Source: Prochlorococcus sp. AG-402-C09 (GTDB taxonomy: Bacteria > Cyanobacteriota > Cyanobacteriia > PCC-6307 > Cyanobiaceae). Taken from it: 64,000 bases of DNA. The position numbers and the translations under genes were made by a program. Shown in pieces: positions 1 through 64,000 of the stretch. The DNA is taken from contig QCHN01000002.1 of the NCBI GenBank assembly GCA_003279565.1, forward strand, positions 124,001 to 188,000, given 5' to 3'. Position 1 is the first letter of the stretch, and the number at the start of each line of letters is the position of its first letter. Below the pieces are notes generated by a model. That model was not told the origin of the DNA and searched no databases. It saw only the letters and a program-made list of their open reading frames with translations.

Positions 1-1707
1 AGCAACGCATATGTCTGGCCAAGTATAGGCCTTTAAATTTATTGTTCCTCCTTCTTGACTAAATTTAAGTGCATTGCCAACAAGGTTGTCTAAAACTTGG
101 AGAATCATATCCCAATTGCCTAGAACAAATGCTAAATTATTTTCAACATTAAGTATTAACTTAACATTTTTATCTTCGGCATTAAGTTTATAGTTTCTTA
201 GGGTTTGTTCCATGGCTTCTTTTATACTTAGTGATTCTAATTGGATTGTTCTTCCAGACTCCAGCTTGGATAAGTCAAGAACATCGTTGACTAAGCGAGT
301 AAGCCTATCAGTCTCTGAATTTGCAACACCTAGAAATTCTTTTTGCTCTTCTTTTGTAAGTTGCTCACCTAAGTCATATAATGTCTCAACATAGCTTTTT
401 ATATTAAACAATGGGGTTCTTAATTCGTGCGAAACATTACTGATGAATCTTTTTTGTGCTGCGTTTAATTGAACTTCCCTAGTTAGATCTTGAACAGTAA
501 CGGCAATGCCCTTAATATTCTCTCCAGTTGTGTCTCTAACGGACTTTAAAACTATACGAAGTGTTCTTGGTGGCTCTTCAAGATTGCAACGTAAATCATC
601 GCTGTCTCCGAAGTTATTTAAAAGAGAGGTTATTGGTGTTTCGAGTTCTTTTACGAGAGAATCAGGAAGTTGATTCAACAAGCTTTGACCCTCAAGGTTT
701 CTACCTTCCCAGCGAAAGAGTCTTCTGGCAGTTGGATTGACTAAAACAATATTTCCTTGCTCGTCAATCAAAAGAGCTCCATCTGCCATTGTGGCTATTA
801 AAGATTGCTGTTTGACTTGTGCCGCTTTTAATTCTTCAATATTCGCCGCAGCATAGTCCTCTAATCTTGATGCCATTGCATTAAAGCCATTTAAGAGTTC
901 CCCAAGTTCTCCACTCATAGGAAGATCTACTCTTGATTTGAAATTACCTTTAGCAATCTCTCTGACCCCAATAACTAATTCTTTGATGGGACGAGTGATT
1001 GTTAAAGCATTAAATACTGCGCCAATTATTACTAAAACCCAAATAGAAATGAATACTGCAACAGTAATCTCTCTAGTTAATGCTGCTGTAGCAAGAGCTT
1101 TTTTATTGGGTGTTACTCCAAGAGCTAAGGTGCCTAAATATTGCCCCTTCCAAAGCATAGGAACAAAAACATCAGTCACTTGACCTTGTGGCGTTGAATG
1201 TTGTCTAACCAGTGGAAATTGAGGTTGTTTTTGTAATTCACTTGGTAGTTTAAGTTTTCTAGTTAGCTGTAAAGCACCTTCCTCCTCAGATTCAGTAGCT
1301 GTTGCACTTACCGGAATACCTAGTTTTACTAAGCCGTCAGGGTCGGTGAAGAAAATGTATCTTAGATTTCTGCTTGAACGCCAAAACTTCTCTGCTACGT
1401 TAAAAAGTTCTCTTGTTTGATTCTTTGCTACTAATTCCGTAACGTTTCCAGATAATAATAGTCCTAAATCTCTGGCATATCTTGTGTCATTCATCCCCGC
1501 ATCTTTTTGTATGCTACTCAGGGCAAAGAACGTTATTAGTGTCATTATAAAACTAACAACTAGGGTTCCAAAAGCTAGTAACTTTGATCTCAGATTAAAT
1601 CTTGACCACCATAAATTAATTTTTTCTAATATATTTAATTCGTTTAAAAAGTCGTCATCTTTTGATGATGAATTTAAAATATTTTGTTTTAATTCTGAAT
1701 TGTTCAT
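1..1707 (-). CDS. nblS: Sensor histidine kinase, NblS (Hik33/DspA) type, 3' end outside window
   Basis: Membrane sensor kinase. In cyanobacteria this family controls high-light and stress genes such as hli and phycobilisome genes; the role here is inferred from the family. The reading frame on the minus strand opens at ATG 1707 and runs off the window. In order I see a short cytoplasmic start, a transmembrane segment near residues 38-60, a periplasmic sensor region, a second membrane segment near 205-225, a HAMP linker from about 230 (TITRPIKELV), a PAS domain from about 300 (MADGALLIDEQGNIVLVNP), and a HisKA box SHELRTP whose phospho-His is near residue 426. The start of the ATPase domain (N box, VLDNLVGNALKFS) is present, but its end is cut off. 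It lies 10 bp after purD on the same strand and is probably cotranscribed with it. Confidence 0.9.
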   Translation of the reverse strand, partial: MNNSELKQNILNSSSKDDDFLNELNILEKINLWWSRFNLRSKLLAFGTLVVSFIMTLITFFALSSIQKDAGMNDTRYARDLGLLLSGNVTELVAKNQTRELFNVAEKFWRSSRNLRYIFFTDPDGLVKLGIPVSATATESEEEGALQLTRKLKLPSELQKQPQFPLVRQHSTPQGQVTDVFVPMLWKGQYLGTLALGVTPNKKALATAALTREITVAVFISIWVLVIIGAVFNALTITRPIKELVIGVREIAKGNFKSRVDLPMSGELGELLNGFNAMASRLEDYAAANIEELKAAQVKQQSLIATMADGALLIDEQGNIVLVNPTARRLFRWEGRNLEGQSLLNQLPDSLVKELETPITSLLNNFGDSDDLRCNLEEPPRTLRIVLKSVRDTTGENIKGIAVTVQDLTREVQLNAAQKRFISNVSHELRTPLFNIKSYVETLYDLGEQLTKEEQKEFLGVANSETDRLTRLVNDVLDLSKLESGRTIQLESLSIKEAMEQTLRNYKLNAEDKNVKLILNVENNLAFVLGNWDMILQVLDNLVGNALKFSQEGGTINLKAYTWPDICVA

Positions 1708-1717
1708 TTCACCTGTA

Positions 1718-3031
1718 TTAAATATTTCTAACCTGGTAACCTATATCTCTGCGATAATACATACCGTTAAATTTGATTTTTTTCAGGTTAGAGTAGGCCA
1801 AGTTGAAAGCTTCAACGAAGCTTTCTCCCTGCGCGACAACTGAAAGCACTCTCCCTCCAGAAGTTATTATATTATCTGATTTGTCCACCGTGGTTCCCGC
1901 GTGAAAAACTTGGAGTGAAGAATTTAATTCAACTTTGATATTAATCTTGTCACCTCCCTGAGGACTTTCAGGATATCCCTTAGATGCTGCAACAATACAG
2001 GCACTTCGTTTGGTATTGAATGTAAGTTTTGGTGCATTTTCTGACTCTCCTCTAGCGCAAGCAAAAAGTACAGATGCAAATTCCTTTCCCATTAATGGCA
2101 TTAAGGCTTGACATTCTGGGTCACCAAATCTGCAATTAAATTCAATAACTTTTGGTCCAGATGATGTAAGCATTAATCCTGCATAAATGACTCCGACATA
2201 CTTGATGTTCTTTTTTTTCAGACCTTGTAAGGTAGGTTTAAGAATAAGCTCCGTTAATTCATTCAGAGCTTTTTCATTGATTAAAGGAGCAGGGGCGTAA
2301 GCTCCCATTCCACCCGTATTTGGACCTTTATCTCCGTCAAGTAATCTTTTGTGATCCTGTGCTGGAGGAAGAATAATTAATTTCTCCCCATCACAAAGAG
2401 CAAAAATAGAAACCTCTGGACCCTCAATTTTTTCTTCGAGAATAATTTTATTTCCTGCAGAGCCAAATTTTCCAGAAAATACGTCTTTAATTGCTTCTCT
2501 AGATTGCTCAATGGTTTCACAAACAGTTACACCTTTACCTGCAGCTAGGCCATCTGCCTTTATGACTAGGGGCTGATTGAATCTTTGAAGAATTCCTAGC
2601 GCTTCTTCTTTAGATTTTGCCGACCAGTACTTAGCTGTGGGGATATTGTTTTCTATCATTAGAGCCTTGGCCCAGTCTTTACTTGCTTCTAATTGAGCAC
2701 CTTCTTTGCCTGGCCCAAATACTGTTAAGCCTGCTTCACGCATTTTATCTGCCAAGCCTTCAGCTAAAGGGACTTCAGGACCAATGATGACTAAATTAAT
2801 TTGAAGTCGTTGACACTCATTAATAATTGTTTTTTCATCTCCAGATTTAGTCTTTAGACACATACATCTCTCAAAGTTTTCTGTACCTCCATTCCCAGGA
2901 CAAACATATATTTGTTCAATAGAATGGTTTTTTGACAAGGCCCAGGCAATAGAGTTTTCTCTACCTCCATTCCCAACTATTAATATCCTTTTTAATACGC
3001 TTAATTCTTCTGCCTTTTGATTCTTTGTCAT
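1718..3031 (-). CDS. purD: Phosphoribosylamine-glycine ligase (GARS)
   Basis: Second step of de novo purine synthesis: ATP-dependent joining of glycine to 5-phosphoribosylamine in the cytosol. The 437-residue protein has the N-terminal fold with IVGNGGRENSIAWAL near residue 19, the central ATP-grasp domain (KADGLAAGKGVTVC near 155, GPNTGGMGAYAP near 235) and the metal-binding VIEFNCRFGDPECQ near 287. About 13 residues precede the usual start of the family; no better start codon is visible. It is divergent from purC across 191 bp, so a shared purine-regulated promoter region is plausible but not shown. nblS follows after 10 bp. Confidence 0.96.
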   Translation of the reverse strand: MTKNQKAEELSVLKRILIVGNGGRENSIAWALSKNHSIEQIYVCPGNGGTENFERCMCLKTKSGDEKTIINECQRLQINLVIIGPEVPLAEGLADKMREAGLTVFGPGKEGAQLEASKDWAKALMIENNIPTAKYWSAKSKEEALGILQRFNQPLVIKADGLAAGKGVTVCETIEQSREAIKDVFSGKFGSAGNKIILEEKIEGPEVSIFALCDGEKLIILPPAQDHKRLLDGDKGPNTGGMGAYAPAPLINEKALNELTELILKPTLQGLKKKNIKYVGVIYAGLMLTSSGPKVIEFNCRFGDPECQALMPLMGKEFASVLFACARGESENAPKLTFNTKRSACIVAASKGYPESPQGGDKINIKVELNSSLQVFHAGTTVDKSDNIITSGGRVLSVVAQGESFVEAFNLAYSNLKKIKFNGMYYRRDIGYQVRNI

Positions 3032-3222
3032 GGTTTTACTCTTGTTTGAATGAAAAAAAATAGTTTTAATCGAGCTTTAATTACCTTTTGATTATTAGTT
3101 AACAAATTTCTTGAAGAAAAATTATTTAGTTGTTTGGAGTTTAGTTTTAAAATCAATTTGTTTTAATTTAGGTGATTTTTGTAGCATTGACTATTTATAC
3201 TAATTAGATATCAGAGGTATTA

Positions 3223-3966
3223 ATGAATCATATCCAAGGATCACTAATTTATGAAGGAAAGGCAAAACGAATTTTTGAGTGTGAAAATCCAGATAGGGTT
3301 TTAATAGAGTTCAAAAATGATGCTACCGCTTTTAACGCAAAAAAACGATCAGAGTTCAAGGGTAAAGGACGATTGAATTGCAAAATTTCTGCAGCCCTTT
3401 TTAAATTGCTTGAATTGAATGGAATTCCTACTCATTTTTTAGAACTACATTCAGAAACATTTATTATTGCGGATAAAATTAATGTAATTCCTTTGGAAGT
3501 TGTTATTCGCAATATTGCTACAGGATCATTATGCAGAGAAACCCCAATAAAGCAGGGAAAGCTTCTAAGTCCTCCACTCCTTGATTTGTATTATAAAGAT
3601 GATGAATTAGGAGATCCTATACTTACAGAAAGAAGATTGAAGTTGCTTGATATAATAACTCCTTTTCAGATGGAAGAGGTAGAGAAAATCACCATAAGTG
3701 TAAATAAAATTTTAAAAGAATATTTTGATTCACTTGATTTACTATTAGTCGACTTTAAATTAGAGTTTGGCCTTAACTCAGTTGGTAAACTTGTGGTAGC
3801 TGATGAAATAAGTCCAGATAATTGTAGATTTTGGGATAAAAAAAATTCTGATCCCAAGGAACGTATCCTTGACAAAGACCGCTTTCGGCAAGATCTTGGA
3901 GGTGTAATTAATGCTTATGAGGAGATTTTGAAACGTATAGAAAACGATTCCTCTAGTGCCCATTAA
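3223..3966 (+). CDS. purC: SAICAR synthetase
   Basis: Purine synthesis enzyme that condenses CAIR with aspartate using ATP. The 247-residue length is normal for the bacterial single-domain form. Family marks include [11 protein letters not shown] at the N terminus (phosphate loop), [11 protein letters not shown] near residue 92, and [10 protein letters not shown] followed by [12 protein letters not shown] near 180-205. It is divergent from purD, and the two make a small purine locus. The ATG has a GAGGTATTA stretch just upstream that can serve as a weak ribosome site. It ends 54 bp before the Omp85 gene. Confidence 0.97.
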
Positions 3967-4020
3967 GCAAATTATTCTCGTCTATGAATTCCTTCATTTA
4001 ACTGAATTGATTTGAAATCT

Positions 4021-6324
4021 ATGTTCAAAAAACACATCAGCTCTAATAAGAAATTAAAATGCAAAACTGCATGTGCTATTGCTTTAGCATTTCCTTTTGT
4101 CAGCCTTTTTGAAGAAACCAAATCTTCTCAAATAATCTCAAATCAAGATAAATTAATAGTTGAAAATAAATATACTGAAAGTTTAATTTTTAATCATCAA
4201 TTCAATAATAATAAGTTTAATCTAAAAATTGATAATTTTTTAATTGCTGATGAAACAACTCAAAAAGATGAAAATTCTAAAACTGAAGAAAAAAGAGTAT
4301 TGATTTCAGAGATAAGCATTGAAGGACTTGAGGATCATCCTGATAAAGAGACTTTGGAAGACATCGCTTATGATGCGATGTTAATAAGACCTGGTAGCAA
4401 AGTTACTAGAGAAGAAGTAAAGAAGGATTTAGATAGGATTTATTCAACAGGTTGGTTCTCTGGTGCGAAAATTGAATCTTTAGATAGTGCTTTAGGAGTT
4501 CAACTTTTGATTAAAGTTGATCCAAATCCGATATTAAAAAAAATAAATATTCTCCCGGTTGAGCGAAAACTATCAAATATTAAATTAAATGAGATTTTTA
4601 ATGATGATTATGGAAAAACCTTAAATCTTAATACTTTACAGATAAGAATTAAAGAAATTAAAGATTGGTATAATTCCAATGGATACTCATTAGCGAGAAT
4701 TTCTGGACCGAGTCGTGTAACAAAAGCTGGACTAGTAGAACTTAATATTCAAGAAGGATATATTGCAGGTATAGAGATTAGTTTTATAGATGAAGATGGT
4801 AATACAGAAGATGACAAAGGCAGGATAATAAAAGGAAAAACGAAAAAATGGGTAATTGAAAGAGAATTAATAACTAAAGTTGGAGATGTTTTTGATAGAA
4901 ATAAATTAGAATCAGATATAAAAAGATTATATTCAACTTCTCTTTTTAATGATGTAAAAGTAACTCTTAAACCAGTCAAATCTAAACCTGGTAATATTAT
5001 AATTTCTTTAGGTATAACAGAGCAGAGAACAGGCTCTTTGACTGGAGGACTCGGTTATAGCGGAGGTCAAGGTGTGTTTGGACAGATTGGATTACAAGAG
5101 TCAAATCTGGTTGGTAGATCATGGTCATCAAATATGAATTTGACTTATGGAGAATATGGTGCATTGTTAAATATTTCTTTATATGATCCCTGGATTAAAA
5201 ATGATAAACATAGAACATCTTTTAGAACATCATTGTATTTAAGTCGAGAAGTTCCTCAAGAACTTAGAAGTCAAGATGGAGGAAGTATTAGAGGAGTTGT
5301 AGATAGATATGAAGCGCCTAACTCATTGATAAGTTACGATACGAATCAATCTCAAAACTTAGACATAAATGATAATAATACTTTAATTCAAACAGGACCA
5401 TTTACTAATCTTTCTTCGGCTAAGTCGTCTGCACCTCAGTTTAGCTGGTTTGATTATGAAGGTGATTCTATTGTTTTAGAGAGAAAAGGAGGTGGCTTCT
5501 CTTTTGCAAGGCCTTTGAATGGTGGTCAGCCTTTAAAAAAGGTACCTTGGAGTGTACTTATTGGTGCAAATTTCCAGCAAGTTAAACCGATAGACTATGC
5601 AGGTGAAAAAAGACCTTATGGCGTAGCATCTACAAATTTCAAAGAAGGTAAAGTTCCTGAGGATGAAGTTATTTGCGTTGCGTATAATTGCTCCACAGAA
5701 AATACACTTGTTAGTTTAAAAAGTGCCGTTACATACAATAATTTAAATAATTCAAGGAATCCGACTTCTGGAGATTATTTAAATATTGGTTCAGAACAAT
5801 TTATTAGTTTAGGAGAGAATTCACCCACTTTTAATAGATCTAGGGTTAGTTATTCACGTTTTTATCCTGTTAATTGGTTGAAGTTTCATAAGGGTTGTCG
5901 TCCTAAGCCTGGTGAAAAATCAGATTGCTCTCAATCGCTTGGTTTTCAAGCAAAGATCGGAACAATTATTGGCGACTTACCTCCTTATGAAGCATTTTGC
6001 TTGGGTGGAACCAGCTCTGTTAGAGGTTGGAACTCTTGTGATTTAGGCGTTGCAAAAAATTATGGTGAAGCAACAGCAGAATATAGATTTCCTATTTGGA
6101 GATTATTGTCAGGAGCACTATTTTTTGACGTAGGATCTGATTTTGGTTCCCAATCAAATGTCCCAGGGAAGCCTGGAAAAATTCTTGAAAAGCCAGGATC
6201 TGGTTTTTCTGTTGGACCGGGAGCAGTCATTAATACACCTGTTGGCCCAATTCGGATAGAGGCAGCGAGTCAAGACTTCAGTGGTAACTGGAGATATAAC
6301 ATCGGGATAGGCTGGAAATTCTAG
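4021..6324 (+). CDS. bamA: Outer-membrane assembly protein, BamA/Omp85 (Toc75-related)
   Basis: Inserts beta-barrel proteins into the outer membrane. From ATG 4021 it is 767 residues; an in-frame TTG at 4012 would add three. A Lys-rich start and hydrophobic run (TACAIALAFPFVSLF) form a signal peptide. About 50 low-complexity Asn/Lys/Asp residues follow, then three POTRA-type repeats (from about 95, 170 and 245) and a 16-strand-type barrel from about 340. The barrel carries the diagnostic lid-loop motif SVRGW near residue 670 and ends in an aromatic residue (GIGWKF). Cyanobacterial Omp85 proteins typically have three POTRAs, as here. The stop codon overlaps the GTG of lpxC by one base, so barrel assembly and lipid A genes form one operon. 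Confidence 0.93.
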   Translation: MFKKHISSNKKLKCKTACAIALAFPFVSLFEETKSSQIISNQDKLIVENKYTESLIFNHQFNNNKFNLKIDNFLIADETTQKDENSKTEEKRVLISEISIEGLEDHPDKETLEDIAYDAMLIRPGSKVTREEVKKDLDRIYSTGWFSGAKIESLDSALGVQLLIKVDPNPILKKINILPVERKLSNIKLNEIFNDDYGKTLNLNTLQIRIKEIKDWYNSNGYSLARISGPSRVTKAGLVELNIQEGYIAGIEISFIDEDGNTEDDKGRIIKGKTKKWVIERELITKVGDVFDRNKLESDIKRLYSTSLFNDVKVTLKPVKSKPGNIIISLGITEQRTGSLTGGLGYSGGQGVFGQIGLQESNLVGRSWSSNMNLTYGEYGALLNISLYDPWIKNDKHRTSFRTSLYLSREVPQELRSQDGGSIRGVVDRYEAPNSLISYDTNQSQNLDINDNNTLIQTGPFTNLSSAKSSAPQFSWFDYEGDSIVLERKGGGFSFARPLNGGQPLKKVPWSVLIGANFQQVKPIDYAGEKRPYGVASTNFKEGKVPEDEVICVAYNCSTENTLVSLKSAVTYNNLNNSRNPTSGDYLNIGSEQFISLGENSPTFNRSRVSYSRFYPVNWLKFHKGCRPKPGEKSDCSQSLGFQAKIGTIIGDLPPYEAFCLGGTSSVRGWNSCDLGVAKNYGEATAEYRFPIWRLLSGALFFDVGSDFGSQSNVPGKPGKILEKPGSGFSVGPGAVINTPVGPIRIEAASQDFSGNWRYNIGIGWKF

Positions 6325-7169
6325 TGTTCTCATTCCCTGATGATTATGAACAAGGTTGGACCCTTCAAAATGAAATTAAAAAAGATGGCATTGGATTGCA
6401 TACAGGCCTTAAATCTACCGTCATTATTAAGCCAACAGAATTAACCGGATTTAATATCTCTTTCTCAGATGAACCTAATAAAGTTTTTCCTATAGATATT
6501 TCCCAAGTAAGGAATACCCCTTTATGTACAACACTTGATTTGAATGGGAAAAGAGTCTCTACTGTTGAACATTTGCTGGCTTCATTAATCGGTGCAGGCT
6601 TAACTCATGTTCATATTGAAATAACAGGTAGTGAGATCCCTTTACTTGATGGTTCTGCGATTGGTTGGATCGAGGAAATTAAAAAGGTAGGAATGATTAA
6701 TTCGACTACATCTCCTAGGCCAAGGCCCGAAATAAGCTCTCCAATTTTCTTTAGCCAAGGAGAAAGTGTGATTTTTGCCATGCCATCAAAAAAATTGAAA
6801 ATAATAGGTTTGATTGATTTCCCATACAAGGCAATAGGACAGCAAATGTTCTCTATTGAGCTGTCTCCAAATAATTTTGTTAAAGAAATTGCACCTGCTC
6901 GAACTTTTGGCTTTCTCGATCAGTTAGAAGAATTAAAGAAAGCTGGTCTTATCAAAGGAGGTGCACTTGAAAATGCCTTAGTTTGTAATGGTGATTCTTG
7001 GGTGAATCCACCCTTGAGATTTGCAAACGAACCAGTGCGTCATAAGTTGCTTGACTTGATTGGAGATTTAGCTTTTGTGGGATTACCGAGAGCGCAAATT
7101 TTTGTTTATAAAGGTTCTCATTCTCTTCATGCTGAATTTGCAGCTTCTCTTCATAAGGTATTAACTTAA
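6324..7169 (+). CDS. lpxC: UDP-3-O-acyl-N-acetylglucosamine deacetylase
   Basis: Zn-dependent, first committed step of lipid A synthesis. The 281 residues keep the zinc ligands: STVEHLLASL near 80, HKLLDLIGD near 238 (His and Asp), and the late active-site His in HSLHAEFAASL near 266. ALENALVCNGD near 215 is also typical. It starts with GTG at 6324 inside the stop region of bamA (TAGTG overlap), which indicates translational coupling. It is followed after 12 bp by fabZ, then lpxA and lpxB. Confidence 0.97.
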   Translation: MFSFPDDYEQGWTLQNEIKKDGIGLHTGLKSTVIIKPTELTGFNISFSDEPNKVFPIDISQVRNTPLCTTLDLNGKRVSTVEHLLASLIGAGLTHVHIEITGSEIPLLDGSAIGWIEEIKKVGMINSTTSPRPRPEISSPIFFSQGESVIFAMPSKKLKIIGLIDFPYKAIGQQMFSIELSPNNFVKEIAPARTFGFLDQLEELKKAGLIKGGALENALVCNGDSWVNPPLRFANEPVRHKLLDLIGDLAFVGLPRAQIFVYKGSHSLHAEFAASLHKVLT

Positions 7170-7181
7170 TTAAATCTGATT

Positions 7182-7640
7182 TTGACTGACATTTCTACTT
7201 CCAACCCTCTTGTTTTAAATAGCGAGCAAATAATGGGGCTTTTGCCACATAGATATCCTTTTGCACTTGTTGACAGAGTGATAGAGCATGACCCAGGGAA
7301 GAAAGCTGTGGCGATAAAAAATGTCACTCTCAATGAGCCTCAATTTCAAGGCCATTTCCCAGATAGACCTTTAATGCCAGGAGTTTTAATAGTAGAAGCA
7401 ATGGCTCAGGTTGGTGGTTTGATTGTTTCTCAAATGCCCGATCTTCCCAAAGGTCTGTTTGTTTTCGCTGGGATTGATTCAGTTCGTTTTAGGCGTCCAG
7501 TTGTCCCTGGCGATCAATTATTAATTTCTTGTGAATTGATAAGCATTAAAAGGAAAAGGTTTGGAAAGGTTAAGGGAGAAGCGAAGGTGGATGATCAGTT
7601 GGTTTGTTCCGGAGATTTGATGTTTTCTCTTGTGGACTGA
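7182..7640 (+). CDS. fabZ: (3R)-hydroxyacyl-ACP dehydratase
   Basis: Dehydrates 3-hydroxyacyl-ACP in type II fatty acid synthesis and competes with LpxA for the same substrate pool, so its place in the lpx operon is meaningful. It is 152 residues from a TTG start. The hot-dog fold carries catalytic His in [14 protein letters not shown] near residue 23 and Glu in [14 protein letters not shown] near 70. An ATG at 7233 would cut into the conserved N terminus, so TTG is preferred. The end reaches close to the start of lpxA, with no spacer if the upstream lpxA start is used. Confidence 0.95.
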
Positions 7641-7644
7641 AGTA

Positions 7645-8496
7645 ATGAGTGAACTTGAACCTTTTGAAAGGTTAATCGGAGATAGCAAAGTTAAGATTCA
7701 TGCCTTTGCAGATGTCTCTCCGAGAGCTGAACTTGGAGACGGTGTATTTGTAGGTTCTGGTGCTGTTATTGGCCCAAATGTGATTGTTGGTCCAAATACT
7801 TGGATAGGACCAAATGTGATTATCGATGGAAAAGTCAAAATAGGATCAAATAATAAGATTTTTCCAGGAGCATGTATTGGATTAGAACCCCAAGATTTGA
7901 AGTACAAAGGAGATTTTACTGATGTTTTAATTGGTGATAATAATACTTTCAGAGAATGTGTAACTATAAATAGGGCTACCTTTAAAGGTGAGAAAACTAT
8001 AGTTGGGAATCAAAATTTGTTAATGGCCTATTCACATTTAGGACATAATTGTGAAATTGGAAATAGTGTAGTCATAGCTAATAGTGTGCAGATTGCAGGT
8101 CACGTTGTCGTTGAAGATCGAGCTGTAATTGGAGGTTGTTTGGGGATACATCAATTTGTTCATATTGGTTATTTAGCTATGGTTGGAGGTATGACAAGGG
8201 TTGATAGAGACGTACCTCCATATTGTTTAGCTGAAGGTCATCCCGGGAGAATGCGGGGACTAAATAAAGTTGGAATTAAAAGGAAAAGTATAGATAAAGA
8301 GAATAGAGAAGAATTTTTACAATTGAAAAGAACTTGGAATTTATTATTTAAATCTGAATATGTAATCTCTGATGGTTTAAAAATTGCAAGACAAGAGAAT
8401 TTGTTCCAATCTTCCGCACGGTTATGTGGATTTGTAGAGCTCTCTATTGGGAGAGGTAGAAGAGGTCCAATGCCTTCTTTAATGTCAACTAAATAA
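7645..8496 (+). CDS. lpxA: UDP-N-acetylglucosamine O-acyltransferase
   Basis: First reaction of lipid A synthesis, transfer of 3-hydroxyacyl from ACP to UDP-GlcNAc. The frame is open from TTG 7630, which overlaps fabZ, but ATG 7645 gives a normal start (MSELEPFERLIGD) and 283 residues. The N-terminal two thirds are hexapeptide repeats of a left-handed beta helix (for example VIGPNVIVGPNTWIGPN). The active-site His region is MAYSHLGHNCEIGN near residue 135, and VDRDVPPYCLAEGHPGRMRG is the usual C-terminal mark. The reverse strand of the repeat region also stays open, a by-product of the Gly/Pro/Asn-rich repeats. Confidence 0.95.
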   Translation: MSELEPFERLIGDSKVKIHAFADVSPRAELGDGVFVGSGAVIGPNVIVGPNTWIGPNVIIDGKVKIGSNNKIFPGACIGLEPQDLKYKGDFTDVLIGDNNTFRECVTINRATFKGEKTIVGNQNLLMAYSHLGHNCEIGNSVVIANSVQIAGHVVVEDRAVIGGCLGIHQFVHIGYLAMVGGMTRVDRDVPPYCLAEGHPGRMRGLNKVGIKRKSIDKENREEFLQLKRTWNLLFKSEYVISDGLKIARQENLFQSSARLCGFVELSIGRGRRGPMPSLMSTK

Positions 8497-8499
8497 ATA

Positions 8500-9675
8500 A
8501 TGAAGTTATTAATCAGTACTGGTGAAGTCTCTGGAGACTTGCAGGGAAGTTTATTAATAAAGGCTTTACAGACTAATGCAAAAAAAAGAAAAATTGAATT
8601 AGAGATTATTGCTTTAGGTGGAGAAAGGATGAGACAAGCTGGAGCTAAATTAATATCTAATACATCTTCAATAGGTGCAATTGGTTTTTTAGAAGCGCTT
8701 CCTTATGTTCTGCCAACTTTAAATGCACAATCAAAAATTGATAATTACTTAAGTTCTTCCCCTCCTGATGCAGTTGTCTTGATAGATTATATGGGGCCCA
8801 ATATTCGATTAGGGTTAAAAGTAAAAAAAAGGTTCCCTAATATTCCAATAATTTATTATATAGCGCCTCAGGAATGGGCATGGAGATTAGGTGATTCGGG
8901 TACAACCGATTTGATTAGTTTTACAGATAAAATATTAGCTATCTTTGATGAGGAAGCTAAGTTTTATTCAAATAAAGGAGGAAATGTAAAATTTGTGGGT
9001 CATCCCATGTTGGATTTTTATAGAACTATTCCGACCAGAGAAGAATCATTTAAGAAACTAGGATTAACATCTGATAAGAAACTTCTTCTTATCATTCCTG
9101 CTTCTCGAAAACAAGAGCTTAAATATATTTTACCTACATTTCTTAAAGCGGCTAGTTTGCTTCAGCAAAAGGATCCTTTAATTACTGTATTAATACCATC
9201 TGGGTTAAAAGAGTTTGATGAAATTTTAAATAATTCATTAAATGAATATGGAGTATCTGGAAGAATTATTTTGTCGAATGAAGTTGATGATATAAAGCCA
9301 TTTTTATTTTCAGCTGCCGATCTTGCTTTAGCTAAGTCTGGAACGATAAATATGGAATTAGCTCTAAACTCAGTTCCACAAATCGTTGGATATAAAGTAA
9401 GCAGAGTTACCGCTTTTTTCGCAAGATACCTATTAAGATTTAATGTTAAATATATTTCACCAGTAAATCTTATTTTAAATAAAATGTTAATATCAGAGTT
9501 TATACAAGAGGATTTTAAATCTGAAAAAATCTTTAATGCAGCATTAAAAATAATTGAAGATCGCTCGAGAAAAGAAGAAATAATGCTTGGGTATAAAAAA
9601 TTAAAAGATAAATTAGGAAAACCTGGAGTTACAGATAGAGCATCAGAGGATATCCTAGACTTATTAACTCAATGA
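8500..9675 (+). CDS. lpxB: Lipid A disaccharide synthase (GT19)
   Basis: Joins UDP-2,3-diacylglucosamine and lipid X into the lipid A disaccharide at the inner membrane. The 391 residues begin with the family signature LLISTGEVSGDLQGSLL, followed by LIDYMGPNIRLGLK, YYIAPQEWAWR, VGHPMLDF near 165 and the donor-binding region AKSGTINMELALNSVPQIVGYK near 285-305. It starts 3 bp after lpxA, and its TGA overlaps the ATG of msrA in the ATGA form. Late lipid A genes (lpxK, kdtA) are not in the window. Confidence 0.95.
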   Translation: MKLLISTGEVSGDLQGSLLIKALQTNAKKRKIELEIIALGGERMRQAGAKLISNTSSIGAIGFLEALPYVLPTLNAQSKIDNYLSSSPPDAVVLIDYMGPNIRLGLKVKKRFPNIPIIYYIAPQEWAWRLGDSGTTDLISFTDKILAIFDEEAKFYSNKGGNVKFVGHPMLDFYRTIPTREESFKKLGLTSDKKLLLIIPASRKQELKYILPTFLKAASLLQQKDPLITVLIPSGLKEFDEILNNSLNEYGVSGRIILSNEVDDIKPFLFSAADLALAKSGTINMELALNSVPQIVGYKVSRVTAFFARYLLRFNVKYISPVNLILNKMLISEFIQEDFKSEKIFNAALKIIEDRSRKEEIMLGYKKLKDKLGKPGVTDRASEDILDLLTQ

Positions 9676-10271
9676 TTACTATGAATAAAATCTTAAGAAG
9701 ACTATTAGTAATTTGTCTCCTTTTGCAAATAGTAATAGTTTACCCGTTACAAGTTATTGCTGAAACAGAAGAGGCTATTTTTGCAGGAGGTTGTTTTTGG
9801 TGTCTAGAGCATGATTTGGAGAAACTTAATGGAGTCTTTTCTGCGGAAAGTGGATACTCTGGAGGAGATCTTGCTAACCCCACATATGAAAATCATAGAG
9901 GGCATCAAGAGGTCGTGAAAGTTAGTTTTGATTCTGACAGTATTAGCTATAAAGATTTACTTAAGCAGTATTGGTTGAATATTGATCCTTTTGACAGTAA
10001 GGGGCAATTTTGTGATAGAGGTGATTCATATAAGCCTGTAATTTTTACGTCTAATCAAGAACAAGATCGTGATGCAAAAGAGAGTCAAAAAAATATTTCT
10101 GTTTTATTAAATGTACCCTTGGACCTATTGAAAGTTGATATTAATGATTCAAAAGTTTTTTGGAAAGCAGAGGACTATCATCAAAATTTTGCAGTTAAAA
10201 ATCCTCTTAAATATAATTTTTATAGAAAAAGTTGTGGTAGAGATAATAGACTGAAAAAGGTCTGGGGATAA
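9672..10271 (+). CDS. msrA: Exported peptide methionine-S-sulfoxide reductase
   Basis: Reduces oxidised methionine in proteins. The 199-residue protein has a hydrophobic N-terminal segment (residues 7-29) ending in an Ala-Glu boundary, so it is likely exported or membrane-anchored. The catalytic motif GCFWC is at 40-44, with ESGYSGG near 62, HQEVVKVSF and the YWLNIDPFDSKGQFCDRG region near 108-125. A start at ATG 9681 is also possible; ATG 9672 overlaps the lpxB stop. Its position behind lpxB suggests a role in the cell envelope, protecting outer-membrane or periplasmic proteins; that is inference. Confidence 0.93.
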   Translation: MITMNKILRRLLVICLLLQIVIVYPLQVIAETEEAIFAGGCFWCLEHDLEKLNGVFSAESGYSGGDLANPTYENHRGHQEVVKVSFDSDSISYKDLLKQYWLNIDPFDSKGQFCDRGDSYKPVIFTSNQEQDRDAKESQKNISVLLNVPLDLLKVDINDSKVFWKAEDYHQNFAVKNPLKYNFYRKSCGRDNRLKKVWG

Positions 10272-10351
10272 TTTAAGTAGTACCCAGTTGCATAATCAAA
10301 AGATATAAAAGTACATATATTCTTTAGATAGTTTGATTATATGTGTAGAGA

Positions 10352-11839
10352 CTAATGAATGTTGTGACTAAATTCTTTTATCCAATTAACTAACGTTCTA
10401 ACTCCATAACCCGTTGCACCCTTTGGAGTTATATCTCTATCTTTTTCAGTCCAACATGTACCTGCTATGTCAATGTGAGCCCATGGAATGCTTTGGTTAA
10501 CAAATTCTTTTAGAAACAAGGCTGCAGTGATTGACCCCCCTGGCCTGGGCCCTGTGTTTTGTAAATCAGCAATAGATGATTTAATTCCAGACTTATATGA
10601 ATCTTGCATGGGCATCCTCCAAATACCTTCTCCAGCTTTACTCGCAGCTTTAGTTAATTCTTCAGACAGCTCATCATTGTCAGTCCATAAGCCTGCTATT
10701 TCGTCTCCTAATGCAATGACGCAAGCACCAGTGAGAGTGGCGAGATCTACAATAGCGTCTGGCTTGAGTTTGCATGCATAAACCAAAGCATCGGCTAAAG
10801 TTAATCTTCCTTCTGCATCGGTATTGTTTACTTCAATGGTTTTTCCATTCGAAGCTTTGATAATGTCTCCAGGATGCAATGCAGAACCATTAATCATATT
10901 CTCGCAGGCAGCAACAATAAAATGAACCTCGGTGTTGATTGGTTTTAGTTCTGCGATGGCTCTTGCTGTCCCAAGCACAGAAGCACTTCCTCCCATGTCG
11001 TACTTCATTTTTTCAATTTGAGAGGCACCTACTTTTAAGTTGTATCCACCAGAGTCAAAAGTTAAGCCTTTACCAATTAATACAACTTTGGATTTAGCGG
11101 TTTTTGGAGAATATTTTAAGTGTATAAATTTAGGCTCTAGATCTGATCCTTTAGCAACTGCTAAGTAGGCTCCCATACCTTGATCTTCACACTCTTTTTT
11201 GTCAAGAATTTTTAAATCTAGATCATAATCCATGGCTAATTTTTCAGCCTCTTTAGCCATTTGATATGGGGTAAGAAAATTTGGGGGAGCTGAAACAAGT
11301 TCTCTCGCAAATTTAACCCCTTCGCAAATTGGATCTATTTCAGCAATGGCTGATTTCGTGGCTTTGTTGTCCAAACCAATAAATTCAACTTCATCTATTG
11401 GAGTAGGTTCTTGTGATTTTGACTTGAATCTAAGATCTTTGATAGATGACAATCGAATTGCCTCGCCAACTGCGCATGCTGCTGAGGAGGGGTCAAATGC
11501 ATCCCAAGGGAAATATATTCCTATCTTTCGTTCATAGTCTGAAATTTGACGAGTACCAATTGAAGCTGCTTTCCGTAAATCATCAATTCGAAGAGTTTCG
11601 GCCCTACCTAAGCCTATAAATATTACTTTTTTTATTTTCCCCTCAATAAGTTCAATTGATAAGCTCTGATTTTTTTTGCCTTCGAACTTTGAATCTTTAA
11701 ACCTTTGGCTCAAGAAAGTATCTTTTATTATTGTTTTAAATAAATTTATTTGACTTTCGGTTGTTCCTTCCAAAACCCCAGCAATAAGTACTGATCCTGA
11801 CCATTTGTTAATTTCTTTAGAGACTGCAGAAATTTGCAT
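10352..11839 (-). CDS. pepA: Leucyl aminopeptidase, M17
   Basis: Cytosolic dizinc aminopeptidase acting in peptide turnover; in some bacteria PepA also binds DNA. The 495 residues have the variable N domain and a conserved catalytic domain with LIGKGLTFDSGGYNLK near residue 254 (Lys and Asp ligands) and NNTDAEGRLTLADAL near 337 (the Asp, Glu and Arg of the active site). DLATLTGACVIALG and PWAHIDIAGTCW are further family marks. It is convergent with msrA; the 80-bp gap contains only a loose 9-bp inverted repeat (10292-10300 with 10332-10340). Confidence 0.96.
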   Translation of the reverse strand: MQISAVSKEINKWSGSVLIAGVLEGTTESQINLFKTIIKDTFLSQRFKDSKFEGKKNQSLSIELIEGKIKKVIFIGLGRAETLRIDDLRKAASIGTRQISDYERKIGIYFPWDAFDPSSAACAVGEAIRLSSIKDLRFKSKSQEPTPIDEVEFIGLDNKATKSAIAEIDPICEGVKFARELVSAPPNFLTPYQMAKEAEKLAMDYDLDLKILDKKECEDQGMGAYLAVAKGSDLEPKFIHLKYSPKTAKSKVVLIGKGLTFDSGGYNLKVGASQIEKMKYDMGGSASVLGTARAIAELKPINTEVHFIVAACENMINGSALHPGDIIKASNGKTIEVNNTDAEGRLTLADALVYACKLKPDAIVDLATLTGACVIALGDEIAGLWTDNDELSEELTKAASKAGEGIWRMPMQDSYKSGIKSSIADLQNTGPRPGGSITAALFLKEFVNQSIPWAHIDIAGTCWTEKDRDITPKGATGYGVRTLVNWIKEFSHNIH

Positions 11840-11884
11840 TTAAGCATTTTATTTTTATACTTGTAATTATGATAACAATTTTTA

Positions 11885-12517
11885 CTAATTGATTTGAGAA
11901 GTAAATGGCGTTGCCCACATTTCCCTTGTCTCTTTATTAAATGGTGTAAGCCAAGCTTGGATAAGCTTTTGTTCTAATTTTCTTCTCTCCTTGGTTTTAA
12001 TTGGAACATCAAGCCAAAAACGAATGTTTAAGTTGGTAGAAATATTTGCTTTTTGTAGAGAATCGGAATAACTTGAAAGATATTTTTTACAGTCATGTTC
12101 ACCTCTCCACCTCTTTTCTGCGGAAATTGTTTCTCCAATATATAAAATTATATTTTCATTGGAATCAACAACTTTATCCATTACAAAATAAATAGCAGGT
12201 CCCTTATGCATTGCTTTTGGCCACCTCCAAAAACTTAAAGGTAAAGGAGTTAGATCAATTGGATTGAAAGTTTCGTTTAACTCTTCTGAATTAGATTCAA
12301 ATAGTGAAGATTGATTTACATCTTTATAGCCGTTTTTAAAAATTGGAGATTGATGATTAATGATTTTTTCTTGCCATTCTTTAATTGTTTTTTTGTTGAT
12401 AAATATATCTTGAGTAGGATTATTTTCTGAAAAACTTACATCATTATTTTTGAATAAATCATTTTGCCGATAGAATTTGACCATTTTAAAAAGGCTAAAA
12501 TAAAAGATAATGTTCAA
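11885..12517 (-). CDS. GIY-YIG-like domain protein, function unknown
   Basis: 210 residues from ATG 12517; a second ATG at 12484 (MVKFYRQNDLF) gives 199 residues and looks the more natural start, since the first 11 residues are hydrophobic and without parallel. The N-terminal half is polar and poorly conserved. The C-terminal half starts GPAIYFVMDK near 130 and has IILYIGETISAEKRWRGEH near 143-160, which resembles the GIY...YIG core of GIY-YIG nucleases with a following Arg. ERRKLEQKLIQAWLTPFN near 185 would supply the metal-binding Glu position. It lies alone, 45 bp after the start of pepA on the same strand. Nuclease activity is inference; a structural or RNA-linked role is as likely. Confidence 0.7.
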   Translation of the reverse strand: MNIIFYFSLFKMVKFYRQNDLFKNNDVSFSENNPTQDIFINKKTIKEWQEKIINHQSPIFKNGYKDVNQSSLFESNSEELNETFNPIDLTPLPLSFWRWPKAMHKGPAIYFVMDKVVDSNENIILYIGETISAEKRWRGEHDCKKYLSSYSDSLQKANISTNLNIRFWLDVPIKTKERRKLEQKLIQAWLTPFNKETREMWATPFTSQIN

Positions 12518-12651
12518 TTAATATTTTCATCATGACATCACAAGGATTTTATATTATTTTGATTGAGAACAGTTTGAGCTTAGCTTGTCAAGATCATATG
12601 AAAAGTGGATTTTTTTGATTAGTAATTTTTTATATAACTTGAGTAAGAATT

Positions 12652-12717
12652 ATGTTTTCTTGGTGGTGTGGCTATTTACACTCCCTTTACAAATGTTTTT
12701 GGGTGGAAATGGTCTAA
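12652..12717 (+). other. Gap 12518-12804: no supported gene, one 21-codon ORF
   Basis: The 287-bp gap between the divergent GIY-YIG and DUF1825 genes is AT-rich. It holds a 21-codon open frame from ATG 12652 that is rich in Trp, Cys and Phe, with no ribosome site I can defend. I see no tRNA or clear terminator here. The region probably contains promoters for both flanking genes. Confidence 0.15.
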
Positions 12718-12804
12718 GATTCACAAAAGATATCGACAATTAAGGTCAATGCTGGACATTGATTTCAAAATCGAGGAAATGATCATTCAACTCTGGTTAA
12801 GGAT

Positions 12805-13122
12805 ATGAGTTTTTTTGAGTCAGAAATTGTTCAGGAAGAGGCAAAAAAACTTTTCACTGATTATCAGAATCTGATGCAATTGGGATCTGATTATGGGAAA
12901 TTTGATAGAGAAGGGAAAGTATTGTTTATTGATACTATGGAGAACTTAATGGAAAGGTATAAAGTTTTTATGAAGCGATTTGAACTTTCAGAAGATTTTC
13001 AGGCAAAAATGACAGTAGAACAATTAAAGACCCAGTTGGGTCAATTTGGGATTACGCCTGATCAAATGTTTGATCAGATGAATAAAACATTGGTGAGAAT
13101 GAAATCAGAATTAGATAAATGA
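12805..13122 (+). CDS. DUF1825 family protein (cyanobacterial)
   Basis: A 105-residue soluble, mostly helical protein beginning MSFFESEIVQEEAKKLF. It resembles the DUF1825 family, which as far as I know is restricted to cyanobacteria and has no assigned function. Residues 5-60 form one amphipathic helical stretch and the C-terminal part (QLGQFGITPDQMFDQMNKTL) a second. No signal peptide, Cys pair or catalytic motif is visible. It sits 26 bp upstream of tyrS on the same strand and may be cotranscribed, which hints at a housekeeping role but proves nothing. Confidence 0.85.
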   Translation: MSFFESEIVQEEAKKLFTDYQNLMQLGSDYGKFDREGKVLFIDTMENLMERYKVFMKRFELSEDFQAKMTVEQLKTQLGQFGITPDQMFDQMNKTLVRMKSELDK

Positions 13123-13148
13123 TTTTTTACCATTTTAAAAATTAGACT

Positions 13149-14396
13149 ATGTTAGATAAATTCAACGAATTACCTGATTGGATCTCTAGAGGTTTAGATG
13201 ATCTTTTCCCATATGATAATTCAGGAGACTCAGATCAAAACTTTCTAAAAAGATTAAAACTTTCATATATAGAAAAAAAACCTTTGCGCGTAAAATTTGG
13301 GATTGATCCAACAGGAACTGATATTCATATAGGTCATAGCATTCTCTTTAGAAAATTAAGAGCATTCCAAGATTCTGGAAATACAGCAGTACTTATTATT
13401 GGAGACTTTACAGCAAGGATTGGTGATCCAACTGGAAAAAGTAAAACTAGAATTCAGCTTTCAAAAGATGAGGTTGAATCAAATGCATTAAATTATCTTG
13501 AACAATTAGGCTTAGGTAAAGAACCCAAAGATTCATTGCTTGATTTCTCAACTCCCGGTCGCTTAGAGATCAGAAGAAATAGTGAATGGCTTGAAAATCT
13601 TAATTTATCAAAAGTTATAGAACTTTTATCAAATTCAACAGTTGGTCAAATGCTTGCTAAGGAAGATTTCAGTAATCGATATAAATCTAGCACTCCTATA
13701 TCTCTTCATGAATTTCTATACCCACTTCTTCAAGGATATGATTCAGTTGCAATCAATTCTGATTTAGAACTTGGTGGTACAGATCAAAAATTTAATATTG
13801 CTATGGGACGAGATCTGCAAAGAGCTTTTGGACAGAAGCCTCAATTTGGAATGCTATTACCTATTTTAGTCGGGTTAGATGGGACAAAAAAAATGAGTAA
13901 AAGTTTAGATAATATTGTAGGAATAAATGAAGATTCATTATCTATGTATTCCAAATTAGAAAAAGTTCCTGATACTTTAGTTTTTAGTTATTTAAATTTA
14001 CTAACTAATGAAAATTTAAAAGAATTAAGTTTAACCCCAAGAGAGCTTCAAAAATTTATGGCTTTGAAAATAACATCTAATTTCAAGGGAATTGAAGCTG
14101 CAAAAAAAGCTCAATTTAACGCTGAAAGATTAGTGTTAGGTACTCAAGATTCTCTTCAAGAAATACCAGAAGCCTCAATTTCTAATGTAAATTTTCCTGC
14201 TAAAGCATTTTACTTATTTAGTAAAATGGAATTGTGTTCAAGTAGCAGTGAAGCAAGAAGACAAATTCTTGGAGGAGGAGTAAGAATTGATGGAGAAAAA
14301 ATTATGGACCCTAATTTAGAGTTTGGTACTCCTGATGATCTCATAGGAAAAATATTGCAAGTAGGAAAGAAAAAATTTCTTCGTGTTTCTCTTTGA
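13149..14396 (+). CDS. tyrS: Tyrosyl-tRNA synthetase
   Basis: Class I aminoacyl-tRNA synthetase charging tRNA-Tyr. The 415 residues contain the HIGH box as [13 protein letters not shown] near 56, [14 protein letters not shown] near 80, the KMSKS loop intact (KKMSKSLDN near 247) and a C-terminal S4 RNA-binding domain from about 350 ([19 protein letters not shown]). The pattern of the nucleotide-binding region resembles the TyrZ-like subgroup more than the E. coli TyrS subgroup. pyrF follows 9 bp later on the same strand. Confidence 0.97.
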
Positions 14397-14405
14397 TAGA
14401 TCGTT

Positions 14406-15131
14406 ATGAAAAAAATTTGTAATCCAAGAGAAAAAATAATAATTGCCCTAGATGGTATGAATAAGAATAATGTGCTCAACCTAATGGAACAAATACCTGA
14501 AATTATATGGGTTAAAGTTGGACTCGAGTTGTTTATTAGTGAAGGACCAGATGTATTGTCCACATTAAGAGATAAGGGGAAGAAAATATTTTTAGATCTT
14601 AAATTTCACGATATTCCTACAACAGTTGCTAGAGCATGTTTCGAAGCATCAAAAACGGGAGCTGAATTTATTTCTTTGCATTCTTGTGCAGGTATTAAGG
14701 CTCTAAAGATGGCCAATGAAGCTTCACAGGAAGGAGCGGCCAAAGTTAATTTACCACCTCCAAAACTTTTGGGGATAACAATCTTGACTAGTTGGACTCA
14801 AGAAAGTTTTGCTAACGATCTATTGATCAATCAATCAATAGACCAACGTGTTAAACACCTAGCAGGAATTGCGTCAAACTCTGGATTAGGAGGATGTGTC
14901 TGCAGCCCTAGAGAGGTGAAGTTCCTCCGCGAAATTTATCCTGAGAGTTTTGAGTTGATAACTCCTGGAATTCGGTCAATAGGTTCAGATGTTAATGATC
15001 AATCTAGGGTCTCTGATGCTTCCGAGGCTCTTAATATGGGTGCATCAAAGTTAGTTATCGGAAGAGCAATTACTCAATCCGAAGATCCTGCCTATATGTT
15101 CAAAAGTTTTTGCGATAAAGTTATTATTTAA
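14406..15131 (+). CDS. pyrF: Orotidine 5'-phosphate decarboxylase
   Basis: Last step of UMP synthesis. The 241-residue TIM barrel has the catalytic Asp-Lys-Asp array in FLDLKFHDIPTTVARA near residue 58-72, the substrate-closing region near 170-205 (GGCVCSPREV, LITPGIRS) and the phosphate-binding LVIGRAITQSEDP near 215. It begins 9 bp after tyrS and ends 4 bp before the stop of the convergent plsY, so the two terminate almost face to face without room for a classical terminator. Confidence 0.96.
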   Translation: MKKICNPREKIIIALDGMNKNNVLNLMEQIPEIIWVKVGLELFISEGPDVLSTLRDKGKKIFLDLKFHDIPTTVARACFEASKTGAEFISLHSCAGIKALKMANEASQEGAAKVNLPPPKLLGITILTSWTQESFANDLLINQSIDQRVKHLAGIASNSGLGGCVCSPREVKFLREIYPESFELITPGIRSIGSDVNDQSRVSDASEALNMGASKLVIGRAITQSEDPAYMFKSFCDKVII

Positions 15132-15135
15132 TTGC

Positions 15136-15732
15136 TTAGGGACGTCCAATTCTTGGCTCTTTACCTTTTATTAGTCTGGCTATGTTATCTCTATGTCTCC
15201 AAACAACTAACGTCATGGCTAATATTGAAATCACTAAAAAAGGTATAGAAATACTTGAGGTTTTGAAGCTTAGAAACATTATTAAAGGTAGAGCTAATGC
15301 TGCACTAACACTGGCAAGTGAAACTATCCTAAATAATGTAATCATTAGGATGAATATACCTAAAGTGGCAAGTCCAACTTGCCATGAAAGCCCAAGAAAT
15401 ATTCCTAAACCTGTGGCTACAGCTTTACCACCTTTCCATTTCAACCAAACAGGCCAAATGTGACCAATTAAGGTTGATAGACCTACTGCTACTATCCAGG
15501 AATCATTTAGAGGGAAATATTTTGCTAATAAAATTGATATCACTCCTTTGAAAACATCTAGCAAAAACACTGTGATTGCTGCACGCTTCCCAATATGTCT
15601 TAATACATTTGTTGCTCCGGTAGACCCTGAACCTAATGAACGAATATCTATTCCTTTGGTAATTCTTCCAGCTAAATAACCACTAGGAAAAGATCCCAAT
15701 AAATATCCTAAGAATAGAATTAATAGATTCAA
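15136..15732 (-). CDS. plsY: Glycerol-3-phosphate acyltransferase PlsY
   Basis: Membrane enzyme that transfers acyl from acyl-phosphate to glycerol-3-phosphate, the first step of phospholipid synthesis. The 198 residues form about five membrane helices and keep the three PlsY motifs: GSFPSGYLAGR near residue 13, GSGSTGATNVLRHIGKRA near 35-52 and KWKGGKAVATGLG near 98. The reverse strand stays open across part of the gene but has no family match. It is followed upstream on the same strand by the DUF3086-like gene after 20 bp. Confidence 0.95.
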   Translation of the reverse strand: MNLLILFLGYLLGSFPSGYLAGRITKGIDIRSLGSGSTGATNVLRHIGKRAAITVFLLDVFKGVISILLAKYFPLNDSWIVAVGLSTLIGHIWPVWLKWKGGKAVATGLGIFLGLSWQVGLATLGIFILMITLFRIVSLASVSAALALPLIMFLSFKTSSISIPFLVISILAMTLVVWRHRDNIARLIKGKEPRIGRP

Positions 15733-15752
15733 AACAATTTCTATATCAACTT

Positions 15753-16781
15753 TTATATTAATTCATCCTCTTCATAAATTTCATTAGGACTGCCCGCAAA
15801 AGCCAGCCAAATAGGAAACTGAAGAATTGGAATATCTACATTTCTCTCGGCCGCGTCAATAATTATCAAAGGCAACTCACCGATTTCTTCAAGTCGATCT
15901 GCTCTCTCAATTAGTCCATCGGATCTCTCGAAAAGCACTATCCCGCTATTTGGTCCAAAATCCTCTCGGTTTAGTCCTAAGGCATCTTGGAGGCTTCTTC
16001 TCCATTCTCCAAGTCGTTCTGGTTGACTCGCTAAAACCAAAGTTTGAAATTGTTCGCCGTATAACTCACCTAAAATAGCAATAATTCCTGCTGCAACTAA
16101 AGCATTCTTAGACCTATTCCCTCTGCTTGGCTGAGCACCTCTTCCACCCATGCTAAAAAACCAGTCTTCAAGCATTTCAATATCATTTTCTTCAAGACTT
16201 CTTCTAAGCTTCCAAGGCTCTGCATAAAAATCGGGTTGTTCTGTAAATTGACTAAAGCATCTCCTGATTAAACTCTCGTCAGGTTTAAAAGTATCAGAAA
16301 CAGCAGGGATAACTTCTTGCTCTTTGGAAGGTTCAATTTTCTTGTTTTTATCTAGTGGAGATGGTTTAACTATTACTGGTGGTACAACAAGCTCTAATTG
16401 CTCGGCTGATTGAGCTAAGTCTTGTAAAGCTCCAGTTAAATATTCCTGAAAACCTTTAACTTTTCTCGCTATTGCATCAGATTGGCCTGAAAAAGAGCTT
16501 TTAAGTTCGGTCTCGATTTGAACTTTCTTTTTAGAAAGTTCTTCTAATTCTTTTTCTAATTTCTCACGTGAAAGCTGAAGATCTTTAAGGGCAATATTAA
16601 CGAATGACTGTGTTTGTTCTGTAGAGACTTTTTGATTGTTTTCAGGGGTAATCAACCTTGGCGATTCATTTTGTTTCTCGATAGGCTTTTTGGTCGTATT
16701 TTTCAATGGAGAAGAATTCTCTACAGAATTATTCTTTTCTAAATTTTCTGTTTCTCTTGGTAGATTTTCTTCGGAGTCCAT
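15753..16781 (-). CDS. Cyanobacterial protein with DUF3086-like C-terminal domain
   Basis: 342 residues, function unknown. The first 75 residues are low-complexity and polar (Glu, Asn, Lys, Pro). Residues about 78-115 are a Lys/Glu-rich coiled coil (LSREKLEKELEELSKKKVQI), then a further helical stretch to about 145. The conserved C-terminal domain starts near 175 (ESLIRRCFSQFTEQPDFY) and includes ALVAAGIIAILGELYGEQF and RLGEWRRSLQDALGLNRED. I recall this domain as DUF3086, always in cyanobacteria; the name is from memory. It is the last gene of the minus-strand unit with the DUF3119-like and MlaE-type genes, so a part in lipid transport is a reasonable hypothesis. Confidence 0.75.
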   Translation of the reverse strand: MDSEENLPRETENLEKNNSVENSSPLKNTTKKPIEKQNESPRLITPENNQKVSTEQTQSFVNIALKDLQLSREKLEKELEELSKKKVQIETELKSSFSGQSDAIARKVKGFQEYLTGALQDLAQSAEQLELVVPPVIVKPSPLDKNKKIEPSKEQEVIPAVSDTFKPDESLIRRCFSQFTEQPDFYAEPWKLRRSLEENDIEMLEDWFFSMGGRGAQPSRGNRSKNALVAAGIIAILGELYGEQFQTLVLASQPERLGEWRRSLQDALGLNREDFGPNSGIVLFERSDGLIERADRLEEIGELPLIIIDAAERNVDIPILQFPIWLAFAGSPNEIYEEDELI

Positions 16782-16797
16782 ATTTCAAAAACTTTAA

Positions 16798-17226
16798 TTA
16801 AGTTTTAGATTTTGATGAGTCTACTTCTTTTTCTATTTCTAAATCCTTGACTCTTAACCTTAATTGCTCTTTTAACGAGTTTACCTCAAAAAGTATCGGC
16901 AATAGATGAGGACTTGCTTCTTCTCTAAAGTAGAGAAAACCTGGCAGATTAGGCAATATGATTCTCCATGCTATCCAATTTTTAAAAGGAAATCTTCTTA
17001 ATTCATTCCCAAGTTGCATAACAACTAAATCTTCATTAGTGAATTTCAGTTTTAAGGTGAAAGATTGAAGTAATAGGAAAGAACCAAAACTGCTAATTAC
17101 AATTGTTGGCCAAGGATGAAATGGTGTGATTAAAAATAATAAGCCTGCAAATATTATGAAAAGGGGTAAACGATAAGAAGGCAATAAAATTACACTATCT
17201 GTAGAAAGAGGATTTTCAGAAGTCAT
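16798..17226 (-). CDS. Small membrane protein, DUF3119-like
   Basis: 142 residues, function unknown. Two close hydrophobic segments (LPLFIIFAGLLFLITPF near 20-36 and TIVISSFGSFLLLQSF near 41-56) form a hairpin. A beta-rich cytoplasmic part follows that resembles a PH-like domain (LVVMQLGNELRRFPFKNWIAWRI), ending in a charged tail. The pattern fits the cyanobacterial DUF3119 family as I remember it. It lies 5 bp after the MlaE-type permease and 16 bp before the DUF3086-like gene, so it probably works with the permease. Confidence 0.75.
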   Translation of the reverse strand: MTSENPLSTDSVILLPSYRLPLFIIFAGLLFLITPFHPWPTIVISSFGSFLLLQSFTLKLKFTNEDLVVMQLGNELRRFPFKNWIAWRIILPNLPGFLYFREEASPHLLPILFEVNSLKEQLRLRVKDLEIEKEVDSSKSKT

Positions 17227-17231
17227 AGTTT

Positions 17232-17981
17232 TTAGCCAAAAAGTACTTGGGTGAGTAAAACATCCACTAAAGAAACGGTTATTAGAGTCATTACTACTGC
17301 TCCAGTAGTACTTGAACCTACTTCTTTTGGACCGCCTCTAGTGGTTAATCCCCATCCGCAAGCAATGATTGAGATTAAGAGACCAAACACCAATGCTTTT
17401 ACAAGCATAAATGGCAGATCAGATGTTATAAGCCATTCTCTTACGGAATTCCAAAAAATGCTTGGTGGAATTTGATAGAGAATGGTGCTGCTAAATTGAC
17501 CGCTAAACAAAGCTACAGAAAAAAATAGTAAGCATTGAATTGGAGCCATTACAACCATGGCAAATAACCTTGGAACAACTAGATATTCAACTGGATCTGT
17601 TTGTAGCATCGTAATAGCATCAATTTGCTCAGTAACTTTCATGGTCCCTAATTGAGCAGCATAGGCAGTTGCAACTTTTCCAGTGAGAAGAGTTGCGGTT
17701 AGTAAAGGAGCTATCTCCCTTGCCATACCAATTGCTAAAAGGCCGCCAACAGCAGAACCTAAACCTTGTTTACTTAATTCTGCTGCAACTTGAATATTGA
17801 AAACTGTTCCTGCCGCAATGCCTGTTATTAGAACGATAAGGAAGCTAGCTGGCCCAGCTTCCATTAATTGATCTATTAAATCTGATTTGTTGATTTTACC
17901 TTTAGCTATTGATGCAATTGCTTGCCCTCCAATTAGCATGCTGCTGAAAAATCTTCTTAGCCATCGAGGTGAGTAATTCAT
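17232..17981 (-). CDS. MlaE/TGD1-type ABC lipid-transport permease
   Basis: Inner-membrane permease of the MlaE family, which moves phospholipids between envelope membranes in Gram-negatives and, as TGD1, into chloroplasts. 249 residues with about five to six membrane helices and the family core GIAAGTVFNIQVAAELSKQG near 55-74, then GLLAIGMAREIAPLLTATLL and AAQLGTMKVTEQIDAI. The ATPase and the MCE substrate-binding partner are not adjacent in this window. It overlaps the upstream GPH symporter by 4 bp. Two cyanobacterial unknowns follow downstream. Confidence 0.92.
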   Translation of the reverse strand: MNYSPRWLRRFFSSMLIGGQAIASIAKGKINKSDLIDQLMEAGPASFLIVLITGIAAGTVFNIQVAAELSKQGLGSAVGGLLAIGMAREIAPLLTATLLTGKVATAYAAQLGTMKVTEQIDAITMLQTDPVEYLVVPRLFAMVVMAPIQCLLFFSVALFSGQFSSTILYQIPPSIFWNSVREWLITSDLPFMLVKALVFGLLISIIACGWGLTTRGGPKEVGSSTTGAVVMTLITVSLVDVLLTQVLFG

Positions 17982-19381
17982 TGAATTATTCTTTTAGATT
18001 TGAAATCTAAGCTTTGCCAGGGCTTCATAGTTATTAATCCAGCAATTACTAGAAAAGATGGTATTAATCCCATACATAATCTAATGGTAATAATTGCTGT
18101 TAGAGGTTGATCTAAATCTTGAAAATTGGATAAACAATTAGTTGATGATTTATATCCAGATAAAGATAAAAGAACTCCCAAAAATTGAACACTTAAACCT
18201 ATACCAATTTTCTGAATAAAAACCATCCATGCTGTATATATTCCTGATGGTTTTTCGGGATCTTGATCAATAGCGTCAGGGAGTAAAGACCACGGAATAA
18301 GATATGCTGTTGAAGCTCCGAATCCTACCAAGATAATTATTATTAAAAGAATAAGCATTTTTATACCTTCAATATTATTAAATGACAATAAGTTATTAAC
18401 ACTAAAACCCTTAGTGATTGGAGGCATAAGCATAATTAAAAGGCAAGCTAAAATCCATAATTTACCTCCTTTGAAAAGTGCTGATATTCTTCCGTATTTA
18501 TTAGAGTAAAAGCTCCAAAACTGTAGACCTAATAAAGTACTAATTTGAAAAGGTATTGGTATCCATTTTGAAATTTCTATAGGAACAAGTATTACTTGCT
18601 CAAGATAGATTAATGAAACAGTTTGCATTAGCTGTAATCCGCACCATAGCAGCAAATAGAGAGCAATTATTCTTGTGAAAAGTTTATTGTTTAAAACTCT
18701 TTTTAGTTGATGCTTAAAAGGTTCTGATTGAGAACTAGGTCTTCTAGCTTTTTTGGCAAAGGGGGCAAGTCCCCAGCAAGCAATTAAAGTTGTAAAAGTA
18801 GCAATAATTCCTGTTACTCTTCCCATTGAAGTATAACCTTCAACTCCTTTTGATAAGAAACCTGCAGCTACAATTAAACCAGTAGTTCCTGCTAAAATAG
18901 ACCCAGTAAATCTAGCGGCATTGAGTCTTGTCCTAATAGCTATATTTTCGGTGAGCTCTGTAGATAGTGCGGCAAAAGGTAGATTTACGGATGTGTAGGC
19001 TGTCATTAATAAAATTGCAGCGAACACGTAATAAGTCGTCTTTGTCTCTATATTCCCGGGGGGGACCCACCACATTGCTGCAAGGAATAAGCCAAGAGGA
19101 ACAGCACCTCCAATCATCCAAGGAAGCCTAGGCCCCCACCTTGAGCTGGTGTGATCACTCATCCATCCAATCAATGGATCATTTATGGCATCCCAAAGTT
19201 TTGAAACCATGAGCAAAGAGCCTGCAATAAATGCAGGAATTCCTGCAGCACAAGTAAAAAATAAAAATAGATAGGTGCCTAACTGTATTGCGGCCAATCC
19301 TGTTCCAGCATCTCCCATTGCATAAGAGATCATTAGTCTTGTGCGATTATTTATTTCGTAAAGCGATGTAGACTTCTTCAA
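17978..19381 (-). CDS. MFS transporter of the GPH (glycoside-cation symporter) type
   Basis: 467 residues with about 12 membrane helices. The region NDPLIGWMSDHTSSRWGPRL near residue 67 is the MFS motif-A loop in the form seen in MelB-like glycoside/cation symporters; KLWDAINDP just before it is also typical. The substrate cannot be read from the sequence. Its stop overlaps the start of the MlaE-type permease (4 bp), so the two are coupled. The proximity of glgX across the tRNA might suggest a sugar substrate, but the gene is on a separate unit. Confidence 0.85.
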   Translation of the reverse strand: MKKSTSLYEINNRTRLMISYAMGDAGTGLAAIQLGTYLFLFFTCAAGIPAFIAGSLLMVSKLWDAINDPLIGWMSDHTSSRWGPRLPWMIGGAVPLGLFLAAMWWVPPGNIETKTTYYVFAAILLMTAYTSVNLPFAALSTELTENIAIRTRLNAARFTGSILAGTTGLIVAAGFLSKGVEGYTSMGRVTGIIATFTTLIACWGLAPFAKKARRPSSQSEPFKHQLKRVLNNKLFTRIIALYLLLWCGLQLMQTVSLIYLEQVILVPIEISKWIPIPFQISTLLGLQFWSFYSNKYGRISALFKGGKLWILACLLIMLMPPITKGFSVNNLLSFNNIEGIKMLILLIIIILVGFGASTAYLIPWSLLPDAIDQDPEKPSGIYTAWMVFIQKIGIGLSVQFLGVLLSLSGYKSSTNCLSNFQDLDQPLTAIITIRLCMGLIPSFLVIAGLITMKPWQSLDFKSKRIIQ

Positions 19382-19470
19382 TCTTTTTTGGATAATGGGA
19401 CTTGCAAGGTAATAATGGAGGTAGCTAAATAAACTTTTACTCAGAAGTTGAGTAAATCTTTAGTTCTAGC

Positions 19471-19541
<71 letters not shown>

Positions 19542-19552
19542 TATCTTGGTTC

Positions 19553-21613
19553 TCATAGCTTAATTTTTTTTGAATAATCGCTCGAGACAACAAGAACAAG
19601 ACTATTACTTTCAATACGTATGTTTATTTGATTTGTTAAAGGTTTTTTTGAGACATTTTTATTTTTCAAACATGAAGTGTCAATATATTTTTTCCATGGA
19701 GAAATTGGTGTTGGTAAGTCGAAAAGCATTGATTCTTTGTAAGCATTTAAGCCAAGCCAGATTGCTGAGCCTTCATTGTTTTTGTTAATACTAAATCCAA
19801 GAGTATGTGACCAGTCACCCCAGTCAGGTTTATTAACTTTAATTCCATGCCACTGAAGCCAAAAATCGGACTTTTTGGACTTGGTATTATCTTGTTTACA
19901 ATCATAAATATTATCAGGACTAAAAAACTCAGGTAATTGTTTTCTTAGAGATATTAGTTTTATTACAAATTCTTTTAAGTCATTATCTAAATTCTCATGA
20001 TTCCAATCCATCCAACCAAGTGGGTTATCTTGACACCAAGTGTTATTGTTTCCTCCTTGACTTCTTCCTACCTCATCGCCCATTAAAAGCATGGGTATGC
20101 CCGGAGATAATAGGAGTGTTGAAAGAAGATTTCTTTGTTGTTTTTGTCTTAAAGTATTTATTTCTTTATTAGTTGTTGGTCCTTCAACTCCATGATTATA
20201 ACTATTATTAGTATTTTCTCCATCTCGATTGCTTTCACCATTAGCTAGATTATGTTTTTTATTAAAGCTAACCAGGTCTTTTAATGTGAATCCATCATGA
20301 GAAGTTATGAAGTTAATACTAAATATATTTGCTAAAATATTATCATTATATAGTGATTTATTACCTGTTAATCTATCTTTAAGTGGCCATATTGTGTTTT
20401 TTTCACCCTTCCAAAATCTTCTGATATCATCTCTAAAATGCCCATTCCAAGTCCTAAATGTTTTAGCTGGGAAATCTCCTAATTTATAAAGTCCTCCACA
20501 ATCCCAAGGCTCACTAATTAATTTCACATCACTAAGTTGAGGATCTGATTCTATTTCTTCAAAGAGGGGAGGTTCATCTAAAGGAATTAAATTTTCTCCT
20601 CTACTTAAAGCAATACCTAAGTCAAATCTAAATCCGTCAACACCTAATTCAATTGCCCAACATCGTAATGATTCTAAGATTAATTTTCTAACTAAAGGAC
20701 GATTGGCAGCAATACTATTTCCGCATCCACTCACATCTTGAAAAGCTCCATTCTTATCTTGATGGTAGTAAGTTTGAGGACCAAAGTTTTTCCAACTTAT
20801 TTTTGGACCATTTTGATTCCCTTCAGTTGTGTGATTATAAACAACATCGATTAATACTTCGATTCCATTATCATGACAAGCTTCTACAAACTGCTTGAAT
20901 TGTTTCCTTGCTTCTAATGGATTACAACCTTCTACAAAACCTTGATGTGGCGTGAACCAATTGATAGGGCTATACCCCCAATAGTTAACTAGTCCTTCAG
21001 GGGCATCGTTACTATCAAAAGCGAACACTGGAAGTAGTTCAATAGATGTAATACCAAGATTTTTAAGATAAGGAATCTTTTCGATTAATCCGATGAAAGT
21101 TCCTTTCTTAGTTTTGCTGGTACTTGCATCGGTGTTTTTGGTGAAACCTCCAACATGTAATTCATAAATAATTGTTTTATTCCATGAATGCTTCGGCCTT
21201 GGATGAGAGTTTAAATCAAAATAATCTCTTTCAGTTACTACTCCCTTTAAGTAATGACTATATTCTTTGTTTACTTTTCCTTCTTGGGTTCTTATGTAAT
21301 TTTCCCACCCTGAAATAGCTCTAGCACATGGATCTAAAACAAGAGTTTTATCTGTACTTATTTGATCGTCAATTGAAATTTTATATCCATATAAGGTGCC
21401 TTCAGTTAGTCCCTCTACTTCAATATGCCAATAATATCCAGACCTGTTTTTCTGATCTAGGGATATGGTTTCTTTTGGATAGTCGTCATATGCATTTTGG
21501 AAGATAAGTAAATCTACATTTTTTGCATGTGGTGCTGCGATAGAGAAATTAACCCCATCAGGAGTGATTGAGCTACCCAAAGGCCATGCTGAACCAACTT
21601 TTACTTTGCCCAA
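19553..21613 (-). CDS. glgX: Glycogen debranching enzyme (isoamylase type, GH13)
   Basis: Cleaves alpha-1,6 branches of glycogen. 686 residues with an N-terminal CBM48-like domain (GSSITPDGVNFSIAAPHAKN near 13-32) and a GH13 barrel. The four conserved regions are visible: DVVYNHT near 258, the nucleophile Asp in GFRFDLGIAL near 328, the acid Glu in LISEPWDCG near 366, and FITSHDGFTL near 436. The C-terminal beta domain ends in a Lys-rich tail. The other glycogen genes are not in the window, so it is a stand-alone unit here. It ends 12 bp from tRNA-Gly on the opposite strand. Confidence 0.95.
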   Translation of the reverse strand: MGKVKVGSAWPLGSSITPDGVNFSIAAPHAKNVDLLIFQNAYDDYPKETISLDQKNRSGYYWHIEVEGLTEGTLYGYKISIDDQISTDKTLVLDPCARAISGWENYIRTQEGKVNKEYSHYLKGVVTERDYFDLNSHPRPKHSWNKTIIYELHVGGFTKNTDASTSKTKKGTFIGLIEKIPYLKNLGITSIELLPVFAFDSNDAPEGLVNYWGYSPINWFTPHQGFVEGCNPLEARKQFKQFVEACHDNGIEVLIDVVYNHTTEGNQNGPKISWKNFGPQTYYHQDKNGAFQDVSGCGNSIAANRPLVRKLILESLRCWAIELGVDGFRFDLGIALSRGENLIPLDEPPLFEEIESDPQLSDVKLISEPWDCGGLYKLGDFPAKTFRTWNGHFRDDIRRFWKGEKNTIWPLKDRLTGNKSLYNDNILANIFSINFITSHDGFTLKDLVSFNKKHNLANGESNRDGENTNNSYNHGVEGPTTNKEINTLRQKQQRNLLSTLLLSPGIPMLLMGDEVGRSQGGNNNTWCQDNPLGWMDWNHENLDNDLKEFVIKLISLRKQLPEFFSPDNIYDCKQDNTKSKKSDFWLQWHGIKVNKPDWGDWSHTLGFSINKNNEGSAIWLGLNAYKESMLFDLPTPISPWKKYIDTSCLKNKNVSKKPLTNQINIRIESNSLVLVVSSDYSKKIKL

Positions 21614-22383
21614 TTGTGTTTGTCCTTCAAATTAAGTAATCAAGTAACTTTTCCTACAAGTTAGGTGGTTGGTTTGTTTTAACAAGTTTTGAAAAACGAA
21701 ATTCAATTTTAAAAACAAACTTTTATCAAGCATCTGCTGTTTATCTTTGATGAATACTTAATCATTGCTTTCTTGAGCGATGCTTTGTTTTTTGTGATGT
21801 GTGCTTTGATTTAAAAAGAAACACATTTCATTTCGATTAAAGCTCAAATCTTTTGGAGGATTGTGAAAACAGTCACGAAAAATCTTAGAGCTTTTTTAAA
21901 GATTACTGCTTAAGCATGGATGTCCTGGAGCTAGAAAAAGTCTGATTTGTCTTTTATTGTTCTGTTTTTTTGTCTGGGTATTATTTTGTAATAACAATAA
22001 ATGTGAGGTTCTGTAGACCTTTGTTAATTGATGAGAATTTAATTAAAGGTCTGATTTTCTTTAGAAAAAAGAATAAATCTCAAACTTTAGAGCTGTCCCT
22101 CATGATAAATTCGAAAAATTATCTTTTCAGAAGTCAATCCCTGACAAGCTTCTTGAAGAAAACAGAAAACGTACATCTTTTTTTAAGCAATTTAGTTCAA
22201 ATCTTTGAGAGATTATTGAACCAAGATAAAAAGCACATATGTTTTTTAGAAAGCATACTGGCACAAGCTCTTTGGGTTGCAGTCAAGTGATTTGGTCCAT
22301 ACGATTAGCAAGATTGAGTTTTATGGAAACTAATTACCTGTTGGTTTCCCTCCTCTTACTCCCTGCTACATACAATCTTTCCA
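21614..22383. other. 770-bp gap between glgX and hupB without a supported gene
   Basis: Upstream regions of two divergent genes. It holds the hairpin at 21839-21897 and a 106-codon open frame from TTG 21970 to 22290 that I do not accept as a gene. There is no tRNA. A -10-like TACAAT lies at 22371-22376, only 8 bp before the hupB ATG, too close for a normal leader. The size is large for this compact chromosome, so a small RNA or long leader is possible. Confidence 0.5.
21839..21897 (+). ncRNA. Hairpin followed by six T: possible 3' end of a small RNA
   Basis: AAAGCTC (21839-21845) pairs with GAGCTTT (21888-21894), continuing into a run of six T (21892-21897). The inside has further partial pairing and a small inner hairpin GTGA/TCAC (21863-21866 with 21873-21876). 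It resembles an intrinsic terminator on the plus strand, yet no gene on that strand ends here. The long loop makes it weak; there is no proof of transcription. Confidence 0.3.
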
Positions 22384-22659
22384 ATGAACAAAGCAGATTT
22401 AGTCAACCTGGTTGCAGCTCGCACAGAGCTAACTAAAACAGATGTCTCTCTGGTAGTTGATGCTGCCATAGACACAATTATTGATTCTGTAGTGGAGGGT
22501 AAGAAAGTCTCCATTCTGGGGTTTGGCTCTTTTGAGCCCCGCGATCGTTCTGCTCGTCAGGGATTAAACCCTAAGACTGGAGAAAAGATAGCAATACCTG
22601 CTAAGCGAGTACCTGCCTTTACCGCTGGAAAGTTGTTTAAGGACCGTGTTCAGGGATGA
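22384..22659 (+). CDS. hupB: Nucleoid protein HU
   Basis: Histone-like DNA-bending protein of 91 residues. The start MNKADLVNLVAARTELTKT, the central GFGSFEPRDRSARQGLNP beta arm with its DNA-intercalating region (NPKTGEKIAI) and the AGKLFKDRV end are all typical. No Shine-Dalgarno sequence precedes the ATG. It is monocistronic: a strong terminator follows 44 bp after the stop. The local codon use is richer in G+C than that of its small neighbours, as expected for a highly expressed gene. Confidence 0.97.
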   Translation: MNKADLVNLVAARTELTKTDVSLVVDAAIDTIIDSVVEGKKVSILGFGSFEPRDRSARQGLNPKTGEKIAIPAKRVPAFTAGKLFKDRVQG

Positions 22660-22703
22660 GTCTTTAAAAAGCTGTTTTGCTTACTTACCTTTTCTTTGTT
22701 ATG

Positions 22704-22735
22704 AAGGACTCATTAAAAATGAGTCCTTTTTTTTT
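22704..22735 (+). terminator. Rho-independent terminator of hupB
   Basis: A perfect 10-bp stem AAGGACTCAT (22704-22713) and ATGAGTCCTT (22719-22728) around a 5-nt loop, directly followed by a T tract reaching 22735. It is the clearest intrinsic terminator in the window. Confidence 0.93.
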
Positions 22736-22843
22736 GAAAACCTAGAATTTGTATGATTAAGAAAATAATGTTTCTTTTTACTAACTCAAAAATTTTTACT
22801 CATATTCAAGAAATTTTTAACTCATTTCAATGGAGATTGCGTT

Positions 22844-23170
22844 TTGATGATTTATCCATTTAAAAAAATTAAATTCGTATTTGTATTTTTGATATATTTT
22901 TTTGTTACTTTAAATCCTATGTTAGCAATTGAATCTAGAGACCTTATGGTGATTGATATGCTAGTCAGAAAGTGTTATAGAGACAAGAGATTTTGTAATA
23001 ATGCATTACTTAAAATAAATAATTATCAAAGAAATGCCGCAATAAATAAAAAGTTTTCTTGTCAAACCAGATTCCTAGGTTTAGAGGCAAATTTAATAAT
23101 GGCTATGAATTCTAATTTCAAAAGAAAGGAAGCTAAAAATATTATTGATGTTATCAAGAAAAAATGCTAA
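22844..23170 (+). CDS. Small exported Cys-containing protein, unknown
   Basis: 108 residues, not recognised. Residues 1-28 form a signal peptide (Lys-rich start, hydrophobic core FVFVFLIYFFVTL, then PMLA-IES). The mature part is basic, about 80 residues, and contains four Cys (RKCYRDKRFCNN, KFSCQT, and a C-terminal Cys as the last residue), compatible with two disulfides in the periplasm. Asn/Lys/Ile-rich codon use is more AT-rich than in hupB. It stands alone after the hupB terminator. Real by signal peptide and length; function unknown. Confidence 0.6.
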   Translation: MMIYPFKKIKFVFVFLIYFFVTLNPMLAIESRDLMVIDMLVRKCYRDKRFCNNALLKINNYQRNAAINKKFSCQTRFLGLEANLIMAMNSNFKRKEAKNIIDVIKKKC

Positions 23171-23317
23171 ATATAATCAATAAATTGACCAGTTCCTTCT
23201 TGATTTGTTATTTAGTCAACAAACTAATGTGAAAAACTAGAACAAAATGGGTTTTTATACGATTTGCCTAAGTAAGCTTAGAACTATAAAGATAAAAAAA
23301 TTCCTCTAACTAAGAAA

Positions 23318-23593
23318 ATGGGATCCAAAGCTTCTAATTCCAAAAAAACTAACGATAAAGCAATTAAGAGCAATAAGGTCAAAGACAATAAATTTAAGAA
23401 ATCAAGCTCTAATGATCCAGATGTATTAGTTAACCTTCCAGCCGGTATGAAATATAAAGTCCCAGGTAAGCGTCAGAGGGTCATTATAGGTTCAATAGTA
23501 ATTGGTTTGAACGTTTTATTAGTTATTAGTGTGCTTGTATACTTTTATAGTCCTTCATTTCAAGAGTTTGTTTACAATTTCGGGAGAGGCTAA
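23318..23593 (+). CDS. Small single-span membrane protein, unknown
   Basis: 91 residues. The first 35 are Lys/Ser/Asn-rich and disordered. A conserved-looking stretch VNLPAGMKYKVPGKRQRV (38-55) precedes one membrane helix (IIGSIVIGLNVLLVISVLVY, 56-75) and a short aromatic tail. The layout suggests the N terminus in the cytoplasm. I believe similar proteins occur in other marine picocyanobacteria, but no function is known to me. Confidence 0.65.
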   Translation: MGSKASNSKKTNDKAIKSNKVKDNKFKKSSSNDPDVLVNLPAGMKYKVPGKRQRVIIGSIVIGLNVLLVISVLVYFYSPSFQEFVYNFGRG

Positions 23594-23767
23594 TGGTTTT
23601 AAAACCTTAATATTTTAATGAGTAGGAACGATTTAGTGATATTGCTGAAAATAGGGAAATACTACTACTAGGTGAAAATGAAAGTAAAGTTTGACTAAGA
23701 ATTTTTTCTATTTTTTTGATATGGAAGCTCTATATTTTAATCTTCAATTAGAGGCGGTTTCGTAGTA

Positions 23768-23956
23768 ATGGTTCAAAAAAGAAGTAATGAGAATATGTCT
23801 AAAAAGATTCCTCAACAGAGAAAGACAACTCTGAAATGGGGAAGCAATGGAGAGTTATCTTCGCTTGATATGGTTCGTATATTAGATCGTTTAAATGATC
23901 AAGATCTAACTGAATGTGAAATACCTTTAGAAACAGTAAAAGAGAAAAAAACATAA
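23768..23956 (+). CDS. Small soluble protein, unknown
   Basis: 62 residues from ATG 23768; a later ATG (MSKKIPQQRK) is possible. It has a basic N-terminal half with KTTLKWGSNGELSSLDMVRI and an acidic C-terminal half (RLNDQDLTECEIPLE). A GGCGGTTTCGTAGTA stretch lies just before the start without a clear ribosome site. The hydrophilic composition and ordered DMVRILDRLNDQDL helix argue for a real protein. Function unknown. Confidence 0.55.
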   Translation: MVQKRSNENMSKKIPQQRKTTLKWGSNGELSSLDMVRILDRLNDQDLTECEIPLETVKEKKT

Positions 23957-24012
23957 ATACTCTTTTTGTCTTCAATAATGGCTAATATATTTTTATTAAT
24001 CTATGAGCTATT

Positions 24013-24252
24013 ATGAAAATAATTATTACGGTTATCTCTTTAATAGTAATAATGCTCGGATATTTTTATTTTTTTGCTGGCTATAAATCTGCCTTTGAAG
24101 CTGATCAGCAATGTCATTATGAATTGCGATTGAAATCTGTTGAACTAGAAGGCTTGGGTTGTGATCATGATCTTGAAACTAATCAATGGATTCTTTATCA
24201 GGAGGGAATTAATGCAAAGCCTTCTCAAGTTATAGAACGTTATCGTTATTAA
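24013..24252 (+). CDS. Small membrane-anchored protein, unknown
   Basis: 79 residues: one N-terminal hydrophobic helix (IIITVISLIVIMLGYFYFF, residues 2-20) followed by a 55-residue soluble part with two Cys (ADQQCHYELRLKSVELEGLG and GCDHDLE) that could form a disulfide in the periplasm. Its stop overlaps that of the convergent small membrane gene by 4 bp (24249-24252). Not recognised. Confidence 0.6.
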   Translation: MKIIITVISLIVIMLGYFYFFAGYKSAFEADQQCHYELRLKSVELEGLGCDHDLETNQWILYQEGINAKPSQVIERYRY

Positions 24253-24461
24253 CTTAGAAATTTCTTATTTATTGTTGGGAACATATATATAGCGGCAATT
24301 GAAGAGATAGCAGCTGTAATTATAAATGTTAGAAATTGCCCTAATGAGCCTGGAAGATAAGTATTTTGAAGGAAATAAAAATCAATAAGTGAACCAATTG
24401 TTCCCCAAATAATTATCCAAGCAGATACATATGAAACGCCTATTACTGTTGTTTTATTCAT
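24249..24461 (-). CDS. Small two-helix membrane protein, unknown
   Basis: 70 residues, with hydrophobic segments at about 7-28 (IGVSYVSAWIIIWGTIGSLI) and 42-62 (LGQFLTFIITAAISSIAAIY) and a Lys-rich C-terminal end. The composition fits an integral membrane protein. It is upstream-adjacent to the Hli gene direction (minus strand, 56 bp downstream of its stop), so the two may be cotranscribed. Not recognised. Confidence 0.6.
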   Translation of the reverse strand: MNKTTVIGVSYVSAWIIIWGTIGSLIDFYFLQNTYLPGSLGQFLTFIITAAISSIAAIYMFPTINKKFLS

Positions 24462-24517
24462 AGCTTTTTAAAAATTAAGCAAGTTTATGGAATAAATATA
24501 ATATAAATCTTTGATTA

Positions 24518-24811
24518 CTAGCTAATTCCAAAAATTTTAAGTGTTACTGGTTCTCCAGCGAAAGCTAATTCAGTAAGGATGAGCATTAAAAAACCTATCA
24601 TAGCTACTCTTGCATTAACAAGTTCAGCATTTTCATTGAATCCAAAAACTTGTTTTACCTCTTCTCCTTTATTATTTATCCATTTAGGATATGAACTTAG
24701 ACTTTGGCTTTGATCAATTAGCTCTGGACTGTTTTTTTTCTCAATTGTTTTTGTATCATCTGGCTCTGAATTGATACTTTGATAGTTATCCTCTGAATCT
24801 ATGTCAGACAT
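24518..24811 (-). CDS. hli: High-light-inducible protein (single-helix chlorophyll-binding)
   Basis: 97 residues. The C-terminal part carries the Hli signature NENAELVNARVAMIGFLMLI (residues 58-77) with the Glu and Asn-x-Arg chlorophyll-binding residues and the following ILTELAFAGEPVT. These thylakoid proteins bind chlorophyll and carotenoid and protect photosystems under high light. The N-terminal 55 residues are polar and acidic, longer than in the shortest picocyanobacterial Hlis. A TATAAT-like -10 lies upstream (24839-24844). The nblS product encoded at the window start is the kind of regulator known to control hli genes. Confidence 0.9.
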   Translation of the reverse strand: MSDIDSEDNYQSINSEPDDTKTIEKKNSPELIDQSQSLSSYPKWINNKGEEVKQVFGFNENAELVNARVAMIGFLMLILTELAFAGEPVTLKIFGIS

Positions 24812-24838
24812 TTGAATTTAAAATTCACTTCTTAGTAA

Positions 24839-24844
24839 ATTATA
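24839..24844 (-). promoter_or_regulatory. Possible -10 box of the Hli gene
   Basis: On the minus strand this reads TATAAT, a perfect consensus -10, 27 bp before the ATG of the Hli gene. No good -35 box is present at the expected distance, which suggests activator dependence or a weak promoter. Confidence 0.4.
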
Positions 24845-24968
24845 AGCCATTTTCGTTAAAGCTTCATTTTTGAAATGCACCTATTCGTTTAGACTTTTTC
24901 AAGTGAGTAACTACTAGTATCATTTAGAACACAATCTGAATAAAAAAAGAATCAGTAAAATTAATAAT

Positions 24969-25001
24969 ATACTAAATAATTGAAATTATATTATTTAGTA
25001 T
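24969..25001. repeat. Perfect 12-bp inverted repeat in intergenic DNA
   Basis: ATACTAAATAAT (24969-24980) and ATTATTTAGTAT (24990-25001) are exact reverse complements around a 9-nt loop. No T run follows on either strand, so it is not a standard terminator. Because it is almost pure A+T, chance cannot be dismissed, but 12 of 12 is notable. Confidence 0.6.
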
Positions 25002-25285
25002 CTACATTTATTAGGAGTTTATATGGTTTATACATCAGAAAGGAAAAGAGGTATATAAAATCGCAAAAGATTTTATTTTGTTTCTTATTAAGTTTTGTTT
25101 GACTATTAATTGATAGCTTGTTTTTGACTCATTTCCTTGCTAAAAAATATTAAATGTTTTTATAAAATGAATAGTGCTAAATTGACTAGTATTGTTTTAC
25201 ATTCAGCTAGCTTTTTTGTGTTTGGTCTCCGAGAAACAGTAAAAGAACTTATACTTGCATATAAAATTAAGCTTGTTTGATATCT

Positions 25286-25738
25286 ATGTTATTAAATCTT
25301 ACTTGGCTAATTCCTGGACTACCAATTTTTTCATCTATTTTTATAGCCTTGCTCTTGTTGAGTTTTGATAAAACGATGAATAGGCTTACAAAGCCAGTAT
25401 CATATTTTATTATTATCAGCCTTACTATTTCTGAAATAATTAACTTTATTTTATTTAAAAAAAATATATCAGGCAATGATATTCTTTTTGGAAGCGAATT
25501 TGAATTAGTTGTTGATAGATCAGCTTTACTTGTTTCCGAATTAATAGGTTTTGTTTTTTTATTGATTATGCTTTTTTCAGTGGCCAAATTAAAAAGAAGA
25601 AGCGGCTATGTTAGATACTTTGTCTTTTTAGGATTCTTAAGTGGTTTCGTTTATTTATTCTCTTTTAGTGGCAGCTTGTTTCACGACTTTTATGATCCAT
25701 TAATATCCTATTTAGATAAAGCAGGTATTTCTTTTTAG
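25286..25738 (+). CDS. Stand-alone NdhF (NDH-1 subunit 5) N-terminus-like membrane protein
   Basis: 150 residues from ATG 25286 (a TTG at 25277 would add three). The first half, LTWLIPGLPIFSSIFIALLL, follows the usual start of NdhF (AWLIPVLPLLGAL type). The region VVDRSALLVSELIGFVFLLI and then RRSGYVRYFVFLGFLSGFV parallels the VIDPLAALML...PGYVRFFAYLSLF stretch of NdhF. About four membrane helices are present. A full NdhF has over 600 residues; here the frame ends just before the proton-channel core, and no continuation exists in other frames before the next gene. It could be a decayed ndhF paralogue or a functional small subunit. The match is from memory of NdhF sequences. Confidence 0.75.
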   Translation: MLLNLTWLIPGLPIFSSIFIALLLLSFDKTMNRLTKPVSYFIIISLTISEIINFILFKKNISGNDILFGSEFELVVDRSALLVSELIGFVFLLIMLFSVAKLKRRSGYVRYFVFLGFLSGFVYLFSFSGSLFHDFYDPLISYLDKAGISF

Positions 25739-25871
25739 AGAGATCTTTTAATAAGCATAGGAACTCAATGATATATGATTTAATTTTTCGTAATTGATGG
25801 TTTAATTCTCTGTTGTCATAAGATCTAAATTGTAATAAACTAAAAATAATTTTAGGATTTAAGGTTTCACT

Positions 25872-27104
25872 TTGGGTGTAAATTCATCTTTAAATCTTCC
25901 AAGCAATATTGCCTTAGTACATGAATGGTTTACTCCAAGATCAACTGGGGGGGCGGAGAGTGTTGTTCAGGTAATTGATGAATTGTTAACTCAAATTTCA
26001 TCACAGCCAGAACTTTTCTCTTTAGTTAATGATGAGAATTTACCAGAAAATAGTTGGTTATTTAAAAGAAAAGTAAAAACTAGCTTTATTCAAAAGTTAC
26101 CATTTGGGATCTCACATGTTCAGCAATATTTACCTCTTTTACCTTTCGCAATTGAGCAGATCGATTTAGAAGGATATCCATTGGTTATAAGTAGTAGTCA
26201 CCTTGTAGCAAAGGGTATTTTGACTTCGCCCGATCAGCTTCACATTAGTTATGTACATACACCGGTTAGATACGCTTGGGATCAAATGAATATATATTTG
26301 AAGCGATCTTTTTTAAGAAGACTTGGTTTAGGACCATTAATTAGATGGCAACTTCATGCTTTGAGGCAATGGGATCAACTAAGTAGCTCAAGAGTAGATT
26401 ACTTGCTAGCAAATTCTAATTTTACGGCAAAGAGAATTTGGAAGTATTGGAGAAGGCATTCCGAGGTTCTTCATCCGCCTGTGAATGTCAATCGTTTTGA
26501 ATGGAATAAGCCTAGAGAAGATTTCTATTTAAGTGTTTGTAGATTGGTCCCGAATAAAAGGGTTGATTTGGTTGTGAGGGCTTTTAATAGACTCAAATTA
26601 CCTTTAGTTGTTGTTGGTGATGGAGTCGAAAAAGAATATTTAAAAGATCTTGCAGGTCCAACAGTTGAAATTCTTGGTTTTCAGAGCAAAGAGAAGATTG
26701 AAAAACTTATGAGCAGATGTAGAGCCTTTGTTTATGCTGGTATAGAGGATTTTGGGATCGCTCCTGTGGAGGCAATGGCCTCTGGAGCTCCTGTAATTGC
26801 TCTTGGTAAGGGAGGAGTTTTAGATACAGTTAAATGCTTTAATTCTAATTTAGATAAAGGTGCAACCGGACTTTTGTTTCCTGATCAGACAGTAAAGTCC
26901 TTGGTTGAAGCAATCGAATTTTTTAAGGAAAAACAACTTTGGAGAGAGTTAAATGCTGAGTTGATTAGAGATTGGAGTAAGTCTTTTTCTCAAGATTCAT
27001 TTAAAAAAAAATTTGAGAAAACCATCAATAGAGCTTGGATAGAGCATATGAATTCTTGTGACATTGGTATTAGTGACCTTAGTTCTTCATTAAAAAAATC
27101 CTAA
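25872..27104 (+). CDS. Glycosyltransferase, GT4 family (GT-B fold)
   Basis: 410 residues from TTG 25872. The acceptor domain starts VHEWFTPRSTGGAESVVQVI (residues 17-36). YVHTPVRYAWDQM near 126 is typical of the WbaZ-like mannosyl/rhamnosyltransferase subgroup. The donor domain starts YLSVCRLVPNKRVDLVVRAF and has the E-x7-E motif EDFGIAPVEAMASGAPVIAL near 296. It transfers a sugar from a nucleotide-sugar in polysaccharide or O-antigen synthesis; the actual sugar is unknown. The sugar-phosphate transferase gene follows after 51 bp. Confidence 0.9.
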   Translation: MGVNSSLNLPSNIALVHEWFTPRSTGGAESVVQVIDELLTQISSQPELFSLVNDENLPENSWLFKRKVKTSFIQKLPFGISHVQQYLPLLPFAIEQIDLEGYPLVISSSHLVAKGILTSPDQLHISYVHTPVRYAWDQMNIYLKRSFLRRLGLGPLIRWQLHALRQWDQLSSSRVDYLLANSNFTAKRIWKYWRRHSEVLHPPVNVNRFEWNKPREDFYLSVCRLVPNKRVDLVVRAFNRLKLPLVVVGDGVEKEYLKDLAGPTVEILGFQSKEKIEKLMSRCRAFVYAGIEDFGIAPVEAMASGAPVIALGKGGVLDTVKCFNSNLDKGATGLLFPDQTVKSLVEAIEFFKEKQLWRELNAELIRDWSKSFSQDSFKKKFEKTINRAWIEHMNSCDIGISDLSSSLKKS

Positions 27105-27155
27105 TTCAGTATGGTGTAAATTTATTGCTGTCTTGAGTTTTTAGCTCAATAATTT

Positions 27156-27908
27156 GTGCAAACTAATCCTAGAAAATCTTTATTACGATGGTCTGAGTTC
27201 CGTAAAGGTTCTACAACAATTCCTTTTGAAGTTATCTCACAAGAACCTTCTTCTTTGCCAGCTGTAGAAATAATAAGAAATCAAAGTCGATATGGACGTA
27301 CTTTAAAAAGGATAGGAGATATTATTTTTTCGTTGCTAATTTTAGCTATAGGTTCACCAATATTTATCTTAATTGGAATATTAGTAAAGTTAAGTTCTCC
27401 GGGAAGTGTTTTTTATATTCAAAAAAGAGTAGGAAGAAACTATAAAGAATTTGGATGCATAAAGTTTCGCACTATGTATAAAAATGCTGATGAATCACTC
27501 CCAAATTTATTAGAGAAATACCCTCTTATGAGAAAGGAATTTGAAAAAGATTTTAAATTACGTCAAGATCCTAGAATAACAAAATTAGGAAGATTTCTTC
27601 GAAGATCCAGTTTAGATGAATTACCGCAATTCTTTAATGTTTTAAAAGGGGAAATGAGTGTAGTTGGTCCAAGACCAATAGTTAGTAATGAAATTAATAA
27701 ATACAGTCTTTTCATGGAAGAAGTTATATCTGTCAGACCAGGACTAACTGGCTTATGGCAGGTTAGTGGCAGGAATAACCTTAGTTACAAAAAAAGGGTT
27801 GAATTAGATTTGATTTACGCCAGAAATAGAAATTTTATACTTGATTTAGAAATCATTATTCTTACATTAGGTGTTTTACTCTTCCCAATGGATAGAGGTG
27901 CTTTTTGA
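27156..27908 (+). CDS. Sugar-phosphate transferase starting polysaccharide synthesis (WbaP/RfbP type)
   Basis: 250 residues from GTG 27156. One N-terminal hydrophobic helix (IIFSLLILAIGSPIFILIGI near 52-72) is followed by the catalytic domain of the polyisoprenyl-phosphate hexose-1-phosphate transferase family: GSVFYIQKRVGRN, CIKFRTMY, LRRSSLDELPQFFNVLKGEM near 150-169, VVGPRP, and VRPGLTGLWQVSGRNN near 195. It loads the first sugar on the lipid carrier. Together with the upstream GT4 enzyme it forms a two-gene remnant or core of a surface polysaccharide pathway. It stops 2 bp from the stop of convergent cobD. Confidence 0.93.
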   Translation: MQTNPRKSLLRWSEFRKGSTTIPFEVISQEPSSLPAVEIIRNQSRYGRTLKRIGDIIFSLLILAIGSPIFILIGILVKLSSPGSVFYIQKRVGRNYKEFGCIKFRTMYKNADESLPNLLEKYPLMRKEFEKDFKLRQDPRITKLGRFLRRSSLDELPQFFNVLKGEMSVVGPRPIVSNEINKYSLFMEEVISVRPGLTGLWQVSGRNNLSYKKRVELDLIYARNRNFILDLEIIILTLGVLLFPMDRGAF

Positions 27909-27910
27909 GT

Positions 27911-28837
27911 TTATAAATTTATAAATCTAATTATCAAGCAAAAAACTATAACCCAAGCGAGCTGGAGTCTAAGACTAAGTATAAGGATCTTTTTGACTGA
28001 ACTTACACTTGCTATAGGATAAGATTTTGCAATTATTGGCTTTACTTTTTTTTGCCCTTTGTAATAGTTTATCCCCCCCATTCTTACTCCTACGCAATAA
28101 GCAAATATTGCTTCGGAAATTCCAGAGTTTGGGGAAGAATCAACAATTCCATCCTTCCAGGAATCCCTTATCGTTTTTAAAATTGACTCCTTTGTTTTAC
28201 AGCAAAATGGAAGCGTAATTAATACAATTCTTGAAGGTATCCACACCATCAGATCATCCAGCTTCGCACCAGTAAAGCCAAGCCACTTTAATTTTCCATC
28301 TTTGTATCCAATCATTGAATCAATAGTGCTAGATGCTTTAAAGATCCATGCCATAGCTAATGGCCCTGGCATAGATTGATTGAATTCCCAGAAAATAGTC
28401 CCTAAAAACATCCAGAATAATGGAGCAAAAATACCATCCACAGAATTTTCACTTGCTGTCTCAGCTGAGGCTCTAAGAATTTCATTTGTATCTAAATTCT
28501 CAACATCCCTGCCAACTATAAGACTTAATTTTTGTCTTAAATGACTAAGATTATCTCCAAGATTTTCTTTGCTTATTAAATTTGTAATTTCTAAAATGCT
28601 TTTATTTAGACTTCTTGAAGCAAGCGAACTACTTAAAATGAAAGCAAAAAATAATGTACTTAGAATAGGATTTTTTATTTCAAAAAATAAAAATAATCTC
28701 TCTATAAACCATCCAGATATTCCACTTGATAATGTGACTAGAAATGTAATTATTGCTCCTCCTATATATAACTTAGATTTACTCTCTTTTGCAACTTCTT
28801 CAACCAATCTTTTTAAAAAACTAATAAATAAACCCAT
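27911..28837 (-). CDS. cobD: Adenosylcobinamide-phosphate synthase
   Basis: Attaches the aminopropanol linker to adenosylcobyric acid in (pseudo)cobalamin synthesis. 308 residues, membrane-bound with about four to five helices. Family marks are ENSVDGIFAPLFWMFLGTIF near 130-149, KASSTIDSMIGYKDGKLKWL near 170-190, LDDLMVWIPSRIV and DSSPNSGISEAIFAYCVGVR near 240. No cobalamin riboswitch is visible upstream, where only 85 bp separate it from ilvC. Confidence 0.93.
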   Translation of the reverse strand: MGLFISFLKRLVEEVAKESKSKLYIGGAIITFLVTLSSGISGWFIERLFLFFEIKNPILSTLFFAFILSSSLASRSLNKSILEITNLISKENLGDNLSHLRQKLSLIVGRDVENLDTNEILRASAETASENSVDGIFAPLFWMFLGTIFWEFNQSMPGPLAMAWIFKASSTIDSMIGYKDGKLKWLGFTGAKLDDLMVWIPSRIVLITLPFCCKTKESILKTIRDSWKDGIVDSSPNSGISEAIFAYCVGVRMGGINYYKGQKKVKPIIAKSYPIASVSSVKKILILSLRLQLAWVIVFCLIIRFINL

Positions 28838-28922
28838 CGCTTGGACAGGGTGTGGAAAGCTTTTTGGATCTCCTATTAAAAGGTCAAGAAGAAAGGTAAC
28901 TAAGATTAAATGAACGATGTTA

Positions 28923-29942
<1,020 letters not shown>

Positions 29943-30047
29943 TTAAGGCTGAGCTTACGAAATAGAGTGCTATCGAGACTACTTTTGTTGATATATTTTT
30001 TTGACTATCAAGATAATTTTATTAATAGGAAAAACAAAATTTTCAAA

Positions 30048-30650
30048 TTAACTTTCACTTGGATGGGTTATTACTCGGTCGATTAGACCATAATTCTTTG
30101 CTTCTTCAGCGCTCAAGAAGTAATCACGATCAGTATCTTTTTCAATCTTTTCATATGTTTGTCCCGTCATTTCTGCCATGGATTTATTAAGCATTTCTTT
30201 TATTCTAAGAATTTCACGTGCTTCAATTTCTATGTCACTTGCTTGTCTTTGAGCTGTACCTCCAAGTGGCTGGTGAATCATGATTCTGCTATGAGGTAAT
30301 GCAAGTCTTTTTCCTTTTGTCCCTGCAGAGAGTAAAAATGCACCCATTGAGGCAGCCAAGCCAACACAAATGGTTACTAGGTCACTTTTTACATATTTCA
30401 TCGTGTCATAGATGGCTAAACCCGCTGTTACTGAGCCCCCAGGACTATTGATGTACAAATAGATTGGCTTACTGCTGTCTTCAGAATCTAGATAAAGCAT
30501 TTGGGCTACTAGGCTATTTGCTATGCCATCGTTTACTTCTTGACCAAGAAATAGAATTCTTTCCGCACCAAGTCTTGTATATATATCAACCCATCTTTCG
30601 AATTGACTTCCTGGAAGACGGTATGGAACGCTTGGGGTACCTATTGGCAT
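30048..30650 (-). CDS. clpP: ClpP protease subunit, catalytically intact (ClpP3-like)
   Basis: Serine protease subunit of the Clp complex. 200 residues with a full triad: Ser in [14 protein letters not shown] near 101, His in [10 protein letters not shown] near 126, and Asp in the [12 protein letters not shown] region near 175. It directly follows clpR on the same strand (61-bp gap). In Synechococcus the active ClpP3 forms a mixed ring with inactive ClpR, and the same gene pair order is known there; I infer the same pairing here. ilvC lies 129 bp downstream on the same strand. Confidence 0.95.
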
Positions 30651-30711
30651 GGTTAATTAATGTTTAGTAGTTGATGTTAATAATTTAAAAATAATTTGAA
30701 AAATTATCTGG

Positions 30712-31386
30712 TTATGTGGGCAAAACTTTCTCTCCTGGCAAATCTTTTCTACTAGTAAGAACGCGATCTATAATTCCATAATCAACTGCTTCATGAGGGT
30801 TAAGGTAACTCATGCGATCTGAGTCTTTTGCTAATTGATCTACTGATCTTCCAGTGTTGTGACTAAGGATTTCTAGCATCGCTTTCTTGTTGTGAATAAC
30901 TTCCTTCGCTCTGATTTGAATATCAGTTGCTTGGCCTTGAGCCCCACTTCTAGGCTGATGAAGAACAATTGACGCATGAGGTAATGCTGCTCGTTGCCCT
31001 TTTGTCCCTGCTGAGAGAATTACTGCTGCAGTTCCCATGGCTTGACCTATACAAATTGTATGTACGGGAGGCTTCACATATCTGAGCGTGTCGCAAATAG
31101 CAAAGGCTTCAGTTTCAAATCCAATTGCATCTCCTGTGTACCAACTTGTTCCAGTTGAGTTAATGTAAAAATAAATAGGTTTTTCTGAATTATCAAATTC
31201 GAGAAAAAGAAGTTGGGCAATAATTAGTTCAGTTACATCCATTCCTAGTTGCCTTTTGGCATCATCATCGGAAAATAGAGGCAAGCCTAAATAAACTATC
31301 CTCTCTTTTAGAAGAAGGGATGGTAAATCAGGTGGTGGAGTTCTCATTACGGCAGAATCGCCATAATACGGTGAAGATGCAGTCAT
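30712..31386 (-). CDS. clpR: ClpR, inactive ClpP-like subunit
   Basis: 224 residues. Aligned by eye with the adjacent ClpP, the nucleophile Ser is replaced by Gly (CIGQAMGTAAVILSAG against [16 protein letters not shown]), and the triad Asp position becomes Met (DSDRMSYLN against DTDRDYFLS); the His (IVLHQP) remains. There is also an insertion after YINSTGTSWYTGDAIG, near the substrate-binding strand, as known for cyanobacterial ClpR. It partners ClpP3 in a mixed core. It lies 38 bp downstream of the PIN/TRAM gene. Confidence 0.94.
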   Translation of the reverse strand: MTASSPYYGDSAVMRTPPPDLPSLLLKERIVYLGLPLFSDDDAKRQLGMDVTELIIAQLLFLEFDNSEKPIYFYINSTGTSWYTGDAIGFETEAFAICDTLRYVKPPVHTICIGQAMGTAAVILSAGTKGQRAALPHASIVLHQPRSGAQGQATDIQIRAKEVIHNKKAMLEILSHNTGRSVDQLAKDSDRMSYLNPHEAVDYGIIDRVLTSRKDLPGEKVLPT

Positions 31387-31424
31387 ATGAAGTTTAGTCT
31401 TCTTGGATTCGAGCCTAGCTAGAT

Positions 31425-32534
31425 CTAGCCTTGAGATGCTTTTGTTGTTTCAAATTTGTTCGGGGGCTGATCATTGGAAGCTTTACTAAAAACCATTCGA
31501 CCTGTTGGTGTTTGTAATGCTCCAGTCACAACCACTTCTATTCTTTTACCGATCCATTGGAGGCCCTCTTCGATAACTACCATTGTGCCATCTTCAAGAT
31601 AGGCAATACCTTGTGAATTTTCCTTCCCTTCTCTAACTACTTTTAAATTCAACTTCTCACCAGGTTGGACTTCTGGTCTAACTGCAAGAACTAAATCACT
31701 TAGATTTAGAACTTTTATTTCTTGGACTTGAGCTACTTGAGATAAGTTGTAATCAACTGTTATTAATATTCCTGAAATGTCTGAAGTTAATTTTAAAAGA
31801 ATTTCATCAGTTCCTTCGCCTTCATATTTTGTACTATTTATAACTAATCTTCTCCCATAGCTTTCTCTCAATTGATTTAGCAATTTCAAACCTCTTCTTC
31901 CTTTTCCTCGTTTTTCATTGTTACTTGAGTCAGCTAGTTTTTGTAGTTCATCCATAACTGATTGGGCTACGATTATTTGCCCTTCTATTAGCCCAAATCT
32001 AAGTAGAGCCTGAATACGGCCATCAATTATTACACTCGTATCTAAAACCTTTGCACTTGCTGGAGTTAGAATTCCATCTGCCATTAACAAAGATTCAGTG
32101 CTAGTTGGATTGAAAAGTCGGAAAACGGTTCGACCATGAACATCGGCAAGGTTATATCCAAGTACTCCAAAAAAAATGTTACTAAGCACAGCAAAAATAG
32201 GCTTTACAAAAAACAATTCAGCGGGTAAAGGTAAAAGGAGTACAGGTACTAATAAAAGGCTTGCTATGACAAGTCCAAGAACTATGCCAACAGATCTACT
32301 AACTAGTAGATCTGTTGGCATAGTTCTTACTCTTTTAGTTAATTTATTTCTAAATTGCTGAAAAAGGAATGCTATTAAAAGACCTACAAGAGAGGTTAAT
32401 CCCGATAGAGCAATTTTTAAATTTTTTAGATTAGTAATATGATCTAAAGTCTCCCTAGGTAACCAATTCACCCCGATCCATCCGGTGATTGCACCTGATA
32501 TGAGAAATAAAACCAGAATAACTAAGTCTGCCAT
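31425..32534 (-). CDS. Membrane protein with PIN and TRAM domains (YacL-like)
   Basis: 369 residues. Four membrane helices fill residues 1-130, with a short basic loop between helices two and three (RNKLTKRVRTMPTD, 62-75). A PIN ribonuclease-like domain follows from about 160 (VLDTSVIIDGRIQALLRFG; later acidic residues in VMDELQKLAD and LITVDYNLSQVAQV). A TRAM RNA-binding domain occupies about 292-350 (GEKLNLKVVREGKENSQGIA). The family is widespread in Gram-positives and cyanobacteria; its substrate is not known to me. The DNA coding for residues about 70-86 is a perfect palindrome. It is upstream of clpR on the same strand. Confidence 0.92.
   Translation of the reverse strand: MADLVILVLFLISGAITGWIGVNWLPRETLDHITNLKNLKIALSGLTSLVGLLIAFLFQQFRNKLTKRVRTMPTDLLVSRSVGIVLGLVIASLLLVPVLLLPLPAELFFVKPIFAVLSNIFFGVLGYNLADVHGRTVFRLFNPTSTESLLMADGILTPASAKVLDTSVIIDGRIQALLRFGLIEGQIIVAQSVMDELQKLADSSNNEKRGKGRRGLKLLNQLRESYGRRLVINSTKYEGEGTDEILLKLTSDISGILITVDYNLSQVAQVQEIKVLNLSDLVLAVRPEVQPGEKLNLKVVREGKENSQGIAYLEDGTMVVIEEGLQWIGKRIEVVVTGALQTPTGRMVFSKASNDQPPNKFETTKASQG
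32277..32328. repeat. Perfect inverted repeat, 25-bp arms, 2-nt centre, inside a coding region
   Basis: The arm 32277-32301 begins AAGAACTATGCC and ends CTACTA; 32304-32328 is its exact reverse complement, with only AC (32302-32303) between. It lies within the PIN/TRAM gene, where it encodes the TMPTDLLVSRSVG loop and helix start. Because of the symmetry both strands read almost the same peptide. The repeat can form a cruciform or a very stable RNA hairpin. Confidence 0.95.
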
Positions 32535-32642
32535 ATATTCAGGTTATGCTTGCTTCTTGTTTTTTACTAAAGCTTTATTTATTTTCAAAGATTTGGATTG
32601 GAAAAGTGACCATTTATTTGGGTTTGTATACCTAGAGCACAA

Positions 32643-33875
32643 ATGGTAGCCCCACCAAGAAGTGCATATTTGCATATACCCTTTTGCCATAAAAGATGCT
32701 TTTACTGTGATTTTTCCATTATCCCTTTAGGTGATAGCGCTCAAGCTCCAGGTAGTCCAGGGATAACTTCAATTAACGCATATTTGGATTTACTTCATAG
32801 AGAGATTTCATTTGCACCAAAAGGTCCCGCATTGTCAACAATTTATTTGGGCGGTGGAACCCCTTCTCTATTGAAGAAAAATGAAGTGGGTGAGTTGTTG
32901 AAAAATCTTCAAAGAAAATTTGGATTTCAAGATGGTGCGGAGATAACTATGGAGGTTGATCCAGCAACATTTTTTGAAAATGATCTGAACGGATACATAG
33001 AAATTGGAATCAATAGATTTAGCTTGGGAGGCCAGTCATTTGATGACAGTACTTTGGTCTCAATAGGAAGAAAACATAATCGTTCACAATTAATAGAAGC
33101 ATGTAATTGGGTAAATAACTTATTTAAAAAGGGGTTGATAAGAAGCTGGAGCCTTGATTTAATTCAAAATCTTCCAGGATTAAATTTATCTATGTGGCTA
33201 AAAGAGTTAGAACAAGCAATTCGATCAGAAGCACCTCATTTATCAATTTATGATTTAACTATCGAACCAGATACAGTTTTTGGAAGAAGACACAAAAAAG
33301 GTAAGTTGAATGTCCCAATTGAATCTGAAGCTCAAAAAATAGATTTTGAAACCAATAGATTTCTGAAAAGTAAGGGTTTCTCTAGATACGAGATTTCAAG
33401 TTATTCATTGCCTGGCCATCCATCTAGACATAATCGAGTGTATTGGAGTGGTTCTGGGTGGTGGGGGTTTGGGATGGGGGCAACAAGTGCTCCTTGGGGG
33501 GAGAGATTCTCTAGGCCTAGAACAATTACGGGTTATACAAAATGGGTTGACCAACAAGAAAGTCAATTATTAGAAAAAACTTTGTCTAATGAAAAGTCAA
33601 AATCAATGCCATTAGATGAACTCCTTATGATTGGTCTCAGAAGACGTGAGGGTGTTCATTTGGAGGAACTTGCAAAAAATGTTGGATGGACGCAAAAAGA
33701 ATGCGATAAGAATCTAGAATTGCTAGAGAAATTTTGGCTCAATTCTTTAAACGAAGGATCACTATTAAGAAACAATGGAAGGTATTTTCTGAGTGATCCC
33801 AAGGGGATGCAGATTAGCAATCAGATTTTGATTGAGATGTTTTTGTGGTGGGATTCACTTGATCTAGATCCGTAG
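32643..33875 (+). CDS. hemW: Radical SAM protein HemW (HemN-like)
   Basis: 410 residues. The radical SAM cluster motif is CHKRCFYC near residues 14-21 after SAYLHIPF, with the typical Phe. [13 protein letters not shown] near 60 and EVDPATFFE near 98 bind SAM. The HemW type lacks the coproporphyrinogen-specific N-terminal extension of HemN; the family is linked to heme handling rather than to oxidation of coproporphyrinogen. It is often labelled oxygen-independent coproporphyrinogen oxidase, which I would avoid. Its 3' end overlaps panB, convergent, by 62 bp. Confidence 0.92.
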
Positions 33876-34632
33876 AATTAATCCATTCTCTTAAGGCATC
33901 AATGCATAGTTCCCGTCCTCTAAGTAAAGGTTTTGCAAAAGGAGGCTGTTCAATTGAAAGACCAAGAAGATCAGCTGTAACTCTCACCTGCCCATCACAA
34001 TCACTTCCTGCTCCAATGCCAATTACAGGAATGTCTAAATGATTCTTTAATCGGCTGGCAATTTCTCCTGGGATATGTTCTAGAACTATTGCAAAACAGC
34101 CAGATTCTTGAAGAATTTTTGAATCGTTGAAGATTTTTTCTTGACTATCTTTATCCCTGGCTTGTGATTTGTATCCAAGTAGATGAACTGATTGCGGCGT
34201 TAGGCCAAGATGCCCCATTACTGGGATTCCCATCCTAATAAGTCTTTTAATTACTAATAAAGTCTCAGGTTCCGCTCCTTCAAGTTTCACTGCAGCAGCA
34301 GAGGAGTTTTTCAGAAGAGTTCCAGCAGCTTCAACAGCCTTATCTTCTCCACATTGATAACTTAAAAAAGGAAGATCACAAACTACCAATGGTTGATGGG
34401 GAAAAGGTTTGGAAAAACCTCTACATACAGCTTTTGTATGGTGAAGCATTTGATCAAGTGTTACTGGAAGTGTCGTTGCGTGTCCTAAAACAACCATCCC
34501 AAGTGAATCTCCAACTAGAACAACATCAGCTCCAGCAGCCTCGACTATTGACGATGAGATGGCATCCCAAGCAGTTAATACAGTTATCTGTTTTCCTAAC
34601 TTTTTAAAACGAACCAAATCTGTGGTTTGCAT
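33814..34632 (-). CDS. panB: 3-methyl-2-oxobutanoate hydroxymethyltransferase
   Basis: First step of pantothenate synthesis. 272 residues, TIM barrel with [20 protein letters not shown] near 19-38, [12 protein letters not shown] near 42, the catalytic [20 protein letters not shown] region near 132-152 and [13 protein letters not shown] near 200. The last 20 residues (after LREWINSTD) are polar and encoded antisense to the end of hemW. An earlier stop would be needed to avoid the overlap, and there is none. Confidence 0.95.
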
Positions 34633-34662
34633 TTAATTCTTAATAACGTGTTTAGCTATTGC

Positions 34663-34668
34663 TAGAAT
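34663..34668 (+). promoter_or_regulatory. Possible -10 box of the SRP RNA gene
   Basis: TAGAAT, one base off consensus, 8-13 bp before the first paired base of the SRP RNA. The -35 region is poor. Placed correctly for a start near 34675. Confidence 0.4.
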
Positions 34669-34675
34669 ATTATCG

Positions 34676-34771
34676 ACTCGGCCCCATGCGGCTGTGACGC
34701 CTAAATCTGGTCAGGACCGGAAGGTAGCAGCCATACGGGATGCTCAAAGCAGGCGTGGATTCCGGGTCACC
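34676..34771 (+). ncRNA. ffs: Signal recognition particle RNA (4.5S type)
   Basis: About 96 nt that fold back as a long hairpin. The apex carries the universal Ffh-binding element GGTCAGGACCGGAAGGTAGC (34709-34728) with its GGAA tetraloop and the asymmetric AGCAGCC side. The ends GGCCC (34680-34684) and GGGTC (34764-34768) close the stem. Ends are approximate. Its protein partner Ffh is encoded at 60569. It lies between divergent-facing panB and ftsZ gene ends. Confidence 0.95.
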
Positions 34772-34795
34772 TAAATACAAGGAAGTTGTTAAGTA

Positions 34796-35905
34796 TCAAC
34801 GATTTTGTCTTAGACGTAAAAACTCAGGTATAGAAGCACCTGATTCCTTAACTTCTGATTGTTCATAAAGTGATTGAGGCGAAAGGCGTGCTCTATTTCT
34901 CTCGTTTGAATAAATTTGATTACTGTCGAATCCAGTAGCAATAACGGTCACCTGGATTTCCCCCTCAAGTTTTTCGTCAACAACTGTACCTACAATGATG
35001 TTGGCTTCTGGGTCTACCACATCAGATATGACCTCAGAAGCTGATGTCATATCTTCAAGAGTCATATCTTTTCCTCCAGTTATATTTATTACACATCCTT
35101 TTGCTCCATCTATTCGAGCTGCTTCTAAGAGAGGACTATTGATTGCTGCTTGAGCTGCTTCTAGAGCCCTTGATCTTCCAGAACCTAAACCAATCCCTAA
35201 AAGCGCAGTTCCAGCTTCTGTCATCACTGAACGCACGTCAGCAAAATCTACATTCACCAATCCAGGACAAGTGATTATGTCGCTTATTCCTTGAACTCCT
35301 TTCATTAAGACATCATCAGCACTTCTAAAGGCTTCTTGCAAAGGTGCTCCTGAAATTACGTCTTTTAGTCTGTCGTTTGGTATGACGATTAACGTGTCAA
35401 CGTTCTCTGCAAGCCTTGCGATACCTTCATCAGCTTGTCTTAGACGACGTTTACCTTCAAAACTGAATGGTTTTGTAACTATCCCTACTGTCAAAGCACC
35501 ACTTTCTTTGGCAACTTGGGCAACAACTGGGGCTGCTCCAGTTCCAGTACCGCCGCCCATGCCAGCAGCAATAAATACTAGGTCTACACCTTCTAGGGCT
35601 TGTTGAAGATCAGCTCTAGATTCCTCTGCTGCTTTTTGGCCAATACTTGGATTACCGCCTGCTCCAAGACCTCTGGTTAGGCTTTGACCTAGCTGAACTC
35701 TATGAGTTGCAGATGATTGGATAAGAGCTTGAGCATCTGTATTGAGTACTCGGTATGTAACTCCATCTAGATCACTATTGATCATTCGGTTGACGGCATT
35801 ACTTCCGCCACCACCAACGCCAATAACCTCAATACGTGCAGATTGACTGGGTAGGATTCCTTCATCCATGTTGAAACTAGATTTGTTTCCCATTCCCATC
35901 ACCAT
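34796..35905 (-). CDS. ftsZ: Cell division GTPase FtsZ
   Basis: Tubulin-like protein that forms the division ring. 369 residues with the nucleotide site [14 protein letters not shown] near 31-44, the tubulin signature [16 protein letters not shown] near 115-130, the T7 loop region [11 protein letters not shown] near 223 and the C-terminal docking peptide ([13 protein letters not shown]) that binds Ftn2/ZipN and other partners. A 24-residue N-terminal extension precedes the GTPase domain. It is the last gene of the minus-strand wall/division cluster ddl, small membrane gene, ftsQ, ftsZ. Confidence 0.98.
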
Positions 35906-36062
35906 ATTCAGGATTAGAACTCGTTTTGGGCATTATGAACATCATCTATGAATTCTGTTGGCTTATTAGTTCAAATTGATTAACAAATTAATTTCCATGA
36001 TCAACCCTTGATTGCCCTCATCATATTAAAAATTTCCAGAAATTCTTGTCATAGCAAGGCTT

Positions 36063-36893
36063 TTACTTTTTATGATTGAGTATTTTTTCTATTTTTAATT
36101 CTGGTTTGCTTGGATCTTTGAGATCCACGACTGTTACTTTTGTGTTGATTAAAAGATTTGGTAATGATTTTTGTAGCGCGTTGAGTTTGTTTATTTGCTC
36201 GATTAAACGATCAGTGCCTGTCCCTAAAAGGACTAAATCGAAGTGCTCGGTTTTTAGGCTGATTTCTTGAAGAGGATTTATTTTGATTTTTTGAAGAGGG
36301 CTTTGAAAAAGAAATCTGTTTTTTATTATTTGAATAATTGCTTTTTTTTTATTTGGATTCCAATTCTCAATAGATAATTTTATTTTGCTTTGTTTTTTTT
36401 TGTTTACAAATTGAAGTGGTATCCAAGATCCTTCAATATCAATCATTCCTTTTTCTATTCTTTCTGGAAAAACTTTAGTCGCAAAAGCGATTGGCTCTCT
36501 CTCTAGAATATTTAAATGAATTTCAGGAGGGAAAAACTTTCGGCTTACTGAAATTCCTTTAATCGGTAGCTTTTTTGTTAAATAAGATTCAATTTCTTTT
36601 GGATTTAATTCCAACAAATTTTTAGGATAAAAAATACTGGTTGTTATTTTGATGTCATTTTTTGTTATTCCAGATAGTCCTATGATTTTAGTCTGATCAA
36701 AACTTATTGGTTTCCAAGCCTGGTTTAAAAATATAAGAATCAGAAAAATTGAAGTGCTTGAAAAAAAAAGTAATTGCCAAAGTTCAATTAAAAAATTTTT
36801 ATTTTGAATAATAAACGAGACTTTTTCAGTGGATGATCGATTGTTTTTATTTGATTTTCTGTTTCTTCTTTTGTTTGATTTCAAAGGTCGCAT
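36063..36893 (-). CDS. ftsQ: Cell division protein FtsQ
   Basis: Bitopic division protein. From ATG 36893 it is 276 residues; an upstream ATG at 36923 would give 286 but a longer overlap with the preceding gene. It has a strongly basic N-terminal tail (RPLKSNKRRNRKSNKNNR), one membrane helix near residues 39-58 (LLFFSSTSIFLILIFL), a POTRA domain (ISFDQTKIIGLSGITKNDI) and the FtsQ beta domain with PEIHLNILEREPIA near 145. Divergent in sequence, but its position between ddl and ftsZ supports the call. 157 bp separate it from ftsZ. Confidence 0.9.
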   Translation of the reverse strand: MRPLKSNKRRNRKSNKNNRSSTEKVSFIIQNKNFLIELWQLLFFSSTSIFLILIFLNQAWKPISFDQTKIIGLSGITKNDIKITTSIFYPKNLLELNPKEIESYLTKKLPIKGISVSRKFFPPEIHLNILEREPIAFATKVFPERIEKGMIDIEGSWIPLQFVNKKKQSKIKLSIENWNPNKKKAIIQIIKNRFLFQSPLQKIKINPLQEISLKTEHFDLVLLGTGTDRLIEQINKLNALQKSLPNLLINTKVTVVDLKDPSKPELKIEKILNHKK

Positions 36894-37291
36894 CTTGCCC
36901 TGGACATAAGTTTGTCCATCCATTGACGAGCACGTTCAGCATCTGAAAAAGGCACATCTATTTCTTTACCTGAACCAACAAGTCTGAGTCGGCATCGACC
37001 TTCAGATTCTTTTGTTAAAGGTGCCTCCCCTGAACTGAGAGCCATTAGCTCAACCATTTCTAATTTCTTAACTTCAAAAGTTGCTTCCTCCTTGAAGCTA
37101 CCAGCCTCAAAGCTACTCCAGCATAAAATACCAGCTTTCAATCGAGCGGCTCCTGTTCCATCAAGCTTGGCAAGCTCCGACCCTTTGGCCCAAATCAAGT
37201 ATAGATTCTGTCGCCTTCTCTCTATCCAGCCAAGGGAAGCAATGAGAATAAAAGCCATCAATAGTGGCAACCAAAGGAGACCGTGAATCAT
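36881..37291 (-). CDS. Small membrane-anchored protein, cyanobacterial unknown
   Basis: 136 residues: an N-terminal membrane helix (LLWLPLLMAFILIASLGWI, 5-23), a basic stop-transfer ERRRQ, then a beta-rich soluble part (KLDGTGAARLKAGILCWSSF, RCRLRLVGSGKEIDVPFSDA) ending ERARQWMDKLMSRARCDL. I recall homologues in the same place in other picocyanobacteria but no function. It overlaps the start of ftsQ by 13 bp (or 43 with the longer ftsQ) and so is likely translated with it; a link to division or wall synthesis is inferred from context. Confidence 0.75.
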   Translation of the reverse strand: MIHGLLWLPLLMAFILIASLGWIERRRQNLYLIWAKGSELAKLDGTGAARLKAGILCWSSFEAGSFKEEATFEVKKLEMVELMALSSGEAPLTKESEGRCRLRLVGSGKEIDVPFSDAERARQWMDKLMSRARCDL

Positions 37292-37327
37292 TTTTTGAAA
37301 AAGAGATCTAAAAATGTCATGGTTAAT

Positions 37328-38389
37328 TCATTCTCTGGCTGTATCTATGAGACTAGCAACAAGTTTTTCTATTTTTAATCCAGACGCTTCCCACAACATT
37401 GGATACATGCTTGTTTTAGTAAAGCCTGGCAAAGTATTGACTTCATTTATATAAATCTGTTCTGTTCTCTCGTCATAAAAGAAATCGACTCTCGCTAAAC
37501 CACATGCATTAATAGCTTTACATGCCTCAATAGCAAGCTTTTGTATCTTATTAGATATATTTATTTTCAAATCAGCTGGGATGATTGTAGTGCTTAAATG
37601 CTCATTATATTTTGACTCATATGTATACCAATCAGTTTGAAATTTAACTTCGCCAACAACTGATGATTTCATTATGGACTTTCCTAATACTCCACATTCA
37701 AGTTCTCTCCCTTCAATATTTTTTTCTATTATGATTCTTTCGTCATGTTGTGCTGCAATTTCTAGCCCAGTAATTAGTTCTTGTTGTGAGTATGCTTTGG
37801 TTATGCCGATAGAGGAACCCAGGTTTGCTGGCTTAACAAAACATGGATAGTTTATTGTTTTTTTTATGTTATCAAAAACAGAATTTATAAATAGTTCATT
37901 TGATAAATTATCTTTGTGTAAATAAATATATGGAGCTTGAGGAAGATTGAATGATTTGAAAATTGATTTCATTGCTATTTTATCCATGCCTAATGATGAA
38001 CCAAGAGTTCCTGATCCGACAAAAGGCTTTCCTGTTAATTTAAATAATCCCTGAATAACTCCATCTTCCCCTTTTGGGCCATGCAATGCAGGAAACCATA
38101 CATCAACTTCGTCACTTTCTTTTGGAAAGTTGGTTAGGTTATTGATAGTAATTCTATTTCTTTTTATTGTTTTAGTTGATTCTTTTTCTCCTAATAAAAT
38201 TGACTTTGAGTATTCTGAATCCTCCCAAAAACCATTCTTGTCTATATAAATTGGATTTACAATAAAACGTTCAATATTGCAAGAATGAGATAAGGCGGCG
38301 TAAATAGTTTCAGCTGATTTAATAGAAACTTCATGTTCACTTGATTCTCCACCAAAAACTAGTCCTATAATTTGCTTTTTATTCGTCAT
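37328..38389 (-). CDS. ddl: D-alanine-D-alanine ligase
   Basis: Makes the D-Ala-D-Ala dipeptide for peptidoglycan. 353 residues of ATP-grasp fold: GLVFGGESSEHEVSIKSA near 10-27, LHGPKGEDGVIQGLF near 105, PYVGSGTLGSS-like PFVGSGTLGSSLGMDKIAMK near 127, FVKPANLGSSIGITKA near 183, and INEVNTLPGFTKTSMYP near 313. First gene of the cluster leading to ftsZ. Confidence 0.96.
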   Translation of the reverse strand: MTNKKQIIGLVFGGESSEHEVSIKSAETIYAALSHSCNIERFIVNPIYIDKNGFWEDSEYSKSILLGEKESTKTIKRNRITINNLTNFPKESDEVDVWFPALHGPKGEDGVIQGLFKLTGKPFVGSGTLGSSLGMDKIAMKSIFKSFNLPQAPYIYLHKDNLSNELFINSVFDNIKKTINYPCFVKPANLGSSIGITKAYSQQELITGLEIAAQHDERIIIEKNIEGRELECGVLGKSIMKSSVVGEVKFQTDWYTYESKYNEHLSTTIIPADLKINISNKIQKLAIEACKAINACGLARVDFFYDERTEQIYINEVNTLPGFTKTSMYPMLWEASGLKIEKLVASLIDTARE

Positions 38390-38442
38390 GTCTATTTTGT
38401 TCTCAATATTCTATAAACATAGTTTATTAAATTAATTAACAT

Positions 38443-39834
38443 TTATAATAAGATTCCAGTTAATGAGAATGGACGTATTTCATTGATTTTTATATTCACT
38501 ATTTCTCCAGGTTGAGGTGATTTGCTATCAACTGAGGACTTTGGAAAAAATGTTAGTCGATTTGTTCTAGTTCTTCCAAGTAATTGGGAATTATCTTTAG
38601 AATTTATGCTCTCAACGAGTATTTCCTGTAAAGAGTCTTTGTACCTTAAGTTTCTTTTCTTTGCAGTATTTTCGACTAAATTATTAATTTCTCTTAGTCG
38701 ATCGATTTTTATTGTTTCAGGTAATTGATTTGGCCACAAGGCAGCTGGAGTATTTGGTCTGGGAGAATAGGCTGCCGTATTGACCAAGTCAAATTGAACA
38801 TCCTCTATAAGTGATAGCGTCTCTTCGAATTCATCTCTCGTCTCTCCAGGAAAAGCTACAATTGCATCAGAAGTAATTGACGAATCAGGCATTATTTGTT
38901 TTATATAATTTACAATTTCTTTATAGGTTTGAACAGTATATCCTCGACCCATATTTTTGAGTATTTTATTACTTCCACTTTGGACTGGGATATGAAAGTG
39001 TTCGCATACCTTAGGAAGTTTTGCACATACATCTATTAATTCTTTCGTGAAATACCTAGGGTGACTTGTGGCAAACCTTATACGCTCTATTCCTTCAATA
39101 TCATGAATATATTCTAATAAATATGAAAGTGTTAATTTCCCAGATTTATTGAATTCGTAAGCTTTAAAGTCTCTGCCATAAGCATCTATATTTTGCCCTA
39201 AAAGGGTTATCTCTTTGTACCCAATTCTCGCTAATTCTTCTATTTCATGTTTAATAGCTTGCGGTGTTCGTGATTGTTCTTTACCTCTAACGGAGGGAAC
39301 TACGCAATAAGTGCATCGCTCATTGCATCCATAAATAATGTTAACCCAACCGCATATAGCGCTCTCTCTTCTCGCTGTAGCAATGTCTTCGTAAATGTGC
39401 TGTTCATCAGTCGCTAACACTTGGTGTCCGTTATCAACTTGATTAAGAAGAGTCTCCAGTCGATTTGCATGCTGAGGTCCCATAACAAGATCTACTTCAG
39501 GAACTCTTCTTAAAAGCGTTTCCCCTTCTTGTTGAGCTAAGCATCCTGCAATGATAATTTTTAAATTAGGATCTGATTTTTTCCTTCTAGCTTGCCTTCC
39601 TAAGTAGCTGTAAACTTTCTGCTCAGCATTATCACGAATAGTACAAGTGTTGTAGAGAATTAAATCCGCTTTAAGTTCCTCTTCTGCAAGCTCATATCCC
39701 ATCGTTTGCAAAATGCCTGACATTCTCTCTGAATCAGCTTTATTCATTTGACAACCGAAAGTGGTAATCCAGTAGCTTCCTCTATGGGTTCTAAAAGACT
39801 TGTTTTGTTTAGTAGGAGCTATGGTTGTTGTCAT
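38443..39834 (-). CDS. miaB: tRNA-2-methylthio-N6-dimethylallyladenosine synthase MiaB
   Basis: Radical SAM methylthiotransferase that modifies A37 of tRNAs. 463 residues: N-terminal cluster domain with [17 protein letters not shown] near 23-39 and two further Cys ([20 protein letters not shown]), the radical SAM motif [11 protein letters not shown] near 170, and a C-terminal TRAM domain near 400-462. The MiaB rather than RimO type is supported by the [17 protein letters not shown] region. It lies 53 bp upstream of ddl and 61 bp downstream of tRNA-His, all on the minus strand. Confidence 0.95.
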
Positions 39835-39895
39835 CGCAGATTAATTTTTTTCCATGGGGAAAAAGATTTTTGAGATTGTCCTAAATATGTTCAAG

Positions 39896-39969
39896 GGCGA
39901 GCGAGGGGATTCGAACCCCCGAATAGCGGCGCCACAAGCCGCTGCCTTAACCACTTGGCGACGCCCGCC
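39896..39969 (-). tRNA. tRNA-His (anticodon GUG)
   Basis: On the minus strand the acceptor GCGGGCG pairs with CGCTCGC (one G-U pair), with the extra 5' G and C73 that mark tRNA-His. The anticodon arm has loop CTTGTGG/TTGTGGC giving GUG, and the T arm is GGGGGTTCGAATCCCC. CCA is not encoded. It lies 61 bp upstream of miaB. Confidence 0.96.
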
Positions 39970-40174
39970 TTGTGCTTTTAATCTACCAATGATTTGTCAT
40001 TTTGAAATTCCAAAATGATTTTGGTAAAAAAATTTAGCTTGTGACTATTGTAGATAGTATGGATTAAAAATATCACTTTTTATATCTTGATCAAAACGCA
40101 ATTGACAGGTATTGAAGTTACTGTGTAAGTAGAACCCGTAATAGTAAAAGCTCGGGATTTAAATCTATTCAAAA

Positions 40175-41491
40175 GTGAATTTCGCAAAAGATGTTGAATT
40201 GATTGCAAGTCCTCCAAAGTCTGGGCGAGTAGATGTTCTTGTTCCAAGATGCTTGATTGGTAATGGACAGGATTTGTTAGGAACCTCAATTGATCAAGAA
40301 GGTTTGTCCTCTGTTCAGGTTGAGTGGCGAGATGGAGCAATTACATCAATTGGGGGCTTGCAAGAAACTTCAAAAGTCCCTAAGGAAATCCTTCTGCCAA
40401 GATTTGTAGAACCTCATGCACATATAGATAAAGCATTTTCATGGTCACGTTCACCTAACTTGAGGGGTAGTTATCAAGAAGCTTTAGAAGCAAATCTCCG
40501 TGAATATGAATTGAGGTCCGAAGAAGAATTAATTTTCAGAGTTGAGAAGTGTCTCAATCTAGCTCTTGTTAATGGGATTAGGGCAATTAGATCTCACATA
40601 GATAGTTATGGAAAAACAGCAATGAGAGATTGGGATCTGATAGAAAGTATTAGAACAAAATGGCAAGAGAAATTCTTTTTACAGTTTGTGGCTTTGGTTC
40701 CATTAGATTTTTGGCAAAGTGATGAAGGTGAGCTTTTAGCTCAAAGAGTTGCCTCCAACGGAGATCTTTTAGGTGGGGTGATAGCGCCTCCTTTCAATAA
40801 GAGGAAGACTTTTAAGTCCTTACTTCACCTAGTGCAACTTGCAAATAGACTTAAGTGTGATATCGATCTTCATATTGATGAGTCTCAATTTTGCCCAGCT
40901 GGGGGATTGAAATTACTTCTAGAAGTATTAGGCCAAGTTAAAAATGAGATATCAATAACTTGTAGTCATCTAAGCAGCATGGGATTGTTAAGAGAAAAGG
41001 AGATTTCATTTTTAGCGAACAAAATGGCTAAGAACAGATTAAAAGTAGTTGCTTTACCATTAACTAATTCTTGGCTTTTAGGAAGAAAAGATCGATCCAC
41101 TTTAACGAAAAGACCACTAGCACCGATTTTTCAACTTCAAAAAGCTGGAGTCGATGTGTCTGTAGGAGGAGACAATATAAATGACTCATGGTTCCCTCTA
41201 TCTAATTTTGATCCTATAAATTTAATGTCGTTTTCCATGCCAATTGCTCATCTATCTCCCTGGGACAGATTGGGCCTTTCTCCATTTACTTGGTCTCCAG
41301 CAGATTTACTTAGCCTTAAATGGGATGGCCTTTTTCAAAGTGGCAGTCCTGCAGATTTTATTTTGTTAGATTCAAATAGTTGGGTAAAAGCTTTGTCTGA
41401 AAGACCTAAAAGAAGAGTAGTAGTTAATGGTGAATTCTTGAATGAATTGCCTAAAAACAAAAAATCAACATACAATAATTCTCATCCATGA
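40175..41491 (+). CDS. Amidohydrolase related to cytosine deaminase
   Basis: 438 residues from GTG 40175. A metal-dependent hydrolase with PRFVEPHAHIDKAFSWSR near residue 75-92 (HxH), AIRSHIDSYGKTA near 142, DIDLHIDESQFCPAGG near 230, ITCSHLSSMG near 267 and the late Asp in SVGGDNINDSW near 330. This order is that of CodA-type deaminases, but the substrate is uncertain. The start of the FAD oxidase gene overlaps its stop by 4 bp, so the two form an operon and may act in one pathway, for example breakdown or repair of a cyclic nitrogen compound; that is a guess. Confidence 0.85.
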   Translation: MNFAKDVELIASPPKSGRVDVLVPRCLIGNGQDLLGTSIDQEGLSSVQVEWRDGAITSIGGLQETSKVPKEILLPRFVEPHAHIDKAFSWSRSPNLRGSYQEALEANLREYELRSEEELIFRVEKCLNLALVNGIRAIRSHIDSYGKTAMRDWDLIESIRTKWQEKFFLQFVALVPLDFWQSDEGELLAQRVASNGDLLGGVIAPPFNKRKTFKSLLHLVQLANRLKCDIDLHIDESQFCPAGGLKLLLEVLGQVKNEISITCSHLSSMGLLREKEISFLANKMAKNRLKVVALPLTNSWLLGRKDRSTLTKRPLAPIFQLQKAGVDVSVGGDNINDSWFPLSNFDPINLMSFSMPIAHLSPWDRLGLSPFTWSPADLLSLKWDGLFQSGSPADFILLDSNSWVKALSERPKRRVVVNGEFLNELPKNKKSTYNNSHP

Positions 41492-42840
41492 CTAATAAAG
41501 AGAAAGTAGAATTGCTTTTAAGTGAACTAAAATCAGTACCTGATCTAGAGATCTATCAAAAAACTAGTGATTTAAAAAGGTTCTCTAAAGATTTCTTTGA
41601 GTATTCACCGATATTGATTAATGAATTAAAAGATTGCTTGGCTGACATAGTCGTTCGACCGCTTTCGGTAGATGCAATTATTGTTGTGGCTCAAATGTGT
41701 AATAAGTATTCAACTCCTTTGACCCTTAGAGGTTCTGGAACAGGGAATTATGGTCAATGTGTTCCACTTAACGGTGGAGTCGTTATGGTTATGTCTGGTC
41801 TTCGGAAAATTAGAAATTTCGATTCAAAATCAGGTGAAGTTACAGTTGAACCTGGTTGTTTGCTTAGAGATATTAATGATGAGTTGATTAAACATGGTCG
41901 TCAGTTACGTTTGCTTCCGAGTACATGGAGAAGCGCTTCCATTGGTGGCTTTATTGCTGGTGGTTCAGGTGGAATAGGATCCGTTCGCTGGGGGTTCCTT
42001 AGAGATCCTGGGCATTTGCAGGCCTTAGAAGTAATAACGACTGAGGATTCACCAAGGAAACTTGAATTGAATGCAAACAATTCTGAAGCTTTAAATCATG
42101 CTTATGGAACTAACGGAATAATTACTGCATTGACATTGACAACTGCTCCATATATTGAATGGCAACAAATAGTAGTCGATTGTTTTGATTTTGATCAAGC
42201 GGTTGACTTGTTAAGCAGATTTAGTTGTGGAGCACTGGAGCTTTATTTGGGAACTTTGTTAGAGAAAGAAATTGTTAATTATCTTCCCTTTGGATCTGGC
42301 AAACCTTCAACCAATCATAGAATTTTACTATTAGTCTCACCTGATGGTGTTAGTACCATTGAGCGACTTGCAAAATCGGCTGGAGCAGATTTTGATGACT
42401 TAGGTCCTGAAAATCTTAAGGTAGGGACAGGCCTTCGAGAGCTTTCTTGGAACCATACTACTTTGCATATGCGTGGGATTGATCCTAATTGGACATATTT
42501 GCAAATGCTTCTTCCTCAGCCTGAGTTAGAAATGATGAAAGAATTGAAATCCGAGTGGGGATCAAATCTTTTATGGCATTTGGAATGTGTTCGTCAAAAT
42601 GGAGTTCAAAGATTAGCTTCACTTCCTCTTGTTAAGTGGCAAGGTGAAGAAGCTATGAATAAATTAATCACTCAATGCAAAGACCTTGGTGCAGTGATTT
42701 TCAATCCGCATACAATCACTGTTGAAGATGGAGGCCTAGGTGTAATTGATTCTGATCAAGTGCAAGCTAAGAGTAACTTTGATCCAAAAGGGATTCTTAA
42801 TCCAGGTAAACTCAAAGGGTGGAATCTAAAAGTCAATTGA
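41488..42840 (+). CDS. FAD-linked oxidase, GlcD-like (FAD-binding type 4)
   Basis: 450 residues. The N-terminal FAD domain has TPLTLRGSGTGNYGQCVPLN near 72-91, MSGLRKIRNF and VTVEPGCLLRDIND. STWRSASIGGFIAGGSGGIG near 148-167 is the pyrophosphate-binding loop; the C-terminal part ends with KSNFDPKGILNPGKLKGW, the usual end of glycolate-oxidase-like proteins. The Cys for covalent FAD is not evident. It lacks the Fe-S partners of glycolate oxidase in the neighbourhood. Its ATG lies in the stop of the amidohydrolase gene (ATGA overlap). Substrate unknown. Confidence 0.88.
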   Translation: MTNKEKVELLLSELKSVPDLEIYQKTSDLKRFSKDFFEYSPILINELKDCLADIVVRPLSVDAIIVVAQMCNKYSTPLTLRGSGTGNYGQCVPLNGGVVMVMSGLRKIRNFDSKSGEVTVEPGCLLRDINDELIKHGRQLRLLPSTWRSASIGGFIAGGSGGIGSVRWGFLRDPGHLQALEVITTEDSPRKLELNANNSEALNHAYGTNGIITALTLTTAPYIEWQQIVVDCFDFDQAVDLLSRFSCGALELYLGTLLEKEIVNYLPFGSGKPSTNHRILLLVSPDGVSTIERLAKSAGADFDDLGPENLKVGTGLRELSWNHTTLHMRGIDPNWTYLQMLLPQPELEMMKELKSEWGSNLLWHLECVRQNGVQRLASLPLVKWQGEEAMNKLITQCKDLGAVIFNPHTITVEDGGLGVIDSDQVQAKSNFDPKGILNPGKLKGWNLKVN

Positions 42841-42865
42841 TTTAATTGCTATATTTTTAAACAAT

Positions 42866-44104
42866 TTAATTTATTAATATTTTCCTTTGAAAAAGGTCAC
42901 CTATTAAATAGAGCGATCCTGAAATGATAGGTGGTGGAGATGGCCATCTATGTTGTTTTTTAAGTGTTGACAAAACTTCTTCAACAGTAAAGGCTTCTTT
43001 GATTTGGTTTTTATATTCAGGGCAAAAACTTAAAATTTGATCTTTTGACCAGCTTTGTTGGCCTGGGACAGGAACTATCCAAGCTAAATCTTTTTTTCTA
43101 ATTAGCTTATGCAAAATGCCTATTATGTCTTTTCGTTTTTGAATCCCTAGGATCCAAATAATTCCACTTTCTTGATCAGTCCATGCGTCTCTTTCAATTG
43201 ATAATTGCTTAGCTGCATGAGGATTATGTGCTCCATCAACAACGATAGGCATCCCTTCCCATTTTGTTGTTTGAAGTCTTCCAGGCCATTTAGCAAGAGA
43301 CAAGCCTTCTCGAAGTTGTCCTTCAGAAATATTCCATCCAATCTTTTTTAAGGATTCAATAACCCCTTTGGCTACAGCTGCATTCTCTTTCTGTATCGCT
43401 CCTGATAGACCGAGTTCCCAATCTGACGGAATTGGATCTACCCAATGAATGACTGCTTGTTTCCTCTTGGCAGTCTCTTCGAAAACTCTTTTTACAATAT
43501 TGTTTTGAGTAGCTGTAATGACAGTACTTTTTGTAGTTATTACAGCTGCTTTCTCAATAGCTACTTTTTCTAGACTATCGCCTAAGTATTCACAATGATC
43601 AAGCCCAATAGCGCCAAATGCAATGATAGGTCTGTATTGATGCGCGGTTGTTGCATCAAGTCTACCTCCAAGCCCTACTTCAAGGATAAGAAGTTCAACT
43701 TCCCTTAAAGTAAAATATTTAAGTGCTATTGCAATAACACATTCAAAAGGAGTCAGTCTATATTTTTTTGCAATTGGAGAAAGAGACAGGCTTAATGATT
43801 GAAATTCTTCTTTTGATATTGGAGTCTTGTTTATACATATTCTCTCGACCCAATCAACTAAATGGGGAGAGGTGGTAACTCCAGTTTTGATATTTACTAA
43901 GCTAAGAACACTATTAATAAAAGCACCAATAGAGCCTTTTCCATTCGTTCCTGCTATATGAATAGCAGGTGTTTCTTTGCAGGGATCTCCCATAGCTTTA
44001 ATAGCCAATGACATACGATCTATGCCCAGATTCATATTTTTATATTCTTTGCTCTTGCTTTCAAAAATGAAATTCAATTCTGCTATGAAAGATTCATCAG
44101 ACAT
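42866..44104 (-). CDS. folC: Dihydrofolate/folylpolyglutamate synthase
   Basis: Mur-ligase-like enzyme of folate synthesis. 412 residues with AIHIAGTNGKGSIGAFINSV near 47-66 (P-loop), TSPHLVDWVERICIN near 80, LILEVGLGGRLDATTA near 135, and GAHNPHAAKQL near 290. A Gly-Ala-Ile-Gly-Leu-Asp-His region near 167 binds metal. Its start overlaps the end of argD by 22 bp on the same strand, so argD and folC are likely one transcript. Confidence 0.93.
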   Translation of the reverse strand: MSDESFIAELNFIFESKSKEYKNMNLGIDRMSLAIKAMGDPCKETPAIHIAGTNGKGSIGAFINSVLSLVNIKTGVTTSPHLVDWVERICINKTPISKEEFQSLSLSLSPIAKKYRLTPFECVIAIALKYFTLREVELLILEVGLGGRLDATTAHQYRPIIAFGAIGLDHCEYLGDSLEKVAIEKAAVITTKSTVITATQNNIVKRVFEETAKRKQAVIHWVDPIPSDWELGLSGAIQKENAAVAKGVIESLKKIGWNISEGQLREGLSLAKWPGRLQTTKWEGMPIVVDGAHNPHAAKQLSIERDAWTDQESGIIWILGIQKRKDIIGILHKLIRKKDLAWIVPVPGQQSWSKDQILSFCPEYKNQIKEAFTVEEVLSTLKKQHRWPSPPPIISGSLYLIGDLFQRKILIN

Positions 44105-45264
44105 TTGTCTAGTCTCGATAAAAGCTCGTTGATTTCTTTTTTTGTAATAGTTAAAGGAGGGACTATCCTTAATACTTTTACACCAGCTGATACTAAAAGT
44201 AGTTTCTCTTCTAAGGCGGATTTGACAATATCAAGAGATGTTATTTTGATATTGTCTTTTATAACGAGACCTTGAATAAGCCCAACGCCTCGAGTGGAAA
44301 CAAATATGTCTGAATATTTATTTGAAAGTTTAATTAATCCTTCTTTTAATTGAGCACCTCTCTCTGTGACTTTATTTAGGAGGTCTCTTTTTTGTATTTC
44401 TTTCCCAACGGTTAGAGCTGCTCTGCAAGCGAAAGGATTCCCTCCAAAAGTGCTGGCATGATCACCGGGCTGAAAGACATCAGCTAATTGATTAACCAAT
44501 AGAGCTCCAATAGCATGACCCCCACCAAGCCCTTTGGCTAGAGTGAAAACATCAGGTTCAATACCTAGTTGTTCATATCCCCAAAGAGTACCTGTCCTTC
44601 CCATACCAGTTTGGACTTCGTCAAATATCAACAAAACATTGCTGTGGGTACATTTTTTTCTTAAGAGCTCAAAAAATGATCTTTTTCCAATATTTATTCC
44701 CCCCTCACCTTGTATAGGTTCAATAAATACAGCTGCAATTTGTGGACCTGCTTTTTCTAAATCATCAAATAGATTTTCAAAAGATTCACTGTCGTTATAA
44801 GAAAAAAACTGAAATCCCTGAACCATTGGCTCGAAACCTTTGTGGTATTTCGGCTGGCCTGTAGCACTTACAGCTGCGAGTGTTCTTCCGTGAAAGCTTT
44901 CCTTTGAGCAAAGAATGACTGGATTGTCGATATTACGTTCAATATGCCCATATTTTCTTGCCAATTTAATTGCAGCTTCGTTTGCTTCAGCACCGCTATT
45001 ACAAAAAAATGCACTCTTGGCAAAACTTTGTGAAGTTAACCATTGAGCTAGTTCTTCTTGCTCTGGAATCCCGTAAAGGTTAGATACATGTTGAAGCCTT
45101 TTTAATTGTTTTGATAAGGATTTGATTAATGCTTTATCACTGTGGCCTAGTGAACAAGTTGCAATGCCAGCCACAGCATCAAGATATTTCTGGCCTTTTT
45201 TGTCCCACACCCATGAGCCTTTGCCCCTAATAAGGTCTAAAGGGAAACGATTGTAAGTTTTCAT
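44083..45264 (-). CDS. argD: Acetylornithine aminotransferase
   Basis: PLP enzyme of arginine synthesis. The ATG at 45264 gives 393 residues starting MKTYNRFPLDLIRGKGSW, as in the family. The frame stays open further upstream to 45348, but that part is the tRNA-Leu gene read through and is not protein. Marks are FCNSGAEANEAAIKLARKYG near 100-119, FHGRTLAAVSATGQ near 137, LLIFDEVQTGMGRTG near 215-229 and the PLP Lys in TLAKGLGGGHAIGA near 250. The ATG lies only 8 nt after the tRNA-Leu 3' end. Confidence 0.95.
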   Translation of the reverse strand: MKTYNRFPLDLIRGKGSWVWDKKGQKYLDAVAGIATCSLGHSDKALIKSLSKQLKRLQHVSNLYGIPEQEELAQWLTSQSFAKSAFFCNSGAEANEAAIKLARKYGHIERNIDNPVILCSKESFHGRTLAAVSATGQPKYHKGFEPMVQGFQFFSYNDSESFENLFDDLEKAGPQIAAVFIEPIQGEGGINIGKRSFFELLRKKCTHSNVLLIFDEVQTGMGRTGTLWGYEQLGIEPDVFTLAKGLGGGHAIGALLVNQLADVFQPGDHASTFGGNPFACRAALTVGKEIQKRDLLNKVTERGAQLKEGLIKLSNKYSDIFVSTRGVGLIQGLVIKDNIKITSLDIVKSALEEKLLLVSAGVKVLRIVPPLTITKKEINELLSRLDKCLMNLS

Positions 45265-45272
45265 CAATGAAG

Positions 45273-45354
45273 TGGGAGCGGTCGGACTTGAACCGACAAA
45301 CCCGAAGGTGCCGCATTTTGAGTGCGGTGCGTCTACCAATTCCACCACGCTCCC
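45273..45354 (-). tRNA. tRNA-Leu (anticodon CAA)
   Basis: On the minus strand GGGAGCG pairs with CGCTCCC, the discriminator is A, the anticodon arm is CCGCA-CTCAAAA-TGCGG giving CAA, and there is a long variable arm (CACCTTCGGGTTT) as expected for leucine. T arm GTCGGTTCAAGTCCGAC. CCA is not encoded: CTT follows. argD begins 8 nt downstream. Confidence 0.97.
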
Positions 45355-45393
45355 ATGTGTTTATTTTATGTCAAAACTAGCAAAAATATGAAA

Positions 45394-46770
45394 CTAAGCT
45401 GCATTTTTTTGAGTATCAATATTGTCTTCACTAATTATTTTGTTAGAGAAAGAACTTTGAGATGTTGTTTGATCAAATTTCCTAGAAATAATAGAACCTA
45501 CATTAGTTAATTTTTCTTCTAATTTTTCATACCCCCTATCCAAGTGCTCGAGGCCTGTGAAAATACTATTTCCTTTCGCGGAGAGACAGGCAAGGATAAT
45601 GGCAGCAGAAGAACGTAAATCTCCACCTTCTACATTTGAACCCATAAGTTCTTTAACTCCTTTTATATGAGCAGTATTGCTTTCTAGATAAATACAGGCC
45701 CCCATTTTATTTAGCTCCAAAACATGTTGCATTCTCTTCTCAAAAACTTCTTCTTTGATGATGCTTGAACCTTTCGCTGTGGCCATTAATGACATGAATG
45801 GAGCTTGAAGATCAGTTGGGAAGCCAGGAAATGGACTTGTTGTTATATCAACTCCTGAAATCTCTCTTGGAATGATTTTTAAATGATGATTCCCATGTTG
45901 AGATATTGAACAGCCACATTCTTTTAATTTTGAAATAACAGCGCTCAAATGATTTGGGATTACTGGACCAATAATGAGAGGCGATCGTGTTATTGCTGCA
46001 GCAATAAGAAAAGTTCCTGCTTCTATCCTGTCTGGAATAACACAATGAGAAGTCCCGCTTAAAGATTCAACTCCAAGGATTGTGATTCTTTTCGTTCCTG
46101 CTCCAAAAACTTTTGCTCCCATTGAATTAAGCATTTTTGCGAGATCCTGGATCTCTGGTTCTCTAGCTGGATTCGATATTGTTGTTTTGCCTGAAGCTAA
46201 GCAAGAAGCCATCAAGATGGTTTCCGTGGCTCCAACGCTGGGATATTTAAGAGTAATATTCGCTCCAAGTAATCTTTTGTCTTTGGTTGAAACTTTAGCT
46301 TTTACAACATCATTTATAACTTCAACTTCCGCTCCTAAAGCTTTTAGTCCATTGATATGTTCATCGACAGGTCTTGCTCCAATATTGCAACCACCAGGTA
46401 AAGGAATTTTTGCTTCTCCAAGTCTTGTAAGTAAGGGGCCAACACAGAAAAAGCTTGCTCTCAAGCTATGAACTAATTCATACGGTAATTCAACATTTTG
46501 AATGGACTCTGAATTAATTTCGATAGAATTATTTGTTTTAGTTAACTTTGCGCCCAAATTACGGAGAATCTCTGACATGACTTCAATGTCCGTAAGTTGT
46601 GGGACATTTTGAATGAGGAGTTTTTCTTTCGTAAGAAGCGCCGCAGCCATTAAAGCTAGCGAAGAATTTTTTGCCCCACTAACTTTTAAGATCCCACTAA
46701 GCGGACGCCCTCCTTTTACCTCCAGATGTGGCGGAATAATATTCCTTTTAATCGTCGCCACACTACTCAT
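45394..46770 (-). CDS. murA: UDP-N-acetylglucosamine 1-carboxyvinyltransferase MurA
   Basis: First committed step of peptidoglycan synthesis, transfer of enolpyruvate to UDP-GlcNAc. 458 residues with [20 protein letters not shown] near 25-44 (active Lys), and the loop Cys in [20 protein letters not shown] near 128, so the enzyme is of the Cys type. [15 protein letters not shown] near 325 and [20 protein letters not shown] near 400 are typical. The C-terminal 35 residues are polar and extra. It lies upstream of tRNA-Leu on the same strand, 39 bp away. Confidence 0.97.
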
Positions 46771-47009
46771 ATTGGAGCGAACTGCTTACCCAGCCATAAT
46801 GCCAAGTGGATTTCAAATAGTCCAGTCAACCTTATTGAAAATTGATGGGTTCAAATTAAATATTGATAATTTTGAAAGTTTGAATAAAATTTTTATGTAG
46901 TTTTTATTGAATTTAATAAGAAAATAAGTGGTTTTTAATGCAAGAAACTTTTCTGCTTTTCAAAAATTAAATAATTTGAGGTTAGAAAATTAATAATTCA
47001 TATTCGCCA

Positions 47010-47846
47010 TTGATTACAAGTAAAAGAAACCCTTTGGTTCGAAAATTAAGGGGACTTTTAAAAAAAACTGGACGTGAAGAGCATTCTTCTCTTTTGCTTG
47101 AGGGGTCTCATTTGTTAGAGGAGGCTTTGAAAACAAATTTTTTGCCAACAGAAGTTGTTGCAACTCCTGAATGGTGTGATCAGCATGAGGAAATTTTAAA
47201 AAAAATAGATTCAAGAACTTTGTTAACCCTAGTAACCAAAAACGTTTTAGAAACATCTTTGTCAACAGTCACACCTGATGGTGTCGCGGCGATATTCCCA
47301 ATGCAAGGGTTACCAAAATCGGGGAAAGCCCCTAAACATATTTTGGCTTTGGATAGGATTCAAGATCCAGGTAATTTGGGAAATTTATTTCGATCAGCTC
47401 TTGCTGGTGAATATGAAGTTATGTGGTTAGCTTCTGGAGCCGATCCACTTAATCAAAAGGTTTTAAGATCCTCCGCTGGCTCAGTTCTTCATATGCCTTT
47501 TGAACGGATTGGAGATTCATCTTCTTCAAGTATTGAAATGCTTGTTTCAAAACTCAATATTGCAATTGATGATAATTACCAAGTAGTAGGAACAATTTCA
47601 CCAAATAAAATTACTGCTAAGAAAGTGAAACCTTATTGGGAATTAGACTGGGATCTCCCTACAGTATTGGTTCTTGGTAATGAGGGTTCAGGTGTTCATG
47701 CTTCAATTGAAGCATGTTGTACAGACTTTGTTACGTTGCCTCATAGCTCATTAGTTGATTCACTTAATGTGGCATCTGCTGCAGTTCCTCTCTTGTTGGA
47801 GCGACAAAGAGTAAAAATGGTTAAGGGTATCCAAAAAAAATCGTGA
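47010..47846 (+). CDS. RNA 2'-O-methyltransferase, TrmH/SpoU family
   Basis: 278 residues from TTG 47010. The N-terminal L30-like substrate-binding part starts ITSKRNPLVRKLRGLLKKTG. The SPOUT knot domain carries motif 1 LALDRIQDPGNLGNLFRSAL near 112-131, motif 2 VLVLGNEGSGVHASI near 220 and motif 3 LPHSSLVDSLNVASAAVPLL near 245-264. The family methylates ribose in rRNA or tRNA; which target cannot be read. lpd starts inside the last codons (GTGA overlap of 4 bp). Confidence 0.92.
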   Translation: MITSKRNPLVRKLRGLLKKTGREEHSSLLLEGSHLLEEALKTNFLPTEVVATPEWCDQHEEILKKIDSRTLLTLVTKNVLETSLSTVTPDGVAAIFPMQGLPKSGKAPKHILALDRIQDPGNLGNLFRSALAGEYEVMWLASGADPLNQKVLRSSAGSVLHMPFERIGDSSSSSIEMLVSKLNIAIDDNYQVVGTISPNKITAKKVKPYWELDWDLPTVLVLGNEGSGVHASIEACCTDFVTLPHSSLVDSLNVASAAVPLLLERQRVKMVKGIQKKS

Positions 47847-49285
47847 GTGTAATTTCTTTTGACTTTGACTTGATTGTTGTCGGCGCTGGATATGGAGGTT
47901 TTGATGCGGCTAAACATGCGGCAGAGGCTGGCTTGAAAGTGGCGATTGTCGAATCAAGAGATATGGGTGGGACCTGTGTTAACAGAGGCTGTGTCCCCTC
48001 TAAAGCATTACTAGCTGCCAGTGGTAAAGTTCGTGAGCTTGCAGATGTTCCTCATCTTGCTGAGTTTGGGATACATTCGGCTCCGGTTAGATTTGAACGT
48101 AAAAAAATAGCCGAACATGCAAAAAATTTAGTCGAGACAATTCGAAAAAATCTAACTAAAACATTGGAAAGATCTGGAGTTGAGATACTTAGAGGAGAAG
48201 GACGTTTAGAAGGCAATCAAAAGGTCGGTTTAAGAGAAACTAATGGAGTTGATAGAATTTTTTCTGCTAGAGATATTATCTTAGCTACAGGCTCAGACCC
48301 TTTTGTACCGCCTGGAATTGAAATTGATGGACGAACTGTTTTTACAAGTGATGAGGCTATTAATTTAGAATGGTTGCCAAGATGGATTGCAATAATTGGT
48401 AGTGGCTATATAGGTTTGGAATTCGCTGATATTTATACAGCTTTAGGTTGTGAGGTAACCATGATTGAAGCTCTTGATAAAGTAATGCCTACTTTTGATC
48501 CAGATATCACGAAAATTGCTTCAAGAAACCTAATTGATAAAAGAGATATTGAAACTCGAGCTGGTGTGTTCGCTACTAAAGTTAAGCCAGGTTGTCCTGT
48601 CGAGGTCGAGCTTACAGATGCAAAGAGTCGAGAAGTAATTGAGGAGTTGCAAGTTGACGCTGTTCTGGTCGCAACAGGCCGAGTACCGTCGACTGAAAAT
48701 CTAAATCTACAATCCGTTGGAGTTGAAACAACTAGAGGTTTTATTCCAATTGATGATCAGATGAGAGTATTGGTAAATGAAAAACCGGTTTCTAATCTAT
48801 GGGCAGTCGGAGATGTTACGGGTAAGTTGATGTTGGCCCATACCGCTGCAGCGCAAGGGAGTATTGCTGTAGAAAATATTTTAGGAAAAGCAATAGAAAT
48901 TGACTACAGAAGTATTCCTGCAGCGACTTTTACTCACCCTGAGATAAGTTCCGTTGGACTCTCGGAAGAAGAAGCAAAAGATCTAGCGAAAAACGAAGGT
49001 TTTGAACTTGGAATTGTTAGAAGTTATTTTAAAGCGAACTCTAAGGCCTTGGCTGAATTAGAAAGTGATGGAATTATGAAGTTGATTTTTAATAAAGAGA
49101 CGGGAGAGGTCCTTGGGGCTCATATTTATGGATTACATGCGGCTGATCTCATACAAGAGGTTTCTAATGCAATTTCTAGAAGACAACGAGTTAATGACTT
49201 AGCAAAAGAAGTTCATACTCATCCAACATTAAGCGAAGTTGTAGAGGTTGCTTATAAGCAGGCATCTTTACAAATAAAGAAGTAG
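47843..49285 (+). CDS. lpd: Dihydrolipoamide dehydrogenase (E3)
   Basis: FAD enzyme that reoxidises lipoyl groups in pyruvate dehydrogenase and the glycine cleavage system. 480 residues: VVGAGYGGFDAAKHAAEAGL near 12-31 (FAD), redox disulfide GGTCVNRGCVPSKALL with Cys near 44 and 49, NAD site IIGSGYIGLEFADIY near 187, and the C-terminal catalytic HTHPTLSEVVEVAY near 460. It starts at GTG overlapping the methyltransferase gene by 4 bp. Its partner pdhA is encoded at 57283-58377. Confidence 0.96.
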   Translation: MSVISFDFDLIVVGAGYGGFDAAKHAAEAGLKVAIVESRDMGGTCVNRGCVPSKALLAASGKVRELADVPHLAEFGIHSAPVRFERKKIAEHAKNLVETIRKNLTKTLERSGVEILRGEGRLEGNQKVGLRETNGVDRIFSARDIILATGSDPFVPPGIEIDGRTVFTSDEAINLEWLPRWIAIIGSGYIGLEFADIYTALGCEVTMIEALDKVMPTFDPDITKIASRNLIDKRDIETRAGVFATKVKPGCPVEVELTDAKSREVIEELQVDAVLVATGRVPSTENLNLQSVGVETTRGFIPIDDQMRVLVNEKPVSNLWAVGDVTGKLMLAHTAAAQGSIAVENILGKAIEIDYRSIPAATFTHPEISSVGLSEEEAKDLAKNEGFELGIVRSYFKANSKALAELESDGIMKLIFNKETGEVLGAHIYGLHAADLIQEVSNAISRRQRVNDLAKEVHTHPTLSEVVEVAYKQASLQIKK

Positions 49286-49327
49286 TAAATCAAATTTTAT
49301 CTTTATAGATCATTAATTATTTAAATT

Positions 49328-50215
49328 ATGGAAATTAGAAGAAGACCTCCTAACCCAAGTATAAAAGTAGCTAATTTAGAGTATGCAATTCCTCATCCAG
49401 ATTCAAAACCTAAAAATATTTTGGAGGAAATTGTTTGGGAAAAACATCTAGAAGTTGAGATTGCAAGAAAAAAAGTTTCGCTTGAAGATTTAAAGAAAAA
49501 GATCAAGGATTTACCAAAAACAAAAAATTTCATAGATGCATTAAGAAATAGTAATTCGAAACCAGCACTAATCTCAGAAATAAAAAAGGCTAGTCCAAGT
49601 AGAGGGATAATTAGAGAAGACTTTGACGCGAAAATGATAGGTAAAATGTATCAAGAGGGGGGTGCTAACTGCATATCGGTCTTAACAGATAAAAAATTTT
49701 TTCAAGGTGGTTTTGATGTCTTAGTGGAAGTTAGAAAGGAAATCATAATCCCAATCCTATGTAAGGACTTTATCCTTTACCCCTATCAGCTTTACCAAGC
49801 AAGAGCTGCTGGTGCTGATGCTGCACTTTTGATAGCGGCAATTCTGACTGATTCTGATTTAAAGTACTTATCTAAGGTCGCTGAAAATTTGGGACTTACA
49901 ATATTAGTAGAGGTTCATGACTCAGAAGAACTTGAACGAGTACTAAATATTAATGTATTTAATTTAATAGGTATTAATAATAGAAATTTAAAGAGTTTTA
50001 AAACTGATCTTGAGGTTACAAAGAAATTGGCCAAGAATTATGCTAACCAAATCAAGGAAAATTCTATTACTTTGGTAAGCGAGTCAGGTTTATTTAATCG
50101 TGAGGATTTGGATTTAGTGAAGAGTTATGGGGCTGATGCTGTTTTAGTTGGTGAATCTCTTATGTCACAGGAAGATATATTAGGTGGAGTTAAAAAGTTA
50201 ATTGGTAACTTATAA
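49328..50215 (+). CDS. trpC: Indole-3-glycerol phosphate synthase
   Basis: Tryptophan synthesis. 295 residues, including an N-terminal extension of about 30 ([20 protein letters not shown]) common in cyanobacteria. The TIM barrel has [20 protein letters not shown] near 83-102 (Lys catalytic), [11 protein letters not shown] near 118, [20 protein letters not shown] near 138-157, [15 protein letters not shown] near 217 and [13 protein letters not shown] near 252. It lies 42 bp after lpd and is convergent with sodX across 33 bp. Confidence 0.96.
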
Positions 50216-50248
50216 ATTAGGGACAATATCTTAGCCAATCTCATAAGC

Positions 50249-50626
50249 CTAGTTAGAAAAGATTTTGTCTATTTTCCCAATGATTAAATCTAATTCAAAT
50301 AAACCCAATTCTCGACTATCAGTGCTTGATAATGAGTTGTCTCCCCTTAAATCAAATTTATTTTGATAAATCCTATGAATTCTTTTAATTATTAACTTAT
50401 TTTTTGTTTTTGGATGAGAGGCAACGACGATATCGCCAATCTCTAAGTCAATATTTTTTGGGTTTAACTTTGTATAAGTTACTAAATCGCCCTCTTTAAG
50501 AGTTCTTTCCATAGAAGTACCGACAACACGTAAATGTTGTCGGTAACCGATTATTAAAGTAAATAAAGTAAATAAGTCTGGCTTGTGGAAAAGACTTTTA
50601 TCAGCTTGCGGTAACCCAGCTATCAC
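50249..50626 (-). CDS. sodX: Nickel superoxide dismutase maturation protease
   Basis: Signal-peptidase-like (S26/S24) protease thought to remove the SodN propeptide. 125 residues with the catalytic Ser in VVGTSMERTLKEGDLV near 35-50 and the Lys in NKLIIKRIHRI near 77-87, followed by LRGDNSLSSTDSRELG, the usual box before the C terminus. It overlaps the end of sodN by 26 bp, so the two are coupled. A perfect 10-bp inverted repeat lies inside it at 50519-50544. Confidence 0.9.
   Translation of the reverse strand: MIAGLPQADKSLFHKPDLFTLFTLIIGYRQHLRVVGTSMERTLKEGDLVTYTKLNPKNIDLEIGDIVVASHPKTKNKLIIKRIHRIYQNKFDLRGDNSLSSTDSRELGLFELDLIIGKIDKIFSN
50519..50544. repeat. 10-bp perfect inverted repeat inside sodX
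   Basis: ACCGACAACA (50519-50528) and TGTTGTCGGT (50535-50544) around the 6-nt CGTAAA. It falls in the coding region shortly after the catalytic Ser codon. It may form an mRNA hairpin. Confidence 0.7.
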
Positions 50627-51071
50627 TTCTACCTTTTGATGACCAAAACATCGAGTGAATCTTTTGTACAGCTGCTAATAATTCTTCTGCCTTGGTTTGA
50701 TCAATATTTACCTTGCATGCACTACAAAGCTTTGCTGCTTTCCAAAAAGTGTCATGAAGATCTGGATATGTAGCTAAGTGCTCAGGCTTGAAGTAATCAG
50801 TCCAGAGGATTAGAAGTTCTTTTTTGGCCTTTTGTGATTCTTCTTCTTTAATCGCAACGAAGCGAGAAAAAGTGTTGTTATAAGCTGAAATGGAGGCTTG
50901 ATCGTTACCAGCTGGAGCTAGAGCAATAAGTTTTTTTGTCATAGACAAAACTGCTTCTGCGGCAACTCTTGCTGAAGCAGGGTCGTATACACCGCAAGGT
51001 CCGTCACAGTGAGCGTGAACAGATTTTGCTGGAAGCTTTTTAAAGATTGATGTAAGTGTTTCGCTCAACAT
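50601..51071 (-). CDS. sodN: Nickel superoxide dismutase
   Basis: Removes superoxide using nickel, sparing iron. From ATG 51071 it is 156 residues. A 20-residue propeptide (MLSETLTSIFKKLPAKSVHA) precedes the nickel hook HCDGPCGVY, where the freed His and the two Cys bind the metal. The frame is open to TTG 51125 and there is an ATG at 51092, but these would lengthen the propeptide beyond the usual form. The remaining four-helix bundle is well conserved (DPASARVAAEAVLSMTKKLI). Coupled with sodX. Confidence 0.95.
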   Translation of the reverse strand: MLSETLTSIFKKLPAKSVHAHCDGPCGVYDPASARVAAEAVLSMTKKLIALAPAGNDQASISAYNNTFSRFVAIKEEESQKAKKELLILWTDYFKPEHLATYPDLHDTFWKAAKLCSACKVNIDQTKAEELLAAVQKIHSMFWSSKGRSDSWVTAS

Positions 51072-51108
51072 CTGAGAATAATTTGTGAACATTATTTTTT
51101 TTACATTA

Positions 51109-51132
51109 ATGGCGTTTGTCAACAAACGCCAT
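51109..51132. promoter_or_regulatory. 11-bp palindrome with TTGACA at its centre, upstream of sodN
   Basis: ATGGCGTTTGT (51109-51119) and ACAAACGCCAT (51122-51132) are exact reverse complements around CA. On the sodN strand the centre reads TTGACA (51117-51122), a perfect -35 box, 46 bp before the sodN ATG. There is no T run on either strand, so a terminator for the upstream FKBP gene is less likely than an operator. No clear -10 is visible at 17 bp. Confidence 0.55.
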
Positions 51133-51168
51133 AACTTTATCTAGAGCTTTCTGAATAATTTAAGAAAC

Positions 51169-51813
51169 TCACTTAACACCTAATAATTCCACTTCAAACG
51201 TTAAAACTGAATTAGGAGGGATTGGACCTATTCCTCTGCTGCCATACCCCAATTCTGGTGGAATGACTAATTTTCTTTTACCTCCAACTTTCATTCCTGC
51301 GACTCCCTCATCCCAACCCTTTATCACCATCCCTGCACCTAAAGAAAATTCAAAAGGACCTCTCCCATAACTGCTGTCAAATTCTTTCCCATCATCAAGA
51401 GTACCCTTGTAATTTACTGAGACACTTGTTCCTGGGGTAGCTTCTTGACCATCACCTAAAACTAATTCAGTAATTTTTAGCCCACTTGAAGTTACTTGAG
51501 ATGCTCCTATCTCAGCTCCTCCGAGAGGAGAGTTGCTTGCACTGGTTTTATCTGAAGCCATAGTAAAAAGTGATGGATTTGGGTCTTCTGGGTCTAATTC
51601 AAATGGATTAGTTACAGACTCGCTGGTTTTTGTGGATTGCCTTACATCCGCTTGGATTGGTTGGTCAATTTGTAAGGCATTCGTTGGAGTCGGTGAGATG
51701 ATTTGGCTAATCACTGCAATCATCAAGCAGCTAAGGCAAACAGAGAAGCTAATTAAGATTTCTCTCACAGTAATATTAAGTACACGAAAATATTCTTGCA
51801 GATTAATACCCAA
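51169..51813 (-). CDS. FKBP-type peptidyl-prolyl isomerase, membrane-anchored
   Basis: 214 residues. An N-terminal hydrophobic stretch ([20 protein letters not shown] near 19-38) is a signal or anchor, so the enzyme acts in the periplasm or thylakoid lumen. A Ser/Thr/Asn linker follows to about 105. The FKBP domain occupies about 112-214: [60 protein letters not shown] and the end [11 protein letters not shown]. Accelerates proline isomerisation in exported proteins. Upstream of sodN on the same strand (97 bp). Confidence 0.93.
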
Positions 51814-51886
51814 ATTACATCCATTTAAAAGATAACTAACCAGAGAGTATGAATTTTGTCGGTGTATATTTAATTAAATTGGATTT

Positions 51887-53359
51887 ATGAATAATATCTA
51901 TTCTCTTTTTATTAAAGCCTTTGCTGGTGGAGCTCTAGCAGGAATCTCTCTTAGTGAAGGCAATTATATTTTCATGCTTTTGGGAATATCTTTACTTTGG
52001 CCTGCTAGTAAAAATCCATGGGGAGGCTTTTGTTGGGGTGCGATGGCTATTTTATGGAGTCATAAGTGGTTGCTATCTTTGCATCCAATTAGTTGGGTAG
52101 GGATAAGCTCAAATTTAAGTTTACCAATAACCATTTTTATATGGCTTTTTTGTGGAGCCTTTGGAGGGGGGCTGGTTTTTATTTGGTCAGCTTTGAGTTG
52201 CTTTTTGGCTCCTGGAAGACTTCAGTTTTCTAAATTAGAAAATAAGTTTATTTATGCCGTTTTATTGTCAACAATATGGGGGCTTTCTGAAGAACTACTA
52301 TCTAGAGGCCCTTTGTTTTGGATGGGTGTAGGGCCAAGTTTATTACCACAAGATAGATATTTGGCTGGATTAGCAAGATGGATAGGTTCGGGCGGCTTGG
52401 CCACCATCCATCTTTTAGCTGGATGGTGGATATGGCAACTTTCAATTGCTTTTCAAGCTAGAAAAAAAGCCAAGAAATTTATTATTCTTGGCTTTGCTTA
52501 TTTTTCCTTAGCTCATTTACTTGGATTTATCTTGTTGGTGGATTCTCCAACTGATTCGGTAGAAAAGGTTGCGATGTGGCAAACAAATATTCCAATAAGA
52601 CAAAAATTTAGTCAGGAAGAAATAAATAATTTGCCCTCAAAAGTTAATAGGGCATTAACTGATGCTATTGAAATGAATGCATCTTTTTTAATTGCTCCAG
52701 AAGGAACGTTGCCTCTTGATAGATCAAAGATAAGAGATTTTCCTATTAAATTTCTATCTGGAGGTTTCAGAAAAATAAATGGTTCTCTACGAAGCTCACT
52801 ATTAGTTTTTAATCCAGGTGAAGAGTCTTTTTCGGATGTATTGGACAAATCTAGATTAGTCCCTCTGGGCGAATGGATTCCTGCATTGCCTAACTTTTTG
52901 AAAAATGGCCTTTCTGCAGTAGGTGGAATTGAAAGTGGGAATACATCAAGACTTCTTGATTGGGAGGGTCCCTCTTTTGCAGGTGCTATTTGTTATGAAT
53001 TGAGTAATGGGAAAGCTATAGCTAAAGCAGTAAATCAGGGGGCTAAATGGATCTTAGTGATTGCAAATTTAGATCCCTATCCTATTTCTTTGCAGAGACA
53101 ATTTTTATCTATTGCTCAATTAAGGAGTATTGAAACATCAAAAAATTTAATAGCTGTCTCCAATACTGGGCCAACATCCTTGATTAAAAGTAATGGAAGA
53201 ATTGATACCCTTCTTAAACCAAATAAAGAACTTGTTCAACTCGTTGATCTTGAATTAAATGGAAAGAAAACACTATATACAATTATTTCTGATTTACCTA
53301 TTATTGCAGTTATCTTTATAACTCTAATAGGCGTTTTGCGATTACGTAAGTATAGTTAA
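51887..53359 (+). CDS. lnt: Apolipoprotein N-acyltransferase
   Basis: Third step of lipoprotein maturation. 490 residues with about seven membrane helices in the first 215 and one at the C terminus. The nitrilase domain starts near 225. The triad is visible: Glu in LIAPEGTLPL near 272, Lys before SRLVPLGEWIPALP near 322, and Cys in GAICYELSNG near 369. Divergent in the N-terminal part compared with E. coli, as in other cyanobacteria. It stops 2 bp before the stop of convergent mnmA. Confidence 0.9.
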   Translation: MNNIYSLFIKAFAGGALAGISLSEGNYIFMLLGISLLWPASKNPWGGFCWGAMAILWSHKWLLSLHPISWVGISSNLSLPITIFIWLFCGAFGGGLVFIWSALSCFLAPGRLQFSKLENKFIYAVLLSTIWGLSEELLSRGPLFWMGVGPSLLPQDRYLAGLARWIGSGGLATIHLLAGWWIWQLSIAFQARKKAKKFIILGFAYFSLAHLLGFILLVDSPTDSVEKVAMWQTNIPIRQKFSQEEINNLPSKVNRALTDAIEMNASFLIAPEGTLPLDRSKIRDFPIKFLSGGFRKINGSLRSSLLVFNPGEESFSDVLDKSRLVPLGEWIPALPNFLKNGLSAVGGIESGNTSRLLDWEGPSFAGAICYELSNGKAIAKAVNQGAKWILVIANLDPYPISLQRQFLSIAQLRSIETSKNLIAVSNTGPTSLIKSNGRIDTLLKPNKELVQLVDLELNGKKTLYTIISDLPIIAVIFITLIGVLRLRKYS

Positions 53360-53361
53360 TA

Positions 53362-54576
53362 TTAACATTCTTTTGAAATAAGTCCTCCTCCTAATACATA
53401 ATCACCCTTGTAAAATACTGCGGCTTGCCCAGGAGTAATTGAAAATTGATCTTCTTCAAAATGAATATGACATTTATAACAATAAGTTTCATTAGTATTA
53501 TCAACAATTGGTATTAACTTTGCTTTTACAGCTTTGCTTCTATATCTAATCTGGACCTCAACTTCAATTGGTTCTTTAGGTGACTCAATTGATACCCAAT
53601 TTATGTTTCTTACAATACATTTTGACTTCCCAGATTCGTCTCTCGGGGCAACAATTACTCTATTTAAAGAGGCATCAATTTCAACAACATGTAAAGGGAC
53701 TTCCCAAGCAATGCCTAATCCCTTTCGTTGGCCTATTGTGAAATGTTGAACTCCATTATGGGAACCTATAACTTGCCCGTTTTTAAGGACAATTTCTCCT
53801 TCTTTTTGGGGTAGATACTTATCAATAAATGCATTCATTGATCCATAATGTTCAGCAAGACATAGGTCTTGACTTTCTGGCTTTTTGGCAGTTTTTAATG
53901 AATATTTAGCAGCTTCGATTCGTGTTGTCTCTTTAGTTAATTCTCCAAGAGGGAAAATTGTTTTTCCTAAAATTTCTTGAGGGAGATCATATAAAAAATA
54001 GCTTTGATCTTTGTTGAGATCTTTACCTCTTAAAAGCTTATGTCTTTTAATTCCATCATTCGGAAGTTCATTTTTATTGAAAGATTCGTTTGAGTATCTA
54101 ATCCTTGCGTAATGTCCAGTAGCGATCTTTTCGATATTTTTATTTTCTTTCACCCATTTGAGCATTTCTGAGAATTTGACTGATTTATTGCAGCGTGAGC
54201 ATGGTAAAGGGGTAATTCCTTCTTCGTATCCTTTTACGACATTGTTGATGATTTCTTTTTGAAAGATTTCTTTTGAGTCAACTATGTGATGCTTGATGCC
54301 AAGTTGATCACATATCCCAGCAGCATCAATTAACCCATCAGAGCAGCAAGAACCTTTACCTTTCATTAGCCACAAAGTTAATCCCACGACATCCCAGCCA
54401 GCTTCACAGAGAAGAGCAGCAGTTAAGGAACTATCTACGCCTCCGGAAAGCCCCACCACAACAGAATGATTTCCAGAAAATGTTTGCAGTCTCGTTAATG
54501 TTTCCTCGACTGTTTCTTCCGAAGTCAAATGATTTAAAACTTTTTTTGTTTCTCTTGTTTCCACATTCATGGTCAT
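53362..54576 (-). CDS. mnmA: tRNA-specific 2-thiouridylase MnmA
   Basis: Makes s2U34 in tRNAs for Lys, Glu and Gln. 404 residues with the PP-loop [18 protein letters not shown] near 38-55, the first catalytic Cys in [13 protein letters not shown] near 122, the second in [13 protein letters not shown] near 238, and the C-terminal beta-barrel with [20 protein letters not shown] near 280. About 30 extra N-terminal residues precede the PP-loop. It is divergent from the NAD(P)HX repair gene, with starts 44 bp apart. Confidence 0.96.
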
Positions 54577-54620
54577 TGATAGTAGCTTCTATTCATATTG
54601 GGTTTGGTTGCTTTTTGATT

Positions 54621-56171
54621 TTGAATTGGCCTCAATCTGATTCGGAACATTTGATGGTTTCCTCAGAACTGATGAAAAACATAGAAAAAGAAATGTTTTC
54701 TATGGGTATGCCTGTTGAAGCTTTGATGGAAAAAGTAGGGATTGGTATCTCTTCATGGATATTAGACAGACAAGGATTGATTGAAAATGGTGTAATCGTT
54801 TTAGTAGGCCCAGGTCACAACGGAGGCGATGGACTCGTTGTGGCAAGAGAACTTTATATGGCAGGCGTAGATATCTCCATTTGGTGTCCATTCCCATTGA
54901 AAAAAGAATTAACACAAAAACATTTCGATTATGCAATGCAGATTGGGATTGAAAACTTGGAGCATAGACCCGATTCGAATTCTGAGTTGTTGTGGATTGA
55001 GGCATTATTTGGATTAGGACAATCAAGAATTATTTCTGATGAAATAGTTCACTTATTGACATCGAAGAAGACATTTAGTCCTGATAAATTAATTAGTATT
55101 GATGTCCCGGCAGGATTGGATTCAGACAATGGAAATTCAATATCAAATACATCATGCACAGCCTCTTCTACATTATCTTTAGGCCTATTTAAGTCTGGCT
55201 TGATTCAAGATTCAGCTATTGATTTTGTAGGTGATTTAGAGAGAATAGATCTCGGGATCCCAGATAAGATTTTGACTGGTCTTCCTGAAACCCAGCCTTT
55301 AAGGATTTCCTTTTCAGATTTGTCTACTTTTAATTGGCCTAAGCCAAGTAAAAGTAAAAGTAAATATGAGAGAGGAAGGTTACTTGTGATAGCAGGGAGT
55401 GAAAAATACAGGGGAGCAGCATCGCTTGCCTTGAATGGCGCTTTAGCAAGTGGAGCTGGTAGTGTTAGCGCTTTTTTGCCTAATTCGGTTTCATCTGCTC
55501 TTTGGAGTACTCACCCTGAAGTCTTATTGCTTGGAGATCTGAATACTTATCAGGACGGCTCTTCAGATTTTTCTAAGGTTTTAGATGAAGTCGATTTAAA
55601 TAGGTTTGATTCAATTTTGCTTGGACCTGGATTAGGGATTGCAGAAGAGAAAGATTATTTTGGAGATGAATTACAGGGTTTCAAAGGACTACTTGTTCTT
55701 GATGCTGATGCAATAAATCGTTTGTCCATAACGTCGAAAGGTTGGAAATGGCTAAATGATAGAAAAGGTCCTACCTGGCTTACCCCTCATCTTGATGAAT
55801 TTAAAAGGCTATTCCCTTTTATTGATTACTCGAATCCTTTAAGGGCTGGAATTGAAGCAGCAAAAATTTGCAGCTCTTCTGTCTTATTAAAATGTGCACA
55901 TAGTGTTATTTCTGATCCAAAAGGGAAAACCTGGCAAATAGGACAAGTGAATTCAAGTGTTGCAAGAACTGGCCTTGGCGATGTCTTGGCTGGTTTTGTT
56001 TCAGGGATGGGAGCTATTGGCTTAGTGAGTAATAAGAAGCTATTGGACACAAATTTGCTCGCTGCCTCTGCATTGATGCATGCATATGCTGGCGAATTTT
56101 GCTCAAAGGGGAGCACCGCAAGTGCTATTTGCACTTTTCTCGGTGAATTAATAAAAAAAGAAAATTCTTGA
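54621..56171 (+). CDS. nnrDE: NAD(P)HX epimerase/dehydratase fusion
   Basis: Repairs hydrated NADH and NADPH. The frame is open from 54480, but that would run through the start of mnmA. TTG 54621 gives 516 residues starting MNWPQSDSEHLMVSSELM, a natural beginning. Residues 10-220 are the epimerase (VGPGHNGGDGLVVARELY near 62-79, SIDVPAGLDSDNG near 160). Residues from about 245 are the ATP/ADP-dependent dehydratase (RGRLLVIAGSEKYRGAASLA, LLGPGLG near 333, ARTGLGDVLAGFVSGMGAI near 448). The fused form is common in bacteria. Confidence 0.93.
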   Translation: MNWPQSDSEHLMVSSELMKNIEKEMFSMGMPVEALMEKVGIGISSWILDRQGLIENGVIVLVGPGHNGGDGLVVARELYMAGVDISIWCPFPLKKELTQKHFDYAMQIGIENLEHRPDSNSELLWIEALFGLGQSRIISDEIVHLLTSKKTFSPDKLISIDVPAGLDSDNGNSISNTSCTASSTLSLGLFKSGLIQDSAIDFVGDLERIDLGIPDKILTGLPETQPLRISFSDLSTFNWPKPSKSKSKYERGRLLVIAGSEKYRGAASLALNGALASGAGSVSAFLPNSVSSALWSTHPEVLLLGDLNTYQDGSSDFSKVLDEVDLNRFDSILLGPGLGIAEEKDYFGDELQGFKGLLVLDADAINRLSITSKGWKWLNDRKGPTWLTPHLDEFKRLFPFIDYSNPLRAGIEAAKICSSSVLLKCAHSVISDPKGKTWQIGQVNSSVARTGLGDVLAGFVSGMGAIGLVSNKKLLDTNLLAASALMHAYAGEFCSKGSTASAICTFLGELIKKENS

Positions 56172-56329
56172 AATGTTTTGAAACAAACATCTTCGGGGCC
56201 TTAAATAGGCGATTTGGTGCCATTTGTTAACTAATCATCAACAGAATCTGAAGCCTTCTTGAAACCAGGGCCTATTTCGCGATTTATGTAGGAAAGTCTT
56301 ACCACTTTGAAGTAAGGGGTCAAGAAACA

Positions 56330-57271
56330 ATGGTTTCATCTGCACCCAAGCCTGCCGAATCTCAAAAACGACGCAGCAGTGATCCAATTAGTTGGTACTT
56401 ATCTTCCATAGGAAGAGTTCCTCTCTTAACTCCTGCAGAGGAAATTGAGCTTGGTAATCAAGTTCAAACCATGATGAATCTTACCGAAGATGGGCAAATC
56501 AAAGACCAGAGTAAAGAATTTAATTCCCATCAAAGAAGATTGATTCGAATTGGAAGAAGGGCAAAAGAAAGAATGATGAAAGCCAATCTTCGGCTTGTAG
56601 TAAGCGTTGCAAAGAAATATCAAGGAAAAGGACTTGAACTTCTTGATTTGGTTCAGGAAGGTTCTCTTGGGTTAGAAAGAGCCGTAGAAAAATTTGATCC
56701 TACTCGTGGGTATAAGTTTTCTACTTATGCTTTTTGGTGGATTAGGCAAAGCATGACTAGGGCAATTGCTTGCCAGTCAAGAACCATCCGCCTCCCTGTT
56801 CATTTAAGTGAGAGATTAGCGACTATTAGAAAAATCAGTTTGGATTTAGCTCATAAGCTTGGAGCTATGCCTAGTCGTATTGAGATTGCTGAGGCAATGG
56901 AAATTGAGTTAGAAGAACTTGATTCGATTTTGAGACAAGCTCTTACTACAAGTAGTCTTGATGCTCCTGTTAATGGGGATGAAGGTCGGAGCTTTTTAGG
57001 AGATCTAATAGCCGATGGCTCTGGAGAAGAGCCGCTAGATAAAGTTGAACAAAAAATCCATCAAGAGCAACTTGGGAGGTGGCTAAGTCATTTAAGCGAA
57101 CAAGAACAGCATGTTATTAGACTCAGATTTGGATTAGAAGGGAATGAGAGACATACCCTCGCAGAGATAGGAAGACTCCTACAGGTTTCACGTGAGAGGG
57201 TTAGACAAGTCGAGCTAAAAGCTCTTAGGAAATTGAGAAACCTCACGAGAAAGCTTCCTAGTGGTATTTGA
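56330..57271 (+). CDS. RNA polymerase sigma factor, sigma-70 group 2 type
   Basis: 313 residues. Region 1.2 (DPISWYLSSIGRVPLLTPAE, 18-37), region 2 with LELLDLVQEGSLGLERAVEK and the -10 binding RGYKFSTYAFWWIRQSMTRA near 124-143, region 3, and region 4 with TLAEIGRLLQVSRERVRQVE near 275-294 are all present. Region 1.1 and the long non-conserved insert of the primary sigma factor are missing, which fits a group 2 (nonessential, RpoD-like) factor. Which paralogue it is cannot be settled here. An unusually GC-neutral start region; 158 bp upstream is free. Confidence 0.93.
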   Translation: MVSSAPKPAESQKRRSSDPISWYLSSIGRVPLLTPAEEIELGNQVQTMMNLTEDGQIKDQSKEFNSHQRRLIRIGRRAKERMMKANLRLVVSVAKKYQGKGLELLDLVQEGSLGLERAVEKFDPTRGYKFSTYAFWWIRQSMTRAIACQSRTIRLPVHLSERLATIRKISLDLAHKLGAMPSRIEIAEAMEIELEELDSILRQALTTSSLDAPVNGDEGRSFLGDLIADGSGEEPLDKVEQKIHQEQLGRWLSHLSEQEQHVIRLRFGLEGNERHTLAEIGRLLQVSRERVRQVELKALRKLRNLTRKLPSGI

Positions 57272-57282
57272 ATTTTTCTAAG

Positions 57283-58377
57283 TTAGTTCTCTGCCCAGAT
57301 ATATTTAGTTAATTCAGTAGGATCAGGTTCTGGTGCATTTAAAGCAAAATCAACAGCTTCATTAACCTCTATATCTATCTCTTTTTCAATATTTTTTAAT
57401 TCTTCATTAGAGATTAATCCGGAATTAGTTAGATCCTTTTTTAACTTTTTTAATGGATCTCTTTGGGCCCAGAATTCTTTTTCTTTTTCCGATCTCAGTT
57501 CATCTGGATCAGCTAATGAATGACCTCTAAATCTGTAAGTAAGACATTCTATCAAAGTTGGCCCTTCTCCTGATCTGGCTCTCTCTACGGCTCTTTGAGT
57601 GGCACCTCTCACAGCTAGGACGTCCATCCCGTCAACCTCTTCTCCTGACATCCCAAATGCAGAAGCTTTTCTCCAGATCTCTGTTTCACTAGTTGCTCTG
57701 TCATGGGCCATCCCAATTGCCCATTTATTATTTTCGACTACAAATATGATTGGTAATTTCCATAATTGGGCCATGTTTAAACATTCATAAAACTGACCAA
57801 TATTGCATGTACCATCTCCGAAAAAAGCTGCAGTTACAGAATCACTATTTTCTTTAAGAGCCTCCCTTCTGTATTTGCTTGTGAAAGCTGCTCCAAGTGC
57901 GACTGGAATACCTTCACCAATAAATGCATACCCTCCAAGAAGATGATGCTCTTTCGAAAATAGATGCATAGAACCTCCTCTCCCCTTGCTGCAGCCTGTC
58001 TCCTTACCAAATAGTTCGCTCATTACCTCTTTCGCAGGAACTCCAGCGCTCAAAGCATGAACATGATCTCTGTATGTGCTACAAAACCAATCATGTTTGC
58101 GTTTCATTGCACCAATAACACCCGTACTTATTGCTTCCTGCCCGTTGTATAGATGAACAAATCCAAACATCTTTCCTCTGTAATACATTTCTGCACATTT
58201 ATCTTCAAATCGTCTTCCTAAAGTCATATCTTTGAAAAGATTTAAACCAATTTCTCTATTGATTTCAGCTGGCTTGGAGTTAGAAATTTTGCTTATTCTG
58301 TCGGCATGTTCCCTTTGCTGAAAAGGGTTTTGGCTGGTTTTGCCCTGGTTGTGAGAGATGACTTTGTTCATATTCAC
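57283..58377 (-). CDS. pdhA: Pyruvate dehydrogenase E1 alpha subunit
   Basis: Thiamine diphosphate enzyme that starts acetyl-CoA formation from pyruvate. 364 residues with [20 protein letters not shown] near 64-83, [13 protein letters not shown] near 99, and the TPP/Mg motif [20 protein letters not shown] near 184-203 followed by [33 protein letters not shown] near 288 is the phosphorylation-loop region in mitochondrial forms. About 40 N-terminal residues are extra and polar. The beta subunit is not adjacent, as usual in cyanobacteria. Confidence 0.96.
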
Positions 58378-58473
58378 TTATCAAACCTTTTTAGACTTTA
58401 AGCGTCAATGGATGCAAAATGGTTAAAACCCCTTACGATGCCTAGAGCTTTTTTCCTGATTTCCTAGTAGCGA

Positions 58474-60531
58474 TTGGAATTACCTATTGATCATTTTCGC
58501 TTATTGGGGGTTAGCCCTTCTGCAAACGCTGAAGAAGTCCTAAGGGCTTTTCAGCTAAGGCTAGATCGTCCTCCCAAGCAAGGCTTTACCTATGAAGTTT
58601 TAGCTCAGAGATCTGAGCTGCTAAGACTGTCTGCCGATCTTCTATCCAATCCTGCTGAACGACAATCTTACGAACTTGCTCTAATTGAGGGTTCTTCTGG
58701 ACTTGACTTGTCTTCAAATCGAGAAGTGGCTGGTTTACTTCTTTTGTGGGAATCAAATGCTTCTTTACAAGCTTTTAAGCTTGCAAAAAAAGCATTGCAG
58801 CCCCCACAAGCCCCTGCTTTGGGCAGTGGAAGGGAGTCTGATCTAACACTCATAGCAGCTTTATCTTGCAGAGACGCCTCTATTGATGAGCAGGCGAGCA
58901 GAAGATACGCCTCAGGGGCCGATTTGCTCCAAGAAGGGATACAACTGCTTCAAAGGATGGGGAAGCTTGTTGAAGAAAGAAAAACCCTTGAGTCTGATTT
59001 AGAGAATTTACTTCCATACAGAATTCTTGATTTATTAAGTAGAGATAAGGAAGATGAAAAATCTCATCAGGAAGGCCTGATTTTTCTTGAAGACTTTGTT
59101 AACAAAAGGGGCGGACTCGAAGGGAAAAGAAATTCAGGAAACATAGCAGGGTTGAATCAGAGTGACTTTGAGCTATTTTTTCTCCAAATCAGAAGATTTT
59201 TAACTGCAAAAGAGCAGTCAAAACTTTATGTAAATTGGTATCGAAGGGGTTCCGAAGATGCTGGCTTTCTGGCTGCGTTTGCTTTGATCGCTTCTGGCTT
59301 TTCTGATCGGAAACCAGAACTCTTGCAAGAGGCTCGTAAATATCTTCGAAATATCAACATTAATGGTTTTGACCCTATGCCATTAGTTGGATGCCTTGAT
59401 CTTTTATTAGGAGATGTAAAACAAGCAGAGTCTCGTTTTAGAAGCAGTTCAGATGAGAAATTAAAAGACTGGTTAGATAATTATCCAGGTGAGACATTGG
59501 CCGCACTTTGTGACTATTGCAGGAATTGGTTAAAAAAAGATGTACTAGTAGGTTTTAAGGATATTTCAATACAAGCTGTAAATCTTGATGATTGGTTTGC
59601 TAATCAAGAAGTACAGCTGTATGTAGAACAGTTGGAAACAAAAGGTGCATTAGGAATTGCAAAAGCGGGATTTTCATTCCTATCGGCTTTGGCCCCTGAA
59701 CAAGAAATTGAGAATAATTCATTAAAAAATCTTGACGAAGCCCCTGGAGATTTACAAATGCCAGGTGGGTCTTTGGATGATAATTTTAAAGAAAAGTTTT
59801 TGAAATCACGATTGCAAAGTAAAGAAGTTTTCTTAAGATCTAATTTAGTTAAAAAGATAATTTCAAAATATTATTCAACATTTGAATTGATCAAAAACTC
59901 TGATTTTAAATCTTTCATATTAAAACGACCATTCTATACAAGTGCATTAGCATTTATTGGTCTATTTATTTTAGGAACAAGCTTGGGAATACTCATAGAG
60001 AGAAACCCATCAGAAAAAAATAATCTAAATAATATTTCGAACTCAGAAGTTGTTAAACCAGAAGGCATTAAAATTAAAGATAATGGATCAACCAAAATAG
60101 TTAATGATAAAGAAAGATTAGATATAAATCAATCAATTCCTCTTATCTCATCTTCTCCTACAGATCAAGAAATTAAATTTCTTATTGAATCATGGTTAAA
60201 GGGAAAAGCAGATATATTGAAGGGATTAGAAAGCGAAATTCTTTCTGATGTGGCATCACCAAACTTATATAATATAGAAATTGCAAGAAGGAATAAATAC
60301 AATACTTTAGGTCAAAATATTATTATTGATGCGAAAATCACTTCAATCGATATTGTGAAAAAAACAGATAAAAGAATAGAAGCGAACGTTGAAATGAAAT
60401 ATGAAGATAAAAAAATCAGTTCTTCTGGTGAAATTATAGAGGCAAGTGTTTATCCTTCCTTAAAAGTAAAGTACATAATAGGTAAAAATAAAAATAATTG
60501 GCAAATAGTTGATTATATTAGTGGGAATTAA
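58474..60531 (+). CDS. ftn2: Cell division protein Ftn2/ARC6 (ZipN, Cdv2)
   Basis: Membrane anchor of the FtsZ ring in cyanobacteria. 685 residues from TTG 58474. The N-terminal J-like domain (LPIDHFRLLGVSPSANAEEV, 3-22) lacks the HPD tripeptide, so it is not a working DnaJ. A long helical region follows, with a single membrane helix near 490-510 (FYTSALAFIGLFILGTSLGI). The C-terminal periplasmic domain (about 565-685, with FLIESWLKGKADILKGLESE) is the DUF4101/IMS type. The C-terminal docking peptide of FtsZ in this window is the known kind of ligand. ffh follows after 37 bp. Confidence 0.93.
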   Translation: MELPIDHFRLLGVSPSANAEEVLRAFQLRLDRPPKQGFTYEVLAQRSELLRLSADLLSNPAERQSYELALIEGSSGLDLSSNREVAGLLLLWESNASLQAFKLAKKALQPPQAPALGSGRESDLTLIAALSCRDASIDEQASRRYASGADLLQEGIQLLQRMGKLVEERKTLESDLENLLPYRILDLLSRDKEDEKSHQEGLIFLEDFVNKRGGLEGKRNSGNIAGLNQSDFELFFLQIRRFLTAKEQSKLYVNWYRRGSEDAGFLAAFALIASGFSDRKPELLQEARKYLRNININGFDPMPLVGCLDLLLGDVKQAESRFRSSSDEKLKDWLDNYPGETLAALCDYCRNWLKKDVLVGFKDISIQAVNLDDWFANQEVQLYVEQLETKGALGIAKAGFSFLSALAPEQEIENNSLKNLDEAPGDLQMPGGSLDDNFKEKFLKSRLQSKEVFLRSNLVKKIISKYYSTFELIKNSDFKSFILKRPFYTSALAFIGLFILGTSLGILIERNPSEKNNLNNISNSEVVKPEGIKIKDNGSTKIVNDKERLDINQSIPLISSSPTDQEIKFLIESWLKGKADILKGLESEILSDVASPNLYNIEIARRNKYNTLGQNIIIDAKITSIDIVKKTDKRIEANVEMKYEDKKISSSGEIIEASVYPSLKVKYIIGKNKNNWQIVDYISGN

Positions 60532-60568
60532 AAATAACTTTTAAAATTAATTCTGTAACTCTAAGAAA

Positions 60569-62032
60569 ATGTTTGAGGAACTAACTAATCAATTTGAAGA
60601 TGCTGTAAAGGCGTTCAAAGGTGAGGCTAAGATTTCTGAGGAAAATGTTGATGAAGCACTTAAGCAGGTAAGACGAGCTCTCTTAGAAGCAGATGTCAGT
60701 TTGTCTGTTGTAAAAGAATTTATCGAAGAAGTAAGAGTCAAGGCAATTGGTACAGAAGTTGTTAGAGGTATAAATCCTGGGCAGAAATTTATTCAAGTAG
60801 TTCATGAGCAACTAGTGAATGTCATGGGTGGAGAAAATGATCCCTTGGCAAATTCAGATGAAAAACCAACCGTGATTTTAATGGCTGGACTTCAAGGGGC
60901 TGGAAAGACTACAGCTACAGCAAAACTTGGATTACTTCTTAAAGAAAAAAATCAAAAGCCATTACTTGTTGCTGCTGATACATACAGACCAGCAGCTATT
61001 GATCAATTAGTAACTCTAGGGAATCAAATTGATGTAGAGGTTTTTAATTTAAGTTCAAATTTAAAGCCAGAGGAAATTGCAAGAAAAGGTTTGGAAAAAG
61101 CTATAGAAGAAGGATTTGACACTGTGCTTGTAGATACTGCTGGTCGGCTTCAAATTGATACAGAAATGATGGGGGAGATGGTTCGTATTAAAGAGGCCGT
61201 TCAACCCGATGAAGTTTTGTTGGTAGTTGATTCAATGATTGGCCAAGAGGCCGCAGACATTACCAGAAGTTTTCATGAAAAAGTTGGAATAACAGGAGCT
61301 GTTCTCACAAAATTAGATGGAGATTCAAGAGGTGGTGCAGCTCTTTCTATTAGAAAAATTAGTGGAAAACCAATCAAATTTATTGGTACTGGAGAAAAGG
61401 TTGAGGCACTCCAACCTTTTTATCCCGAGAGGATGGCTAGCAGAATCTTAGGGATGGGTGATGTTTTAACCCTTGTTGAAAAAGCCCAAAAAGAAGTTGA
61501 AATTGCTGATGCCGAAATCATGCAAAAGAAGCTTCAAGAAGCAACTTTTGATTTCTCAGATTTTGTAAAGCAGATGAGGATGATAAAGCGAATGGGTTCG
61601 TTAGGAGGCTTGTTAAAAATGATTCCTGGGATGAATAAAATTGATGATGGAATGATTAGGAGTGGAGAAGATCAACTTAAAAAAATCGAGGCGATGATTG
61701 GTTCAATGTCAGAAGAGGAGAGGAATAAACCTGAATTATTGGCAGCGCAACCTTCAAGACGTCGAAGAGTTGCAAGTGGTAGCGGGCATCAACCAGCAGA
61801 CGTTGATAAAGTTCTTGCTGATTTCCAGAGGATGCGAGGTTTGATGAAGCAGATGTCTACTGGAGGAGGGCTTCCTGGAATGGAAGGAGGTCTCCCTGGT
61901 ATGGGAGGACTCCCAGGTGTCCCCTCATCAGGCGCTAATCCATATCAATCAAGGAAAGGAAGAGGAGCTCCTGGTTCTGCGCCCCGAAGACAGCGACCAG
62001 TAAAGAAAAAGAAAGGTTTTGGTGATCTTTAG
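60569..62032 (+). CDS. ffh: Signal recognition particle protein Ffh
   Basis: GTPase that targets nascent membrane proteins. 487 residues: N domain, G domain with ILMAGLQGAGKTTATAKLGL near 104-123, DTAGRLQIDTEMM near 189 and LTKLDGDSRGGAAL near 248, then the Met-rich M domain (FDFSDFVKQMRMIKRMGSLG near 330-349, SRRRRVASGSGH near 398 for RNA binding). The C-terminal tail has Gly-Met-Pro-rich repeats (GLPGMEGGLPGMGGLPG) and a Lys/Arg end. Its RNA partner is at 34676-34771. rpsP follows after 87 bp. Confidence 0.97.
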   Translation: MFEELTNQFEDAVKAFKGEAKISEENVDEALKQVRRALLEADVSLSVVKEFIEEVRVKAIGTEVVRGINPGQKFIQVVHEQLVNVMGGENDPLANSDEKPTVILMAGLQGAGKTTATAKLGLLLKEKNQKPLLVAADTYRPAAIDQLVTLGNQIDVEVFNLSSNLKPEEIARKGLEKAIEEGFDTVLVDTAGRLQIDTEMMGEMVRIKEAVQPDEVLLVVDSMIGQEAADITRSFHEKVGITGAVLTKLDGDSRGGAALSIRKISGKPIKFIGTGEKVEALQPFYPERMASRILGMGDVLTLVEKAQKEVEIADAEIMQKKLQEATFDFSDFVKQMRMIKRMGSLGGLLKMIPGMNKIDDGMIRSGEDQLKKIEAMIGSMSEEERNKPELLAAQPSRRRRVASGSGHQPADVDKVLADFQRMRGLMKQMSTGGGLPGMEGGLPGMGGLPGVPSSGANPYQSRKGRGAPGSAPRRQRPVKKKKGFGDL

Positions 62033-62119
62033 AGATAACAAAAGGCTAAATTAATCATCTGTGGAGTATTATTAGATTGAAGAACCTTTGTGTTCAATCC
62101 ACTTACAAATAAATAGAAG

Positions 62120-62452
62120 ATGATCAAGCTCCGCCTTAAGCGGTTTGGTAAAAAGCGTGAATCCAGTTTTCGTCTAGTTGCCTGTAATAGCACATCAAGG
62201 CGAGATGGTCGCCCCCTACAAGAACTAGGCTTTTACAATCCAAGAACCAAAGAAACTAGATTAGATACTGAGGCTTTAAGAACTCGACTAGGACAAGGTG
62301 CACAGCCTACTGATGCAGTAAGAACTTTATTAGAAAAAGGAGGACTCCTTGAAAAGAAAGTTCGACCAGCAGAAGTTTTAGGTAAGCAAAAACAAGAAAA
62401 AGAGAGATCAGCAAAGAAAAAAGATGCAGCTGCATCGGAAACTTCTGAATAA
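62120..62452 (+). CDS. rpsP: 30S ribosomal protein S16
   Basis: 110 residues. [20 protein letters not shown] at the start, [20 protein letters not shown] near 25-44 and [16 protein letters not shown] near 63 are standard S16. A Lys/Glu/Ala-rich tail of about 30 residues ([14 protein letters not shown]) extends past the E. coli protein, as in other cyanobacteria. The leader contains a small hairpin GATTGAA/TTCAATC (62075-62081 with 62093-62099). A GAAG sequence precedes the ATG. Confidence 0.97.
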
Positions 62453-62489
62453 GAAGTTTTGATGAACATTAATAATTTCAAGAAAATTT

Positions 62490-63467
62490 ATGTCTGAAGC
62501 AACCACTGAAGGTCGCTTTTGTATAGATCTGCCTGATTCCAACGCTGCTACTGCTTTGTCAGGCACTGCTCAGTCAACACTTCACAGATTAGGAAACCTT
62601 ACTGGTGCTGCTTTTGCATTAAGGGGTTTGCAACTAGAAATAAAAGGAAATTCTAATCAATTAGAGAGAGCTGCAGCAATTGTTGAATTAGTTAGACCAA
62701 TTTGGGAACAAGGACAAATTGTCTCTGCCGTAGATTTACATGCCGCGGCTGAAGCATTGGATCATGGTAAAAAAAATGATCATGCCAAAACAACAAATAA
62801 AGTTTTAGCTAGAAGTCAAAGAGGAAATCTTTTAAGACCAAGAACAATTAGACAAAAATTCTACGTAGAAGCCATGGAAAAAAGTGATCTAACTTTTGCT
62901 TTAGGTCCAGCAGGAACAGGTAAGACATTCTTAGCAACTTTATTAGCTGTGCGAATGCTTACAGAGAGAAAAATTGAGAAAATTATTTTGACAAGACCTG
63001 CAGTTGAAGCAGGAGAAAGATTGGGATTTTTGCCAGGAGATCTACAGCAAAAGGTAGATCCTTATTTGAGACCTTTATATGATTCTCTACACTCCTTACT
63101 TGGACAAGAAAAAACTAATTTACTTTTAGAAAAAAACGTTATTGAAGTTGCTCCTTTGGCCTACATGCGAGGAAGGACTTTAGAAGAATCATTTGTGATA
63201 CTCGATGAAGCCCAAAATACAACTCCAGCCCAAATGAGAATGGTACTTACTAGGCTTGGAGAAAGATCAAGGATGGTCGTCACTGGAGATGTAACTCAAG
63301 TAGATTTACCATATGGACAGATGAGTGGACTTATTGAAGCAGCAGATTTACTCGAAAATGTTAAAGGGATTTCAGTTTGCAGACTTACCTCAGCAGATGT
63401 CGTTAGACATCCACTTGTTCAAAGTGTTGTTGATGCTTACGCAGAACTAGATAAGAAAAAACTATAG
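62490..63467 (+). CDS. phoH: PhoH-like ATPase
   Basis: 325 residues. The N-terminal third includes a KH-like part (GAAFALRGLQLEIKGNSNQL). The ATPase domain has Walker A ALGPAGTGKTFLATLLAVRM near 137-156, TRPAVEAGERLGFLPGDLQQ near 171, Walker B SFVILDEAQNTTPAQMR near 234 and VVTGDVTQVDLPYG. The role is not settled in the family; links to RNA metabolism and phosphate stress exist. It lies 37 bp after rpsP and may share its transcript. Confidence 0.94.
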   Translation: MSEATTEGRFCIDLPDSNAATALSGTAQSTLHRLGNLTGAAFALRGLQLEIKGNSNQLERAAAIVELVRPIWEQGQIVSAVDLHAAAEALDHGKKNDHAKTTNKVLARSQRGNLLRPRTIRQKFYVEAMEKSDLTFALGPAGTGKTFLATLLAVRMLTERKIEKIILTRPAVEAGERLGFLPGDLQQKVDPYLRPLYDSLHSLLGQEKTNLLLEKNVIEVAPLAYMRGRTLEESFVILDEAQNTTPAQMRMVLTRLGERSRMVVTGDVTQVDLPYGQMSGLIEAADLLENVKGISVCRLTSADVVRHPLVQSVVDAYAELDKKKL

Positions 63468-63542
63468 GGTGATCCGCATTCACATTTATGGAGAGTTATT
63501 TTTTTTGTGCCAAAATAGTTATTATTAACTATCTGGTGCGTT

Positions 63543-64000
63543 ATGCCAGCAAACAGCAATTTTCAACAAGCTATTCGTGAAGCACAATCAAGTGCACTTA
63601 TTGGACCAAATGTAGTAAACAAAGCTTTGCCTTATGTAGGCGGAGGAATGGCATTAACTGGATTAGGTGTTTTAGGTGGACTTTCTTTACAAGCAACTAA
63701 CAATCCTTTATTTGGTCCACTATTTATAGTCGCATTTATTGCTGAAATAGTTCTATTTTTCATGGCAAGTAGCGCTGCCAACAATGCAAATAACTCTAAA
63801 GCACTTCCGCTGCTGACAGGATTCAGCTTGTTAACTGGTTTCACTTTAAGTGGGATAGTTGGGCTGGCAATTCAAGTCGCAGGAATGGGTGCAATAGGAA
63901 CAGCTGTATTTGCTACTGGAATCACTTTCGTGATCGCATCTTCTGTCGGTAGAAAAATGAGTGATAATGTTGGTCAAGCTTTGCAAGGTGCCGTTGGTCT
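63543..64000 (+). CDS. Bax inhibitor-1 / YccA family membrane protein, 3' end outside window
   Basis: The first 152 codons of a gene cut by the window end. Starts MPANSNFQQAIREAQSSALI, followed by about four hydrophobic helices (GGMALTGLGVLGGLSLQATN, PLFIVAFIAEIVLFFMASSA, LPLLTGFSLLTGFTLSGIVG, AIGTAVFATGITFVIASSVG). The order of helices and the ALPLLTGFSLLTGFTLS core match the BI-1/YccA family; function in cyanobacteria is unknown. 75 bp separate it from phoH. Confidence 0.85.
   Translation, partial: MPANSNFQQAIREAQSSALIGPNVVNKALPYVGGGMALTGLGVLGGLSLQATNNPLFGPLFIVAFIAEIVLFFMASSAANNANNSKALPLLTGFSLLTGFTLSGIVGLAIQVAGMGAIGTAVFATGITFVIASSVGRKMSDNVGQALQGAVG

Follow-up and report, generated by a model that had tools for sequence, protein, structure and literature searches.

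Which compound would a picocyanobacterium process with a CodA-like deaminase and a flavoprotein resembling glycolate oxidase, encoded side by side? The question is raised by two genes of Prochlorococcus sp. AG-402-C09, for an amidohydrolase (AmdH) and an FAD-binding protein (FAD protein), that lie in the window, i.e., the whole stretch of 64,000 nucleotides that was analysed. An earlier note on this DNA had seen in them a linked pair from no pathway that it recognised. This view has been overtaken in part, since the FAD protein falls into a family with a solved member that its depositors assigned to folate catabolism. The evidence presented here places the pair in enzyme families linked to the degradation of vitamins of the folate type and suggests that it probably clears damaged folate or pterin in the cell.

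The gene pair and its surroundings

The two reading frames have the four nucleotides ATGA in common (Table 1), as had been described from the sequence, and this overlap of stop and start codons may provide for translational coupling. Pfam domains were assigned to both products, Amidohydro_3 to AmdH (1.1e-7) and FAD_binding_4 to the FAD protein (1.3e-27). A tRNA-His gene (39895-39968) and miaB are found on the 5' side, and on the 3' side the convergent folC (TIGR01499, 261.5 bits vs a cut-off of 162.65) ends 25 bp downstream of the FAD gene and is followed by argD and murA. The pair had been considered to stand apart from other metabolic genes, which is partly right for this arrangement but overlooks the folate gene folC. 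The argD reading frame as listed (GTG at 45348) overlaps at its 5' end with a tRNA-Leu gene (45272-45354), so that the true start of argD is probably further in. A promoter scan of the region gave three promoter-like sites vs 8.2 expected in shuffles, none of them above chance.

Table 1. Coordinates of the two genes and of their sequence motifs in the window
Feature	Position	Strand	Description and basis
AmdH gene	40175..41491	+	GTG start, 438 aa; fold of cytosine deaminase; NF005759 is the best NCBIfam model, with a score under its cut-off
AmdH H81-A-H83	40415..40423	+	HxH metal-ligand motif; alignment, roles presumed from CodA
AmdH L232-H233-I-D-E236	40868..40882	+	Metal ligand and catalytic Glu; alignment, roles presumed from CodA
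AmdH D333-N334	41171..41176	+	Metal-ligand Asp, then Asn; sequence and alignment
ATGA stop/start overlap	41488..41491	+	Overlap of AmdH and FAD genes; reading-frame list and sequence
FAD protein gene	41488..42840	+	ATG start, 450 aa, VAO/PCMH-type, 6v42 homologue
FAD-protein motif RGSGTGNYGQ	41728..41757	+	Residues 81-90; alignment including 6v42
FAD-protein signature SWNHTTL	42445..42465	+	Residues 320-326; W321-T325 invariant in 21 relatives and 6v42

The FAD protein matched 23 loci with Prochlorococcus in their record titles, at 86-95% identity. In a sample of 14 of these loci both genes evidenced purifying selection, with pN/pS values of 0.15-0.31 for AmdH (13 comparisons with Prochlorococcus relatives, AmdH of locus L038 being left out since the frame used contained a stop) and of 0.13-0.18 for the FAD gene (14 comparisons).

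Conservation of the pair in picocyanobacteria

The distribution of both genes was followed in 151 genomes from the family of the window, taken as Cyanobiaceae. AmdH was present in 127 (E <= 0.001), and 139 had the FAD protein (E <= 1e-40); the 126 genomes with both genes had them adjacent, on one strand and with AmdH first in 120 cases. Five of the six exceptions belong to one genus (g9) and carry the genes on different contigs, one of the five AmdH matches being weak and partial, and in the sixth the matches lie at contig ends. Thirteen of the 139 FAD carriers had no AmdH match and a single genome had AmdH without the FAD protein, some of these genomes being incomplete. The two genes were also seen together in 19 of 20 fetched same-family loci, and the neighbours ddl, miaB, folC, argD and murA were each found in 17-19 of 21 stretches (the window and these 20 loci). 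The AmdH-FAD pair is thus real and old. The suggestion that the two genes belong together and are conserved as a pair in picocyanobacteria is borne out by these counts, with separation in only six of 126 genomes, and so is their retention in a small genome, as the pair is kept in genomes below 2 Mb.

In three loci of larger same-family genomes (L098:11096-13880, L101:10959-13680 and L113:6082-8900) genes for a dgcA-like protein of the enolase superfamily, a dgcN-like protein (DUF1611) and a DUF4359 protein lie directly upstream of the pair, the dgcA- and dgcN-like matches having been checked for L098 only. In L143 and L144, from genomes without an AmdH match, two same-strand families are located between the side of miaB and the FAD gene, and the start of one of them looks dgcA-like by eye. 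A creatininase-family protein (PF02633) was considered as a third partner within the family and rejected: it occurs in 151/151 genomes, often in two copies, including those without the pair, and is therefore uninformative about it.

Occurrence outside the family and the transporter-linked cluster

In a phylum sample of 194 genomes the FAD protein was detected in 51 (E <= 1e-40) and AmdH in 48 (E <= 1e-10), some of the AmdH matches being distant (22-25% identity). Subtraction of the 13 matched same-family genomes left about 181 genomes, among which unmatched members of the family may remain: 30 carried both genes, eight the FAD protein only, five AmdH only and about 138 neither, or 25, 13, three and 140, respectively, with a strict AmdH cut-off. 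Thus, AmdH was present in 30 of 38 FAD carriers vs five of about 143 other genomes (25 and three with the strict cut-off), a co-occurrence with a Fisher p value of 8e-22 (4e-18 with the strict cut-off), in a statistic that ignores shared ancestry. In the cyanobacterial loci L115 and L149 a binding protein, an ATPase, a permease, AmdH and the FAD protein are encoded in a row, and other cyanobacterial loci contain parts of this cluster or have AmdH and FAD genes unlinked.

The FAD protein also matched 164 plasmid records, which form a highly redundant set since 109 are from Rhizobium. From these and from a set of 141 records, about two thirds Rhizobium, 16 loci were hand-picked for diversity. 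AmdH (missing in the Agrobacterium cluster L170), a creatininase-family protein (missing in L173), a homologue of the THI5-like binding protein (missing in L171, annotated as a permease in L088) and RidA (missing in L173, taken from the annotation in L172) were each found in 15 of the 16, and a flavodoxin-like NAD(P)H reductase in nine. The oxygenase or 2Fe-2S partner varies among clusters, and the regulator is of the LysR type or, in the one tested, RutR-like. The binding protein is NMT1/THI5-like, its weak solved relatives including a formylaminopyrimidine-binding protein and THI5, and the neighbouring oxygenase resembles thymine dioxygenase as its third best match. In the annotated plasmid neighbourhoods, for which the gene table is incomplete, no folate or pterin gene and no gene of thiamine synthesis was named.

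Two further loci deserve mention. L150 (genome G212) contains a 150-aa reading frame matching the FAD family near AmdH and a creatininase-family gene, so the cluster may be decaying there; in the Klebsiella record CP125156.1 (L090) the same cluster was found, its AmdH and creatininase matches being fragmented. Among viral contigs, pattern scans gave 47 and 128 stretches, none of which was confirmed as a relative, and phage records had no match to the pair.

The binding protein of this importer gave one weak match in 101 same-family genomes and no match in the other 100, and no transporter matched beside the pair in any of the 20 loci L095-L114 from the same family or of the 23 Prochlorococcus loci. 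The THI5-like importer alongside the genes, together with creatininase and RidA in proteobacteria, indicates that the module is probably catabolic in proteobacteria and in some other cyanobacteria, and the missing binding protein indicates that the substrate is probably internal in the family of the window.

Family of the FAD protein

Judged by sequence, the FAD protein is a member of the flavin oxygenase family of PDB 6v42. It matched 6v42 over residues 10-446 (phmmer, 3.6e-85; next match 8.1e-16), a profile of 21 relatives matched it at 1.2e-183 (next family 4.5e-26), and all 59 columns invariant across these relatives are retained in the aligned 6v42. Identity to 6v42 is 36% for the window protein and 66% for the protein of a Rhizobium cluster, which means that the transporter-linked cluster and 6v42 represent one family. 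The entry is titled "Crystal structure of the flavin oxygenase with cofactor bound involved in folate catabolism", and the folate assignment of the family rests on this title; the molecule name in 6v42/6v43 is FAD/FMN-containing dehydrogenase. A literature search that did not extend to folate found no paper on 6v42. Because the AlphaFold model of the FAD protein is poor (pLDDT 44.6), the homology argument relies on sequence, the fold search having served mainly to name 6v42. In a quick tree without bootstrap, with many rows of skewed composition, the picocyanobacterial FAD proteins were split from the rest (SH-aLRT 100).

A link to the oxidation of glycolate or other 2-hydroxy acids was not supported. 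The protein scored 83.5 bits with the GlcD model (TIGR00387) vs a cut-off of 567.9, only residues 55-233 being matched and FAD-oxidase_C missing, so membership in GlcD was rejected; its closest structure is the flavin oxygenase of folate catabolism. Of 61 genomes of the family, 35 contained the FAD-oxidase_C domain of GlcD and 26, including that of the window, did not; the folate-type FAD protein was carried by 31 of the former and 23 of the latter. In genomes without this domain a "glcD" label may denote the folate-type FAD gene. The window genome has two other FAD_binding_4 proteins. One, judged by its length, is presumably MurB; for the other, a weak match to BagK/FevA was all that emerged.

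The amidohydrolase

A fold search with the AmdH model (mean pLDDT 53, best around residues 100-260) retrieved the CodA/AtzC fold with Z of about 16-17, and sequence comparison likewise grouped AmdH with cytosine deaminase and AtzC. The residues H81, H83, H233, E236, H265 and D333, to which we assign metal-ligand and catalytic roles from CodA, are intact, and the metal ligands and the catalytic Glu are invariant in 18 aligned sequences, CodA included; D333 is followed by N334, where wild-type CodA has Asp314. The column of CodA Gln156, which we take to be a base-binding residue, is occupied by Pro176 in AmdH, and Lys86, after the HxHxD motif, is invariant among 17 AmdH relatives whereas CodA has Thr there.

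The best family model was NF005759 (PRK07583, "cytosine deaminase"), with 245 bits for the window AmdH vs a cut-off of 403, and 231-267 bits for three same-family relatives. Loci L088, L115, L116 and L125 scored 588-675 bits and Rhizobium L089 704.5, but three importer-linked proteobacterial AmdH proteins reached only 310-337, so that the score alone proves little. None of the Pfam and NCBIfam families matched by AmdH is named pterin deaminase. The phylogeny against a protein of known substrate, a check named beforehand, left CodA far off and gave the picocyanobacterial AmdH a clade of its own (SH-aLRT 84), with the rest in another, again in a quick tree without bootstrap and with many rows of skewed composition. 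Beside the metal ligands seven picocyanobacterial and ten other sequences differ at clade-specific residues (S264/G, S267/C, W300/FY, L302/Q and W339/F). These changes, together with the low NF005759 score, suggest that the substrate of the picocyanobacterial AmdH may have shifted.

Proposed function and alternatives

With about even odds, the pair represents a picocyanobacterial form, without the transporter, of a module that breaks down folate or pterin. AmdH would act as a metal-dependent hydrolytic deaminase that most likely takes the 2-amino group off a pterin to give a lumazine. The FAD protein, a flavin oxygenase of the 6v42 type, would prepare the pteridine ring for opening by oxidising or oxygenating it; in proteobacteria the creatininase-family protein could then open a cyclic amide and RidA hydrolyse an imine. 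A pterin deaminase and a pteridine oxygenase are proposed on the basis of the tie of the 6v42 family to folate and of two points of chemistry: the pyrimidine ring of pterin is isocytosine (2-amino-4-oxo-pyrimidine), a natural target for a CodA-like deaminase, and the chemistry of creatininase-family proteins and RidA suits ring opening and imine hydrolysis. Pterins are photosensitisers, and in the family of the window the pair would most likely clear internal pterins arising from the oxidative or light-driven breakdown of folate. The data show the pairing of the genes and its spread, the place of the FAD protein in the 6v42 family, the intact catalytic residues of AmdH and the lack of the binding protein in the genomes sampled; from these we infer the pterin substrate, its deamination by AmdH, the order of the steps and the role in internal damage control. 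The full form of this proposal, an importer-less endogenous disposal system of pterin deaminase and flavin oxygenase that removes photo-damaged pterins and was retained through streamlining as a damage-control pathway, is put forward tentatively and is somewhat doubtful. The earlier idea was that the two genes are linked and may handle a cyclic nitrogen compound. The linkage stands, and such a compound is the most likely substrate by the argument above; the tie to glycolate oxidase is not supported.

The convergent folC would fit a folate-related role, but its position next to the pair belongs to a conserved gene order and is weak evidence. Several observations count against a pterin: the low identity of the window FAD protein to 6v42, the lack of a named folate or pterin gene in the incompletely tabulated plasmid neighbourhoods, the AmdH scores and changed residues next to the metal ligands, and the FAD carriers without an AmdH match (13 in the family and Agrobacterium L170). 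The binding protein, the RutR-like regulator and the thymine-dioxygenase-like neighbour would suit a simple pyrimidine equally well.

Judging from the aligned residues, the surroundings of the active site are altered in the picocyanobacterial branch, which may act on another compound. This branch could have changed its substrate after parting from the importer-linked branch and now be specific for an internal non-pterin compound, as would agree with its own clade in both trees, the group-specific residues beside the AmdH metal ligands, the virtual absence of the binding protein and the AmdH score below the family cut-off. We consider this rather unlikely, since the catalytic residues, all 59 invariant FAD-family columns and the pairing are preserved and importer-linked proteobacterial AmdH proteins also fall below that cut-off. 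Also unlikely is a module for a substituted aminopyrimidine (e.g., the thiamine pyrimidine HMP or a methylated pyrimidine) that AmdH would deaminate and the FAD enzyme oxidise. The FMN reductase and RidA are reminiscent of the Rut pathway, and the weak THI5 and formylaminopyrimidine-binding relatives, the RutR-like regulator and the oxygenase point the same way; against this, 6v42 was assigned to folate catabolism and the annotated plasmid neighbourhoods name no thiamine synthesis gene, although no folate gene either.

Cooperation of the pair with the upstream dgcA/dgcN-like genes in the turnover of D-glutamate or peptidoglycan peptides would explain the same-strand order dgcA-dgcN-DUF4359-AmdH-FAD in L098, L101 and L113, but it is very improbable: these families are missing from the window stretch, its close relatives and 20 other cyanobacterial and eight plasmid loci clustered together, and the DgcA and DgcN scores are far under their cut-offs. 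That the FAD gene is the glycolate dehydrogenase (GlcD) of picocyanobacterial photorespiration is scarcely credible, for despite the GlcD-like FAD domain and its presence in 23 of the 26 genomes without the GlcD C-terminal domain, the protein is much nearer to 6v42 than to GlcD and accompanies FAD-oxidase_C in 31 of 35 genomes.

If the proposal of pterin clearance holds, some of the most abundant phototrophs have a defined route for degrading the remains of their own folate. Two widely kept genes that pass as "cytosine deaminase" and "glycolate oxidase" would then be explained, the search for glycolate oxidation in picocyanobacteria would lose one candidate, and the handling of photolabile cofactors by a streamlined phototroph could be tested directly. 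The cluster shared by proteobacteria and cyanobacteria could be assayed as one pathway.

Comparison with known systems

No account of the pair or its cluster was found in the literature on the subjects searched, folate not being among them. A paper on the Rid family (PMC4433059) connects Rid genes with FAD amine oxidases and with the metabolism of pyrimidines and arginine; its accessible part does not name the AmdH-FAD cluster. A link to riboflavin catabolism was rejected, the accessible part of PMC12746152 mentioning neither "creatin-" nor folate nor pterin; that of PMC13155685 mentions no folate, pterin or 6V42, and the literature on homarine and HMP catabolism offered nothing connecting to the pair.

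The protein families are known already, and the importer-less picocyanobacterial pair is a variant of them. With GlcD the window FAD protein has the N-terminal FAD_binding_4 domain in common, but it is without the FAD-oxidase_C domain and far below the cut-off. AmdH shares its fold with E. coli CodA and AtzC and its metal site with CodA, from which it differs in Pro176 and Lys86. The members of NF005759 (e.g., in Rhizobium L089), its best-scoring family, have the same partner gene and the same catalytic residues, whereas the window AmdH lies below the cut-off, in a separate clade and with group-specific residues. To 6v42/6v43 the FAD protein is related by full-length homology, shared motifs and every family-invariant column, although the closest compared Rhizobium gene is transporter-linked and the window gene is not. 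Compared with the transporter-linked catabolic cluster, the window pair stands without a THI5-like ABC transporter alongside.
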